Under the pieces are notes generated by a model. It did no database searches. It worked only from the letters and a program-made list of their open reading frames with translations, and had not been told where the DNA came from. The position numbers and the translations under genes were made by a program. Below are positions 1-64,000 of a stretch of 64,000 nucleotides of DNA, in pieces. Every line of letters starts with the position of its first letter. The stretch's first letter is position 1. Source of the stretch: Propionivibrio dicarboxylicus (GTDB taxonomy: Bacteria > Pseudomonadota > Gammaproteobacteria > Burkholderiales > Rhodocyclaceae); the NCBI GenBank assembly GCA_945902805.1, contig CAMDMZ010000019.1, positions 22,772 to 86,771 on the forward strand. Reading direction: 5' to 3'.

Positions 1-1035
1 ACCTACCTCGCCGACATGGCGCCGGTCGTTGCGCTCAAGCCCGACGCCCTGATCATGGCCGACCCCGGCCTGATTCTGATGATCCGCGAAACCTGGCCGG
101 AGATGCCGATTCATCTTTCGGTCCAGGCCAACACCATGAACCATGCCGCCGTGCGTTTTTGGAAGAGCATCGGCATCAGTCGTGTCATTCTCTCGCGCGA
201 GCTATCGCTGGATGACATCGCCGAGATCCGCCAGGAATGCCCGGATATGGAGCTCGAAGTCTTCGTCCATGGCGCATTGTGCGTCGCCTATTCCGGGCGC
301 TGCCTGCTCTCCGGCTACTTCAATCATCGCGACCCGAACCAGGGCACCTGCACCAACAGTTGCCGCTGGAACTATGACGTCAAACCGGCCACCGAAAACC
401 CGGCCGGCGACGTCTATCTGATCGAAGAAGAAACCCGCCCCGGCAACCTGATGCCGATCGAGGAAGACGAGCATGGCACCTACATCCTCAACTCGAAAGA
501 CCTTCGTGCAATCGAACACATCGCCCAGCTCACCGAAATCGGCATCGACTCGCTGAAAATCGAAGGCCGCACCAAGTCGGCGTATTACGTCGCCCGCACC
601 TGTCAGAGCTACCGCCAGGCGATCGACGATGCGGTGGCCGGACGACCCTTTGATGGCCGTCTCGTCGCCGAGCTCGATGGTCTCGCCAACCGTGGCTACA
701 CGCCAGGCTTTTACGACCGTCACCCGGACCGCGAGTATCAAAACTATCTGACCGGCCTGTCGCAAATGGGCAGCAGCCAGTATGTCGGCGACCTCACCGG
801 CTACGCGGAGGACGGCTGGGCCGAGATCGAGGTCAAGAACAAGTTTTCGGTTGGCGATCGCATTGAGCTGATTCACCCCACTGGCAATCGCCAGCATGTC
901 ATCGAGCGCATGCAAAAAGTCGGTGCTGGCGGGACGGCGCCGGATGACATCACCGTCGCCCCGGGCAGCGGACATCGCGTCCGCGTGTCGCTTCCCCCTG
1001 CTTACGAAGGGGCTTTTCTCGCCCGATTCGCATAA
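1..1035 (+). CDS. trhP: Peptidase U32 family protein, TrhP/YegQ-like tRNA hydroxylation protein (5' truncated by window edge)
   Basis: Frame open from base 1; motifs ELEVFVHGALCVAYSGRCLLS, NQGTCTNSCRW and DSLKIEGRTKSAYYVA typical of U32/YegQ. Confidence 0.85.
   Translation, partial: TYLADMAPVVALKPDALIMADPGLILMIRETWPEMPIHLSVQANTMNHAAVRFWKSIGISRVILSRELSLDDIAEIRQECPDMELEVFVHGALCVAYSGRCLLSGYFNHRDPNQGTCTNSCRWNYDVKPATENPAGDVYLIEEETRPGNLMPIEEDEHGTYILNSKDLRAIEHIAQLTEIGIDSLKIEGRTKSAYYVARTCQSYRQAIDDAVAGRPFDGRLVAELDGLANRGYTPGFYDRHPDREYQNYLTGLSQMGSSQYVGDLTGYAEDGWAEIEVKNKFSVGDRIELIHPTGNRQHVIERMQKVGAGGTAPDDITVAPGSGHRVRVSLPPAYEGAFLARFA
914..938 (+). repeat. VGAGGTA dispersed repeat copy 1 (in trhP, sense)
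   Basis: aaaaagtcggtgctggcgggacggc; consensus; encodes QKVGAGGTAP. Confidence 0.95.
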
Positions 1036-1079
1036 ATGTAGTGAGCGACAGCGATCAGCAGGAATGCTAATCTGCGGAC

Positions 1080-2897
1080 GTGAGCCGAACACGCTATAAA
1101 ATTTTGTTTGTTTGGGCCGTCGTTGCCCTGCTGGCCATGCGCGAACTGGCCGGCATGCCTGCCGCATTGGAGCGGATTGACAACGATGTTGCGGCGCAAT
1201 TTCGAACCTCATCACGCGCCATCGCGCATGCCGTCGATACCACATTGACCGCTGCAGACCGGATGCTACGCGCCGCCATCACGACCCCGCCGATGGTGGC
1301 GATGCAGGCCGGGCGACCGAACCAGGGCGACCTGAGTGCCATGCTCAAGCGCCTCCAGGACTCGACATCCGGCGCCACGGTGGTTGCCATCAGCGACGCC
1401 ACCGGCCGCATTGTGGCGGGCTCACAAGCACTACCCGCCGAGCTGAATATGGCTGATCGCGCCTTCTTCCGGCTACTGCGGGATAGTCCGAATAATTCCG
1501 CTGCGCTGGGCTCGGCGATTTCGCAAGTCGCTCCCAACCGTCTCGATGGCAAACCGGTGCTTCATGTAGCTCGTCGATACGAAGGTTCAAACGGCCATTT
1601 TGGTGGTGTCGTGGTGGTCGGTATCGACGTCGCACAACAGTTCGAGCCCATCGCGCGCCTTCTCGTTCCCTCGCCAACTGCCAGGATCGGACTGCTCGAC
1701 GAGAACCAGCGAATTCTCATGCGCCTGCCACATATCAGCGAGATGATCGGCAAACATCTGCCGATTACCAATAAATACGGCGGCTTACCGACGGCGCCGT
1801 TTGACCAGATGCTTGAACACATGGGTCTCGACGGTTCCCCGCGCGTCGGCATGCTGCAGGCACTCGACCACTTTCCCTTGCACATTAGCGTCAGCGAACC
1901 GCGCAGTACGATCCTCGATCGATCGCACCTTATCCACCGCAATGCGCTGTTGTTCATCATCGTTCTGCTCACCGCCGGCGGCGCACTCTCGCTACTGATC
2001 TGGCGTAGCGGCAAGTCCAGCGAGCTCGAGCGCCTGCGCATGAAAGTCTTTTCCCATGCCCGCGAAGGTATCCTGATCACCGGCCCGGACACGCGCATCA
2101 TCGAGGTCAATCCCCGTCTGTGCCAAATGTCGGGTTACAGTCGTGAGGAACTGATCGGTAAGAAACCCAGCCTGTTCCGCTCTGGCCGACACGATAAAGC
2201 CTTCTATCAAACGATGTGGGACGATCTGAATCAGACTAATGAATGGCGTGGTGAAATCTGGAATCGACGCAAGGATGGCGGGTTTTACGCCCAACAGACC
2301 AGCATTTCGGCCGTCCGTGACCAGGACAATCGCCTGACGCACTACATCGGCCTGCTCAGCGACATCACAACACTCAAGAGCCGTGCCGAACTGCTGGAAG
2401 AAAAAGCGCAACACGATATCCTCACCCAGTTACCCAATCGTGCCCTCCTCCATGATCGCTTGCAACTGGCCTTGGCGCGCGCACGCCGCGATCACGGACA
2501 GTTCGCCATCTGCTATATCGATCTGGATGAGTTCAAGCCGGTCAATGACAACTATGGCCACGCCGCCGGCGATACCCTGCTGATCGAAATTTCGGCACGC
2601 TTGCGCTCCCTGTTGCGCGGTGGCGATACTGCCGCGCGCGTCGGTGGCGATGAATTCGTCCTGATCCTGACCCAGCTTGCCGATGCCGATGAATGTCGCC
2701 AGGCCGCCGACCGTGTGCTTACCGCCATTACCGCGCCCGTGGTGATCGACGGCCACGCCATCAGCGTTTCAGCCAGTATTGGCATCGCCTTGTACCCGCG
2801 TGATGGTAAAGATGCCAACGATTTGCTCATGCTCGCCGACCAGGCCATGTACGAGGCCAAGCGCGCCGGCCGCAACCGATATAGCGAGTACGCCTGA
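1080..2897 (+). CDS. Membrane sensor diguanylate cyclase (extracellular sensor domain, PAS, GGDEF)
   Basis: GTG start; N-terminal TM and periplasmic region, PAS (EGILITGPDTRIIEVNPRLC), RVGGDEFVLIL. Confidence 0.85.
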   Translation: MSRTRYKILFVWAVVALLAMRELAGMPAALERIDNDVAAQFRTSSRAIAHAVDTTLTAADRMLRAAITTPPMVAMQAGRPNQGDLSAMLKRLQDSTSGATVVAISDATGRIVAGSQALPAELNMADRAFFRLLRDSPNNSAALGSAISQVAPNRLDGKPVLHVARRYEGSNGHFGGVVVVGIDVAQQFEPIARLLVPSPTARIGLLDENQRILMRLPHISEMIGKHLPITNKYGGLPTAPFDQMLEHMGLDGSPRVGMLQALDHFPLHISVSEPRSTILDRSHLIHRNALLFIIVLLTAGGALSLLIWRSGKSSELERLRMKVFSHAREGILITGPDTRIIEVNPRLCQMSGYSREELIGKKPSLFRSGRHDKAFYQTMWDDLNQTNEWRGEIWNRRKDGGFYAQQTSISAVRDQDNRLTHYIGLLSDITTLKSRAELLEEKAQHDILTQLPNRALLHDRLQLALARARRDHGQFAICYIDLDEFKPVNDNYGHAAGDTLLIEISARLRSLLRGGDTAARVGGDEFVLILTQLADADECRQAADRVLTAITAPVVIDGHAISVSASIGIALYPRDGKDANDLLMLADQAMYEAKRAGRNRYSEYA

Positions 2898-5800
2898 TGA
2901 CACGACGCCGTTGGATGCACCGTTGGATGCACCGCTGGATTCACTTCGGTGCTGTTCTCGCTCTGTTCGGCATGCTGGGCTCGGCGCTGGCGCTCGAAAG
3001 TGCCGATTCGCTGTTGAAGATTGGCGTCCTCGCCTATCGCGGCAAAGAGCAGGCGATCAAAGAATGGCAAGGCCACGCCGACTATCTCGCCGAAAAGCTG
3101 GCACCGCGCCGCTTCGAGATCGTGCCACTGACTCTCGAGGAATTCCCCCCGGCGATCGAAAAACGCACCATCGATCTGTTCACCACCAACACCGGCCATT
3201 ACGTTGAACTTGAGGCAGGCGGCCGCAGCACGCGTTTCGCCACCATGCGCGTGGCCGGCCCCAAGGGTCCCATCGACAAATTTGGTGGCACCGCCATTGT
3301 CCGCAGTGATCGCACCGATATAAACAACTATGCCGACCTGGCCGGTCTGACGATTGCGATTCCCAATTTCGGTGGCTTTGGCGGCTGGCAGGTGCATCAG
3401 CGTGAAGCCCTGGCGCAAGGCATCGAACTTGTCCGCACGTCGCGGGTTATCGAGAGCAAGACCCAGGACAAAGTGATGGAAGATGTCCTCACCGGGCGCG
3501 CCGATGTCGGCTTTGTACGCTCCGACCTGATCGAATCCCTGGTTGCCGCCGGCAAGCTGGATCTGGCCCAGGTCCGGGTAATCAACCCGCAGAAAACTGC
3601 CGAGTATCCCTACCTGCATAGCACTCGTCTCTATCCGCACTGGCCTTTTGCCCGGCTCGATCATGTTTCCGAGGAATTGACTCGCGAGCTGTTGATTGCC
3701 CTGTTGCAAATACCGCCAGGTCACCCGGCGGCGAAGGCAGCCAACATCTACGGCTGGACACTCGGGCAGAACTACCAGCCCGTGCATGACATGTTTCTCG
3801 AACTGCGCCTGCCGCCTTACAACAACCTGCCGGTTTCGCTCAACGATGTCATGGGGCGCTACGGACAACTGATCGTATTCATCTCGGTTACCGTCATCAC
3901 GATTCTATTGCTGGCGCTGTGGTTCATCACCCGTGGCAATCTGGCGCTCAAGCGCAGCCAGGGCCAATTGCGCCTCGCTGCCGGTGTTTTCGAACATGCC
4001 CAGGAAGGCATCCTGATCACCGATACCAAAGGCTTAGTGATCGATGTCAATGACACCTTCCTCGCCTTGACCGGCTACGCCCGCAGTGAAGTCGTGGGCA
4101 AGAACCCACGCTTTCTCTCCTCAGGCCGTCAGGATGCCAATTTCTACAAGTCCATGTGGGCTGCCCTGACCAGCAGCGGTAACTGGCGCGGCGAGCTGTG
4201 GAACCGACGCAAGGATGGCAGTCTCTACGTCCAGCGCACCAGCATTTCAGCGGTCCGCGATACCCACGGCGCCATCAGTCACTACATCGGCCTCTCCTAC
4301 GACGTCACCGCCTTGCGCGAGAGCCAGGAGCAGCTCGAACAAATGGCTTACTTTGACGCACTCACCGGCTTGCCGAATCGTCGTTTGCTCGCCGACCGAC
4401 TCAAGCAGGCCATCGCGCAATCCACGCGCACCGACAAGCTGCTCGCCATCTGCTACCTCGATCTTGATGGTTTCAAGCCGATCAACGATAACTGGGGTCA
4501 TGCCGCCGGCGACCGGCTGCTGGTCGACGCCTCATCGCGCTTGACCAGTTCCGTGCGTACGGGTGACACCGTCAGCCGCCTTGGCGGCGATGAGTTCGTG
4601 GTACTACTCGAAAACCTGTCGCATATTGATGAATGCGAGTATGCGATCGAGCGCATCCGGCAAGCCTTGAACCAGCCATTCCGTCTGACCGAAGGCGATG
4701 CCCAGGTATCGGCAAGCATCGGCGTCACGCTGTTCCCGATCGATAGTTCCGATCCCGATACCTTGATCCGTCATGCCGACCAGGCCATGTATGCGGCCAA
4801 GCAGGGCGGGCGCAACCGCTACCAGTTGTTCGATGCCGGCGGCGATCGACTGTCCGGGGCCCGGCGCGAGGCTATGGGCGCAATCCAGCAGGCGATAGAG
4901 CACGACGAATTCCTGTTGTACTTCCAGCCCAAGGTCAATATGCGCAGCGGCGAAATTGTCGGTGCTGAAGCTCTGGTGCGCTGGGAACACCCGGAACGCG
5001 GCTTCCTTCACCCCGCCGAATTTCTGCCGGCGATCGATTTCGTCGGCATGCAGACTGCACTCGGTGACTGGGTGCTGCGTGCCGCCATCCGTCAGATCGC
5101 GGCCTGGGCCGACGCCGGCCACTCCCTTTCGGTCAGCATCAATGTCGCCGCCGAGCAACTGCAACACACCGATTTCATTGACAAATTGCAGGCCGCATTA
5201 GCCGCCTTCCCTGCCGCCAAGCCCGATCAGATCGAACTGGAACTGCTGGAAACGGCTGCCCTGCACGACCTGACCGAAGTGGCCGGCGTCATCGAACGCT
5301 GCCAGGCGCTGGGCATTCATTTCGCCATTGACGATTTTGGCACCGGCTATTCCTCGCTCACCTATCTGAAGCAACTGAACGCCCGCACCTTGAAGGTCGA
5401 TCAGTCCTTCGTTCGCGACATGCTTGAGGACCCCGACGATCTCGCTATTGTCGATGGCATCGTCGGACTTGCCGCTGCGTTCCGGCGTCAAGTGGTGGCC
5501 GAAGGTGTCGAGACCATCGAACACGGTCGCTTGCTGCTCCAGTTGGGCTGCGAACTGGCCCAAGGCTATGGCATTGCGCGGCCGATGGCCCCGGAAAAGC
5601 TCATCGCATGGTTACCGCAATGGCATCAACCGAAAGAATGGATCGGCATCACACCTTGGCCGCGCGAGGATCTGCCCCTGCTGACCATGGAGGTCGAACA
5701 CCGGCGCTGGATCACAAATTTCACGGCGATCATGCAACGCACGCCGGGCGAGAAATCCGAAACGGATGAGGAAATCAAGATGCCGCCACTGGACCCTCAT

Positions 5801-6040
5801 CAGTGCCGTTTTGGCCGCTGGCTCGACGCCACGGGTCGGCGTCGCTATGGGCATTTGTCGGTGCTCCAGGAACTCGATATCCGCCATCAGGCCGTGCATC
5901 ACAAGGGCCATGAGTTGGCCACGGTGTGGCAAGCGGACCCGGATGCCGCGCGTGCTCGTGTACATGAACTGGCAAGTTGTCGCGACAGTCTTCTGCTCAG
6001 CCTGGCTGATTTGCGAGTAGCGGCGCTCAGGCATCATTGA
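2897..6040 (+). CDS. PhnD-like periplasmic binding domain - PAS - GGDEF - EAL protein with C-terminal CZB-like domain
   Basis: 1-nt overlap with upstream stop; SBP-like N-terminus, RLGGDEFVVLL, AEALVRWEHPERG, DDFGTGYSS, C-terminal H..C.FGRW..HxxVH resembling the CZB domain. Confidence 0.85.
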   Translation: MTRRRWMHRWMHRWIHFGAVLALFGMLGSALALESADSLLKIGVLAYRGKEQAIKEWQGHADYLAEKLAPRRFEIVPLTLEEFPPAIEKRTIDLFTTNTGHYVELEAGGRSTRFATMRVAGPKGPIDKFGGTAIVRSDRTDINNYADLAGLTIAIPNFGGFGGWQVHQREALAQGIELVRTSRVIESKTQDKVMEDVLTGRADVGFVRSDLIESLVAAGKLDLAQVRVINPQKTAEYPYLHSTRLYPHWPFARLDHVSEELTRELLIALLQIPPGHPAAKAANIYGWTLGQNYQPVHDMFLELRLPPYNNLPVSLNDVMGRYGQLIVFISVTVITILLLALWFITRGNLALKRSQGQLRLAAGVFEHAQEGILITDTKGLVIDVNDTFLALTGYARSEVVGKNPRFLSSGRQDANFYKSMWAALTSSGNWRGELWNRRKDGSLYVQRTSISAVRDTHGAISHYIGLSYDVTALRESQEQLEQMAYFDALTGLPNRRLLADRLKQAIAQSTRTDKLLAICYLDLDGFKPINDNWGHAAGDRLLVDASSRLTSSVRTGDTVSRLGGDEFVVLLENLSHIDECEYAIERIRQALNQPFRLTEGDAQVSASIGVTLFPIDSSDPDTLIRHADQAMYAAKQGGRNRYQLFDAGGDRLSGARREAMGAIQQAIEHDEFLLYFQPKVNMRSGEIVGAEALVRWEHPERGFLHPAEFLPAIDFVGMQTALGDWVLRAAIRQIAAWADAGHSLSVSINVAAEQLQHTDFIDKLQAALAAFPAAKPDQIELELLETAALHDLTEVAGVIERCQALGIHFAIDDFGTGYSSLTYLKQLNARTLKVDQSFVRDMLEDPDDLAIVDGIVGLAAAFRRQVVAEGVETIEHGRLLLQLGCELAQGYGIARPMAPEKLIAWLPQWHQPKEWIGITPWPREDLPLLTMEVEHRRWITNFTAIMQRTPGEKSETDEEIKMPPLDPHQCRFGRWLDATGRRRYGHLSVLQELDIRHQAVHHKGHELATVWQADPDAARARVHELASCRDSLLLSLADLRVAALRHH
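2908..2943 (+). repeat. Three tandem 12-bp units (ccgttggatgca) in frame at the N-terminus of the GGDEF-EAL protein
   Basis: ccgttggatgca ccgttggatgca ccgctggattca; encodes RWMHRWMHRWIH. Confidence 0.9.
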
Positions 6041-6093
6041 CGCGCATCGTGCATGCGCGTAAATTGCGCGCATCGATTGCCAAGGAGCTTGTC

Positions 6094-6330
6094 GTGAGCG
6101 CCTCACCCAAGAAAGCCGCCAATCTTACTGTGCGTGCCGATCTGCTCGAAGATGCCCGTACCTACAAGATCAACCTGTCGCAAACCCTTGAAACCGCGCT
6201 TGCTGCCGAACTGAAGAAGCGCCGCGAAACCGAGTGGCTGGAGCAGAACAAGGCGGCCATTGAAGCCTACAACCAGGAGATCGCCGAACATGGACTCTTC
6301 AGCGACAACTTCCGCAGCTTCTGCCGATGA
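6094..6330 (+). CDS. ccdA: Type II antitoxin CcdA family
   Basis: GTG start after AAGGAG; NLTVRADLLEDARTYKINLSQTLE...WLEQNKAAIEAYNQEIAEHGLFSDNFRSF. Confidence 0.9.
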   Translation: MSASPKKAANLTVRADLLEDARTYKINLSQTLETALAAELKKRRETEWLEQNKAAIEAYNQEIAEHGLFSDNFRSFCR

Positions 6331-6644
6331 GCCAATTCGACGTATTCCGCAATCCCGATCCCGGTAGCCAGGCGCGTATCCCCTTCGTTGTCGTTCTGCA
6401 ATCCGACCTGCTCGACGCCGTCGATAATCACGTCGTCGCGCCACTGCGAGCCAAACATGAGAGTCATATCGTTCCCGTCCTCCGGCTCAACCCCCACGTC
6501 ATGATCGATGACGAAGAGTACCTGGTGCGGGTGCAGGATCTGGCCACCGTGCCACGCCGTATGCTGAAGGAAAAAGTCGCCACCCTCGCTCCCCAACGCG
6601 AGGAAATCCTCGCCGCCCTCGATTTTCTTTTTACCGGATTTTGA
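6327..6644 (+). CDS. ccdB: Type II toxin CcdB family
   Basis: ATGA overlap with ccdA; MSQFDVFRNPDPGSQARIPFVVVLQSDLLD typical CcdB. Confidence 0.92.
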   Translation: MSQFDVFRNPDPGSQARIPFVVVLQSDLLDAVDNHVVAPLRAKHESHIVPVLRLNPHVMIDDEEYLVRVQDLATVPRRMLKEKVATLAPQREEILAALDFLFTGF

Positions 6645-6657
6645 ACAAGGAACCACC

Positions 6658-8322
6658 ATGGCTCAATATGTAATGTCGATGCACCGCGTGAACAAGATCG
6701 TTCCACCCAAGCGCACCATCATCAAGGACATCTCCCTCTCCTTCTTCCCCGGTGCCAAGATCGGTTTGCTGGGCTTGAACGGTTCCGGCAAATCCACCGT
6801 GCTGCGCATCATGGCGGGAGCGGACAAGGAATACGACGGCGAGGTGCAATGGCAGCCGAACATGAAGATCGGTTATCTGGCGCAGGAACCGCAACTCGAT
6901 GCGACCAAGACAGTGAAGCAGGAAGTCGAATCCGGCCTCGTCGAACTCATGGAAGCCAAGCAGAAACTCGAAGAGGTCTATGCCGCCTATGCCGAAGAAG
7001 GCGCCGACTTCGACAAGTTGGCCGAAGAACAGGCCAAGTACGAAAACATCATTTCCACCGCTGGTGCCGACGTTGAAACCCAGATGGAAATCGCCGCCGA
7101 TGCCCTCGGCCTGCCCGACTGGGACGCCATCATCGGCACGCTTTCCGGCGGCGAAAAACGTCGGGTTGCCCTGTGCAAGCTGCTACTCTCACGCCCCGAC
7201 ATGCTGCTGCTCGACGAACCGACCAACCACCTCGATGCCGAGTCGGTCGAGTGGCTGGAACAGTTCCTCACCCGCTTCCCAGGCACCGTCGTCGCCGTCA
7301 CCCACGACCGCTACTTCCTCGACAACGCCGCCGAATGGATACTGGAACTTGACCGTGGCCAGGGCATCCCATGGAAGGGCAATTATTCCAGTTGGCTGGA
7401 GCAAAAAGGTGCCCGTCTGGAAACCGAGCAGAAGCAGGAAGATGCCCACCGCAAGGCCATGAAGCAGGAACTGGAATGGGTGCGCCAGGGCGCTAAGGCC
7501 CGTCAGTCCAAGAGCAAGGCGCGTCTCGCCCGTTATGAGGAAATGTCGAACACCGAATACCAGAAACGCAACGAGACCCAGGAAATCTTCATTCCGCCCG
7601 GCGAGCGTCTCGGTGACAAGGTGATCGAGTTCAACGGCGTGAGCAAAGCCTTCGGCGACCGTCTGCTAATCGACAATCTTAGTTTCAGCGTGCCACCCGG
7701 CGCCATCGTCGGTGTCATCGGCCCTAACGGCGCCGGCAAGTCGACGCTGTTCAAGATGATCCAAAGCAAGGAACAGCCGGATTCGGGCGAAATCGTCATC
7801 GGCACCACGGTCAAGATCGCCGCCGTCGATCAATCGCGCGAGGGGCTGGACGGAAGCAAAACCGTGTTCGATGCGGTCTCCAACGGCGCCGACATCCTCA
7901 CCGTCGGTAAGTTTGAAATGCCCAGCCGCGCCTACCTCGGCCGCTTCAACTTCAAGGGTGGCGATCAGCAAAAGATCGTCGGCAACCTCTCCGGCGGCGA
8001 ACGCGGCCGCCTGCATCTGGCGACCACCCTGATCGCCGGCGGCAACGTGTTGCTGCTCGACGAACCCTCCAACGACCTCGACGTGGAAACCCTACGCGCC
8101 CTGGAAGACGCGCTGCTCGAATTCTCCGGCTGCGCGATGATCATCAGCCACGATCGCTGGTTCCTCGATCGCATCTGCACCCACATCCTGGCCTGCGAAG
8201 GCAATTCGCAATGGAGCTTCTTCGCCGGTAACTATCAGGAATATGAAGAGGACAAGCGCAAGCGTCTGGGCGAGGAAGGTGCCAAGCCACATCGGATTCG
8301 CTACAAACCGATTTGCCGGTAA
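6658..8322 (+). CDS. ettA: Energy-dependent translational throttle protein EttA (ABC-F)
   Basis: Two ABC cassettes ([49 protein letters not shown]); C-term RIRYKPICR. Confidence 0.95.
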
Positions 8323-8328
8323 ATTCGT

Positions 8329-9006
8329 GTGAAATACTTTCTCGCCTTGCTGGCCCTGATCATTCTCGCCCTCCTGGCGCCGCTCCTCTTTGTTTCCGAA
8401 AAGCAGGCGCAGGCACCTGCCACGCATGGTATGCCCTGGCAGATCGAAACGCCTGCGGCGGGTCAGTCGCAGGTTTTTGGGCTGGTACTCGGTACTACCC
8501 CGGCGCTCCCCGCAAGTTCGCTGGCCGACGCGCGGCGACTGTCGCGCGAAACACCCAAGCTGGCGCTTGTCGCCCCCGCCGACGATGCGCTCTCGCTCGA
8601 AGCCTATTTCGAGACCATCGCCCTCGGTCCCCTCTCCGGCAAACTGTTGGTGACGCTCGATGTCGCCCCGGCCGAGTTGCAGGCCATGCGCGAACGGGCG
8701 GCGAAATCCGACTACATGAGTACAGGTACCAAGCAGTTCCTGCTCAATGAAGCCGACCGTACACGAGCGGAATCCCTGCCCTTGCGCGCCATCGCCTTCA
8801 TTCCGTCCGGCAGCCTCGATGAAGCAGTGATCCTGCAGCGCTTTGGCACACCAGCCGAACGCATCCGTCAGGGCGAGACGCTGGAACATTTCCTCTATCC
8901 GGAAAAGGGTCTCGACGTCGTCCTCGACAGCAAGGGCAAGGAAGTCCTGCAGTATGTCGCCCCCGCTCAATTTGCCCGCCTGCGCGAGCCGCTGATCGCC
9001 AAATGA
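8329..9006 (+). CDS. Conserved hypothetical membrane-anchored/exported protein
   Basis: GTG start; N-terminal hydrophobic segment; ends with ATGA overlap into rlhA. Confidence 0.6.
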   Translation: MKYFLALLALIILALLAPLLFVSEKQAQAPATHGMPWQIETPAAGQSQVFGLVLGTTPALPASSLADARRLSRETPKLALVAPADDALSLEAYFETIALGPLSGKLLVTLDVAPAELQAMRERAAKSDYMSTGTKQFLLNEADRTRAESLPLRAIAFIPSGSLDEAVILQRFGTPAERIRQGETLEHFLYPEKGLDVVLDSKGKEVLQYVAPAQFARLREPLIAK

Positions 9007-10907
9007 ACAACGCCCTCGAACTGCTCGCTCCGGCGAAAAACGCCGACGTTGGCATCGAAGCCATCCGCCATGGTGCCGACGCCGTGTATATCGGCGGTCC
9101 GGCTTTCGGCGCGCGTTATGGCGCCGGCAACACCGTGGCCGACATCGAGCGCCTTGCCGACTTTGCACATCGTTTCCATGCCAAAATCTTCGTCACCCTC
9201 AATACCATCCTACGTGACGACGAACTGGACGATGCGCGGAAGCTCGCCTGGCAATTGCATGAAGCCGGCGCAGATGCGCTGATCGTGCAGGACATGGGCC
9301 TGCTCGAACTGGATCTGCCACCGATCCAGTTGCACGCCTCGACCCAGACCGATATCCGCAGCGCGGAGAAGGCCCGTTTCCTGCGGGACGTCGGGTTTTC
9401 GCAGATCGTCCTGGCACGCGAGCTCTCGCTCGACGAGATCCGCGCCGTACATCAAAAAGTCGGCTCTGGCGAGACGGCGGAAAGACCGCTGACGCTGGAA
9501 TTCTTCATCCACGGCGCCCTCTGCGTCGCCTTTTCCGGCCAGTGCTACATCAGCCACGCCCACACCGGCCGCAGCGCCAATCGCGGCGAATGCTCCCAAG
9601 CCTGCCGCCTGCCCTACACGCTGGAAGACAAGCAGGGGCGCATCGTCGCCCACGAAAAGCATCTACTGTCGATGAAGGACAACGATCAGAGCGCCAACCT
9701 GCGTGCGTTGGCCGATGCCGGCATTCGCTCGTTCAAGATCGAGGGTCGGCTCAAAGATGCGGCCTACGTCAAGAACGCCACGGCACATTACCGGCAGTTG
9801 ATCGACACCATCCTCGTCGACGCGCCGGAATATTCCCGCGCCTCGTCCGGGCACTGCAGCTACACCTTCACCCCGCGCCCGGAAAAGACCTTCAACCGTG
9901 GCGCCACCGATTATTTCGTCAATGGCCGCCAGCCCGACATCGGCGCCTTCGATACGCCCAGCTTTGCCGGAGAGGAAAGCGGCACCATCACCCGCATCGG
10001 ACCGGACTGGATCGAGGTCGACAGCGAAGAGAACTTTGCCAATGGCGACGGCATCAGCTACATGGCGCGTGGCAAGACCCTTTCCGGCATGCGCATCAAC
10101 GTCGCAGAAGGCAAGCGTCTGTTCCCCAACGAGATGCCGGAAGACCTCAAGGTCGGCATGCCGGTCTATCGCAATCGCGACCAGGCGTTCGAACGCCTGC
10201 TGGAGAAGGACTCGGCCGAGCGCCGCATTCCAGTCCGCCTCATGCTCGGCGAAACCGCCGACGGCTTTGGACTGTGCGTGTGCGACGACGAGGGCAGCAG
10301 CATCGTCGCCACGACGGCACTGGCCAAGGAAAAAGCCAAGGATCCACGCAAGTCGCTCGTCTCGCTGGGCGAACACCTGGGCAAGCTTGGCAGCACCGAT
10401 TTCAAGGCGACCGAGATCAAGATCAGTTTTTCGGCTCCGTGGTTCCTCCCCGCATCGACCGTCAACGCCCTGCGCCGCGAGGCCGTCGACATGATGATTG
10501 CAGCCCGCGAAACCAACCGGCCACGTCTGCCTCGGGCAGTACCCGTCGAACCGCCTGCCCCCTATCCGGAACGCGAACTCAGTTACCTTGGCAACGTGCT
10601 CAACAACCACGCCCGCGAGTTCTACCGCAAACATGGCGTCGAACTGATTGCCGATGCCTATGAAGCCGATACCACGCCGGGCGACGTCTCGCTGATGATC
10701 ACCAAGCACTGCCTGCGTTATAGCTACAGCCTGTGTCCGAAAGAGGCCAAGGGCTGGGTCAAGGGCGTGAATGCCGAGCCGATGACGCTGGTCAATGGCA
10801 AGGAACGCTTGCTACTGCGCTTCGACTGCAAGGCATGTGAAATGCATGTCGTCGGCAAGATGAAGAAGCATCGCCGGATCACCATTGTTCCTGTTCCTGG
10901 CCACTGA
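9003..10907 (+). CDS. rlhA: Peptidase U32 family, RlhA/YdcP-like 23S rRNA hydroxylation protein
   Basis: MNNALELLAPAKNADVGIEAIRHGADAVYIGGPAFGAR; LEFFIHGALCVAFSGQCYIS; GECSQACRLPY. Confidence 0.9.
   Translation: MNNALELLAPAKNADVGIEAIRHGADAVYIGGPAFGARYGAGNTVADIERLADFAHRFHAKIFVTLNTILRDDELDDARKLAWQLHEAGADALIVQDMGLLELDLPPIQLHASTQTDIRSAEKARFLRDVGFSQIVLARELSLDEIRAVHQKVGSGETAERPLTLEFFIHGALCVAFSGQCYISHAHTGRSANRGECSQACRLPYTLEDKQGRIVAHEKHLLSMKDNDQSANLRALADAGIRSFKIEGRLKDAAYVKNATAHYRQLIDTILVDAPEYSRASSGHCSYTFTPRPEKTFNRGATDYFVNGRQPDIGAFDTPSFAGEESGTITRIGPDWIEVDSEENFANGDGISYMARGKTLSGMRINVAEGKRLFPNEMPEDLKVGMPVYRNRDQAFERLLEKDSAERRIPVRLMLGETADGFGLCVCDDEGSSIVATTALAKEKAKDPRKSLVSLGEHLGKLGSTDFKATEIKISFSAPWFLPASTVNALRREAVDMMIAARETNRPRLPRAVPVEPPAPYPERELSYLGNVLNNHAREFYRKHGVELIADAYEADTTPGDVSLMITKHCLRYSYSLCPKEAKGWVKGVNAEPMTLVNGKERLLLRFDCKACEMHVVGKMKKHRRITIVPVPGH
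9454..9478 (+). repeat. VGAGGTA dispersed repeat copy 2 (in rlhA, sense)
   Basis: aaaaagtcggctctggcgagacggc; 3 mismatches; encodes QKVGSGETAE. Confidence 0.88.
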
Positions 10908-10930
10908 AAAGTCGGTTCTGGCGGGACGGC
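10906..10930 (+). repeat. VGAGGTA dispersed repeat copy 3 (overlaps the rlhA stop codon)
   Basis: gaaaagtcggttctggcgggacggc; 2 mismatches. Confidence 0.92.
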
Positions 10931-10949
10931 ACTGCAACACGACACGACG

Positions 10950-11906
10950 ATGACACGGCTCGTTCTCGCCCCCATGGAGGGCCTCGCCGACGACGTCCTG
11001 CGCGAGGTACTGACGACAGCCGGCGGCTATGACTGGTGCGTTACCGAGTTCGTCCGCGTTACTGACACGGTGCTGCCACATGCCGCGTTTACCCGTCTCT
11101 CGCCTGAACTGAAGAACGCCTCGCGCACACGTAGCGGCACACCCGTGCGGGTGCAACTGCTGGGCTCCAGCCCGACCATGCTGGCGGCCAATGCCGGACA
11201 TCTCGCGGCCCTCAATCCGGCCGGCATCGACCTCAACTTTGGCTGTCCGACACCGCTGGTCAATCGCAATCGGGGCGGAGCCGCCCTGCTCGACGAACCG
11301 GAATTGCTCTTCAGCATCGTCGCCGCCGTGCGTCGCGCCGTCCCGGCGACGATTCCGGTCACAGCCAAAATGCGCCTCGGCATCGACGACACCAGCCGCA
11401 CGCTCGACTGCGCCCGAGCGCTGGAAGCTGGCGGCGCCGATGAGTTGGTGGTTCATGCCCGCACCAAGCAGGACGGCTACCGCCCGCCGGCGCGCTGGGA
11501 GTGGATCGCCGAGATTCGCGACGTGGTCAAGCTGCCGCTGATCGCCAATGGCGAAGTGTGGAATCTCACGGATTACCGCGACATTTGTCGGGTTACCGGC
11601 TGCCACGACGTCATGCTCGGCCGCGGCGCGGTGGCCGATCCACTGCTGGCAACGCGCATCCGCAGCGACACAGACCACAACACCGCCGCCGACTGGGAAC
11701 TCATTAAGCAGTTGATCACCACGTTCTGGGACAAGGTGCAAGCCAAGGTGCTGCCGCATCAATCGCCCGGTCGCCTTAAGCAATGGCTGGGCATGATGCA
11801 ACGCAATTACCCGCAAGCGGAGACGCTCTACGCCGACATCCGCCAACTAAAACGCGCACCAGAAATCAGCGCCGTCTTTCGCCACGCGCTGACTCCCACG
11901 CCATGA
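10950..11906 (+). CDS. dusC: tRNA-dihydrouridine synthase DusC-like
   Basis: LVLAPMEGLADDVLRE; GIDLNFGCPTPLVNRNRGGAALL; ARTKQDGYRPPARWEWI. Confidence 0.9.
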   Translation: MTRLVLAPMEGLADDVLREVLTTAGGYDWCVTEFVRVTDTVLPHAAFTRLSPELKNASRTRSGTPVRVQLLGSSPTMLAANAGHLAALNPAGIDLNFGCPTPLVNRNRGGAALLDEPELLFSIVAAVRRAVPATIPVTAKMRLGIDDTSRTLDCARALEAGGADELVVHARTKQDGYRPPARWEWIAEIRDVVKLPLIANGEVWNLTDYRDICRVTGCHDVMLGRGAVADPLLATRIRSDTDHNTAADWELIKQLITTFWDKVQAKVLPHQSPGRLKQWLGMMQRNYPQAETLYADIRQLKRAPEISAVFRHALTPTP

Positions 11907-13810
11907 CCCATCAACCATTCCGCGTGCTCGCCGTCATCCCACCGATGACGCAACTCAACACGCCCTACCCCTCGACCGCCTACCTCACCGGATTTTTGCG
12001 TTCGCGCCACATCGATGCCGTACAGGAAGATCTCGCCCTCGCCCTCGTGCTGCACCTGCTTTCAAAGAATGGGCTCGCTGGCCTGCACGACCAGGCGACG
12101 CGACTGACGAAAGCACAGCGCAGTCCGGCCGTGCGCGCCTTCGTACATCACTACGCGCGCTATGCCGCCACTATCGAGCCAGCCATCGCCTTCCTGCAAG
12201 GTCGCGACCCCAGCCTCGCCATGCGCATCGCCGGTCGCCAGTTCCTGCCTGAAGGACCGCGTTTCGCAGCACTCGACGTGTATATCGACGATGACGGCGG
12301 TGATCCGCTGGCCTGGGCCTTTGGCGCGCTCGGCGTACAAGATCGCGCCCGCCATTTCGCCACGCTCTACCTCAACGATCTCGCTGACGTCTTGCGCGAT
12401 GCGGTCGATCCACGCTTTGAATTCGTCCGCTATGCCGAGTCGATTGCCCAGAGCCAGGCCAGCTTCGACCCTTTGGCGCAAGCACTGGCCGCACCCAAAA
12501 ACCTGATCGACGATGCGCTGCATGAACTCACACTGGCCGCCATCGCAAAGCATCAGCCCAGCTTGGTCCTGCTGTCGACGCCCTTCCCCGGCAATGTCTA
12601 TGGTGCCCTGCGCATCGCCCAAACCATCAAGGCACACGATCCGACCATTGCCATTGCCCTCGGCGGCGGCTACGTCAATACCGAGTTGCGCGAACTGACC
12701 GAACCACGTCTGTTCGACTTTGTCGACTACGTCACCCTGGACGATGGCGAACTCCCCGTTTTGACGCTAATCGAACACCTGCAAGGCCAGCGGTCGGCGG
12801 AAGATCTGGTGCGTTGCTTCGTGCGTCAGGAAGATCTGGTTCGCTACATCAGTGCCGCCGCAGCCGAGATTGCGTTTGCCGACGCCGGCACACCGACGTG
12901 GGACGGCCTGCCGCTGGACCGTTACCTCTCGGTGCTGGACATGCTCAATCCCATGCACCGGCTCTGGTCCGATGGCCGCTGGAACAAGCTCACCGTCGCC
13001 CACGGTTGCTATTGGAAGAAGTGCACGTTCTGCGACACCTCGCTCGACTACATTTCGCGCTACGAAGCCATCGCCGCTGCCACGCTTGTGGACCGTATCG
13101 AAGCCATCATCGCCGAGACCGGCCAGAGCGGTTTTCACTTCGTCGACGAAGCCGCGCCACCCAAAGCCTTGCGCGCGCTGGCCGAGGAGTTGCTGCGACG
13201 CCAGGTGGCGATTTCGTGGTGGGGCAATATCCGTTTCGAAAAATCCTTCACTCCTGAGCTCTGCCAACTTCTTGCCGACAGCGGTTGTATTGCCGTCTCG
13301 GGCGGGCTGGAAGTCGCCTCCGATCGTTTGCTGAAACTGATGCAAAAAGGGGTCTCGGTCGAGCAGGTGGCGCGGGTGACCAACGCATTTACCGAAGCCG
13401 GTATTCTGGTTCACGCTTATTTGATGTATGGCTTTCCAACCCAGACGGTACAAGACACGGTGGATGCACTTGAATATGTGCGCCAATTATTCGAAGCCGG
13501 TTGCATCAATTCAGGATTCTTCCACCGCTTTGCCTGTACGGTGCATTCCCCGGTCGGCCTGCACCCCGAGGAATTCGGCGTCAAACTGCGACCATTGCCG
13601 GCCGGAAGATTCGCCAAAAACGACGTCGCCTTCATCGACCCGACTGGCGTCGATCATGCGACTCTAGGCAAAGCACTCGAAAAAGCGATCTACAACTACA
13701 TGCACGGCATCGGCATGGATGAAGACGTGCGCCGCTGGTTCAGCGGCAAGGTACCGCGCAGCCGCGTGCCACACGATTTCGTCGAACGGGCATTGGCCGG
13801 CAACGTATGA
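11903..13810 (+). CDS. B12-binding domain radical SAM protein
   Basis: ATG overlapping dusC stop; Fe-S motif GCYWKKCTFCDTS, SGGLEVASDRLLKLMQKG. Confidence 0.85.
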   Translation: MTHQPFRVLAVIPPMTQLNTPYPSTAYLTGFLRSRHIDAVQEDLALALVLHLLSKNGLAGLHDQATRLTKAQRSPAVRAFVHHYARYAATIEPAIAFLQGRDPSLAMRIAGRQFLPEGPRFAALDVYIDDDGGDPLAWAFGALGVQDRARHFATLYLNDLADVLRDAVDPRFEFVRYAESIAQSQASFDPLAQALAAPKNLIDDALHELTLAAIAKHQPSLVLLSTPFPGNVYGALRIAQTIKAHDPTIAIALGGGYVNTELRELTEPRLFDFVDYVTLDDGELPVLTLIEHLQGQRSAEDLVRCFVRQEDLVRYISAAAAEIAFADAGTPTWDGLPLDRYLSVLDMLNPMHRLWSDGRWNKLTVAHGCYWKKCTFCDTSLDYISRYEAIAAATLVDRIEAIIAETGQSGFHFVDEAAPPKALRALAEELLRRQVAISWWGNIRFEKSFTPELCQLLADSGCIAVSGGLEVASDRLLKLMQKGVSVEQVARVTNAFTEAGILVHAYLMYGFPTQTVQDTVDALEYVRQLFEAGCINSGFFHRFACTVHSPVGLHPEEFGVKLRPLPAGRFAKNDVAFIDPTGVDHATLGKALEKAIYNYMHGIGMDEDVRRWFSGKVPRSRVPHDFVERALAGNV

Positions 13811-14019
13811 AGCCGGAAGATCTCGAATTGCTGGTCACCCGCGTCATGCCTTTCGGCAAACATAAGGGCTGCCTGATCGCAGACCTGCCGGGCAATTACC
13901 TCAACTGGTTTGCGCGCAAAGGTTTCCCACCCGGCGAAATCGGCCGCCTGCTGGCCCTGATGCAGGAGATGGACCATAACGGACTCTCGCCCCTGCTCGA
14001 TCCCCTGCGGCGGCGATAA
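13807..14019 (+). CDS. DUF3820 family protein
   Basis: MPFGKHKGCLIADLPGNYLNWFARKGFPPGEIGRLL. Confidence 0.85.
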   Translation: MKPEDLELLVTRVMPFGKHKGCLIADLPGNYLNWFARKGFPPGEIGRLLALMQEMDHNGLSPLLDPLRRR

Positions 14020-14028
14020 GCAGGCGCG

Positions 14029-14742
14029 ATGCTGGAAATCCTCTTCCGTGATGACCACCTGATCGCCATTCACAAGCCGGCCGGACTGCTGGTTCATCGC
14101 AGCAACATCGATCGCCACGAAACGCGCTTTGCGGTGCAATTGCTGCGCGACCAGATCGGCCAGCATGTCTATCCCGCGCACCGGCTCGACAAAGGCACCT
14201 CGGGCATCCTGCTGTTCGCGCTGAATGGCGATATCGCGCGCGCACTCGGTCGTCAATTCGAAGCGGGAACGGTGGGCAAAACCTACCGTGCCATCGTGCG
14301 TGGCTGGCCGCCGGAATCAGGCCGTATCGATCATCCGCTGAGCCGCCAGTTTGATGACCATGGCCGCCCTCAAACCGAGACCGCAATGCAGGCGCTGCCG
14401 GCGCTGACTGACTTCCGTCGCCTCGCCACGGCTGAAATCGATGCCTGCGTCGATCGCTACCCACGCTCGCGTTATGCGCTGGTAGAACTGACGCCACTAA
14501 CCGGCCGCCAGCATCAATTGCGCCGCCACATGAAGCACATTGCGCACCCCATCATCGGCGATGCGACGCACGGCAAAGGACGACACAATCGATTTTTCCA
14601 GGAGCGCTTCGCTTGTCATCGTTTGCTGCTGGCATCAACAGAACTACGCCTGCAGCATCCGCTCAGCGCTGAAGTTCTGCTCTTGCAAACCCCACCAGCC
14701 GCCGATTTCGCCGCCGTATCGACGGCCCTGGGCTGGGACTGA
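14029..14742 (+). CDS. truC: tRNA pseudouridine synthase, TruC-like
   Basis: FRDDHLIAIHKPAGLLVHRS; HRLDKGTSGILLFAL; TGRQHQLRRHMKHIAHPIIGD. Confidence 0.9.
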   Translation: MLEILFRDDHLIAIHKPAGLLVHRSNIDRHETRFAVQLLRDQIGQHVYPAHRLDKGTSGILLFALNGDIARALGRQFEAGTVGKTYRAIVRGWPPESGRIDHPLSRQFDDHGRPQTETAMQALPALTDFRRLATAEIDACVDRYPRSRYALVELTPLTGRQHQLRRHMKHIAHPIIGDATHGKGRHNRFFQERFACHRLLLASTELRLQHPLSAEVLLLQTPPAADFAAVSTALGWD

Positions 14743-14747
14743 TGCGA

Positions 14748-15758
14748 TCAGGATGTCCCGGGGTCAAAAACAACCACCCGATTGCCGCCATCGTGCTTAC
14801 CCAGGTAAGCCGCCAAACTCGCACATTGCGACAACTCTTCAGCGGTTTTGCCGTGTCGCGGATAGCCAGCCACACCGGCCGTCACGGTGGCTTGCAGACC
14901 AAAATTGCCAAACACGGGATGACTACCGGCGAGGTGCGACCGCCATTGCTCCGCCAGCCGCGCGGCCATCTCGATCTCAATCCCGGGCAACACCATCATG
15001 AACTCATCGCCGCCATGACGACAGGCAATGATCTGCGTTTCGGCAAGGGTCGATAACAACTGGCTGCCCAAGACCCTGATCACCTCATCGCCGGCTTGCT
15101 GGCCATAAGTCTCATTGATTTTTTTCAAATGATCGATATCGAGCAACACCACCGAGAGCGGCTTGCCTTCATGGCGCGCCAGGCTGAGCTGGTGTTCCAG
15201 AACGTCGTTCAAGTAAGCGCGGTTATATACCCCCGTAAGCGCATCCCGCTGGCGCATTTCACCTAGACGAACCTGCAACGCCTCGATTTCGTCGAGTTTG
15301 GCTCGCAGCGTGGCATTGCTGCAGGCCAGTTCGCCAGCCTGCTCGCGCAAGCGTCGTTCGCGCAAAACTGCCGCCGTCATGTCTTGCACATGAACGGCAC
15401 AAGCCGGCACGGATACCAAACGTATCGGCGTCAGGTTGATCAGTTGCTGCATGCGCTGGTCCCGGTGGCGATCGTCAGGGTTCCGATACAAGGGCAGGAT
15501 CGAGCGATGAATCGAGGGCGAGAGCAAACCGGCAAGGTGATAGGAAAGTGCCTGTTGCAAGGCATTTTCAAAACGCGTACCGACCACGTCGGGAAAGATC
15601 GTCCGAATCGATTGGCCGATCGCGATATCGGCCGCAATCCCGCTGTACTCGACCATCCAGCGGTTCCACACCAGTACGCGGGCGTCGGCATCGACGACAA
15701 CAATTCCATTGGCGATGGCGTCGAGCACTTCCGAGCGAACTGTGGCGTCGATGTCCAT
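14748..15758 (-). CDS. PAS-GGDEF diguanylate cyclase
   Basis: RHGGDEFMMVLPG; PAS-like N-terminus. Confidence 0.85.
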   Translation of the reverse strand: MDIDATVRSEVLDAIANGIVVVDADARVLVWNRWMVEYSGIAADIAIGQSIRTIFPDVVGTRFENALQQALSYHLAGLLSPSIHRSILPLYRNPDDRHRDQRMQQLINLTPIRLVSVPACAVHVQDMTAAVLRERRLREQAGELACSNATLRAKLDEIEALQVRLGEMRQRDALTGVYNRAYLNDVLEHQLSLARHEGKPLSVVLLDIDHLKKINETYGQQAGDEVIRVLGSQLLSTLAETQIIACRHGGDEFMMVLPGIEIEMAARLAEQWRSHLAGSHPVFGNFGLQATVTAGVAGYPRHGKTAEELSQCASLAAYLGKHDGGNRVVVFDPGTS

Positions 15759-16372
15759 CAGCCTAAACCCTGTGCCTCAAGAAATCGATCGATACACTCA
15801 ATCAAGCCGCGCAAGGAACCGACATTGAGAAGAAAGAGCAAATGACCATTGAGCCGTTGCCGGCTGATCGTCAGATCAACCTGAACCAACAGAATCACAC
15901 GATCGGGATCAGTCCCAAAGAGGTCCAGCGTCAACGAATCAGCATATTGATGCTGCGGCAGGCTACCCTCGAACTCGACCGCAAACATATCGGCCAAGGC
16001 GCTGATGCAGGCATTGAGAATGATGTTGCCAACCTCGCACATCGCCTCCTGTTCCAGCTCTGACAGTTGCTCGGGTGGAACCAGTTCACCGAGCATGTGG
16101 GCAACGATCACCAACGCATTGTTTTCCGGAAAGAGCAGCATGGCTCTGGCATCGAACGGGCCGTGAAAATCCTGCGACACCAGCGACATGTGGGTCATCT
16201 CGCGCGTCGTCAGTGCCGCTCTAACCTCCGCCGGCGGCAGGAACAGAATGTTGGGGGCCGAGAGCTGGATTTCGTCGCGCACGATTTGGCTCAGGCTGGC
16301 CGCTGCACGACCGACACCGATATTGAAAATCTCGGATAGTGCGTCGCGCTGCAGTTCGCTGACTTCAATCAT
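15758..16372 (-). CDS. CheC/CheX-like phosphatase domain protein
   Basis: MIEVSELQRDALSEIFNIGVGRAAASLSQIV...LEQEAMCEVGNIILNACISALAD; start/stop overlap with the downstream GGDEF gene. Confidence 0.85.
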   Translation of the reverse strand: MIEVSELQRDALSEIFNIGVGRAAASLSQIVRDEIQLSAPNILFLPPAEVRAALTTREMTHMSLVSQDFHGPFDARAMLLFPENNALVIVAHMLGELVPPEQLSELEQEAMCEVGNIILNACISALADMFAVEFEGSLPQHQYADSLTLDLFGTDPDRVILLVQVDLTISRQRLNGHLLFLLNVGSLRGLIECIDRFLEAQGLG

Positions 16373-16525
16373 GGTGCATGCTCGATGGTCGATAGTAGAT
16401 GGCGAGCGTCACTTTAAGCCCGGGCAGGCAGTTTAACGAGAAACACCAAGCGACGAATCACTACAATCAAGCACTTGCTTTGCTCTGGCGCGCGCGCGCA
16501 ATGAGAACTTCGACCGTATCGCCTG

Positions 16526-18307
16526 ATGTTTGATGCTTCCTTACGCTGGCTCAGCCTGTCCTGCTTGTGCCTACTCAGCCTGCTGAGCACTGCTGGCAGC
16601 GCGGAGACCGCGCTGCCGACCAGCACGGCTCCCGAAATGGCGTTAACGCTGGTCGCGCCCGAATCGGTGCATGCCCTGCTCACTCAGTATCTCGATCTGC
16701 CGGCGCAAATCAGCGGCGATGACGCGCAACAGGTACTGACGCGACGGATTCGGCGCGAAGCGGCTGAACTGCTCGCCACCGAGGGTTATTTTTCCCCGCG
16801 CATCGAAGTACAGCCAGCCACCGCATCACCGGCCACACTGATCGTCGACGTGGTCCCCGGCACACTTACCCGGGTTGAAACTGTTGCGCTCGAATTCCAC
16901 GGCGATCTGGCGGCTGACGCTGACACACAATCCGCTCGTCGCGACCAGCTACGAGCCGAATGGCGACTCAAAGCGGGCGCCGCCTTTCGTTCGGCCGACT
17001 GGGAAGCTGCGAAAGCCAAACTTCTGGCGACCCTGCTGGCCACCGACCACGCCACCGCACGTCTCGTCGAGAGCCAGGCTGAGGTCGATCCGGAACGGGC
17101 GACGGCCCGCCTGCACCTCGTCATCGACAGCGGCCCGCTGGTGCGCTTCGGTGCCCTGAGCATCCGCGGTCTGAAACGCTACGACGCCGCGCTGGTCCAG
17201 CGGCTGGCGCCCTTCGCTGCAGGCGATCCCTATCGGCGTGACGCCCTGCTGGCCTTTCAAACGCGCCTGCAAAACACACCCTGGTTTCATTCGGTGATCG
17301 TCGAACTTGACCCGGTCGATCCAAGCAGCGTGGATAACATCGTACCGGTCCGCGTCACGCTCGCCGAAACGTCTGCCCAGCGCATCAGCACCGGCCTTGG
17401 CTACAGCACTAATAGCGGCACACGCGGCGAACTCAACTACCGCCATCACGATTTCCTGGGCCGGGCCTGGGATTTGAATAGTGGTGTACGCAGCGAACAA
17501 AAGCGTCAGTCCGTATTCGCCGATCTGGCGCTAGTGCCCGATGCAGCCGGCTACCGACTTAACCTTGGTGGCCGCCTGGAAACCACCGATATCGAAGGCC
17601 TGATCACTAAACGCCGGGTGCTGGGTGCTACTCGCAGTCGTGTCGAGGACAAGATCGAACGACGCCTCGGGCTCGAATGGCAACACGAAAACCAACGCAC
17701 GGCGACCACCGTCGGCGACAACAGCACGGCCTTGACGCTTGATTGGCACTGGATTCGCCGCGCGGTAGATGACACGCTGCATCCTCGGCAAGGCAATCTG
17801 ATCGAGCTCCGGCTCGGCGGCGCCGCAAAACAACTACTGTCCGACCGCAGCTTTGTCCGTAGCCATCTACGCGTCCAGCACTGGTGGCCGATCAATCACT
17901 GGAATCAGCGCGACACGCTGGCCGTGCGCGGTGAACTGGGCTTTACCGCCGCCGCATCGCGCACCGGCATACCGCAGGATTACCTGTTCCGTAGCGGCGG
18001 CGGACAAACGGTACGCGGCCACGCCTACCAAAGCCTCGGCGTGGCCGAAGACAATGCCATCAAAGGCGGTCGCAGTTTGCTGGTCGGCAGTCTCGAATAC
18101 ACGCATTGGCAGGCCGGACCATGGGGCACGGCGGTGTTCGTGGATGTCGGCGACGCGGCAGATCGCTGGCGCGACATGAAGCCCGCCGTCGGCATCGGCA
18201 TTGGCGCACGCTGGCAAAGCCCCGTCGGTTCGCTGGCCTTCGACCTGGCGCGCGGCAGTCGCAGTGCGCGCTGGTATCCGCACTTTGCCCTGATGGTGGC
18301 CTTCTGA
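16526..18307 (+). CDS. tamA: Translocation and assembly module TamA (Omp85/POTRA)
   Basis: POTRA-like repeats plus surface-antigen barrel (RSGGGQTVRGHAYQSLGV), C-term GARWQSPVGSLAFDLARG. Confidence 0.9.
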   Translation: MFDASLRWLSLSCLCLLSLLSTAGSAETALPTSTAPEMALTLVAPESVHALLTQYLDLPAQISGDDAQQVLTRRIRREAAELLATEGYFSPRIEVQPATASPATLIVDVVPGTLTRVETVALEFHGDLAADADTQSARRDQLRAEWRLKAGAAFRSADWEAAKAKLLATLLATDHATARLVESQAEVDPERATARLHLVIDSGPLVRFGALSIRGLKRYDAALVQRLAPFAAGDPYRRDALLAFQTRLQNTPWFHSVIVELDPVDPSSVDNIVPVRVTLAETSAQRISTGLGYSTNSGTRGELNYRHHDFLGRAWDLNSGVRSEQKRQSVFADLALVPDAAGYRLNLGGRLETTDIEGLITKRRVLGATRSRVEDKIERRLGLEWQHENQRTATTVGDNSTALTLDWHWIRRAVDDTLHPRQGNLIELRLGGAAKQLLSDRSFVRSHLRVQHWWPINHWNQRDTLAVRGELGFTAAASRTGIPQDYLFRSGGGQTVRGHAYQSLGVAEDNAIKGGRSLLVGSLEYTHWQAGPWGTAVFVDVGDAADRWRDMKPAVGIGIGARWQSPVGSLAFDLARGSRSARWYPHFALMVAF

Positions 18308-21300
18308 TGGTGCGCGCCGGGATCAAACTGTGGCTGAGCCTAATGCTCGTTGTTTTCGTCAGCGGCGGACTTGTCACCTGGTCGCCCGCAGCACTGGAGC
18401 TGGCGGTCGGGTTGCTCACGGCTTTCAGCCCGATCGCGCTACAGATTGATGGCGCCCGTGGGCGTCTCATCGGTCCGCTCAGCATTGAGCGCTGGCAGAT
18501 CGAATCTGGCGGTGATCGCTACACGCTTCACGACATCGAGCTTGACTGGGCGCCGCTGGCGCTGCTGGATGGCCGACTGGAAATTCACCGCCTGAAAGTC
18601 GCCCGCATCGTGCTAGTCCAAGCCGCCAGCGCGGCGACCAAACCGCCGGCCGATTTGCACTTGCCGCTCGCGGTAGACGTGAAGACACTACAAATCGGCC
18701 GCATCGAGATCGACACTGCGGATGCCGCACAGCCAGTGGCCCGCGATCTGCAAGCCACGTTCACCAGCGACGGCGCCACGCACCGCCTCGACGCGCTCTC
18801 GGTCGACCTCCACGCCGGCACGCTGAGCGGACACGGCATCCTCGCCGGCTATGCTCCGTTTGCTGTCCTGGCCGAAGCCCACTTAGCTAAAACAGGCACC
18901 CCGGCCATCAACGTAACTGCACGAGCGAAGGGCGACCTGGATGCCATTGCCATCGATTTCGATAGTCAGGTAACGGGGCAGGCAGAATCGGCAACACGCC
19001 AATCGCCGCATTTTTCCATCACCGGCATGGCCCACCTGCGGCCGTTTGCACCTCAACTGCTGAGCGCCTTGCACATCAAGGCGCGCGACCTTGATCCTCA
19101 CGACTTTCTCGCCACCGCACCACGCGCACGACTGGCACTGGATGTCGATTTGATGCCGCAAGCCGATGGCGCCTTAGCCGGTCGCCTGCAGGCCAGCAAC
19201 ACCGCACCCTTGCCGCTGGATCGCGACGGACTGCCGTTTTCGTCTGCCGAAGCCGGACTGCTGCTGCATTGGAACACCTCACCGCGCCGGCTCAAACTGG
19301 ACGGTGTGCGCGTAAAAGTCGGTTATGGCGGGACGGCGCATGGACGCGTCGACCTGACCTGGCCCGACGACACCGCCGTGCCCCATGGCAATACCGACCT
19401 GACGCTGACGCAACTTGATCCGGCCGCATTGCATTCGGCCCTGCGCCCGGCCCGCCTTTCCGGACGCGTCATTCTGCGCGGCGACGGTGACGGACAGCAA
19501 GCCACGCTCACCCTTGCCGATGGCCCGATGCGGCTCACCGCCGAACTGGCGCGACGCGGCAATACTCTCACGCTGTCGCGGCTACAGCTTGAAAGAGGCC
19601 GAGAAAAGCTCGACGGCACGGGCACCTTGGAACTCGACGCCGCACGCAGTTGGAACGTCACCGGCCAGTTGCACCACTTCGATCCCGCTATGTTTATCGA
19701 TGCCGCTCATGCCAAACTCAATGCCGAACTCAATGCCGAATTCAATGCCGAATTCGACGCCAGTGGCCATCTGTTGCCGCACCTCGATGGACACCTGCGC
19801 TTCGCCCTGGCTGAGAGCCGGCTGCAAGACCAGACACTGGCGGGCAACGGCGATCTGGTGTTCACCAACCTCGATCAGCCGGCCAGCTTGCTCGTCGCCA
19901 ACGGCATGGCTCACCTAAGCGGCCACTTGAATCTCGCGCTGGACAAGAGTCGGCTGGCCTTCAAGGGTGGTTGGGGGAATTCGAATGGTGGGGCCGAAAA
20001 ACTGGAACTGAGCCTGAGCATCCCCGACATAGCGCGCCATCGCGCGCTGTTCCCCAGCCTGCCGCCCGACGTGACCGGAGCACTCGATCTGACCCTCGCC
20101 GGCAGCCCCGGCCAGCATCGCGTAACGGCAACCGCCGACCTGCCAGGCGCGCGCCGGCTGACCTTGAGCATGGACGGTATGCTACGACTGGCGGCCAACA
20201 ACTGGCGCGACGCCACCTGGCAAGGCCGCATCGACAGCTTGTCGCTCGCCGGCGACTTGCCTTTAGCCCTATTGACTCCCGCGCCGCTGACATTGAACCG
20301 CGCACACATCACGCTCGGCGCCACTGAACTGAGCGTTTCCGGCGGGCGCGTGGCTTTGGCAGAAAGTAGCTGGCAACCCGGCCACATCCGAAGCAGTGGC
20401 CGCTTTGATGACATCGCCTTACGCCTGGGCGCGGCCATCGACCAAACCAGCCCGCCCCCGGCGCGCGCCCGTGGCGACTGGGCGCTAACGCTGCAAGACC
20501 AGCAATCCAGCCAGAATGTCGACAAATTGCTGGCCGGCCATTTGCGCGCCAACGTCCCGGATTTACGCGGCCTCGGTCCCGCGGTCGATGGCAACCTGAC
20601 CAGCGCCGGCGCCATCGAGATCGATGCCGAATTCGCCGGCACGCTCGCTGCGCCCGTTCTCAGCGGCCATGTCCACGGCAAGGGGCTGGCCATCGGTCTG
20701 CTCGACGAGAACGTGCAACTGCGTGAAGGCGAACTCGCCATCCGCTTCGACCGCGAGCGTGCGGTCATCGAGCGGCTTGATTTCGTCGCGCCGCAGCGGC
20801 CGCCGGCGAATGCCAAGCGAACTGTCAACACGGCTGGCTTTACCGCGCCCCAGGAGCCGGGGCGCGTGAGGTTGAGCGGCGACATCGACTTCACATCCGG
20901 GCAGCGCCAGGTGCGCTTGGTCGCCACACTATCCCAAGTGCCTCTCTCGCAGCGGGTGGAACGCTGGATGGTGGCCTCGGGTACGGTGCGGCTGGACCAA
21001 GGCGGACCGGGTGGACAGGGCGGCCATGACGCGCTGAGGATCAACGCTGATCTCGTCGCCGATGCCGGGTTCATGGCCGAGGCGGCCAGCGGCCAACCCA
21101 AACTGGCCGACGATATTGTTGTTCTCGGCCGTCAAAGCGCGGTCCGACGTAGTAGCCGTATCGACAGTCAGATTGTCTTTGACCTCGGCCAGCACGTCCA
21201 CCTGCGTGCGGCCGGCCTGGCTGCGCGACTATCCGGACGCTTGCATGTGCGCGGCGGCGGTGATCGGCCGCTGGCGGCGACGGGCAGCATCGCCACCCAC

Positions 21301-21891
21301 GACGCTACCTTCGAAGCCTACGGCCAGCGCCTCACCGTGGAACGCGGTATCGTCAATTTCCAGGGACCGCTGGATGATCCCGGACTCAACGTACTCGCCT
21401 TACGCAAGGATTTGACATCGGGCACCGGTGCCAGCAACAGTGTCGAGGCCGGCGTTGAAGTCAGCGGCACGGCGCAACGCCCGCTGGTGCGTCTGGTATC
21501 GACGCCTGCGGTGTCGGATACTGAAAAGCTGTCCTGGATCGTTCTCGGTCGCGCGCCTGATGCAGCCGGTAGCGACAGTCAATTGCTGATCGCCGCTGCG
21601 GGCGCCATCCTCGGCAAACAAGGCGCCGGTATCGCCGGCCAATTGGCGCAAAACTTCGGTATCGATGAACTCTCGTTCCGCCAAACGCCGGGCGGCGAAG
21701 CGCTCGCTGGCCAGACGCTGGTGCTCGGCAAGCGTCTCTCGGCACGCACCTATCTGGCGTATGAACAGGGTTTAACCGCCGCCACCGGCGCAATCAAACT
21801 GACCTATGCGCTCACGCCGCGAATTTCGGTGGTCACCCATGCCGGCGACGATAATGCAATCGACGTGTTCTACCACTTCACGTTTGACTGA
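18307..21891 (+). CDS. tamB: Translocation and assembly module TamB (AsmA-like)
   Basis: ATGA overlap with tamA; C-terminal DUF490-type sequence ending GDDNAIDVFYHFTFD. Confidence 0.9.
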   Translation: MVRAGIKLWLSLMLVVFVSGGLVTWSPAALELAVGLLTAFSPIALQIDGARGRLIGPLSIERWQIESGGDRYTLHDIELDWAPLALLDGRLEIHRLKVARIVLVQAASAATKPPADLHLPLAVDVKTLQIGRIEIDTADAAQPVARDLQATFTSDGATHRLDALSVDLHAGTLSGHGILAGYAPFAVLAEAHLAKTGTPAINVTARAKGDLDAIAIDFDSQVTGQAESATRQSPHFSITGMAHLRPFAPQLLSALHIKARDLDPHDFLATAPRARLALDVDLMPQADGALAGRLQASNTAPLPLDRDGLPFSSAEAGLLLHWNTSPRRLKLDGVRVKVGYGGTAHGRVDLTWPDDTAVPHGNTDLTLTQLDPAALHSALRPARLSGRVILRGDGDGQQATLTLADGPMRLTAELARRGNTLTLSRLQLERGREKLDGTGTLELDAARSWNVTGQLHHFDPAMFIDAAHAKLNAELNAEFNAEFDASGHLLPHLDGHLRFALAESRLQDQTLAGNGDLVFTNLDQPASLLVANGMAHLSGHLNLALDKSRLAFKGGWGNSNGGAEKLELSLSIPDIARHRALFPSLPPDVTGALDLTLAGSPGQHRVTATADLPGARRLTLSMDGMLRLAANNWRDATWQGRIDSLSLAGDLPLALLTPAPLTLNRAHITLGATELSVSGGRVALAESSWQPGHIRSSGRFDDIALRLGAAIDQTSPPPARARGDWALTLQDQQSSQNVDKLLAGHLRANVPDLRGLGPAVDGNLTSAGAIEIDAEFAGTLAAPVLSGHVHGKGLAIGLLDENVQLREGELAIRFDRERAVIERLDFVAPQRPPANAKRTVNTAGFTAPQEPGRVRLSGDIDFTSGQRQVRLVATLSQVPLSQRVERWMVASGTVRLDQGGPGGQGGHDALRINADLVADAGFMAEAASGQPKLADDIVVLGRQSAVRRSSRIDSQIVFDLGQHVHLRAAGLAARLSGRLHVRGGGDRPLAATGSIATHDATFEAYGQRLTVERGIVNFQGPLDDPGLNVLALRKDLTSGTGASNSVEAGVEVSGTAQRPLVRLVSTPAVSDTEKLSWIVLGRAPDAAGSDSQLLIAAAGAILGKQGAGIAGQLAQNFGIDELSFRQTPGGEALAGQTLVLGKRLSARTYLAYEQGLTAATGAIKLTYALTPRISVVTHAGDDNAIDVFYHFTFD
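19313..19337 (+). repeat. VGAGGTA dispersed repeat copy 4 (in tamB, sense)
   Basis: taaaagtcggttatggcgggacggc; 3 mismatches; encodes VKVGYGGTAH. Confidence 0.85.
19717..19752 (+). repeat. Three tandem 12-bp units (ctcaatgccgaa) in frame in tamB
   Basis: ctcaatgccgaa ctcaatgccgaa ttcaatgccgaa; encodes LNAELNAEFNAE. Confidence 0.9.
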
Positions 21892-22031
21892 TTTTATCGG
21901 CGATCGCTAAAAATACAGTCACTTAGTTACGCCAAGTTATGCCGATTTGCCTCGCGAAGCGTATCATGCCGTCCTTCGCCTGACTATTGCCCAACGATTG
22001 CCGTGGATTCCCGATCCCGGCGGGCACGTAA

Positions 22032-23048
22032 ATGACTACTTCCCTGATTGCGCTGCTCGCCGCAGCATTTGAGGCTCGCGCCTCCCTGTTGCCGACGTTG
22101 CACGCCGAAAACACCGACGCCTACCGCCTCTTTCACGGCAGTGTCGAAGGTCGTCCTGGCCTGACCATCGACCGTTACGGCGAACTGCTCGTGATCCAGA
22201 GTTTTCACAGCCCGCTGCAAGTCACCGAACTTGATGCCATCGACGCGTTTTACGCCGAGCGCTTGCCCGGCCTTGTCACCATCTGGAACGATCGCAGCCA
22301 GGTCAATTCGCGCATCGGCAATGCGCTGCTGCCGACCCAGCTTGACGCCGCCATGCTGCCACGGGTGATGCATGAAATCGATGTCAGCTATCGCATCCAG
22401 GGCCGTCACGCCGGGCAGGACCCGTGGCTGTTCCTCGATCTGCGGGCGGCGCGCCGGCGAGTGATGCAGCTTTCCGCCGGCAAATCGGTGCTCAATCTCT
22501 TCGCCTACACCTGTGGGGTTGGCACGGCGGCAGCCAAGGCCGGTGCCGAATTCGTCATCAATGTCGATTTCGCCGAAACCAGTCTCGCCGTCGGCAAAGA
22601 AAACGCCCAACTCAATCATCTCGCGCACCGCCCACGCTTCATCAAGAGCGACGCCTTTGCCGCCATGCGCCAGTTTGCCGGCATCGGCCAGCCCGAGCGC
22701 GTGCGCGGCAAGCGCATGCCGCCCTTCCCCAAGATCGAAGCGCGCCAGTTCGATCTCGTTTTTCTCGATCCGCCGCGTTACGCCAAGAGCCCGTTCGGTG
22801 TGGTCGATCTGGTCAATGATTATTCATCAGTGTTCAAGCCAGCCTGGCTGTGCGTCGCCGAGGGCGGCGCGATGATCGCCTGCAACAATGTCGCCGAGGT
22901 TGGCCGTGACGTCTGGATCGACCAACTGCAGCGCAGCGCGGCCAAGGCCGGTCGTCCGGTACGCGAGTTCGAGTGGATTCTGCCCGAGGCCGATTTTCCC
23001 AGCCACGACGGCCAGCCGCCACTCAAAACCGTATTGCTACGGCTTTAA
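22032..23048 (+). CDS. Class I SAM-dependent rRNA methyltransferase (RlmI/RlmK-like)
   Basis: HGSVEGRPGLTIDRYGELLVIQ; LNLFAYTCGVGTAAAKAGA; LVFLDPPRYAKS. Confidence 0.85.
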   Translation: MTTSLIALLAAAFEARASLLPTLHAENTDAYRLFHGSVEGRPGLTIDRYGELLVIQSFHSPLQVTELDAIDAFYAERLPGLVTIWNDRSQVNSRIGNALLPTQLDAAMLPRVMHEIDVSYRIQGRHAGQDPWLFLDLRAARRRVMQLSAGKSVLNLFAYTCGVGTAAAKAGAEFVINVDFAETSLAVGKENAQLNHLAHRPRFIKSDAFAAMRQFAGIGQPERVRGKRMPPFPKIEARQFDLVFLDPPRYAKSPFGVVDLVNDYSSVFKPAWLCVAEGGAMIACNNVAEVGRDVWIDQLQRSAAKAGRPVREFEWILPEADFPSHDGQPPLKTVLLRL

Positions 23049-23081
23049 AATGTTGTTCCTCGAACATCGATTGACGAACAA

Positions 23082-23537
23082 ATGAACCCACAAAAAGTCG
23101 GCGCTGGCGGGACGGCGCCCGATCCCTTGGCCACCATTTTTGAAGCCACCGAAGACAACTTCGAAGAGGTCGTGGTCATGCGTTCGCGCCACAAACCGAT
23201 CCTGCTCGACATTGGCGCCGAATGGTGCGCGCCGTGCCGTGTGCTCGGCCCGCTGCTGCAACGCCTGTCGGCTGCCTACGACGGCCGTTTCCTGCTGGCC
23301 AACGTCGATGCGGACGAAAACATGCGCATCGCCGGACGGCACAAGGTGCGCGGCTTTCCCACCGTCATTGCCTACAGCCATGGCGTAGAAATCAACCGCT
23401 TCCATTCGTCGCAGACCGAGGGCTTCCTGCGCCGTTTTATTGATGACCTCATCCGGCATCATGCCGAACACGGCCATTCCGCCCTGCTTAGCCCAAGCCC
23501 TAGCCATGCCCCTGAGACGATTGCACCAAAAATATGA
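23082..23537 (+). CDS. Thioredoxin-family protein
   Basis: LDIGAEWCAPCRVLGPLLQRL. Confidence 0.9.
   Translation: MNPQKVGAGGTAPDPLATIFEATEDNFEEVVVMRSRHKPILLDIGAEWCAPCRVLGPLLQRLSAAYDGRFLLANVDADENMRIAGRHKVRGFPTVIAYSHGVEINRFHSSQTEGFLRRFIDDLIRHHAEHGHSALLSPSPSHAPETIAPKI
23092..23116 (+). repeat. VGAGGTA dispersed repeat copy 5 (N-terminus of thioredoxin gene, sense)
   Basis: aaaaagtcggcgctggcgggacggc; 1 mismatch; encodes MNPQKVGAGGTAP. Confidence 0.95.
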
Positions 23538-25537
23538 CTGATACCCGCACTGAAACTATCACCGATTTCAACCAACTTGGCCTGATCCAGCCGCTGCTGA
23601 AGATACTGACCGAGGTTGGCTACGAAACCCCGTCGCCGATCCAGGCCGCCTGCATTCCCGTGCTGCTGGCCGGCCACGACCTGCTCGGCGAAGCCCAGAC
23701 CGGCACCGGCAAGACCGCCGCCTTCGCCCTGCCGCTGCTGCAGAAGATCGACCTCAAACTGACCAAGCCGCAGGCGCTGATCCTGACGCCGACGCGCGAA
23801 CTGGCGATTCAGGTCGCCGAGGCGATGCAGAAATACGCCCATCACCTGCCCGGCTTCCACGTCCTGCCGCTCTACGGCGGCCAGAGCATGGTGGTGCAGT
23901 TGCGCCAACTCTCGCGTGGCACCCATGTGATTGTCGGCACGCCGGGCCGCGTCATGGACCACCTCGAACGCAAGAGCCTGGTGCTCGACAACCTGCAGAC
24001 ACTGGTGCTCGACGAAGCCGACGAAATGCTGCGCATGGGCTTCATCGACGATGTCGAATGGATTCTCGAACACACCCCGGCGACGCGCCAGACCGCGCTG
24101 TTCTCGGCCACCATGCCGGATCCGATCCGCCGCGTGGCGCACAAGCATCTACGTGAGCCGAAGGAAATCAAGATCAAATCGGCGACACAAACCGTCGCCG
24201 CCATCAGCCAGGCCTATTGCCAGACGCACGCCGGGCAGAAAATGGAAGCGCTGACGCGCATCCTCGAAGTCGAGGAAAACCTCGATGCCGCGCTGATTTT
24301 TGTCCGCACCAAGACCGCCACGGTCGAAGTCGCCGAACGACTCGAAGCCCGTGGCTACTCGGTCGCCGCCTTGAGCGGTGACCTGACCCAGGCCCTGCGC
24401 GAGCAAGTCATCGATCGACTGAAAGCCGGCAACATCGACATTGTCGTCGCCACCGACGTCGCCGCCCGTGGCCTGGATGTACCGCGCATCAGCCACGTCA
24501 TCAATTTCGACGTGCCTTACGACACCGAGGCCTACGTCCATCGCATCGGCCGCACCGGTCGTGCCGGCCGTACCGGGCGTGCCATTCTGTTCATTACGCC
24601 GCGCGAAATCCGCATGCTGAAGGCGATCGAATACGCCACCCGGCAGAAGATCGAACCGCTGGCGATGCCGACTCAGGATGAAGTCGCCAATCGCCGCGTC
24701 GCCCAGTTCACGCAACAGATCATCGATGCCCGCAACGAACAGAAGCTCGATTTCTTCTTCGAAATGATCCGCAACATCGAAGAAACCCACGGCCTCTCGG
24801 CGCGCGAAATCGCCGCCACCCTGGCCTGGCTGCAACAGCGCGAGCGTCCGCTGCAAATGGAAGGCGGCAAGCGTGCCGACGCCGTCCCGCCAGCACCGAC
24901 TTTTTCCGATACCCGCCCAGCACGCGAAGAGCGTGGCGAGCGCCCCGATCGTGGTGATCGTCCGCCGCGCGATAACCGCGGTGAGGCCGGCGCCAAGCGA
25001 CGTGACTTTTCTTCCGGCAAACTGGCCAAATACCGCATCGAAGTCGGCCGCGCCATCGGCGTGCTGCCCAAGGAAATCGTCGGCGCCATCGCCAACGAAG
25101 GCGGTATTGACGGCAAGAATATTGGCCAGATCAGCCTGTTCGACGACCACAGCACGGTCGAACTACCCTCCGATTTGCCAGCCGACGTCGTCGCCGCCCT
25201 CGGTCGCATCCGCGTCCGTCAGGTTCCGCTAAAGGCCCGCCTGGCCGAGCCCGGCGAAATGGATGACACCCGTCCGCCACGTCGCAGCAGCGGCGCCAGC
25301 TCACCCTGGGCCAGCGAGCGCGGCGCAGGTGCCAGTGGTGCCGGTGCGCGCGAAGATCGCCCGCGTTCCTTCGACAAGCCCTACGAAAAGAAGCCTTACG
25401 AACGGAAGCCGTTCGAAGGCAAACCTTTCGAGAGCAAGCCGTTTGAAAAAAAGCCTTACGAGAAAAAGCCGTTCGAAAAGAAACCCTTTGAAAAGAAGCC
25501 ATTTGAAAAGCGGCCCTTCTCCAAGACCCCGCGCTAA
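23534..25537 (+). CDS. DEAD/DEAH-box RNA helicase (DeaD/CsdA-like)
   Basis: AQTGTGKTAAFALPLL, VLDEADEMLRMGF, HRIGRTGRAGRTG, C-terminal RNA-binding region. Confidence 0.93.
   Translation: MTDTRTETITDFNQLGLIQPLLKILTEVGYETPSPIQAACIPVLLAGHDLLGEAQTGTGKTAAFALPLLQKIDLKLTKPQALILTPTRELAIQVAEAMQKYAHHLPGFHVLPLYGGQSMVVQLRQLSRGTHVIVGTPGRVMDHLERKSLVLDNLQTLVLDEADEMLRMGFIDDVEWILEHTPATRQTALFSATMPDPIRRVAHKHLREPKEIKIKSATQTVAAISQAYCQTHAGQKMEALTRILEVEENLDAALIFVRTKTATVEVAERLEARGYSVAALSGDLTQALREQVIDRLKAGNIDIVVATDVAARGLDVPRISHVINFDVPYDTEAYVHRIGRTGRAGRTGRAILFITPREIRMLKAIEYATRQKIEPLAMPTQDEVANRRVAQFTQQIIDARNEQKLDFFFEMIRNIEETHGLSAREIAATLAWLQQRERPLQMEGGKRADAVPPAPTFSDTRPAREERGERPDRGDRPPRDNRGEAGAKRRDFSSGKLAKYRIEVGRAIGVLPKEIVGAIANEGGIDGKNIGQISLFDDHSTVELPSDLPADVVAALGRIRVRQVPLKARLAEPGEMDDTRPPRRSSGASSPWASERGAGASGAGAREDRPRSFDKPYEKKPYERKPFEGKPFESKPFEKKPYEKKPFEKKPFEKKPFEKRPFSKTPR
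24881..24905 (-). repeat. VGAGGTA dispersed repeat copy 6 (in DEAD-box helicase, antisense)
   Basis: gccgtcccgccagcaccgacttttt; exact reverse complement of consensus; encodes DAVPPAPTFS. Confidence 0.95.
25379..25519 (+). repeat. Degenerate 15-bp repeats encoding K-P-[FY]-E-x pentapeptides at the helicase C-terminus
   Basis: PYEKKPYERKPFEGKPFESKPFEKKPYEKKPFEKKPFEKKPFEKRPF. Confidence 0.9.
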
Positions 25538-25565
25538 GTAGAAAGCCAACCTCGGAGCCTCAGCC

Positions 25566-26093
25566 ATGCCCTGCTATCGTCTCGGTGACAAAGCCCCGAC
25601 ACTCGGTCGTGAGTCCTGGATCGCACCCACGGCCACCGTTATCGGCGACGTGCGCCTGGGCGATCGGGCCAGCATCTGGTGGGGCGCCGTGGCGCGCGGC
25701 GATAACGATCCGATCAGCATCGGCGCCAACAGCAATATCCAGGATGGTTCGGTGCTGCACACCGACGAAGGCATCCCACTGACGATCGGCGCCAACGTCA
25801 CCGTCGGCCACCTGGTCATGCTGCATGGCTGTACGATCGGTGACGGCTCGCTGATCGGCATCAAGAGCGTGATTCTGAACCGCGCAGTGATCGGCAAGGA
25901 ATGCATCATCGGCGCCAATTCGCTGATCCCCGAAGGCAAGGTGATCCCCGATCGCTCGCTGGTGATCGGTTCACCCGGCAAGGTGATGCGGCAGCTCAGC
26001 GATGAAGAAGTCGCGCGCCTTTATGCCAGCGCGCAACACTATGTGCATAATGCACAGCGTTATCGCGACACGCTATCCGAGGTCAACGAATAG
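25566..26093 (+). CDS. Gamma-carbonic anhydrase family protein (left-handed beta-helix)
   Basis: [51 protein letters not shown]. Confidence 0.92.
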
Positions 26094-26153
26094 CGAACAA
26101 GCCCGCAAACCCCGCAAAGCCGACCGAGGATGCACCCAACCCGGTAACCGATC

Positions 26154-28718
26154 TTGAACGCCATCGACATTTTCCCTTGGGACGACAACTTCGACACCGG
26201 GCTCGCCACCGTCGATGAGCAGCACCGCAAGCTGGTCTGGCTACTGAATCAACTGGCCAGCAATGTGGCCTTTGGCGCGAATGCCGCCAAGCTCAACGAA
26301 ATTTTCGACGAGTTGCTCGACTACACGGTCTATCACTTCCAGGCCGAGGAAGCGATCTGGCGCCAGTACATGCCGGACGACCGCAGCGAAATTGAGCACC
26401 GCGCCGTACATGCCTCGTTCGTCGCCACCGTTCTGCGTTTGAAGGCGGAACAAAACCACAAGCCCCTGGCACAAATTGCCGAAGAGGCCCTGGAGTTTCT
26501 GGTGCGCTGGCTCGCCTCGCACATTCTGGAAACCGACCGCCTGATGGCGCACGTCGTCCTCGGCCTGCAAAGCGGCTTGTCGCTAGCTGCGGCCCAGATC
26601 CAGGCGAACGAACGAATGAGCGGTTCCACGCGGACCATGATCGACATCATTCTGTCGATCTACGGCACGCTGTCGCGCAATACCTTGCAACTGATGCGCG
26701 AACTGGTCGAACGCAAACAGACCGAGGATGCCCTGCGCATCAGCCAAGAGCGACTTTCCTTCGCTCTGACCGGTACCAATGACGGGCTCTGGGACTGGAA
26801 CCTCGATACCAACGCCGCCTATTACTCGCCGCGCTGGCTGGAAATGCTCGGTTACGAGGCCGACGAACTGCCGCACACCATGAACACCTGGGCGACGCTG
26901 GTTCATCCCGACGATAAGGACCGCACCCTGGCGGCGGCGGCCGACTACGTTGCTGGCCGCATTCCGACCTTCGACGTTGAATTCCGCATGCGTCACAAGC
27001 AAGGCCACTGGCTGCACATTCTGGCGCGCGGACATCTGGCGCGCGATGCCGCCGGCGAGTTGTTGACGCCACGTCGGATTGTCGGCACTCACATGGATCT
27101 CACCGAGCGGAAGAAAACCGAGGAAGCCCTCCGGCGCGAACGGGAAAACCTGCAGCTCATCCTCGACCATGCGCCGATCGGCATCTGGTTGCAGGATGGC
27201 TCTGGCCAGATGTCTTTCGTCAACAAAGCCTTTTGCGACGCCGTCGGGATTACCGAAGAGCAATTCCTCGCCGTCCCCCATTACGGTGAACTGATCGATC
27301 CCGCCTTTCGCCCCCAATGTCTCGCCTCCGATACCAAGGCGCTGGCGAGCACCGGCATCAGCGAAACCCATCAGCAACTGCCCTTCGTCGATGGCAAGAT
27401 CCACGACCTGCACGTCATGAAGGCCGTCAAGCGCGACGCGTCAGGAAAACCGGTTGCCCTGGTTGGCATCAGTGTCGACATTACCGAAGAACTGAAACAG
27501 CAGCGCGCCCTCGAAGAAGCCAAGCGCGCGGCAGAAGCCGCCAACCTGGCCAAGAGCCAATTCCTGGCCACTATGAGCCACGAGATTCGCACGCCGCTCA
27601 ATGGCGTGCTTGGCATGGCGCAGTTGCTGCTGATGCCCGACCTCGATCACAACGAGCAACAGGAATTTGCCCGCACCATCCTCAATTCCGGCAATACCCT
27701 GCTCGCTCTCCTGAACGATGTACTCGACCTGTCCAAGGTCGAAGCCGGTAAGCTGGAACTGGTCACGGCGAGTTTCGATCCCACGCAACTGCTCGATGAA
27801 GTCGCCGCCTTGATGGTCGAGAATGCTGCCCGCAAAGGGCTGGCGCTGGCGGCTCACTGGCAGAGTACGCCGGACACCAGCTACCGTGGCGATCCGATCC
27901 GCATCCGGCAAATGCTCGGCAACCTGGTCAGCAACGCCATCAAGTTCACCGATCATGGGCAGGTATTGGTCACCGCCAGCGAAACCCAGCGTGAAGATCG
28001 GAACGGGGTCGCTTATGCCCACGTTCGTTTCACCGTCAGCGATACCGGTATCGGCATCCCCGCCGACAAACTCGACCGGCTATTCCAACCGTTTTCGCAA
28101 GTGGATGCCTCTGAAACACGACGCTTTGGCGGCACCGGTCTGGGCCTGTCGATTATCCGCTCGCTGGCCGAGCGCATGGGCGGCGAAGTCGGCGTTGAGA
28201 GCACCGATGGCAAGGGTTCACGTTTCTGGTTCGAGTTACCGCTCGAAATTGTCAGCGCCAGCACCGATCATCGTAGCGTCCCCCGCAGCGCCGAGCTAAG
28301 CGTGACCGCCAATGAGGAAGGCACCTCGGCCGGCCGCGTTTTATTGGTTGACGACAGCACCGTGAATCGCTTGGTCGTCGAACGCCTGCTGGCCAAGTTT
28401 CACTTCAGCGTTATCAGTGTCGAGGACGGTGCCCAGGCCCTGGATCATTTTCGGCGCGACGGCCACAGCGTCGACCTGATCCTGATGGATCTGCAAATGC
28501 CGGTCATGGACGGACTTGAGGCGGCGCGACAAATCCGCGCTCACGAAGCCCGCGAAACCGGCGGCCATATTCCGATCATCGCCCTGACCGCCAACGCTTT
28601 CGACAAAGACCGCACCGCCTGCGTCGAAGCCGGCATGGACGACTTCCTGGCCAAGCCGGTCAACACCAATCAATTGTTGCTGACTATTGAAACCTGGCTG
28701 GCACGGCGACTGAGATAA
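26154..28718 (+). CDS. Hemerythrin-PAS-PAS-histidine kinase-REC hybrid sensor
   Basis: TTG start; hemerythrin N-terminus ([12 protein letters not shown]...YHFQAEE...HASF...SHILETD); [27 protein letters not shown]. Confidence 0.88.
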
Positions 28719-28781
28719 GCCAGCGCAAACAGACGGGTGTCGTGTTTGGAGCATGCGGAGTATATAAACCCCGCTTGCGTC

Positions 28782-28801
28782 TTTCCCGCGCAGGCGGGAA
28801 T
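28782..28801. repeat. dRS3-like 20-bp element, first of a pair
   Basis: TTTCCC GCGCAGGC GGGAAT; one mismatch to ATTCCC-N8-GGGAAT. Confidence 0.7.
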
Positions 28802-28828
28802 CCAGCGTCGCACGCAGCCAGCCCCTAG

Positions 28829-28848
28829 ATTCCCGCCTTCGCGGGAAT
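28829..28848. repeat. dRS3-like 20-bp element, second of a pair
   Basis: ATTCCC GCCTTCGC GGGAAT; matches ATTCCC-N8-GGGAAT exactly. Confidence 0.75.
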
Positions 28849-28859
28849 GACGTGCGCGT

Positions 28860-30545
28860 TTAGCTTTTCGCCGTATCGCGCAACTCGCGGCGCAACACTT
28901 TGCCGATCGGCGTTTTCGGCAGGACATCGCGAAACTCGACAATGCGCGGGTGCTTGTAGCCGGTGAGGTTCTGCTTGCAATACTCGATCACGGCCTCTTT
29001 GGTCAGCGTCGGATCTTTCCGCACAATCACCATCTTCACCGCTTCGCCGGACTTGGCATCCGACACACCGACCACCGCGCATTCGAGCACACCGGGATGC
29101 GCCGCCATGACACTCTCGACCTCGTTCGGATAGACATTGAAACCGGAGACGAGAATCATGTCCTTCTTGCGATCGGTCAGCGTCACGCGACCTTGCGCAT
29201 CCATGAAGCCGACGTCGCCGGTCTTGAGCCAACCATCCTGCATCACCTTGGCCGTTTCTTCCGCATTGTTCCAATAGCCCTTCATGACCTGTGGGCCGCG
29301 AATGCAGATTTCGCCGCTGTGCGGCTCGATCTCGCCACTTCCCGGCCACACCGACAACTCGTTAAAGGCATCATCGCGAATCGAAATCTCGGTCGATGGC
29401 ACCGGCAGGCCGATGGTGCCGTCCCACGGCGTATTCACCGGCATGCCGCAGACGCCCGGCGAGGTCTCGGTGAGACCGTAGGCTTCGGTCAGATATTGTC
29501 CGGTAACCTTTTGCCAGCGTTCTGCGACCGGCTTTTGCACCGCAGCGCCGCCCCCGACGACCACTTTCAGGGCCGAAAAATCAAGCTGATCGAAGCCAGG
29601 CGTATGCAGCAAACCGTTGAACAAGGTGTTGACCCCGGTCATCACGGTGAACTTCCATTGCCGCAACTCTTTGACCAGCGCCGGCAAGTCGCGCGGATTG
29701 GTGATCAAGACCGTCAGGCCACCCCACTTCATGAACGAGAGCGTCGAGGTCAGGCAAAAGATGTGATACATCGGCAGCGGTGCAATCACGATTTCAGCCC
29801 CTTCCTCGAAGCGGCCCGAGACCCAGACCCCCGTTTGTTCGAGATTGGCCAGGATGTTACGGTGGGTCAGCATCGCCCCTTTGGCGATGCCGGTCGTACC
29901 CCCCGTGTATTGCAGGAAAGCGATATCGTCGCCTTTGAGTGCCACCGGATTCAGGCGTGCGCCCATGCCACGCGCCAGCGCCGAACGGAAGCTCACCGCG
30001 CCGGGAATATGCCACGGCGGCACCATCTTCTTGACATGCTTGATCAGGAAATTCACCAGCCAGCGCTTGGGCAGCGGCAACATGTCGCCGATCTGCGTCG
30101 TGATCACGTGCGCGACCTGGGTTTTGGCCAGCGCCGGCTGCAAGGAATGGGCGAAGTTTTCGACGATGACGATTGCCTTGGCACCGGAATCGGCGAGCTG
30201 CAGTTCCAGTTCGCGCGGCGTATAGAGCGGATTGACGTTAACCACGATCATGCCGGCGCGCAGGATGCCGAACAGCGCCACGGGATACTGCAACAGGTTA
30301 GGCGCCATGATGGCCACCCGATCGCCCGTTTTCATGCCGGGCAAGGCTTGCAAATAGGCGGCGAACGCATGCGTCAGCTGATCCAGTTCGGCGTAAGAAA
30401 TCGTATGCCCGAGGTTGTGAAAAGCCGGTCGCGCACCAAATTTGCCGAACATGGCGTCGAACAGCGCTGTCAGCGAAGCGAACTGGTCCGGATTGATGTC
30501 CTCCGGCATGCCGGGCGGGTAGTTCTTAAGCCAGATCTTGTTCAG
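28860..30545 (-). CDS. fadD: Long-chain fatty-acid-CoA ligase (FadD-like); CTG start proposed (ORF track starts at ATG 30509)
   Basis: AMP-binding motif QYTGGTTGIAKGAMLTHRN; extending upstream gives (L/M)NKIWLKNYPPGMPEDI preceded by AAGGAG. Confidence 0.82.
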   Translation of the reverse strand: MNKIWLKNYPPGMPEDINPDQFASLTALFDAMFGKFGARPAFHNLGHTISYAELDQLTHAFAAYLQALPGMKTGDRVAIMAPNLLQYPVALFGILRAGMIVVNVNPLYTPRELELQLADSGAKAIVIVENFAHSLQPALAKTQVAHVITTQIGDMLPLPKRWLVNFLIKHVKKMVPPWHIPGAVSFRSALARGMGARLNPVALKGDDIAFLQYTGGTTGIAKGAMLTHRNILANLEQTGVWVSGRFEEGAEIVIAPLPMYHIFCLTSTLSFMKWGGLTVLITNPRDLPALVKELRQWKFTVMTGVNTLFNGLLHTPGFDQLDFSALKVVVGGGAAVQKPVAERWQKVTGQYLTEAYGLTETSPGVCGMPVNTPWDGTIGLPVPSTEISIRDDAFNELSVWPGSGEIEPHSGEICIRGPQVMKGYWNNAEETAKVMQDGWLKTGDVGFMDAQGRVTLTDRKKDMILVSGFNVYPNEVESVMAAHPGVLECAVVGVSDAKSGEAVKMVIVRKDPTLTKEAVIEYCKQNLTGYKHPRIVEFRDVLPKTPIGKVLRRELRDTAKS

Positions 30546-30585
30546 GGGAATCTCCTTGGGCAGGCAGGTTGTTCAGCGGCAATGT

Positions 30586-33330
30586 TCAGGAGGCAGTATC
30601 CAGCAATTCGAGCAAACGATCGAAGCGATAACTATCGACCAGATCAAGAATCTGGTGGCTGAGATCGGCGTGCGTCAGCGCCAGCTCGGCCGCAATCCCG
30701 CGAATGGTTTCCGCATCGAGCGCGGTGGCCGCTTCGCGCAGTTGATGAAAAGTCGGTGCTGGCAGGACGGCGAAGCTGACCAGATTTCCCGTCGCCGCCA
30801 GAATTGGTTCCTCGCGCTCGAAGCGCACCCCGAGATAACGTTCCATCATCTCAAATAGACGGTTTTCTTCCAGAGGCTTGGTCAGCACATCGTCGCAACC
30901 GGCGTCCAGAATTTCCTGCTTTTCCTCTTCAAAGGCCGAGGCGGTAAAGGCCACGATAGGCACGCGTCCGCCTTCCGTCATGGCACGAATGGCGCGAGTC
31001 GCCTCCATGCCGTCCATCACCGGCATACGCATATCCATCCAGATGAAATGCGGTTGCCACTTCTGGAATTGGTCAATCGCAACGCGCCCATCACCAGCAA
31101 CACGGACCTCAAAGCCGACATCCGCCAGGATCATTCTGAGCAGTTCCTGGTTGACCGGCTCGTCTTCGGCGACCAGGACACGATAGATCGGCTGTCCGGC
31201 ACTGAGGCGCTGCACCCGTCCCTGGGCGACCGCTTCCGGCAGTGCGCCGGCCCGCTTCACCGGCAATCGGAGGCGGAACGTGGAACCCTCACCGGGGGTA
31301 CTTTCCGCCGAAAGATCACCACCCAGCAAACGCGCGTATTCGCGGCTGATCGCCAAGCCGAGACCGGTCCCCTCGCCTTGCTGGATACCGGCATCGGTTT
31401 GGTAAAACGGCGCAAAGATGCGTTCGAGCTCACGCCCGGAGATCCCCAGGCCGCTATCGCGCACGGTGATGTCGAGCATGACATCCGCTCTACCTTCATG
31501 GCCGGAACCTGGCGTGATAACCCGTGCGGCGGCGGCAAGCACGATCTCACCTTGACGCGAAAACTTGATGGCATTGGAGAGCAGATTGAGGAGAATCTGC
31601 CGTAGTTTGCTGATGTCGCTTTCAATGTGCGGTGGCAGATCGGCCGCCATTTCGAGGCGCAAGACAAGATTCTTGGCCTGCGCCCGCAGCACCATCGAAT
31701 CAACGATATTGTCCAGCAGATCGGGCAGATCGAGCGCGGTCAAAGATACACTAAGGCGCCCGGCTTCAATTCGCGAAATTTCCAGAATGTCGTTGATCAG
31801 CGCCAGCAAATGCTGGCCGCTGCGATTGATCGTGGCGAGGTTTTTCAGTTCGTCCGCCGGAATACGCGCATCGCGTTCCATGACCTGGGCGAAACCGAGA
31901 ATCGCATTGAGCGGGGTGCGCAACTCGTGCGACATGTTGGCCAGGAATACGCTCTTGGCGCGGTTCGCCTGTTCCGCCACCATCTTGGCCTTCAGCATCG
32001 TGGCTGCGGCTTCCTTTTGCGCCGTAATGTCGCTGACCGTGGCCAGAATGGCCGGCTGACCGGCGTAGTCGAAGCGGGTCAGGTAAATCCCGACATCAAA
32101 CGTGCTGCCGTCCTTCGGCCGCCGCGCTTTCCATTCAAACGACTGGTCATCGCCGCGCGCCGCCGCCTGCCAACGCCCTGCCAGCAGCGCGCTATCAAAC
32201 TCGCGTGCCGAGTAGTCGTGGTCAATCCGGTAGCGCGTAACCTCGTCCGGATTCACGCCAAACAATTCATGCATCTTGCGGTTGGTACGCAGGATGGTGC
32301 CATCGAGCTGGTGCACAATGATCGCGTCATGCACATGATCGAGTGCGCCTTCCACATTGCGCGCCGCCTCGAGTTCTCGCTGGTGACCCTGCATCTGACC
32401 AAACATCAATGTGCCCAAACCAAGCAAGACCACCAGGGCAACGCCGCTCGCCATGGTCAGCGTCAGTCGCCATTCGCTGAAATAATCATCCTGTGCCCGG
32501 CCAGCAAATACCGCGAAGGGATGGCCAGCCACACGTTTGAAGACGTACAAGCGCTCGATCTGATCAACCTGTGCGATAACTTTCATGCTGCCGCTGGTGG
32601 AACCGGCCTCAAGCAAATTGCGCACGGGGTTACCAGGCTTCAATGGCGCGTTCAGGATCTCATTCTTCTCCGGCCAGCGCGCAATCAGGGCGCCATCTTC
32701 GGTCCGCCGCCAAACCACCGTACCTTGTGGTCCGAGTTCGATACTGGAAAACAGCTTGACGAAGTAGGACAGATCCAGCGACGCAAACGCCAGGCCGCGC
32801 ATCTGGCCGTTGGCGTCGGGAATCGCTTTGGCAATGACCAGTGCGGGCTGCTTGGTGACCTTACCGATCAATACCTCCGAGTAGCAGAAAGGCGTGCCCG
32901 GGTTTTGTTTGAGGCAGGTGAAATAGCTGCGATCCGCCACCGAGTGGGACGGGCTACGCGGGCCGGAGCTGTAGAGATATTGCCCCTCGGCATCGTAGAT
33001 GCGATAACTGGCTAACTCGGGGAAGATCCGCGCCTGGGCATCCAGCCGCCGCGTGATTTCGGCAACAAAGCGTTCGCTGTTCTGTTGCAGCAAGGCCTCG
33101 GCCGGCATCGAGGCGATGGTTTCCGTCAAGTCCGATTCCAGGCGGTTCAACGTCGCATCGAGGCGCGCCTCGATGCTGGACACGGTGTTGAGCAAACTGC
33201 CTGCCACCGAGCGCTCGGTTTGCTGGCGACTCTGCCAGAAGAAATAGCCAATCAGGAAAGCGGTGGCCAGCACCGCACTGAGAAATACCAGCAAATACTG
33301 CCGGAGCAGTTGCTTGTGGTCTGTATTCAT
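30586..33330 (-). CDS. Membrane hybrid sensor histidine kinase (Cache-like sensor, PAS, HK, REC)
   Basis: ANMSHELRTPLNAILGFAQVM; REC FIWMDMRMPVMDGMEATRAI; ATGA overlap with upstream gene. Confidence 0.9.
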   Translation of the reverse strand: MNTDHKQLLRQYLLVFLSAVLATAFLIGYFFWQSRQQTERSVAGSLLNTVSSIEARLDATLNRLESDLTETIASMPAEALLQQNSERFVAEITRRLDAQARIFPELASYRIYDAEGQYLYSSGPRSPSHSVADRSYFTCLKQNPGTPFCYSEVLIGKVTKQPALVIAKAIPDANGQMRGLAFASLDLSYFVKLFSSIELGPQGTVVWRRTEDGALIARWPEKNEILNAPLKPGNPVRNLLEAGSTSGSMKVIAQVDQIERLYVFKRVAGHPFAVFAGRAQDDYFSEWRLTLTMASGVALVVLLGLGTLMFGQMQGHQRELEAARNVEGALDHVHDAIIVHQLDGTILRTNRKMHELFGVNPDEVTRYRIDHDYSAREFDSALLAGRWQAAARGDDQSFEWKARRPKDGSTFDVGIYLTRFDYAGQPAILATVSDITAQKEAAATMLKAKMVAEQANRAKSVFLANMSHELRTPLNAILGFAQVMERDARIPADELKNLATINRSGQHLLALINDILEISRIEAGRLSVSLTALDLPDLLDNIVDSMVLRAQAKNLVLRLEMAADLPPHIESDISKLRQILLNLLSNAIKFSRQGEIVLAAAARVITPGSGHEGRADVMLDITVRDSGLGISGRELERIFAPFYQTDAGIQQGEGTGLGLAISREYARLLGGDLSAESTPGEGSTFRLRLPVKRAGALPEAVAQGRVQRLSAGQPIYRVLVAEDEPVNQELLRMILADVGFEVRVAGDGRVAIDQFQKWQPHFIWMDMRMPVMDGMEATRAIRAMTEGGRVPIVAFTASAFEEEKQEILDAGCDDVLTKPLEENRLFEMMERYLGVRFEREEPILAATGNLVSFAVLPAPTFHQLREAATALDAETIRGIAAELALTHADLSHQILDLVDSYRFDRLLELLDTAS
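30747..30771 (+). repeat. VGAGGTA dispersed repeat copy 7 (in hybrid HK gene, antisense)
   Basis: gaaaagtcggtgctggcaggacggc; 2 mismatches; gene strand encodes FAVLPAPTFH. Confidence 0.92.
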
Positions 33331-35315
33331 GAATCGATTCCTGCCTGCGTAGCCGGCGTCGGTAATCCGGTCGGTAGAGCTTCAAGCAGCGCACGCAGTT
33401 GGTCGAATTGGTATTCCTCGACCAGCGCGGCGATGGTGCTTGCTTGCTGTGGGAAATCCGGCTGCAAGCGCTCGACGAGGGCCAAGGTCGCGTCTTTGTC
33501 CAGATCGATGGCCGCGTGAATCAGCTCGGCGCGCACGGCGGCCGGCAGAGCGCTCAGATCGGCGTTTGCATGGTGCTCTTCTGGCGTCGGCAGATTGGCG
33601 TAGTCGTAGCGCAAATGGAGGTATTTGGCGATCATCTCGAATAGTGGCTCGACCTCGACCGGCTTGCGCACGAATTCATTGCAACCGGCGGCAAAAATAT
33701 CGCTGCGATCGCTCTCCATCGCCGACGCGGTCAAGGCGATGATGGGCAGCGTGGCGCCGTTGGCAAGGCTGCGAATGGCGCGTGTGGTCTGGTAACCATC
33801 CATCACCGGCATGCGCATGTCCATCAGGATCAATTGCGGCTGCCAGGTCTGAAACAGGTCGAGCGTCTGATGTCCATCACTGGCAATACGCACCTTGAAA
33901 CCGGCCTGTGTCAGCAGTTGGAAAATCACCTGCTGGTTGTCCGGGTGATCTTCGGCGACCAGAATGCGCGGCGCGGCCTGACCAGCCGACAGCCCCAGCA
34001 CGCGGCCATGAACGGAGGTCTGATGGGCCAAAAAAGTCGGTGCTAGCGGGACGGCGAAACTGAAGGTACTGCCCTGCCCCGGCACACTGCGCACGCTCAA
34101 CTCGCCGCCCATGAGTCGAATGAATTCGTGGCTGATGGTCAAACCGAGGCCGGTTCCTTCACCCGCCGCGATACCGATTTTGGTCTGATAGAAGGGCTGA
34201 AAAATGCTCGCCTGTTCGTTGGCTTCGATGCCGACTCCGGTATCGATCACCTCGAAACGAATCTGGTCCGCCGGCAGCGCCGTGACGCTCAGGCGAATCT
34301 GGCCGTGCTGGGTAAACTTGACGGCGTTGCCCAGCAGATTGATCAAGACCTGACGTAACCGGTGCGCATCGCCCAGCACATACGCCGGCAACTCGCCGTG
34401 ACGCTCGACGCTCAAATCAAGATCCTTGGCCTCGGCACGGACGCGGATCATTTCCTCGACTTCGCTCAACGCCGCCGCCAGATCGAAGGGCACATTCTGC
34501 ACGGCGGTCTGGCCGGCTTCGATGCGTGAGATTTCGAGCACGTCGTTGATCAAGGAAAGCAAATGATCGCCAGCCCGGTTGATGGTGGCGATGTTCTTGC
34601 GCTCATCCTCGGGAATGCGTTCGTCGCGGGTCAAGATCTGGGCGAATCCCAGAATGGCGTTCAAGGGCGTGCGTAACTCGTGCGACATATTGGAAAGAAA
34701 CACGCTTTTGGCCCGGTTGGCGGCTTCGGCATGCACTTTGGCAATGGTCAGGGCAACCGTCCGTTCAGCCACCAGCGATTCAAGATGGTCGCGATAGCTC
34801 GCTAGTTCGATCAGCGCCTGATGCGTGCGCAGCGCCGCAAACACGGAGACGAAAATCTTGTCGGCGGTCAGTTCCGATTTGAGCCGGTAGCCGTCAATGG
34901 CGTAGTCCGTCACCACCTTGCGCTGCGGGGCGTAGCCCGGCTGGCCGGTGACCAGCACAATCTGCACGCTGCGGTTGCCGCGCTCCTGGCGGATATGACG
35001 CACCAGATCGAGCCCGGCCTGTTCGCTTTCCATGACCACATCGAGCAGGATCAACGCGATGTCGGGGTGTGCGTCAAGGCAGGCTTTTGCTTCCGTGGCG
35101 GAGTGCGCATCGATGAGTTGCAAGCGCCGACCCTGCACGTCGACATCCTGCAGGGCCATACGCAGCACGGCATGAATGTCGGGTTCGTCATCCACCAGCA
35201 TGACCTTCCAGACCAAGGCCGGTGTAGCCGGTGTAGCAGATGTGGCCGATTCGACCGCTGCTGGTTCTGAGGCGAACAGGTCGGAAAAGCTATCGGAAGT
35301 CTCAGTTGGGTTCAT
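33327..35315 (-). CDS. REC-histidine kinase-REC hybrid kinase
   Basis: N-terminal REC (VMLVDDEPDIH...LILLDVVME), SNMSHELRTPLNAILGF, C-terminal REC LILMDMRMPVMDGYQT. Confidence 0.9.
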   Translation of the reverse strand: MNPTETSDSFSDLFASEPAAVESATSATPATPALVWKVMLVDDEPDIHAVLRMALQDVDVQGRRLQLIDAHSATEAKACLDAHPDIALILLDVVMESEQAGLDLVRHIRQERGNRSVQIVLVTGQPGYAPQRKVVTDYAIDGYRLKSELTADKIFVSVFAALRTHQALIELASYRDHLESLVAERTVALTIAKVHAEAANRAKSVFLSNMSHELRTPLNAILGFAQILTRDERIPEDERKNIATINRAGDHLLSLINDVLEISRIEAGQTAVQNVPFDLAAALSEVEEMIRVRAEAKDLDLSVERHGELPAYVLGDAHRLRQVLINLLGNAVKFTQHGQIRLSVTALPADQIRFEVIDTGVGIEANEQASIFQPFYQTKIGIAAGEGTGLGLTISHEFIRLMGGELSVRSVPGQGSTFSFAVPLAPTFLAHQTSVHGRVLGLSAGQAAPRILVAEDHPDNQQVIFQLLTQAGFKVRIASDGHQTLDLFQTWQPQLILMDMRMPVMDGYQTTRAIRSLANGATLPIIALTASAMESDRSDIFAAGCNEFVRKPVEVEPLFEMIAKYLHLRYDYANLPTPEEHHANADLSALPAAVRAELIHAAIDLDKDATLALVERLQPDFPQQASTIAALVEEYQFDQLRALLEALPTGLPTPATQAGIDS
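34031..34055 (+). repeat. VGAGGTA dispersed repeat copy 8 (in REC-HK-REC gene, antisense)
   Basis: aaaaagtcggtgctagcgggacggc; 1 mismatch; gene strand encodes FAVPLAPTFL. Confidence 0.93.
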
Positions 35316-37081
35316 AGCGGAATCTCAATCTGGAAGCGCACGCCACTACCGGTAGCGGGCTGGCTCTCACACTGAATCTGGCCACCGAGGCGCTGGGTCA
35401 CCAGGTTATAGACCAGATACATGCCCAGCCCCATGCCATGTTGCATGTCCGTGGTGAAGAAGGGATCGAACACGCGCGCCAGCGTCTCCGGCGTCATGCC
35501 GACTCCGTCATCCTGATAAACGACACGCAGCCACGGTGCTTCTACCTTGACTTGAATCTCGATGGCACCCTGATCGCGGCCCTTGTAACCGTGCTTGAGC
35601 GAGTTGTTGATCAGATTGGTGAAGATGCTCACCCAGTCACCAGGCAGACTGTTGATTTCGAGCGCTGGATCGCACTCGATGCCCAGCACCACATGGCGAC
35701 CGGACAAAGACGTGCCCAGACTATTCACCACGTCATCGAGGCAATCCCTGAGTCGAAATACGCGCCGCACCTGTTCCTGGCCATTCACCGCCACTTGGCG
35801 GAAAGCATCGGTCAGGTGCCCAATCCGTTCAAGGTTGGTGCGGATCAGCGTCGCCGCTTCTTGCGCACGCTGCAGATAGGTGTCGAGATCGGACTGCGTC
35901 ATGCGCCGCGCCGCGAACTGGCCGGCGAGTTGCCGCGACTGATCCTGCAAACTCGACGCGGCAGTCAGGCCCACGCCAAGCGGTGTATTGATTTCGTGCG
36001 CAACCCCGGCGACGACGATGCCGAGCGACGCCATCTTTTCCGCTTCCAGCAAGCGCCGGCGATTGCGCGCGTTTTCGATCGCCAGCCCGCAAATACCGGT
36101 GATGGCCAAGGCCATGTTGAGATAGCGCTCGCGGTACTCGGGAAAGGCCAGGCGATCAACCGCAACGCGACCGAGCACCTCGTCACCATGCCCGATGCGC
36201 AACACAAAACCCTTGCCATCGACCGTCCAGGCATAGTCTTCGTCAAGCTCGCGCATGGTGGCCAGCATGGCCTCGGGAATCGGGTGATCGGCCGTAGCTA
36301 CCGGAATCGGCACGCCGTTTTCCACGCGCAAGTAGTACAAGGCGGCCGGGGCGAAAAGCATGCGGAATAAATCTTCAATGGTCGCCACGGCGGCCGCTTC
36401 GTCTTGCGTCTGAGCCAGCCGCACCAGCATGTCCATAGCGGCGACATGATCGGCCAATTCGCTGGCGTGACGCTGGTTGCGCTCCTTGCCCATCTTTTGC
36501 TCGTACGCTAAACGCCATTCCAGCACCAGTCGGGCCAGCCGCAAACGGGTGTGATCGAGCCCCACCGCGATCCGTCGTATCGGCAATTGGGCCGCCGCCT
36601 GCAAATCGGCGAGATGCGCGTTCGCCTGCGGATCGATACAGGTGTCGAGCAAGACGAGTTCTTTGGCGAAATCCTGAAAAAAATCGCCCGCTTGTTCCGG
36701 CACAAAACCGAGTGCTGCGAGCTTTTCGCGCCAATCCGCCAGCCAGGTCGGCGTCATCAGATAGGCACCGCCGGCGATTGCCTCATTTACCAGTTGCTCG
36801 CCAGCGACCAGATGAAAGCACTGTGCCACGGGCACCAGCCGCGTCAGCGGAAAACCCGCCGGCGGTTCACTTAGGCCCTGCAGACAGGCACGCCCAAGCA
36901 CCACCAACCGTGTACATTCGTCGGGCAATAGGCCACGCAACTCGCCCCAATCAAGCGGCGGACGCCCGCACCGTGCCGGAAAGCCGGCCACCACGACGTC
37001 GTCCCAACCCTCCGCCGTCACGCCAGCACCGACTTCTTGCAGGAAGTTATGGCAACTGAGCAGGCAGAGTTTTGCGGCCAT
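35312..37081 (-). CDS. Sensor histidine kinase with DUF1638-like N-terminal domain
   Basis: C-terminal HK (VVAGVAHEINTPLGVGLTAASSL; MGLGMYLVYNLVTQRLGGQI); N-terminal C-rich region with LVPVAQCFHLVAGEQL...GAYLMTPTWLADW. Confidence 0.8.
   Translation of the reverse strand: MAAKLCLLSCHNFLQEVGAGVTAEGWDDVVVAGFPARCGRPPLDWGELRGLLPDECTRLVVLGRACLQGLSEPPAGFPLTRLVPVAQCFHLVAGEQLVNEAIAGGAYLMTPTWLADWREKLAALGFVPEQAGDFFQDFAKELVLLDTCIDPQANAHLADLQAAAQLPIRRIAVGLDHTRLRLARLVLEWRLAYEQKMGKERNQRHASELADHVAAMDMLVRLAQTQDEAAAVATIEDLFRMLFAPAALYYLRVENGVPIPVATADHPIPEAMLATMRELDEDYAWTVDGKGFVLRIGHGDEVLGRVAVDRLAFPEYRERYLNMALAITGICGLAIENARNRRRLLEAEKMASLGIVVAGVAHEINTPLGVGLTAASSLQDQSRQLAGQFAARRMTQSDLDTYLQRAQEAATLIRTNLERIGHLTDAFRQVAVNGQEQVRRVFRLRDCLDDVVNSLGTSLSGRHVVLGIECDPALEINSLPGDWVSIFTNLINNSLKHGYKGRDQGAIEIQVKVEAPWLRVVYQDDGVGMTPETLARVFDPFFTTDMQHGMGLGMYLVYNLVTQRLGGQIQCESQPATGSGVRFQIEIPL
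37014..37038 (-). repeat. VGAGGTA dispersed repeat copy 9 (in DUF1638-like HK gene, sense)
   Basis: gccgtcacgccagcaccgacttctt; 2 mismatches; encodes LQEVGAGVTAEG. Confidence 0.9.
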
Positions 37082-37094
37082 GATTGGACTTAGT

Positions 37095-38168
37095 TCACGC
37101 CGTATCGGTCCAGCTATCTACCCAATCCAATGGATACCTGCCCCACTTTTCGACCGCGTCGCCAATCGCCAAAAGGACCTCTTCAGGCACCTGCCAGGGG
37201 ATCTCGCCATGATTATCGGCGAGCAGGAAGCCACCGCCACGACCCGCTTGGGCAATCGCACGCTTGACATGCGCTTCAGCGTCCCGAGGTGTCCAGCGCC
37301 GCATTTCGATGCCATTGAGATTGCCTAGCAGACTGACGCGCTTGGCGGCAGCCGCTTTCAACTCACCCAGATCCTCGAGCATGCTGACCCCCACCACGGC
37401 AGTGCCGGTATCGGCGATATCGGCGACGATCGGCAGACACCGCCCGGAAGCCATGTGCGTGGCGGTTGGTCCCTTGATCTGGCCAATCGCGCGCTTCGCC
37501 ACCTGCTGCCCGGTAGTCAGGTATAGCTCGCGCGGAATATTGGTGGTCGATGAGAGTGGATCGAAGTAGCAAATGGCAGTAGCACCCGCCGCCAGTTGCG
37601 CATTGGCCCATTCGACAGTAAAGCCGATATTCAGATCCATCAGGCGCTCGAAACGTGCCGGCTGTTCGTAGATCAGTTCGATATATTTATCGAAGCCCAT
37701 CTGCATCACTGGCAAGGAAAATGGCGAGATGGCAACGGCAATAATGGGCACCGTATCGCCGACCCGCTCCTTCAACTGGCGGATGGTTTCCAGCACGCGC
37801 TGCAAGCAAGGTGACTCCATGACGCGCGGCGCCTGCAGGGTATCTATATCCTCGGGACAGGTGATGACCGGTGGCCCGCACAGCGGCGGACCATCGGGCA
37901 GGAAGAGTGTGCTGCCACCCCAGGCTTCAGTTTCGATCGAGGCATAGAAAAACGGGTAGAGGCAATCGCCACGATATTTCTGCAACAACCGCATCTGCCC
38001 GGCGACGACATTTTCGGCACGCGAGAAATACTCCTCGATCGACAGCCCTAGTTCCTTGGCGCCATGCATGGTGGTCAGCAGGAACAGCGGTACACGGTCA
38101 GGTTCTTGCTGGCCGAGGGTGGTCAGCGTGCGTTGCATGGAGGTCATGCTTGGAGACATGGCGTTCAT
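37095..38168 (-). CDS. Uroporphyrinogen decarboxylase/MtaA-like methyltransferase family protein
   Basis: UroD-fold signatures: DRVPLFLLTT, GATAICYFDPLSSTTNIPREL, SLLGNLNGIEMRRWTP, LADNHGEIPWQVPEE. Confidence 0.8.
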   Translation of the reverse strand: MNAMSPSMTSMQRTLTTLGQQEPDRVPLFLLTTMHGAKELGLSIEEYFSRAENVVAGQMRLLQKYRGDCLYPFFYASIETEAWGGSTLFLPDGPPLCGPPVITCPEDIDTLQAPRVMESPCLQRVLETIRQLKERVGDTVPIIAVAISPFSLPVMQMGFDKYIELIYEQPARFERLMDLNIGFTVEWANAQLAAGATAICYFDPLSSTTNIPRELYLTTGQQVAKRAIGQIKGPTATHMASGRCLPIVADIADTGTAVVGVSMLEDLGELKAAAAKRVSLLGNLNGIEMRRWTPRDAEAHVKRAIAQAGRGGGFLLADNHGEIPWQVPEEVLLAIGDAVEKWGRYPLDWVDSWTDTA

Positions 38169-38797
38169 TGCAGTTCTCCCATCCAGCCTTCGACAATACT
38201 GACGGCTTCGGCGGCGCTGCTGCCCATGGCATCGGCACCGACCTCACGCCACATCTGCTCATCGAACAAGAATGGCGCCCCGCCGACGAGCACCTTGACC
38301 GGCGCCCCGACGGCCTTCAGTTTGGCGCAAACGTCGCGCACCTTCAGCGCCGAGGGCAGGATCAGCACCGAAATCATCAGCACACGCAGCTTGTCGGCCA
38401 ACACGCGCTCCACCAGTTCATCGACATCCATGCGGCCGTAGTCAAACAACTCGAAGCCACTGGCACGCATCACCGAATAGACGATGCGCTTGCCGAGCAT
38501 GTGGTAATCGCTGAGCACCACAATCGCCGAACGCGGCTGGTGTTTGCGATCCGGATCGCTCGGCGGCAAAACACGCTCGACCAACTCTTCGCAGAAGCGG
38601 CCACTCATATAAACCTGCGACAGCGCCACCGTGCCGTCATGCCAAGCCTGGCCGACCCGAACCAGCGTCGGCACCACCAGACGTTCCACAACCTGAATCG
38701 GCGTGTTTTCCTTGAGTGCCTCGCGAAACAGGGCGTCGGCGCGAAGTTTGTCCAATGACTCCAGCGCTTCCTGGAATTGTGCGATCTGTTGATCCAT
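38165..38797 (-). CDS. Corrinoid (B12)-binding protein of the methyltransferase type
   Basis: Helical N-terminal cap; DYHMLG matches DxHxxG, followed by SVLIL (SxL) and GGAPF (GG). Confidence 0.88.
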   Translation of the reverse strand: MDQQIAQFQEALESLDKLRADALFREALKENTPIQVVERLVVPTLVRVGQAWHDGTVALSQVYMSGRFCEELVERVLPPSDPDRKHQPRSAIVVLSDYHMLGKRIVYSVMRASGFELFDYGRMDVDELVERVLADKLRVLMISVLILPSALKVRDVCAKLKAVGAPVKVLVGGAPFLFDEQMWREVGADAMGSSAAEAVSIVEGWMGELQ

Positions 38798-38817
38798 GGT
38801 CGATTACCTCGGGAGAA

Positions 38818-41103
38818 TCAGGTGCTCGTCGCCGCTTGGCCGGACCAGCGCCATTTCTGATCAAACTCGGTCAGCGGCAAGGGCTTGGAGAAAAAATAAC
38901 CTTGAAAATGGGTGCAGCCGGCGCCAAGCATGAAATCGACCTCCGCCGAGTCCTCGACGCCTTCGGCAATGGTCTTCATACCCAGATTGGCTGCCAACGA
39001 AATGATGGTGCGCACGATTGCCGCGTTGCGCGGATCCCGGTGCACACCACTGACAAACGAACGATCGATCTTGAGCTGATCGACCGGCAGACGCTTCAAA
39101 TAGGCCAGCGACGAATAGCCGGTGCCGAAATCATCCACCGAGAAACGGATGCCTATCTCACGCAACGCCTCGATCTTGCGCACAGCACTGTCAATATCGG
39201 TCAGCAGCAGACTTTCGGTCACTTCCAGTTCGAGCGCGGTCGGCGGTGCGCCGGTACGTTCGACGACGCGACGCACGCTCTCGACAAAATCGCTTTGGTG
39301 GAACTGCTTGGCGCTGACATTGACTGCCAGGAACTGCCCAGGCAAAGGCCCGCCGCCACTCCATGCGCGCAACTGCCGACACGCACATTCCAGAACCCAC
39401 TCGCCGAGCGGCAGAATCAGCCCAGTTTCTTCCGCAATCGGGATGAACTCAATGGGCGGCACCAATTTGCGTTCGGGATGCCACCAACGCACCAGTGACT
39501 CGGCCCCGACCAAACGGCCGCGACCATCGACCTGTGGCTGGTAATGCAGCAGAAACTGGTTTTCGGCCAAGGCGGTACGCAGCTCACGATCAATTTTTAA
39601 ATGGTGCTGCACTTCCGTCTGCATGTCCTGGCGGAAAAAGTGGATGCTGTTGCGTCCCGCCTGCTTGGCCTTGTGCATCGCCAGATCAACGTGTTTGAGC
39701 AGTTCGCCGACGTTATCGCCATCGCTTGGATAAAACGCGATACCCATGCTGGCATTCAAATGGATGCGCTCATTTTCCAGCTCAAACACCGGAGCGAGAC
39801 AGCTGGCGACCTTTTCGGCAGCAGCATGGGCATGCGCGGCAGCATCCTCCGCGCTCTTGCCGATGCCCGGCATCAGCACAATAAACTCGTCCCCGCCCCA
39901 GCGGAAAATCTGATCGGAGGCACGCACGGCCTTGCGGAGTCGATCTGCCACCTGAACCAGCAGCAGATCGCCCGTTTCGTGCCCCAGCGCGTCGTTGAGG
40001 AGCTTGAACTGATCGAGATCGAGCAAAAGAATCCCGCAAAACAAGCCACGACTGGCGGTGGCACGGATTTCTTGCGGCAACTCCTCTTCGAGCATGCGGC
40101 GATTGGGCAAACCGGTCATGGCGTCGTGGTAAGCCTGCCAGGCCAGTTGTTCGTCTGCATGGCGACGCGCAACCCCCATGGCCAGAACCTCGGCGACCTG
40201 CGCGATGAAATCCTCTTCTTGGGCCAGACGCGCTTCGTCACCGGCAAGCACCAACACACCAAGCAAACTCTTGCCAGTCATCAGCGGAATGACCTGACAG
40301 GGGTGGCCATCTTTCGTACCCAGCAAGGCGCCGATCTTCGGACAGGTGGCATTCTCACTTCGTGCGAGATCAGCATCGACGCCTTCCAGGATCGTCCTCA
40401 GTTTTGGACGATCAGCGCCTTCGACGAAACCCAGCAGGGCTTCCAAACGCAGACTGACCTCGGCGTTGGTACCCTTGCCGGTATTGATCAGAATGGCGAC
40501 ATTGATCTCCGGTGGCGCCCACTGCTTGTTTTTGGCCAGACTGTCGAGAGCGCGCGCGGCATAATCGTCGTCGGCAAAGTGATCGTGCGAGAGCGTCAGC
40601 ATTTCACGCAGTGCATGCTCGTCGGCCATCCACTTTTCAAGACGGGCGTGAGATTCGGTCAAAGCCCGGGTGCGCTCGACAACTTCCTGTTCGAGATTTT
40701 CATTGCTGCGGGCCAGCGCCCGCCGCACCTGGCCCAATTCGATATGGGTATGTGCGCGAGTGAGAACTTCTTCGCTCTGGAACGGCTTGGTGATGTAATC
40801 AACGCCACCCACGCTGAAGGCCTGGATCTTGTCATCCATTTCTTGCAAAGCGCTGATGAAGATGACCGGAATATCGCGCGTTAGCGGGTGCGCTTTGAGT
40901 CGCCGGCAGAGCTCAAAGCCGTCCATGCCCGGCATGCGGATATCGAGCAGGATCAAATCCGGTTGAGCGCTTTCAGCGGCACGCAGTGCGGTCTCGCCAT
41001 TGAGTGCCGGACGCACCTTGTAGCCAGCACCGTGCAGGATGCCTTCGAGAACCCGCAGGTTATTCGGGTTGTCGTCGACGATGAGGACGGTAGGGATGGT
41101 CAT
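38818..41103 (-). CDS. REC-GGDEF-EAL response regulator with an intervening GAF-like region
   Basis: [70 protein letters not shown]. Confidence 0.9.
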   Translation of the reverse strand: MTIPTVLIVDDNPNNLRVLEGILHGAGYKVRPALNGETALRAAESAQPDLILLDIRMPGMDGFELCRRLKAHPLTRDIPVIFISALQEMDDKIQAFSVGGVDYITKPFQSEEVLTRAHTHIELGQVRRALARSNENLEQEVVERTRALTESHARLEKWMADEHALREMLTLSHDHFADDDYAARALDSLAKNKQWAPPEINVAILINTGKGTNAEVSLRLEALLGFVEGADRPKLRTILEGVDADLARSENATCPKIGALLGTKDGHPCQVIPLMTGKSLLGVLVLAGDEARLAQEEDFIAQVAEVLAMGVARRHADEQLAWQAYHDAMTGLPNRRMLEEELPQEIRATASRGLFCGILLLDLDQFKLLNDALGHETGDLLLVQVADRLRKAVRASDQIFRWGGDEFIVLMPGIGKSAEDAAAHAHAAAEKVASCLAPVFELENERIHLNASMGIAFYPSDGDNVGELLKHVDLAMHKAKQAGRNSIHFFRQDMQTEVQHHLKIDRELRTALAENQFLLHYQPQVDGRGRLVGAESLVRWWHPERKLVPPIEFIPIAEETGLILPLGEWVLECACRQLRAWSGGGPLPGQFLAVNVSAKQFHQSDFVESVRRVVERTGAPPTALELEVTESLLLTDIDSAVRKIEALREIGIRFSVDDFGTGYSSLAYLKRLPVDQLKIDRSFVSGVHRDPRNAAIVRTIISLAANLGMKTIAEGVEDSAEVDFMLGAGCTHFQGYFFSKPLPLTEFDQKWRWSGQAATST

Positions 41104-41235
41104 CGAGATTCTTCACTTCCGAAACAGACAAGTGAAGTTTAGTACCGAATCTCGATTGCACGGCGACAATCTGCGCCGACAAATGTTTTCCCGGATACGC
41201 CGCATGCAGCGCGGCGTGACGCCACAGCGACCGGC

Positions 41236-41511
41236 TTACTTTTTCTGCGGCACCTGGACAAACACTTCGCCCGGCTTGATCAAGCCGAGCTCGTAGCGGG
41301 CTCGTTCTTCAATCGCTTCAGAACCCGACTTCAGATCGCGGACTTCAGCATCAAGCCCGGCATTGCGTTGCTCAAGCTTAGTATTGACATCGCGCTGCGC
41401 CGCCAATTGGCGGTCGTAGTCCCAAACGTGGAGCCAGCCGCCCTTGCCAAACCACAGCGGGTACTGCAGCAAGGCGATCAGGGCGATCAGGATCCACGTC
41501 GGCCAGCGCAC
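41236..41511 (-). CDS. ftsB: Cell division protein FtsB
   Basis: Small TM plus coiled coil, [13 protein letters not shown], directly downstream of eno. Confidence 0.9.
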
Positions 41512-41529
41512 AAAAGACGATTGTTACGA

Positions 41530-42819
<1,290 letters not shown>

Positions 42820-42838
42820 TCATTACCTCCGATGTGAA

Positions 42839-43674
42839 TCAAAACTGATTGGAAAAACCGTGGCGTTTCACCACGACGTCAAGTTCCAGCAAAGTTTCCA
42901 GCAATTCTCGCATGTGTACCAGCGGCCAGGCATTGGGGCCATCCGACAAGGCTTTGGCCGGATCCGGATGAGTTTCCATGAACAGGCCGGAAACGCCCAC
43001 CGCGACTGCCGCCCTCGCCAACACAGGGACAAACTCGCGCTGGCCACCGGACGAAGTACCCTGCCCGCCCGGCAATTGCACCGAATGTGTAGCATCAAAC
43101 ACCACCGGGCAAGCGGTCTCACGCATGATGGCAAGACTGCGCATATCCGAGACCAGGTTGTTGTAACCGAACGAAGCACCGCGCTCGCAAACCATGATCG
43201 TATCGGCGCCATGGTTGGCTTCCTTGGCCTTTGCCACTACCTGCTTCATGTCGCCCGGTGCCAGGAACTGCCCCTTCTTGATATTCACCGGCTTGCCCGA
43301 TGCAGCGCACGCCTCGATGAAATCGGTTTGGCGGCAAAGGAAAGCAGGCGTCTGCAAGACATCGACCACCGCCGCGACGGCCGCGATCTGGGATTCGTCA
43401 TGCACGTCGGTGAGTACGGGTAACCCCAACTGACGCTTGACTGCAGCCAGAATGCGCAAGCCCTCCTCCATGCCAAGACCGCGAAACGACTTGCCCGAAC
43501 TGCGATTGGCTTTGTCGTAGGAGGCCTTGAAAATGTAGTTGATGCCCAGACTCGAGCAGATTTCTTTCATCTGCCCGGCGATGTCGAGGCAAAGCTGTTC
43601 CGATTCCGCTACACACGGACCGGCGATGAGGAAGATCGGGTGAACGAGACCAACGTCGAAATTGCAAAGTTTCA

Positions 43675-43675
<1 letters not shown>
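42839..43675 (-). CDS. kdsA: 3-deoxy-8-phosphooctulonate synthase
   Basis: [44 protein letters not shown]. Confidence 0.97.
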
Positions 43676-45348
<1,673 letters not shown>

Positions 45349-45360
45349 TCACCCAGAAGG

Positions 45361-46338
45361 TCAAGTTACCGCTTGAAAATCCTTGTAGGCCATCGCTAAA
45401 CCATCCTGAAGCCCGACCTTGCTCGTCCAGCCCAAAGAATGAAGCCGCGAGACATCCATCAACTTGCGCGGGGTGCCGTCGGGCTTGGTGCTGTCAAATT
45501 CGATCTGGCCAGCGTAACCGACGACGCTCCTCACCGTCTCAGCAAGTTCCTGGATGGTGAGGTCGGTACCGACGCCAATATTGACGACCGGAGGCATGAA
45601 GATGCCGGTCTTGGCTTCATCGCTGCCCAGCAGGGTGTTGAAGGTGGCTTCGGGCAGATTCATAAGATGGATACAAGCATCGGCCATGTCTTCGCTGTAC
45701 ATGAATTCGCGGCGCGGGGTACCGGTACCCCATACGGCGACGGCGGAGGCGTTGCTGACTTTGGCTGCATGAAACTTGCGGATCAGCGCCGGGATGACGT
45801 GACTGTTTTCGGGATGATAGTTGTCGCCAGGGCCGTAGAGATTGGTGGGCATCGCGGCGAGAAAACGGGTGCCGTATTGCCGGTTGTAACTCCAGCACAT
45901 TTCGATGCCGGCGATCTTAGCCAGGGCATAGGGCCGGTTGGTGGGTTCGAGCGGGCCGGTGAGCAGCGATTCTTCCTTGAGTGGCTGGAGAGCGAGCTTG
46001 GGGTAGATGCAGCTGGAGCCAAGGAACATGAGGCGCCTGACCCGGTTCTCGTAAGCGGCATCGATGATGTTGGTCTGAATGGCGAGATTGTCGCGGATGA
46101 AGTCGGCCGGATAGGTATTGTTGGCGAGGATGCCACCCACCCTGGCGGCGGCGAGGAAAACGTAGTCGGGCTTTTCGGCGGCAAAAAGAGCTGCGGTGGC
46201 ATCTTTGTCGGTGAGGTCGAGCTCGGCGTGGGTGCGGGTGAGCATGTTGGTGTGGCCGCGCGTCTGCAGGTTGCGCACCAGGGCGGAACCGACCAGGCCG
46301 CGATGGCCTGCGATGTAGATCTTTGCACGCTTATCCAT
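45361..46338 (-). CDS. fcl: GDP-L-fucose synthase
   Basis: [43 protein letters not shown]. Confidence 0.95.
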
Positions 46339-46343
46339 CGGCC

Positions 46344-47426
46344 TTACTCGTTGTGATCCAAGGTCTTGTAGCCGTGTTTCTTGGCCAGTTCGTCGCGTTC
46401 GGCGGCTTTCAGGTCTTCGCGCACCATTTCAGAAACGAGTTCGTCGAAGCTGATTTTCGGCGTCCAACCGAGTTTCTCCTTGGCTTTGGTCGGATCGCCC
46501 AGTAGCGTTTCGACTTCAGTGGGGCGGAAGTATCTTGGATCGACGGCAACGATGCATTTGCCGTTAGCGGCGTAGCCCTTTTCCTCGACGCCCTGGCCTT
46601 CCCAGCGGATCTGAATACCGAGTTCCTTGGCGGCGGCATTGACGAAGTCACGTACGCTGTATTGCACGCCGGTGGCGATGACGAAGTCTTCGGGTTGTTC
46701 CTGCTGGAGCATCAACCACTGCATTTCGACGTAGTCTTTGGCGTGACCCCAGTCGCGTTTGGCGTCCATGTTGCCCAGGTACAGGCTGTCTTGCAGTCCG
46801 AGCTTTATGCGTGCGAGAGCGCGTGTGATCTTGCGGGTGACGAAGGTTTCGCCGCGCACCGGGCTTTCGTGGTTGAAGAGGATGCCGTTGCAGGCATAGA
46901 TGCCATAGGCTTCGCGGTAGTTCACGACGATCCAGTAGCCGTACATCTTGGCCACGGCATACGGGCTGCGCGGATAAAAGGGGGTGGTTTCCTTCTGCGG
47001 GATTTCCTGCACTTTGCCAAAAAGTTCGGAGGTGCTGGCCTGGTAGAAGCGGGTTTTCTTTTCGAGGCCGAGGATGCGGATCGCTTCTAGCACACGCAGC
47101 ACACCTAGGGCGTCGGAGTTGGCGGTGTATTCGGGTTCTTCGAACGATACGGCGACGTGGCTTTGAGCGGCGAGGTTATAGATCTCGTCGGGTTGCACCT
47201 GCTGGATGATGCGAACCAGACTGGACGAATCGGTCATGTCACCGTGGTGCAGAATGAACTTGCGGTTGTCGACGTGGGGATCCTGGTAGAGATGGTCGAT
47301 GCGGTCGGTGTTGAACAGGCTGGTGCGGCGCTTGAGGCCATGCACCGTGTAGCCCTTCTTGAGCAGGAATTCGGCGAGATAGGCGCCGTCCTGGCCGGTG
47401 ATTCCGGTGATGAGTGCGGTTTTCAT
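46344..47426 (-). CDS. gmd: GDP-mannose 4,6-dehydratase
   Basis: [50 protein letters not shown]. Confidence 0.97.
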
Positions 47427-47485
47427 GAATTCACCCTTTGTGATCCCGATGACAAATTGACCGATCTAAATGAGGTCATCTTACC

Positions 47486-47510
47486 GCCGTCTCGCCAGCA
47501 CCGACTTTTT
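47486..47510 (-). repeat. VGAGGTA dispersed repeat copy 10 (intergenic, upstream of gmd)
   Basis: gccgtctcgccagcaccgacttttt; 1 mismatch. Confidence 0.94.
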
Positions 47511-47572
47511 GTGGCGGAAATCGTGACTGACTCAACGCCTGTCATGCGCAACACACTCTGACCCAAAGAAAT

Positions 47573-47598
47573 GGGGCGTCCGGTTACCGGAGCGCCCC
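47573..47598 (-). terminator. Rho-independent terminator-like hairpin downstream of the dmp operon
   Basis: Minus strand GGGGCGCTCCGG-TAA-CCGGACGCCCC (1-nt bulge) followed by ATTTCTTT. Confidence 0.65.
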
Positions 47599-47641
47599 AA
47601 CAGGCCACACACACCGTGCGCTGAGTTCGACCGTCGGTCGT

Positions 47642-47833
47642 TCAGCGTCCGAGTTCGGCGGCGGTCTTGCCGGCAATGCCCCATTGCGTCTTGGGCACAT
47701 CGTGAATCCAGACGCGGATGTTCTCCACCGGCGCGCCGACGGCTTCGTGGAGAGCCTGAGTCACTTTTTCAATAACGGCTTTTTTCTGCTCGTCGGTTCG
47801 GCCTTCGATCATGTAAATTTGCGCGAACGGCAT
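47642..47833 (-). CDS. dmpI: 2-hydroxymuconate (4-oxalocrotonate) tautomerase
   Basis: MPFAQIYMIEGRTDEQKKAVIEKVTQAL; Pro after Met. Confidence 0.92.
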   Translation of the reverse strand: MPFAQIYMIEGRTDEQKKAVIEKVTQALHEAVGAPVENIRVWIHDVPKTQWGIAGKTAAELGR

Positions 47834-47843
47834 TGTCTTCTCC

Positions 47844-48632
47844 TTAAACGAAACGCATAGAAATGCTGCCCAGGTGCTGGATCTTCAGCGTGACATTGTC
47901 GCCGGCCTTGACTGCCACGGCTTCGGTCACGCCGCCGGAGAGGATCATCGCACCGGCCGGGATTTCCTGGCTGCGGGCACCGAGATGGTTCGCCAGCATG
48001 GCAATGGCGGTGGCCGGATGGCCCAGCACCGCAGCTCCGGCGCCGAGCGATACCACTTCACCGTTCTTTTCCATCACCACGCCCAGCGTTCGCATATCGA
48101 CCTCCGACGGTGCCTTGATCTGGCTGCCGATGACGAAACGCGAGGCCGAGGTGTTGTCGGCGATCACGCTCTTCAAGTCAAATTTGAAATCGCGGTAGCG
48201 AGAGTCAATCACCTCGATGCCGGGCATGATGAAGTCGGTCGCCGCCAGTACAGCGCCAATGTGGCAGCCGGGGCCTTTCAGAGCGTGCTTCATGACGAAC
48301 ACGATCTCGGGCTCGACCTTGGGATGGATCAGTTCGTTGACCTTGACCTCGCCGCCGTCCGGCACACAGCCGTAGTCGGTAACGAAGCCGAAGCACGGCG
48401 TCTCGACACCCATCTGCTTCATCTTGGCAAAGGAGGTCAGGCCCGCCTTGAGGCCGGCGATCTTGGTGCCACGGGCGATCTTGCGGCGCTTTATTTCTTC
48501 CTGGATCAGGTAGGCGTCATCCCAGTCCATCTCGGGATGCTCCTCGGTGATCTTCAGCGTGTCCTGGGCATTCAGCTCGCAGTTTTCCAGGTGCTCGGCG
48601 AGTTTGGCAATGGTGGCTTTGTCGAGTTTCAT
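47844..48632 (-). CDS. dmpH: 4-oxalocrotonate (2-oxo-3-hexenedioate) decarboxylase
   Basis: Hydratase/decarboxylase family (RGTKIAGLKAGLTSFAKMKQMGVETPCFGFVTD); position in operon. Confidence 0.88.
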   Translation of the reverse strand: MKLDKATIAKLAEHLENCELNAQDTLKITEEHPEMDWDDAYLIQEEIKRRKIARGTKIAGLKAGLTSFAKMKQMGVETPCFGFVTDYGCVPDGGEVKVNELIHPKVEPEIVFVMKHALKGPGCHIGAVLAATDFIMPGIEVIDSRYRDFKFDLKSVIADNTSASRFVIGSQIKAPSEVDMRTLGVVMEKNGEVVSLGAGAAVLGHPATAIAMLANHLGARSQEIPAGAMILSGGVTEAVAVKAGDNVTLKIQHLGSISMRFV

Positions 48633-48634
48633 GA

Positions 48635-49672
48635 TTAAGCTGCCTTCAAAAGGCCACGTGCCTTGGCCATGGTGATTGCCGTATCTTCGATCATGTCTTC
48701 CTGACCGCCGACCATTCCACGACGCCCCAGTTCCACGAGGATGTCACGCGCCGGCACGCCATACTTGACCGAAGCGCGCTTGGCGAACAGCAGGAAGGAA
48801 CCGTATACGCCGGCGTACCCCAGGGTCAGTGCATCGCGGTCAATGCGGATCGGGAAGTCCATCATCGGCACGACGAGGTCTTCCGCCACATCGGTGATCT
48901 TGGCCACATCGACACCGGTTTCGATGCCCATCAGACTGCACACGGCGATCAGTACTTCCATCGGCGTATTGCCCGCTCCGGCACCTAGTCCGGCAGCCGC
49001 TGCATCGATCCGGTTGGCACCAACTTCGACGGCGGCGATGGAATTGGCGACGCCCATGGCCAGGTTGTGGTGGCCATGGAAGCCAAGTTCCGTTTCCGGC
49101 TTCAGGGCGGCGCGCACGGCGGACAAACGCTCCTTCACGCCGTCGGGCAGCAGATGGCCAGCGGAGTCCGTCACGTAGATGCAGTTGGCACCGTAGGATT
49201 CCATCAGCTTGGCCTGCTTGACCAGCCCTTCGGCGCTGTTCATGTGCGCCATCATGAGGAAACCAACGGTGTCCATGTCCAGCTTGCGTGCCATGGTGAT
49301 GTGCTGTTCGGAAACATCGGCCTCGGTACAGTGGGTGGCGACGCGAATCGTATTGACGCCGAGGTCTTTCGCCATCTTCAGGTGATCGACGGTGCCGATG
49401 CCAGGCAACAGCAGAGCCGAGATCTTGGCATTCTTCATCAGCGGGATGACGGTGGAGAGGTATTCCTCGTCGGTGTGCGCCGGGAAGCCGTAGTTCACCG
49501 AGGACCCGCCGAGGCCGTCACCGTGGGTCACTTCGATCAGCGGTATGCCGGCTTCGTCCAGCCCCATAGCCACGGCCTTCATCTGCGCCAGGGTCATCTG
49601 GTGACGCTTGGGGTGCATGCCGTCACGCAGGGTCATGTCATGGACAGTGATCTTTTTGCCTTTTACAGTCAT
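48635..49672 (-). CDS. dmpG: 4-hydroxy-2-oxovalerate aldolase
   Basis: [30 protein letters not shown]; start trimmed to MTVKGKK. Confidence 0.95.
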
Positions 49673-49683
49673 ATCGATTCTCC

Positions 49684-50592
49684 TCAAGCGGCCTTCAAGG
49701 TGAGCCGGCCGGCGATAATTTCTTCGGCGAACATCTCGGCGGTGCGCGCAGCAGCGGCGGTCATGATGTCGAGGTTGCCGGCGTACTTGGGCAGGAAGTC
49801 GCCCAGGCCTTCGACTTCCATGAACACGGAAACGCGGTTGCCGTCGAACACCGGGCCATTCACCAGCTTGTAGCCGGGCACGTATTTCTGCACTTCCTTG
49901 ATCATGGCGTGGATCGACGCGGTGATCTTTTCCTGGTCCGGCGCGGTCTCGGTCAGACAATGCACGGTGTCGCGCATGATCAGCGGCGGCTCAGCCGGAT
50001 TGATGATGATGATAGCTTTGCCTTTCTTGGCACCACCGACCTTCTCGACGGCACCCGAAGTGGTGCGGGTGAATTCGTCAATGTTCTTGCGCGTGCCGGG
50101 GCCGGCGGATTTCGATGACACGGTGGCGACGATTTCACCGTAAGCCACCGACTGCACTTGCGAGATGGCGGCAACCATCGGGATCGTGGCCTGGCCACCA
50201 CAGGTAACCATATTCACATTCATCTCGCCCTTGCCGACGTGGGCCTTGAGATTCACCGGCGGAACGCAGTAGGGGCCGATGGCTGCAGGCGTCAGGTCGA
50301 TCATCAGGACGCCGAGCTCATTCACCTTGCGCGAATTCTCGGCATGGACATAGGCGGACGTAGCGTCGAAGGCGATCTGGATACCGTCTGCCTTGATGTG
50401 CGGAATCAGGCCGTCGATGCCCTTGTCGGTCGTCTTGAGACCCATGTCCTTGGCCCGCTTGAGACCTTCGGAGAGCGGATCGACACCGACCATCCAGACC
50501 GGTTCGAGGACCGGACTACGCTGCAATTTGTAGAGCAGATCGGTACCGATGTTGCCCGGCCCGATCAAGGCACATTTGATTTTCTGGCTCAT
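49684..50592 (-). CDS. dmpF: Acetaldehyde dehydrogenase (acylating)
   Basis: [40 protein letters not shown]; start trimmed to MSQKIK. Confidence 0.95.
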
Positions 50593-50602
50593 GAAAAGTC
50601 CT

Positions 50603-51385
50603 TCAGATGAATTTGACTGAGCAGCCACCGATGCCGCCGATGGTGACGCGGAAGTTGTCGCCTTTAACCGCCGGAATCATGGCGGCGAGCGAACCGGAGA
50701 GAATGACCTCGCCGGCCTTGAGCGGGATGCCGAGACGACCTAGCGTGTTCGCCAGCCAAGCCACGGAATTGACCGGCGAACCCAGCGCAGCGGCACCGGC
50801 ACCGGTACCGACGATTTCGCCGTTCTTTTCGAGGATCATGCCGCAGGTGTTGAGATCGACATCGCGCGGATCGACCATCCGGTCACCGAGTACAAACACG
50901 CCGCAGGAGGCATTGTCGGCGACGGTGTCCTGGATCTTGATCTTCCAGTTCTCGATGCGCGAATCGACGATCTCGAAGCAGGCCATCACACCTTCGGTGG
51001 CGGCCAGCACATCGGCATTCGAGACGCCGGGGCCCATCAGGTCCTTCTTCAGCACGAAGGCGATTTCTCCCTCGGCCTTGGGCTGGATCAGGGTGTCGAT
51101 CGGGATCGACTCGCCTTCGTTGTAGATCATGGCATCGGTCAGGTAGCCGAAATCGGGCTGATACACGCCCAGCATGTTCATCACTACCTTGCTGGTGACA
51201 CCGATCTTCTTGCCGACAATCTTTTCGCCGGCGGCGAAGCGACGGGCCATCAGGCGCTGCTGCACGTGGTAGGCGTCTTCGATGCTCATGTCGGCATGAC
51301 GTGAAGTCAGCGGCGCGACGGTCTTGCAGTTGGTCAGGGCGTCGAAGAGTTCGTCGCCGAGTTGTTCGATGAGTTTCTGATCCAT
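50603..51385 (-). CDS. dmpE: 2-oxopent-4-enoate hydratase
   Basis: [47 protein letters not shown]. Confidence 0.92.
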
Positions 51386-51388
51386 AAC

Positions 51389-52234
51389 TTATGCCTTTTC
51401 TGGTTCAGTAAAGAAATTGGAAACGAGTTGCGCGAAGCGGGCAGCGTGCTCGATCTGCGTCCAGTGGCCGCAACGGCCGAAGAGGTGTAACTGAGCGCGA
51501 GAAATCCAGTGCGCCAGAGTCAGCGAATTGGTGACCGGGATCACCATATCTTCACGACCGTGAATCACCAGCGACTCATGCGGAATGGCGCGAATATCTT
51601 CCTCGCGACTGGCCATGGCATCGACCCAGCGCTGGCGCGGGGCGGGGAACATGGCGGCGAAGGATTCCTGAAATCCCGGACGGATGCTGGCTTCGTAGCG
51701 CAGCCTGGCCAGTTCGTCGGTCACCAGATAGCGATCGTAAGCGAAGATATCCAGTAGCTTGCGCATATTGTCGAGCGAAGGCTCATAGCCCCAGACGGCA
51801 TCCAGGCCACGGGTGATCGGGAAAGGCACACCGACCGAGCCCATCAGCACGAGGCGCCGCACACGTTGCGGATGACGAATCGCCAATGCCAACGCGAGCG
51901 CACCACCGAAGGAATTGCCGACCAGATCGGCTTGCTCAATCTCTAGCGCATCAAGCAACCCGACCGCCTGTTCGACCCAGCGATCCATGTCGTAACGGCC
52001 ATCGGCCGGTCGCTCGCTATAGCCGAAGCCGACCATGTCGGGCGCGATGACTCGCATCTGCTTCGCAAGCTCGGGAATCACCAGACGCCAGTTGGCCCAC
52101 GCCGAAACACCGGGACCGGACCCATGGATCAGCAGCGCCGTCCCGCCAGCGCCGACTTTTCCAGTGTCATGGTAGTTGGTCTTAAATCCCGCCGCGACAA
52201 TACTGTTGGCAATTTCTGGATTGGCGTTGCTCAT
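51389..52234 (-). CDS. dmpD: 2-hydroxymuconate semialdehyde hydrolase (alpha/beta hydrolase)
   Basis: LLIHGSGPGVSAWANWRLVIPELAKQ; LVGNSFGGALALALAIRHPQRV. Confidence 0.92.
   Translation of the reverse strand: MSNANPEIANSIVAAGFKTNYHDTGKVGAGGTALLIHGSGPGVSAWANWRLVIPELAKQMRVIAPDMVGFGYSERPADGRYDMDRWVEQAVGLLDALEIEQADLVGNSFGGALALALAIRHPQRVRRLVLMGSVGVPFPITRGLDAVWGYEPSLDNMRKLLDIFAYDRYLVTDELARLRYEASIRPGFQESFAAMFPAPRQRWVDAMASREEDIRAIPHESLVIHGREDMVIPVTNSLTLAHWISRAQLHLFGRCGHWTQIEHAARFAQLVSNFFTEPEKA
52137..52161 (-). repeat. VGAGGTA dispersed repeat copy 11 (in dmpD, sense)
   Basis: gccgtcccgccagcgccgacttttc; 2 mismatches; encodes GKVGAGGTAL. Confidence 0.92.
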
Positions 52235-52236
52235 GA

Positions 52237-53691
52237 TCAGAGCTTGATGCAGACGTTCTTCTGCTCGGTGTAAAACTCCAGCGAATGCACCCCGCCCTCG
52301 CGGCCGATGCCGGACTGCTTGGCGCCACCGAAGGGCGTGCGCAGATCGCGCAGGAACCAGCTATTGACCCAGGCCAGGCCGACTTCCATCTTCTGCGCCA
52401 CGCGGTGGGCACGGGAAACGTTCTGCGTCCAGATCGCTGTAGCGAGACCGTATTCATTGTCATTGGCCTTGGCCAGAACTTCCTCTTCGGTATCGAAGGG
52501 AGCGATATGGCAGCACGGACCGAATACTTCTTCCTTCATGATGCGCGAGGTTTCGGGCAGGCCGGTCCAGATTGTCGGCTGTACCCAGCAACCGCCGTTC
52601 AACTCACCCGGCATCTCCGGAACACCGCCACCGGTGACGATGGTCGCGCCTTCGTCCTTGGCGATCTGGTAGTACGACAGCACCTTGTTCTGGTGTTCCT
52701 TGCTGATCAGCGGACCCATGCCAGTGGCTTTGTCTTCCGGCGGTCCGAGCTTCAGGCCCTCGGCGCCCTTCTTCATGGCGGCAACAAACTTCTCGAAAAT
52801 CGGACGTTCGACATACACTCGTTCGGTGCCCAGGCAAACCTGGCCGCAGTTGGCGAAGGCCGAGCGCATGGTGCCTTCGATGGCAGCATCGAAATCGCAA
52901 TCGGCAAACACGATGGCAGCGTTCTTGCCGCCCATTTCCAGGCTGACCGGACGCGAACCGGTCGCGGCAGCCTTCATGATCACCTCACCGGTACGCGTCT
53001 CACCGGTAAAGGTAATGGCGTCGACCTTCGGATGAGACGTCACAAACTCGCCGGCCGAATTCGGGCCAAAGCCATGCACCACGTTATAGACGCCAGGCGG
53101 CATGCCAACCTTGTTCATCACCTCGCCGAGCAGCGTCGCGGTTTGCGGTGTCTCTTCCGAGGGCTTGACCACCACGGTGTTGCCACACGCCAGCGCAGGG
53201 CCTACCTTCCAGGTCATCAGCAACAGCGGCAAGTTCCACGGACAGATCACACCGACCACGCCGACCGGGGAACGGTAGCCGTAATTGATGGCGCCCTTGC
53301 CGTCCGGGGTTGCCATCTCGAAAAACTCGGTCGGCACGTTCTTCACCGTGTCGGCGAAGACTTTGAAGTTGGCGGCGCCGCGCGGGATGTCGATATGCGA
53401 GGCCAGCGAACGCGGCTTGCCGGTATCGGCACATTCGGCGGCGAGGAACTCGTCGAAGCGGTTGTTGATCTCGTTGGCCACTGCGTACAGCATATCGACA
53501 CGCTCGGCGACGGTCATCTTGCCCCACGGCCCCTTGAGTGCAGCGCGAGCGGCCTTGACGGCGGCATCCACTTCGTCGCGGGTGGCTTCGGCGACCTGGG
53601 CGATCACCTGATTGGTCAGCGGCGAACGCTTCTCGAAGGCCTTGCCGGCCCCGACGAACTCGCCATTGATGAAGTTCTGGATCTGTTTCAT
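52237..53691 (-). CDS. dmpC: 2-hydroxymuconic semialdehyde dehydrogenase
   Basis: Aldehyde dehydrogenase motifs VSLEMGGKNAAIVFADCD, FANCGQVCLGTERVYV. Confidence 0.93.
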   Translation of the reverse strand: MKQIQNFINGEFVGAGKAFEKRSPLTNQVIAQVAEATRDEVDAAVKAARAALKGPWGKMTVAERVDMLYAVANEINNRFDEFLAAECADTGKPRSLASHIDIPRGAANFKVFADTVKNVPTEFFEMATPDGKGAINYGYRSPVGVVGVICPWNLPLLLMTWKVGPALACGNTVVVKPSEETPQTATLLGEVMNKVGMPPGVYNVVHGFGPNSAGEFVTSHPKVDAITFTGETRTGEVIMKAAATGSRPVSLEMGGKNAAIVFADCDFDAAIEGTMRSAFANCGQVCLGTERVYVERPIFEKFVAAMKKGAEGLKLGPPEDKATGMGPLISKEHQNKVLSYYQIAKDEGATIVTGGGVPEMPGELNGGCWVQPTIWTGLPETSRIMKEEVFGPCCHIAPFDTEEEVLAKANDNEYGLATAIWTQNVSRAHRVAQKMEVGLAWVNSWFLRDLRTPFGGAKQSGIGREGGVHSLEFYTEQKNVCIKL

Positions 53692-53766
53692 GCGTGCGTT
53701 CCTTGGATGGGATCAAGCGAAAACGACTGGGTACAACGTAGAGTGAAGCGTAATTTAAAGAAGCCG

Positions 53767-53797
53767 AATCTCGATGTCAATAGATATTCTCGAGATT
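53767..53797. promoter_or_regulatory. Candidate operator: perfect 8-bp inverted repeat between dmpC and a divergent hydrolase gene
   Basis: AATCTCGA-N15-TCGAGATT in the divergent intergenic region. Confidence 0.45.
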
Positions 53798-53805
53798 TTA
53801 GCCAT

Positions 53806-53830
53806 GAAAAGTCGGCGATGGCGGGACGGC
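53806..53830 (+). repeat. VGAGGTA dispersed repeat copy 12 (intergenic between dmpC and hydrolase gene)
   Basis: gaaaagtcggcgatggcgggacggc; 3 mismatches. Confidence 0.88.
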
Positions 53831-53916
53831 GGTATGGGTGATACGGGTGATACAAATCCTTCGGTGCCTTGGCTAAAATGCATCCTCCATCCAAATCACT
53901 ACTTACAGGGGATTTC

Positions 53917-54723
53917 ATGCGCTCACTTGCTTACGCTTTCATCCTTCTCGCCATCGGGCTAAGTCAAAGTGTCCGTGCCGACGTCGCTGTCCTGGTGCAT
54001 GGCTACCTGGGCAACGCCGGATCGTGGGAATTCAGCGGCGTGAATCACGCTCTGGCCACCAACGGCTGGCAACCCGCCGGCGTGGTCGTGCTCGGCCCCA
54101 CCAGCCCCTTGTTGCCGCCGCCGACCGCGAACGCGCCGCGCAAAGCGTACAGCGTCGAACTGCCGTCAATGGAACCACTCATGATGCAGTCCGACATGCT
54201 GATCGACATGTTGCGAGCCATTCGCAGCCGCCACCCCAAGGAGTCGATCACGCTGATCGGTCACTCCGCCGGTGGCGTCGTCGCTCGCATGGCGCTGGTG
54301 CGCGGTGGGGCCGACGGCGTTACTCGCCTGATCACCATCGCTTCGCCACATCTAGGCACCGAACGCGCCTTGCAGGCGCTCGACGCCACCCAGGATGGCG
54401 GCCCAGTCGGTTTCGTCAAGAATATATTTGGCGGTCGCGACTATCGCGTGGTCAAAGATTCATGGCCAGTGCTGGTTGACCTGGCACCGGCGGTGCCCGG
54501 TAGCGCTTTGTTCTGGCTCAATGCCCAGACCCACCCCAACATCAAGTACATCTCGATTGTGCGTTCGGCGCCCTTCGGTATCGGCGATCAACTCGTCCCC
54601 GGCCACAGTCAAGATTTGCGCAATGTGCCATCGATTGCGGGCAAAGCCGTTACCTACATAGTTCCTGCCGGACATACATTGGTTCCCGCCGATGGCGCCA
54701 TGGTGGCGCAATTGATGCGTTGA
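53917..54723 (+). CDS. Exported alpha/beta hydrolase (lipase/PGAP1-like)
   Basis: Signal peptide MRSLAYAFILLAIGLSQSVRA; VLVHGYLGNAGSWEF; LIGHSAGGVVARMALV. Confidence 0.85.
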   Translation: MRSLAYAFILLAIGLSQSVRADVAVLVHGYLGNAGSWEFSGVNHALATNGWQPAGVVVLGPTSPLLPPPTANAPRKAYSVELPSMEPLMMQSDMLIDMLRAIRSRHPKESITLIGHSAGGVVARMALVRGGADGVTRLITIASPHLGTERALQALDATQDGGPVGFVKNIFGGRDYRVVKDSWPVLVDLAPAVPGSALFWLNAQTHPNIKYISIVRSAPFGIGDQLVPGHSQDLRNVPSIAGKAVTYIVPAGHTLVPADGAMVAQLMR

Positions 54724-54747
54724 TTTTCCAAACCGGTCTTGCCGGAG

Positions 54748-55367
54748 TCACTGCGTCAGCACAAGGCGCAGCAACTCTGGCAGATTGGTCACGCCAAGTT
54801 TTTCGCGAATATTGGCACGGTGAAATTCGACAGTCTTGATACTGATACTCAGCAAAATGGCGATCTCGCGGCTCGCCTTGCCATTCACCAGATGGTCAAG
54901 CACATCACGCTCGCGCCGTGAAAGCAGGGCGAGCTTTTCAGATGGTGGGGTAGTCGTGCCGGTGGCCGATTCGGTCAGCATATTGTTCGCGTCATTCGAC
55001 TTCAGTGCGTTCATCACCGCTACCACCAACCGATGCTCATCGAGTGGTTTCTGAATGAAATCGACCGCCCCGGCTTTCATCGCCTGCACGGCCAGTGGCA
55101 CGTCACCGTGGCCGGTTAAAAACACAATAGGAAGGCGTACACGGGCTTGTGAAGTTCGGCCTGCAATTCGATTCCGCTCATGCCCGGCATGCGGATATCC
55201 AGAACCAGGCAACCGCTTTCACGCTGCTGAACGTTTTGCAGGAAGTCACGCGCCGAAGCAAAGGTAACCACGCGCAACCCCACTGCGCGCATCAGCATCG
55301 ACAACGCGTCACGCAGATCGTCCTCGTCATCAATGATGTACACCGTCTGCTGCGTTACATCAGTCAT
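54748..55367 (-). pseudogene. FixJ/LuxR-type response regulator interrupted by an apparent 1-nt frameshift
   Basis: REC N-terminus (54-aa conserved part of ORF 55116..55367) and REC C-terminus plus HTH (ORF 54748..55212) lie in adjacent frames; break near 55143-55148. Confidence 0.75.
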
Positions 55368-56797
55368 GACAAGTCTTTCACTGCAGGAATCGCAAGGACA
55401 AAACTCGCACCGCCGTCACTTGCTCGTTCGGCCCACAGGCGCCCGCCATGAGCGCCAGCCACCGTGCGGCAAATGGCCAGCCCGAGACCCAAGCCTTGCT
55501 CATGGGTCGTGAAAAATGGCGTGAAGATCTGTTCCCGCATATCGTCCGGAATCCCCGGCCCGGAATCATCAATGCGAAACCTGATCTCCTCCGCCCTCTC
55601 ACCAGCCGCGTCACGCGCAACCGCGACGCGCAACAGCCGCGATTCAAGCGGTATCTCACCCATCGCGTCAATCGCATTCCGAATCAGATTGGAGAGCACC
55701 TGGATCAACAGTGTTCTATCCGCCAGTACCGAAAGACCGCTCTTGAGACCGGTTGTATCGAACCGAATGTGTCCGTCATCCAGCCAGGACCGCATCACAT
55801 CCATGGCCTCCAGAACCAACTCTCTGGCATCACAGGGCACCGGATCAAACTGGCGCTGACGGATGAATTCGCGCAGCCGCTCAATGATTGACGCCGCGCG
55901 CACGGCCTGCGCATGGCACTTCTGCAGCGCACCTGAGATTTCGGTCAAATCATGTGTCGACGACTGAAGCAGGCGCTGGCACGCATCGGTATAGGTGGCG
56001 ATCACCATCAGTGGTTGGTTGATCTCATGCGCCAGAGTGGTTGCGATTTCGGCCAGGGTAGTCAGTCGTGCCGACTGACTGAGAACATCGAGATATTTCT
56101 CGCGAAATGCTTCGGCATTTTTCTGTTCGGAAATATCGGTCAGCACATTCAGGGTGACCGCCGGATTCGCACCCCAGGGAATTGAGCCACGCTGCGACAG
56201 ATACCAGATGCCACTGACCGGATCCCGGACCGTCTGCGACGAAAAGCCACTCTCGGTCGTCCTCGTTCCACCAACGCCAACGCCACCGTCCTCACAATCT
56301 CGCTTCAAGACACCCTTGCTCCAGGATTGTCGGTCACCGATAATCTTTGCCATCGCCGGATTGGCATACAGAATCTGGTCATTGCGTTCATCGCATACGA
56401 CAACGGCTGCCTGCATACCTTCGAGCAGCTTGAAAAACCGCTCATCCGCCTGACTCAAGGCCCGCCGCAAGCGTGCCACGACCCACGCCAGCGCCAGAAA
56501 GCCAAACAACAGCACCGCCGCCTCCCAGAAATAGTAGCCCGGATGCAAATAGAAGTGATTTGTACGAAAGCTGAATAGCCAGAACAACGACGACAGGACC
56601 GCCACGGCAATTCCCACCGGCAAGCCCGCCGCCCAAGTCGCCATGGCAATCGGCACCAAGTACAGGATAGACAAGCGAATCTCATAGCCCGTCGCGTAGT
56701 CCGCACTGGCTACCCCGGCCATGAGCGCTGCCACCAGCCATAGACTTTGTCGCCGATTCAATTGATCGAGCAATAAAGTGGGGGTCAGGCGGTTCAT
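55364..56797 (-). CDS. Membrane sensor histidine kinase (TM, PAS, HisKA, HATPase)
   Basis: LAHEINQPLMVIATYTDACQ; FTTHEQGLGLGLAICRTVAGAHGG; start trimmed to MNRLTP. Confidence 0.88.
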   Translation of the reverse strand: MNRLTPTLLLDQLNRRQSLWLVAALMAGVASADYATGYEIRLSILYLVPIAMATWAAGLPVGIAVAVLSSLFWLFSFRTNHFYLHPGYYFWEAAVLLFGFLALAWVVARLRRALSQADERFFKLLEGMQAAVVVCDERNDQILYANPAMAKIIGDRQSWSKGVLKRDCEDGGVGVGGTRTTESGFSSQTVRDPVSGIWYLSQRGSIPWGANPAVTLNVLTDISEQKNAEAFREKYLDVLSQSARLTTLAEIATTLAHEINQPLMVIATYTDACQRLLQSSTHDLTEISGALQKCHAQAVRAASIIERLREFIRQRQFDPVPCDARELVLEAMDVMRSWLDDGHIRFDTTGLKSGLSVLADRTLLIQVLSNLIRNAIDAMGEIPLESRLLRVAVARDAAGERAEEIRFRIDDSGPGIPDDMREQIFTPFFTTHEQGLGLGLAICRTVAGAHGGRLWAERASDGGASFVLAIPAVKDLS

Positions 56798-56920
56798 CGC
56801 TGCTTCGTCCAGGCAAGCATTACATTCCTTGCACGCGTTTCTTCGCAACCAAAACTAGGGGCATCCCTAGTTTTCCGCTCTGCAACATAAACCTAGACTG
56901 CGTTCCATGCTGGAGACAAC

Positions 56921-57619
56921 ATGAACGCAGGCTATCGCATCCTGATCTTTGAACCAAATTCGCTGCCCGATCAGATCGTATTGGCCGGACTTGCGTCGGC
57001 TGGCTATGTGGCCAACTGGTGTGTCGACAGCGACCAGGCCACGCAATGGATGGACCGAACGGTGATTGATTTGGCGATCATCGGGTTGGCCGCCGACCAT
57101 AGTGGATTGACCTTGATCGACCGATTGGTGTCCTCGTCCCGAAAAATCCCGGTGCTCATCACCACCGCCGTCGATGCGATGGAAAACCGAGTACAGGGTT
57201 TGCAGCGCGGTGCCATCGACTATCTGGTGAAACCTTACGCCGTGAGTGAAATGTTGATCCGTATCGGTACAGCCCTGCATCGTCGCCAGCTTGAACATGG
57301 ACACATCATCCAGCGCAACGGCATCCTGCTGGACAAGGACGCTACCCGATTCGGTGACGGATCGGACTGGACCAGCCTGACACCGACCGAGTTTCAAGCC
57401 TTCCACGCCTTATTCGACCGCATGAACGATCCTGTCTCCAAACAATCTCTGCGACAGTATTTAGCCGATGGTGAGCGAATCTCGGACAACGCCATCGAAG
57501 TCCTGATCCATCGCCTACGGGCCAAAACTGGCCGTCATGAAATGCGCATACGGACTCATCGCGGTGCAGGGTATGTGTTGGAGCGCTCCCCCGCTACCAC
57601 CCACATTCAGAAAATCTAG
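56921..57619 (+). CDS. OmpR-type winged-helix regulator with degenerate receiver domain
   Basis: C-terminal wHTH (SLTPTEFQAFHALF...IEVLIHRLRAKTGRHEMRIRTHRGAGYVL); receiver AIIGLAADHSG lacks the Asp. Confidence 0.88.
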   Translation: MNAGYRILIFEPNSLPDQIVLAGLASAGYVANWCVDSDQATQWMDRTVIDLAIIGLAADHSGLTLIDRLVSSSRKIPVLITTAVDAMENRVQGLQRGAIDYLVKPYAVSEMLIRIGTALHRRQLEHGHIIQRNGILLDKDATRFGDGSDWTSLTPTEFQAFHALFDRMNDPVSKQSLRQYLADGERISDNAIEVLIHRLRAKTGRHEMRIRTHRGAGYVLERSPATTHIQKI

Positions 57620-57622
57620 CCC

Positions 57623-59485
57623 ATGCGATCCCACCACGCCATGCCTTCACTGATTGTCAGCGCCATCGGCGTTGTCTTCGGCGATATCGGCACCAGCCCG
57701 CTCTACGCGCTGAAGGAAATTTTCAGCGGGCATCACCCGATCCCGGTCACGCCGGAGAACATCCTCGGCGTGTTGTCACTGGTGTTCTGGGCAATCATGA
57801 TGCTGGTGTCGCTCAAGTACGTGGCCATCATCATGCGCGCCGACAACCGGGGCGAAGGTGGCTCCCTGGCGCTACTGGCACTGATCACCGAACGCGCCAG
57901 GAATACCGGCCTGGCCTGGGCGGTGACGATGATGGGCATCTTCGCTGCGGCTTTGTTCTACGGCGACAGCATGATTACGCCAGCCATCTCGGTGCTATCC
58001 GCTGTCGAGGGCCTGGAACTGATCACTCCCCTACTGAAACCCTATGTGCTGCCGCTCACGGCGGTCGTTCTGACCGTCCTGTTCGCGGTCCAGAAACGCG
58101 GCACGGGTGCGGTAGGAAAGGTGTTCGGGCCGATCATGGTGCTTTGGTTTGCCGTCCTCGGAGTCTTCGGCTTGATCGAGATCGTGCAGCAGCCGGAAGT
58201 GCTTTCTGCCATTAATCCTCTCTACGGCCTGCGCTTTATCGTCGCGCATCCCGCTCTGGCGTTTCTCGCTCTCGGCTCGGTCGTGCTGGCGGTAACCGGT
58301 GGTGAAGCCTTGTACAGCGACATGGGCCATTTCGGCCGGCAACCGATCAAGCTGGCGTGGTTTGCCTTTGTCCTCCCGGCCCTGGTACTGAACTATTTCG
58401 GTCAGGGCGCGCTGCTGCTGACAGAACCGGAAGCCATCGCCAGCCCCTTCTATCGCCTGGCGCCCGACTGGGCGCTGATTCCATTGGTCATTCTGGCGAC
58501 CATGGCGACCGTGATCGCTTCCCAGGCGGTGATTTCCGGCGCATTCTCGGTCGCCCGCCAGTCAGTGCAAATGGGTTTCCTGCCACGCATGGCGATCGTG
58601 CACACCTCCTCGCACGAGGAAGGCCAGATTTACGTGCCTTTCACCAACTGGACGCTGTATCTGGCCGTGATGGCGCTGGTCTTCGGCTTCAAGAGCTCAT
58701 CCAACCTCGCCGCCGCCTACGGCATTGCGGTCACCGGCACGATGATGATCGATACCATTCTGATCGGCTTCGTGATGCTTCTACTGTGGCGTTGGAACGT
58801 GTTCCTGGTGTTGCTCGTTGCAGGTAGCTTGTTTGTCGTCGACGCCGCATTTTTCGCCGCCAACGCCATCAAGATTCCCGAAGGCGGCTGGTTCCCGATT
58901 GCCATGGGTTTGGTGTCCTTCATCACTCTCACCACTTGGCGCCTGGGACGACGTCTGGTAGGCGAAGAGATGGTCAAGCAGAGCATTCCGATTCGTGCCT
59001 TTCTCGATTCTGTTGGTACGGACATTCATCGTGTCAGCGGGACTGCGGTCTTCATGACCGGGACCAAGGAAGGCGTCCCCGCCGCGCTGCTGCACAACCT
59101 GAAGCACAACCAGGTTTTGCACGAGCGAATATTTCTCGCCACGGTGGAGACCACCAATACGCCCAATGTTCCAGAAATCGAACGCATCTATCTACACCCC
59201 ATGGGCAAGGGTTTCTATCGAATCATCATCCGTTACGGCTTCATGGAAGACCCCAACGTTCCCGGCGCTCTCGGCGAATGCAAGAAGTATGGCGAAGCCT
59301 TCGACATGATGGAAACCTCGTTCTTCCTCTCGCGCGAAACCATCATCCCGACCTTCACCCACGGCATGGCCCGCTGGCGCGCCAGACTGTTTGCCCTGAT
59401 GTCGAAGAATGCCACTAGCGCCACCGACTTTTTCAAAATTCCCACCAACAGAGTCGTCGAACTGGGCACACAACTGGTGATTTGA
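57623..59485 (+). CDS. kup: Low-affinity potassium transporter Kup
   Basis: [37 protein letters not shown]-term [12 protein letters not shown]. Confidence 0.97.
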
Positions 59486-59553
59486 CATCACCCCATGCCT
59501 GGCGAAAAGACGCCGTCTTATCCCCGATTTTTATCACTTGAAGGACCCGTACC

Positions 59554-60897
59554 ATGAGTCACACCCCGTACCGAAACCTAAACCTCGCATTCCTCCTGAC
59601 ACTAGCTGCCGGCCCTGCTTTTGCAGGCGATAGCGTCGGCATTCTTGGCATTCCGGTCGAATTCATCCTTTTCGCCCTGACCCTGCTCGGCGTTGCTCTG
59701 CTGCACAACCAGACCTTCTATGTTGCGCTCACGGGCGTGCTGGCCGTGGCGGTATACAAGATCATGTTCACCGGCTTCAAGACCGGTGCCGGTGTTGGCG
59801 GTTTTGTTGGCCATCTTGGCCATGAATGGGTGACGCTGGCCAACCTGTTCTGTCTGCTGATGGGCTTTGCCCTGCTGGCGCGGCATTTCGAAAAGAGCCG
59901 CGTGCCGGAAATCCTGCCCAAGTTCCTGCCCAATGACTGGAAAGGTGCATTCGCCCTGCTGGCCATGGTCTGGGTTATTTCCAGCTTCCTCGACAACATC
60001 GCGGCAGCCCTGATTGGCGGCGCGATGGCGCACAAGTTGTTCAAGGCCAAGGTGCATATCGGCTACCTCGCCGGTATCGTCGCCGCCTCGAATGCCGGTG
60101 GTGCCTTCTCGGTGGTCGGCGATACAACGACGACGATGATGTGGATCTCGGGTGTGCATCCGAGCAGCGTGTTTGAAGCGATTCTTGCGTCCCTGATTGC
60201 GCTGGGCATCTCCGGTTACGTCGCCGCCAAGCAACAGCATGCGTATTCGCCCATCCTGTCCCACGTGCACGTCGACACCCGTATCGACTGGGGACGTCTC
60301 TTCATCGTGGCACTGATTCTGGTCTTCGCCATGGTCACCAATATCGTGGTGAATACCCAATACACGGCGATCAGCGATACCTTCCCGTTCATCGGCGTCG
60401 CCGTCTGGCTGGCCGTGCTGGTTACCATCCCGGTCCGTCGTCACGACTGGGAAATTCTCGGTGAATCCTTGAAGGGCACCTTCTTCCTGCTCTTCCTGGT
60501 CACCACGGCCTCGATGATGCCGGTTGAAGCACTGCCGGCCGCCTCGTGGCAAACGGCTTTCGGTCTCGGCTTCGTCTCCGCTGTATTCGACAACATTCCG
60601 CTGACGGCACTGGCACTCAAGCAAGATGGCTATGACTGGGGCTTCCTGGCGTTCGGTGTCGGTTACGGTGGCTCGATGCTGTGGTTTGGTTCCTCGGCTG
60701 GCGTCGCGTTGTCCAACATGTATCCCGAAGCCAAGAACGCTGGCTTGTGGCTCAAGCATGGCTGGCACGTTGCCGTCGCCTACATCGTTGCCTTCCTGGT
60801 CATGGTGGTTGTCGTTGGCTGGCATCCCGAACCGCTGAAAGCAGCCATTCCGGGGGCGGCACCAACTGCTCAGGGCATCGCCGCCCCCATGCACTGA
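59554..60897 (+). CDS. Ion transporter-superfamily antiporter (NhaD/ArsB-like)
   Basis: Polytopic; SSFLDNIAAALIGGAMAHKLF; SAVFDNIPLTALAL. Confidence 0.75.
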   Translation: MSHTPYRNLNLAFLLTLAAGPAFAGDSVGILGIPVEFILFALTLLGVALLHNQTFYVALTGVLAVAVYKIMFTGFKTGAGVGGFVGHLGHEWVTLANLFCLLMGFALLARHFEKSRVPEILPKFLPNDWKGAFALLAMVWVISSFLDNIAAALIGGAMAHKLFKAKVHIGYLAGIVAASNAGGAFSVVGDTTTTMMWISGVHPSSVFEAILASLIALGISGYVAAKQQHAYSPILSHVHVDTRIDWGRLFIVALILVFAMVTNIVVNTQYTAISDTFPFIGVAVWLAVLVTIPVRRHDWEILGESLKGTFFLLFLVTTASMMPVEALPAASWQTAFGLGFVSAVFDNIPLTALALKQDGYDWGFLAFGVGYGGSMLWFGSSAGVALSNMYPEAKNAGLWLKHGWHVAVAYIVAFLVMVVVVGWHPEPLKAAIPGAAPTAQGIAAPMH

Positions 60898-60905
60898 TAC
60901 GCTCC

Positions 60906-60930
60906 AAAAAGTCGGTGCTGGCGCGACGGC
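60906..60930 (+). repeat. VGAGGTA dispersed repeat copy 13 (intergenic upstream of prfB)
   Basis: aaaaagtcggtgctggcgcgacggc; 1 mismatch. Confidence 0.94.
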
Positions 60931-60947
60931 GCCGACGAATCAGTCGC

Positions 60948-60973
60948 GAGGCGCGGGGTATAATCCGCGCCTC
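60948..60973 (+). promoter_or_regulatory. Candidate prfB promoter: TATAAT -10 inside the loop of a perfect 9-bp inverted repeat
   Basis: GAGGCGCGG-GGTATAAT-CCGCGCCTC upstream of the prfB ATG at 61001. Confidence 0.5.
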
Positions 60974-61000
60974 TTTTCTTTGTAAATCAGCGAGATCCCC

Positions 61001-62105
61001 ATGGAAGCCGAACGCCTGAACGCCGTTGCCAATCGTATCGTCGACCTTTCCGGTCGTGGCGATCAACTGCGGAGGTATCTTTGACTACGATGGCAAAGCG
61101 GAAAAACTCGCCGAAGTCAGTCGTCAGCTTGAAGATCCAAAAATCTGGGACGATGCCGAACGCGCTCAGGCACTAGGCAAAGAAAAGAAAAGTCTTGAGG
61201 GCGTCGTCGCCACGCTCGACGGCGTCAGCCAGCAACTCAAAGACGCCAGCGAACTGCTCACGCTCGCCCGTGAAGAGGACGACGAGGAAACACTGGTTGC
61301 CGTCGAAACCGATCTTGCCGAGACGGACGCCAAGGTCGCCGATCTCGAGTTCCGCCGCATGTTCGCCAACCCGGCCGACCCCAACAACTGCTTCATCGAC
61401 ATCCAGGCCGGCGCTGGCGGCACCGAGGCCTGTGATTGGGCCTCGATGTTGTTGCGTCAGTATCTGAAATACTGCGAGCGCAAGGGCTTCAAGACCGAGA
61501 TTCTGGAAGAAACCGAAGGTGACGTCGCCGGCATCCGCAGTGCCTCGATCAAGGTCGAAGGCGACTACGCCTACGGCTTTCTGCGCACCGAAACCGGCGT
61601 CCATCGACTGGTGCGCAAATCGCCGTTCGATTCCTCGGGCGGCCGCCATACCAGCTTCGCCAGCCTCTACGTTTATCCCGAAATCGACGACTCGATCGAA
61701 ATCGAGATCAATCCGGCCGACCTGCGCGTTGACACCTTTCGCGCCTCTGGTGCCGGCGGTCAGCACATCAACAAAACCGATTCGGCGATCCGTATTACGC
61801 ACAATCCGACCGGCATCGTCGTCCAGTGCCAGAACGACCGCTCGCAGCACCGCAACCGCGCCGAAGCCATGACCATGCTGAAGTCGCGCCTGTATGAGCT
61901 GGAACTGCGCAAGCGTCAAGCGGCGGCCGACAAACTCGAAGCCGGCAAAACGGATGTCGGCTGGGGCCATCAGATTCGCAGCTATGTGCTCGACAACTCG
62001 CGAATCAAGGATCTGCGGACCAATGTCGAGGTGTCAGCCACGCAAAAAGTGCTGGATGGCGACCTCGATATCTTCATCCAGGCCAGTTTGAAACAGGGTG
62101 TCTAG
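61001..62105 (+). CDS. prfB: Peptide chain release factor 2 with programmed +1 frameshift
   Basis: ATG 61001 reads to CTT TGA (61079-61084) preceded by CGGAGG; the +1 frame continues [12 protein letters not shown]...[18 protein letters not shown]. Confidence 0.95.
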
Positions 62106-62117
62106 GCAACCAAGGCG

Positions 62118-63146
62118 ATGGCCAATTCACGCTCGCCGTGGCCTCGAGGCTTGGGGCTGGCCGTTGTTTTCGTTGGCCTAGCCCTAGTCCTAGTTATGGC
62201 CACGTTTTTCCTTGGCCCGCGCAATGCATTCGGTCCGGATCAACCCGCCGCGCGTGCTGCGGCACCCGCCAACCCAGCCCAACTCGAACAACTCGACGCC
62301 TGGCTAGCCCAGAGTGAATCCGCTTTTCAGGGCATTCGCCCCGGTACCGCGAAAGGCATCATCTGGGCCAGTCCGGCAAAACAACGCACGCCCTGGGCGG
62401 TGGTGTATGTGCACGGCTTCTCGGCCTCGCGCCTGGAAACGGCCCCCGTCGCCGATCAGATCGCCGCCTCGCTCGGCGCCAACCTGTTCTATACCCGCCT
62501 TACCGGCCATGGCCTGCCGGCCGCCGCGATGGGGGAAGCCAAGGTACAGGACTGGCTGGCCGACATGATCGAAGCCACACACATCGGGCATCAGCTCGGC
62601 GAACGCGTGCTGGTAATCGGCTGCTCGACCGGCGCCACGCTGGCGACCTGGCTGGCGCTGCGCCCGGAAGGCCAGAACGTCGCCGCCTACGCCTTCATTT
62701 CGCCCAATTTCGGCCCCAAGGACCGCCGCGCCGACATCGTCAATTGGCCCTGGGGCCGGCAAATCACCTATTGGGTGCAGGGCGCGCAGCGCGCGTCACC
62801 CATCAATGATCCGCGCGAAGCCATCGCCTGGACCAATCCCTACCCCACCACCGCCATTTTTCCCATGATGGCGATGGTCAAAGCGGTGCGTGAATCCGAT
62901 CTCGGCCGCTTCGACAAACCGGTGTTGATGCTGTATTCAGACGCCGACGAAACCGTCGATCCGCAGCAAACCCGCGCCGCTTTCGCCCGCATCGGCTCCG
63001 CCCAAAAAACCATCGAAGCCGTTACCTACAGCCATGCCCGTGGCCAGCATGTGCTGGCCGGCGACATCATGGCCACGGAAGCCACCGCACCGATGGCGCA
63101 ATCGATTATTCAATGGGTGCGCAAACTGGCAGCCCCGATGCTGTGA
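62118..63146 (+). CDS. Alpha/beta hydrolase (serine aminopeptidase-like)
   Basis: VVYVHGFSASRLETAPVADQIAASLGANLFYTRLTGHG; VIGCSTGATLATWLAL. Confidence 0.85.
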   Translation: MANSRSPWPRGLGLAVVFVGLALVLVMATFFLGPRNAFGPDQPAARAAAPANPAQLEQLDAWLAQSESAFQGIRPGTAKGIIWASPAKQRTPWAVVYVHGFSASRLETAPVADQIAASLGANLFYTRLTGHGLPAAAMGEAKVQDWLADMIEATHIGHQLGERVLVIGCSTGATLATWLALRPEGQNVAAYAFISPNFGPKDRRADIVNWPWGRQITYWVQGAQRASPINDPREAIAWTNPYPTTAIFPMMAMVKAVRESDLGRFDKPVLMLYSDADETVDPQQTRAAFARIGSAQKTIEAVTYSHARGQHVLAGDIMATEATAPMAQSIIQWVRKLAAPML

Positions 63147-63249
63147 CTTTTGGTGTTGAAGAATTGCATTGCCCCTCAACAAGCCTGTACGATTTCAGCC
63201 CTGCACACAGAGCAAATGTGTGTTGACGAACCAGCCAGGAGACCCGTTT

Positions 63250-63843
63250 ATGGCCGACCCCAAGGCAGCACAACTTATGCAGCTGAAGAATATCCAGATC
63301 AAGACCGGACAGTCCATACAGAGCCTGCATGACGCCCTGGCAAAGACAGGATTGGCAAAGGTTGGTGAGAAACGTAGTTGGTTGATGGAAACCTACAAGC
63401 TGGGCTATGGGGATGCCAACGCGGTCGCCTTGTTTGTCGGCAAAATTCCTGTCGAATTGACAGGCACATCCAATTCGGATGTGGGAACTGAAACCAGTGC
63501 GACAGAGAGTTTTCTTGATGCGCTCTACGTTGGACCTAAGGCACACCTCAGACCGTTGCATGAAGCCGCGATGAACCAGGTCAAAGCGTTTGGTGTCTTC
63601 GAAGAAGCACCAAAGAAGACCTACATCAGCCTGCGGCGAGCGAAGCAATTTGCAATGATTGGTCCGGCCACCAAGGACAGCATCGAAATCGGTCTGAACG
63701 CCAAAGCGTTGCCTGCAGATTCGCGACTGAAGTTGATTCCGCCGGGCGGAATGTGTCAGGCAACGACACGCCTGTCAAAGCTTGAAGATATCGACGCCGA
63801 TCTGCTTGCCTGGCTTCGACAAGCCTTCGACGCGGCAGGCTGA
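63250..63843 (+). CDS. DUF4287/DUF5655-like protein
   Basis: IQIKTGQSIQSLHDALAKTGLAKVGEKRSWLMETYKLGYGDANAVALF; C-terminal KKTYISLRRAKQFAMIGPATKDSIEIGLN. Confidence 0.75.
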   Translation: MADPKAAQLMQLKNIQIKTGQSIQSLHDALAKTGLAKVGEKRSWLMETYKLGYGDANAVALFVGKIPVELTGTSNSDVGTETSATESFLDALYVGPKAHLRPLHEAAMNQVKAFGVFEEAPKKTYISLRRAKQFAMIGPATKDSIEIGLNAKALPADSRLKLIPPGGMCQATTRLSKLEDIDADLLAWLRQAFDAAG

Positions 63844-63857
63844 TAAGCGCATCGAGC

Positions 63858-64000
63858 GTGTAAGACTTTTTGTGTAAACGGTTCTCAGGCAGGAAACTGC
63901 CGAATTTGAAGGAGCGATGATGACCGTAGCAAAAAGAGAAGTAAGCAAGGAGTGGGTAGCGGGTTTGCTGGCGGATTACCGCAAGCCGGAAGACCTGATC
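63858..64000 (+). mobile_element. Left end of an IS256-family-like insertion sequence, truncated by window edge
   Basis: Candidate terminal sequence GTGTAAGACTTTTTGTGTAAAC, then start of a transposase-like ORF. Confidence 0.65.
63920..64000 (+). CDS. IS256-family transposase, N-terminus only
   Basis: MTVAKREVSKEWVAGLLADYRKPEDLI resembles the Mutator/IS256 transposase N-terminus. Confidence 0.7.
   Translation, partial: MTVAKREVSKEWVAGLLADYRKPEDLI

Follow-up and report, generated by a model that had tools for sequence, protein, structure and literature searches.

A conserved corrinoid protein, MtaA-like protein and DUF1638 gene set joined to kinase or GGDEF outputs: a candidate sensor module possibly based on methyl transfer

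Introduction

MttC, MtmC, MtaC and MetH (7xcn, 3ezx, 2i2x and 1bmt) are two-domain corrinoid carriers with the motifs DxHxxG, SxL and GG. The protein P0001 described here has the same two domains and the same motifs, whereas its identity to these carriers is only 17–28% in the fold search, and its gene is located among signalling genes. In the type 1 mlp clusters, an MtaA-like protein and a corrinoid protein are encoded together in non-methanogens (Kountz & Balskus, PMC10418091). These clusters are metabolic, they need two or more MtaA-like proteins together with Ram, and they carry His-Cys-Cys zinc ligands. In contrast, the P0001 locus encodes a single MtaA-like protein with altered ligands and a fusion of DUF1638 to a kinase, and it is without Ram. 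Membership of the locus in this type was considered and rejected, three of the tested features being different.

DUF1638 accompanies a corrinoid protein, with adjacent genes, in the methionine synthase of Phaeobacter and in the glycine betaine demethylation of Ruegeria (PMC5764234; PMC12478193). There the domain stands alone and is metabolic, with RamA, whereas that of the P0001 module is fused to a GAF-kinase or to GGDEF. In Phaeobacter inhibens, the stand-alone DUF1638 adjoins the corrinoid part of methionine synthase, and DUF1638 mutants are rescued by methionine, i.e. B12-dependent methionine synthesis is lost (PMC5764234).

Among signalling proteins, CarH, the photocobilins and the AerR/AppA-type B12 or SCHIC sensors use a cobalamin-domain protein to control a signalling output, and some are fused to a cyclase (PMC10979010; PMC11796333). 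CarH and the photocobilins use adenosylcobalamin and light and carry W-x10-EH, whereas P0001 is without the EH pair and has a methyltransferase homologue as obligate partner. In the literature searched, which included few subscription papers, no description of a corrinoid protein in a module with a kinase, GGDEF or two-component system was found.

Results and discussion

Gene run in the window

The window is the whole stretch of DNA analysed, 64,000 nucleotides from Propionivibrio dicarboxylicus. The P0001 gene is located in a minus-strand run from P0006 to P0005 (Table 1). The P0006 gene lies 20 bases upstream of the P0001 gene, and the P0002 gene begins within the stop of the P0001 gene with a 4-base overlap (ATGA). 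P0002 and P0003 are separated by 13 bases, and the P0004 gene overlaps the preceding P0003 gene by 4 bases. These short gaps and overlaps suggest that the run is a single transcription unit. According to Pfam, the annotated genes of the run beside P0001 and P0002 are signalling genes only. From its adjacency, P0004 is likely the partner of P0003, and P0006 likely serves as the c-di-GMP output. P0005 is outside the conserved core.

Table 1. Genes of the run and parts of P0001 and P0003 (gene positions in the window, parts in protein numbering).
Feature	Position	Strand	Size	Description	Basis
P0006	38818..41103	(-)	761 aa	receiver-GGDEF-EAL protein	ORF, Pfam
P0001	38165..38797	(-)	210 aa	corrinoid protein, ATG start	ORF, Pfam, homologues, model
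P0001 parts				four-helix cap (G49xxW52, L59-S-Q61-V-Y63) and Rossmann B12 domain	
P0002	37095..38168	(-)	357 aa	MtaA/CmuA-like protein, URO-D superfamily	ORF, Pfam, TIGR, conserved residues
P0003	35312..37081	(-)	589 aa	DUF1638-GAF-histidine kinase	Pfam, model
P0003 DUF1638	about 1–172			C10, C38, C66, C88	
P0003 helix	176–223				
P0003 GAF fold	228–311				
P0003 kinase	to 588			helix into DHp with H362, then ATPase	
P0004	33327..35315	(-)	662 aa	receiver-histidine kinase-receiver	ORF, Pfam
P0005	30586..33330	(-)	914 aa	dCache-PAS-histidine kinase-receiver, last signalling gene of the run	ORF, Pfam

The Rfam scan of the whole window gave no cobalamin riboswitch or other RNA at the gathering threshold, and the promoter and terminator scan gave results no better than those of shuffles. 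On the strand opposite to the run, a hemerythrin-PAS-PAS-kinase-receiver protein, likely an oxygen-related sensor, is encoded at 26154–28718 (+) of the window.

Corrinoid protein P0001

A sequence-only reading of this DNA had proposed that P0001 retains the full B12-binding signature DxHxxG/SxL/GG and likely binds cobalamin, rather than being degenerate. The signature is present as DYHMLG (residues 97–102), SVL (143–145) and GGAPF (172–176). When the whole window is translated in six frames, the pattern D.H..G...S.L...GG is found only once, in the P0001 gene, and it appeared in 5 of 200,000 shuffles of P0001. Asp97, His99, Gly102, Ser143, Leu145, Gly172 and Gly173 are invariant in all 82 full-length homologues. 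Pfam assigns the B12-binding_2 cap (PF02607) to residues 6–75 (E 2.5e-12, 47.2 bits against a cut-off of 23) and the B12-binding domain (PF02310) to residues 92–198 (E 1.7e-14, 54.1 bits against 32.1). The AlphaFold2 model has a mean pLDDT of 93.5, and its Foldseek matches are MttC (7xcn), a Desulfitobacterium cobalamin protein (4jgi, TM 0.80) and MetH. P0001 scores below the curated cut-off of TIGR02370, the methylamine-type corrinoid protein (74.4 bits against 215.3). In the cap, Trp is present where MttC and MetH have Phe, and the LSQV segment is similar to the LPQV segment of MetH.

The ORF, the motifs and the invariance of the signature agree with the first part of the earlier proposal. 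As to the second, the signature invariance, the Pfam domains and the confident model with its fold matches predict well that P0001 is probably a cobalamin-binding protein.

MtaA/CmuA-like protein P0002

P0002 belongs to the URO-D superfamily (PF01208, 173 bits), and its nearest solved structure is the methylcobalamin:CoM methyltransferase 4ay7 (E 1.2e-18). The score is below the curated cut-off of the MtaA/CmuA methyltransferase family TIGR01463 (105.1 bits against 235.4). The zinc site of the thiol methyltransferases is His-Cys-Cys, and Cys is replaced in the O-methyl enzymes (PMC10418091). At this site, the third ligand of which was placed by motif and not by full alignment, the P0002 family does not have the His-Cys-Cys ligands: Ala240 (88 of 88) and Ser241 (87 of 88) are found where Cys is expected, together with His238 (87 of 88) and His320/Glu322 (88 of 88). 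Asp24, Asp68, Glu79 and Asp203 are also invariant. Judged from these residues, the altered site would fit a non-thiol methyl donor or lost zinc chemistry, and P0002 may have a changed activity or none. Of the three core parts, it is the most strongly conserved, with a mean identity of 0.66 against 0.54 and 0.40.

P0003 and the DUF1638 domain

P0003 has the phosphoacceptor His and the ATPase boxes of a histidine kinase (HEINTP at 362, NLINNS at 489, DDGVGM at 524 and GMGLGM at 549; HATPase_c E 1e-20). Its DUF1638 scores just above the Pfam cut-off (27.8 bits against 27). The DUF1638-GAF part is predicted with a pLDDT of 95.9, and its helices lead into the kinase. The fold search with the P0003 model gave mainly GAF and sensor-kinase matches for the part after DUF1638 and no solved relative of DUF1638, and the DUF1638 profile had no match among PDB sequences.

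The DUF1638 cysteines are kept to a high degree: Cys88 in 70 of 70, Cys66 in 69, Cys10 in 68 and Cys38 in 66. Equivalents of Cys10, Cys66 and Cys88 were found by eye in the stand-alone DUF1638 of the same genome. These cysteines are a possible metal site, or a possible thiol that meets the corrinoid.

As an unselected control, 369 genomes of one class were scanned for DUF1638 alone. The scan gave 31 matches in 29 genomes, and 30 of the 31 lie beside a corrinoid protein (the match of the window was counted by its annotation). The divergent DUF1638 type was found in six genomes, and these are the same six that encode a P0001-like protein. This adjacency and the requirement for methionine synthesis in P. 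inhibens are best explained if DUF1638 is a partner domain of corrinoid proteins; its fusions would then link the corrinoid to the signalling output. The scan (L119–L142) also suggests a general role beside corrinoid proteins in the class for this family, the function of which has been unknown so far.

Occurrence in other genomes

In relatives fetched from other genomes, the order corrinoid protein, MtaA-like protein, DUF1638 is kept; the window shares it with most of 87 other loci. The MtaA-like alignment was used to scan 84,980 species genomes, and the best 80 of 388 relatives were read. These database loci, chosen by the MtaA-like gene, come mostly from metagenome bins, and their ORFs are mechanical. 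Among the best 80, the corrinoid gene is adjacent to the MtaA-like gene in every case, and DUF1638 is next in 64 of the 75 loci uncut by contig ends. In 55 of these 64 loci, DUF1638 has an output domain attached, which is a histidine kinase in 47 and GGDEF in 8. No output domain was found in the other nine, five of which run into a contig end. According to Pfam, 63 of 67 third-gene proteins contain DUF1638, 49 contain HATPase_c and 8 contain GGDEF. In 70 of the 80 loci, a gene for a kinase, receiver, GGDEF or EAL protein was detected on the same strand within 4 kb, the profiles for the first three being seeded from proteins of the window and relatives of these; eight of the remaining ten are on stretches shorter than 12 kb. 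The sequence-only reading had called the placement of P0001 among kinases striking. The placement is real and conserved, and the gene after next encodes the DUF1638-histidine kinase fusion.

The carriers belong to several phyla and include Rhodocyclaceae, Zoogloeaceae, Comamonadaceae, Methylococcaceae, Thiotrichaceae, Chromatiaceae, Thermodesulfobacteriota, Chloroflexota, Nitrospirota and others, and several are microaerophiles or sediment bacteria. No relatives were found in viral contigs.

Eleven loci are without DUF1638, nine of them from one Desulfobacteraceae clade, and ten have an unknown gene instead. In the Desulfobacteraceae this gene encodes about 245 residues with no confident Pfam match (L075:11175-11897, L079:11111-11881, L089:3385-4173, L092:11068-11799 and similar), and in most of these loci a hybrid histidine kinase gene is located just upstream of the corrinoid gene. 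That the gene is a diverged DUF1638 was ruled out by Pfam and an iterated profile. In a Hyphomicrobiales bin (L057:4183-6174), a type-2 corrinoid protein and its MtaA-like partner are apparently fused naturally, and the fusion adjoins a second DUF1638 and a hybrid kinase.

Divergence is correlated among the core genes (Mantel r 0.79 and 0.87, p 0.001). On a quick tree of the concatenated corrinoid and MtaA-like proteins, with one long branch flagged, the state of the third gene (kinase, GGDEF, stand-alone or none) requires 11 changes, and the GGDEF state at least three on well-supported (starred) branches. The output domain is exchanged repeatedly, and the core is constant. A signal-input module shows this pattern, a fixed core to which either a kinase or a cyclase can be attached.

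A RamA-type activase is absent from 8 of the 11 module-bearing genomes tested, six of these being 98–100% complete. Zoogloea ramigera (G035, named by identity with L044) is one of the genomes without RamA. The genome of the window has a single Ram, of the RamA type, on another contig, and none is present in the P0001 run. We infer that the absence of RamA is more in keeping with a sensor than with a pathway of high turnover, because a sensor needs few turnovers, for which slow or borrowed activation could be enough; this is not easily so for a catabolic demethylase.

Proposed mechanism and alternatives

What is directly observed is the module and its conservation, its gene fusions with exchanged output domains, and the general link between DUF1638 and corrinoid proteins. 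It is likely that the P0001 module is a signal-input module built on a corrinoid protein. P0001 probably bears a cofactor and serves as a sensor subunit. The sequence-only reading had set a cofactor binder against a sensor domain; the cofactor part is supported, and the contrast is probably false.

In the mechanism proposed here, P0001 would carry the corrinoid base-off, with His99 below the cobalt, as the motif and fold suggest. P0002 would transfer the methyl group of a small methylated compound to the cobalt, or remove it from there. The DUF1638 of P0003 would then dock on P0001 and distinguish methylated from free corrinoid, possibly by means of the conserved cysteines. According to the domain order in the model, the signal would pass through the helix and GAF to His362 of the kinase, and from there it may reach the receivers of P0004 and P0006 and set the c-di-GMP level. 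We consider it probable that the three parts feed two-component/c-di-GMP signalling, with DUF1638 reading the state of P0001 and methyl transfer as the likeliest signal. That methyl transfer itself is what the module senses has a little under an even chance; the missing activase in most genomes speaks against it, Co(I) being needed for the transfer. We propose more tentatively a widespread class of bacterial sensors, in which a corrinoid protein and a methyltransferase use one methyl transfer as the sensing reaction, and DUF1638 converts the methylation state into kinase or diguanylate cyclase activity.

The same signalling module may instead sense redox state, oxygen or corrinoid supply, in which case DUF1638 would read either Co(II)/Co(I) or P0001 without corrinoid, and P0002 would be a non-catalytic or substrate-gating relic. 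The missing activase, the altered zinc site, the three to four conserved cysteines, which could hold a metal or Fe-S site, and the microaerophiles and sediment bacteria among the carriers are consistent with this. However, P0002 is the most conserved part and has invariant residues, which argues for selection on its active site, and we regard this alternative as rather unlikely. An ordinary metabolic demethylase operon that merely lies beside its own regulators appears still less probable: the corrinoid-partner domain is fused to an output domain in most loci, the annotated run consists of signalling genes only, and RamA is missing from most carriers. These features outweigh the membership of P0002 and P0001 in families of known demethylases and methyl carriers, and the existence of similar pairs with RamA, one even in the same genome.

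It is highly improbable that P0001 is a light receptor of the CarH/photocobilin kind using adenosylcobalamin. The photoreceptor GxxW is kept in the cap in 82 of 82 homologues, and a photocobilin-like protein in the same genome adjoins a kinase with a core 63% identical to that of P0003. However, nearly all homologues have V/I-Y in place of the EH pair, the loop of the cap is similar to the LPQV segment of MetH, P0001 is without a globin domain, and the methyltransferase homologue is always present. The CarH/photocobilin assignment was rejected on the EH positions: that of E is V, I or L in 80 homologues and T or Y in 2, and that of H is Y in all 82.

To our knowledge, few cobalamin-based sensors are known apart from the B12 light receptors. 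We regard the P0001 module as two-component/c-di-GMP signalling with an apparently unreported type of input; should the sensing reaction prove to be methyl transfer, the module would represent a new class. A B12-borne reaction may then serve sensing rather than synthesis. If true, the proposal would account for the many environmental bacteria that retain these genes but have no activase. It would also assign DUF1638 a role, the reading or handling of corrinoid proteins, and it could show by what means bacteria of sediments and wastewater detect methylated compounds.

Related loci in the same genome

A sister locus on another contig of the same genome (C52, L021:9057-17053) encodes a RamA activase, a second corrinoid protein, a second MtaA-like protein (28% to P0002), a stand-alone DUF1638, a PAS-kinase-receiver-Hpt protein and a receiver-HD-GYP protein. 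Similar loci elsewhere (L119/L143 and L137/L149) have a kinase gene downstream, and L143 also has GGDEF and EAL. The photocobilin-like protein (contig C13, L022:3134-5418) is a 366-aa B12 protein with W-x10-EH, and by eye its N-terminal region may be a photocobilin globin domain. With the kinase beside it, one kinase core is found with two kinds of B12 input.
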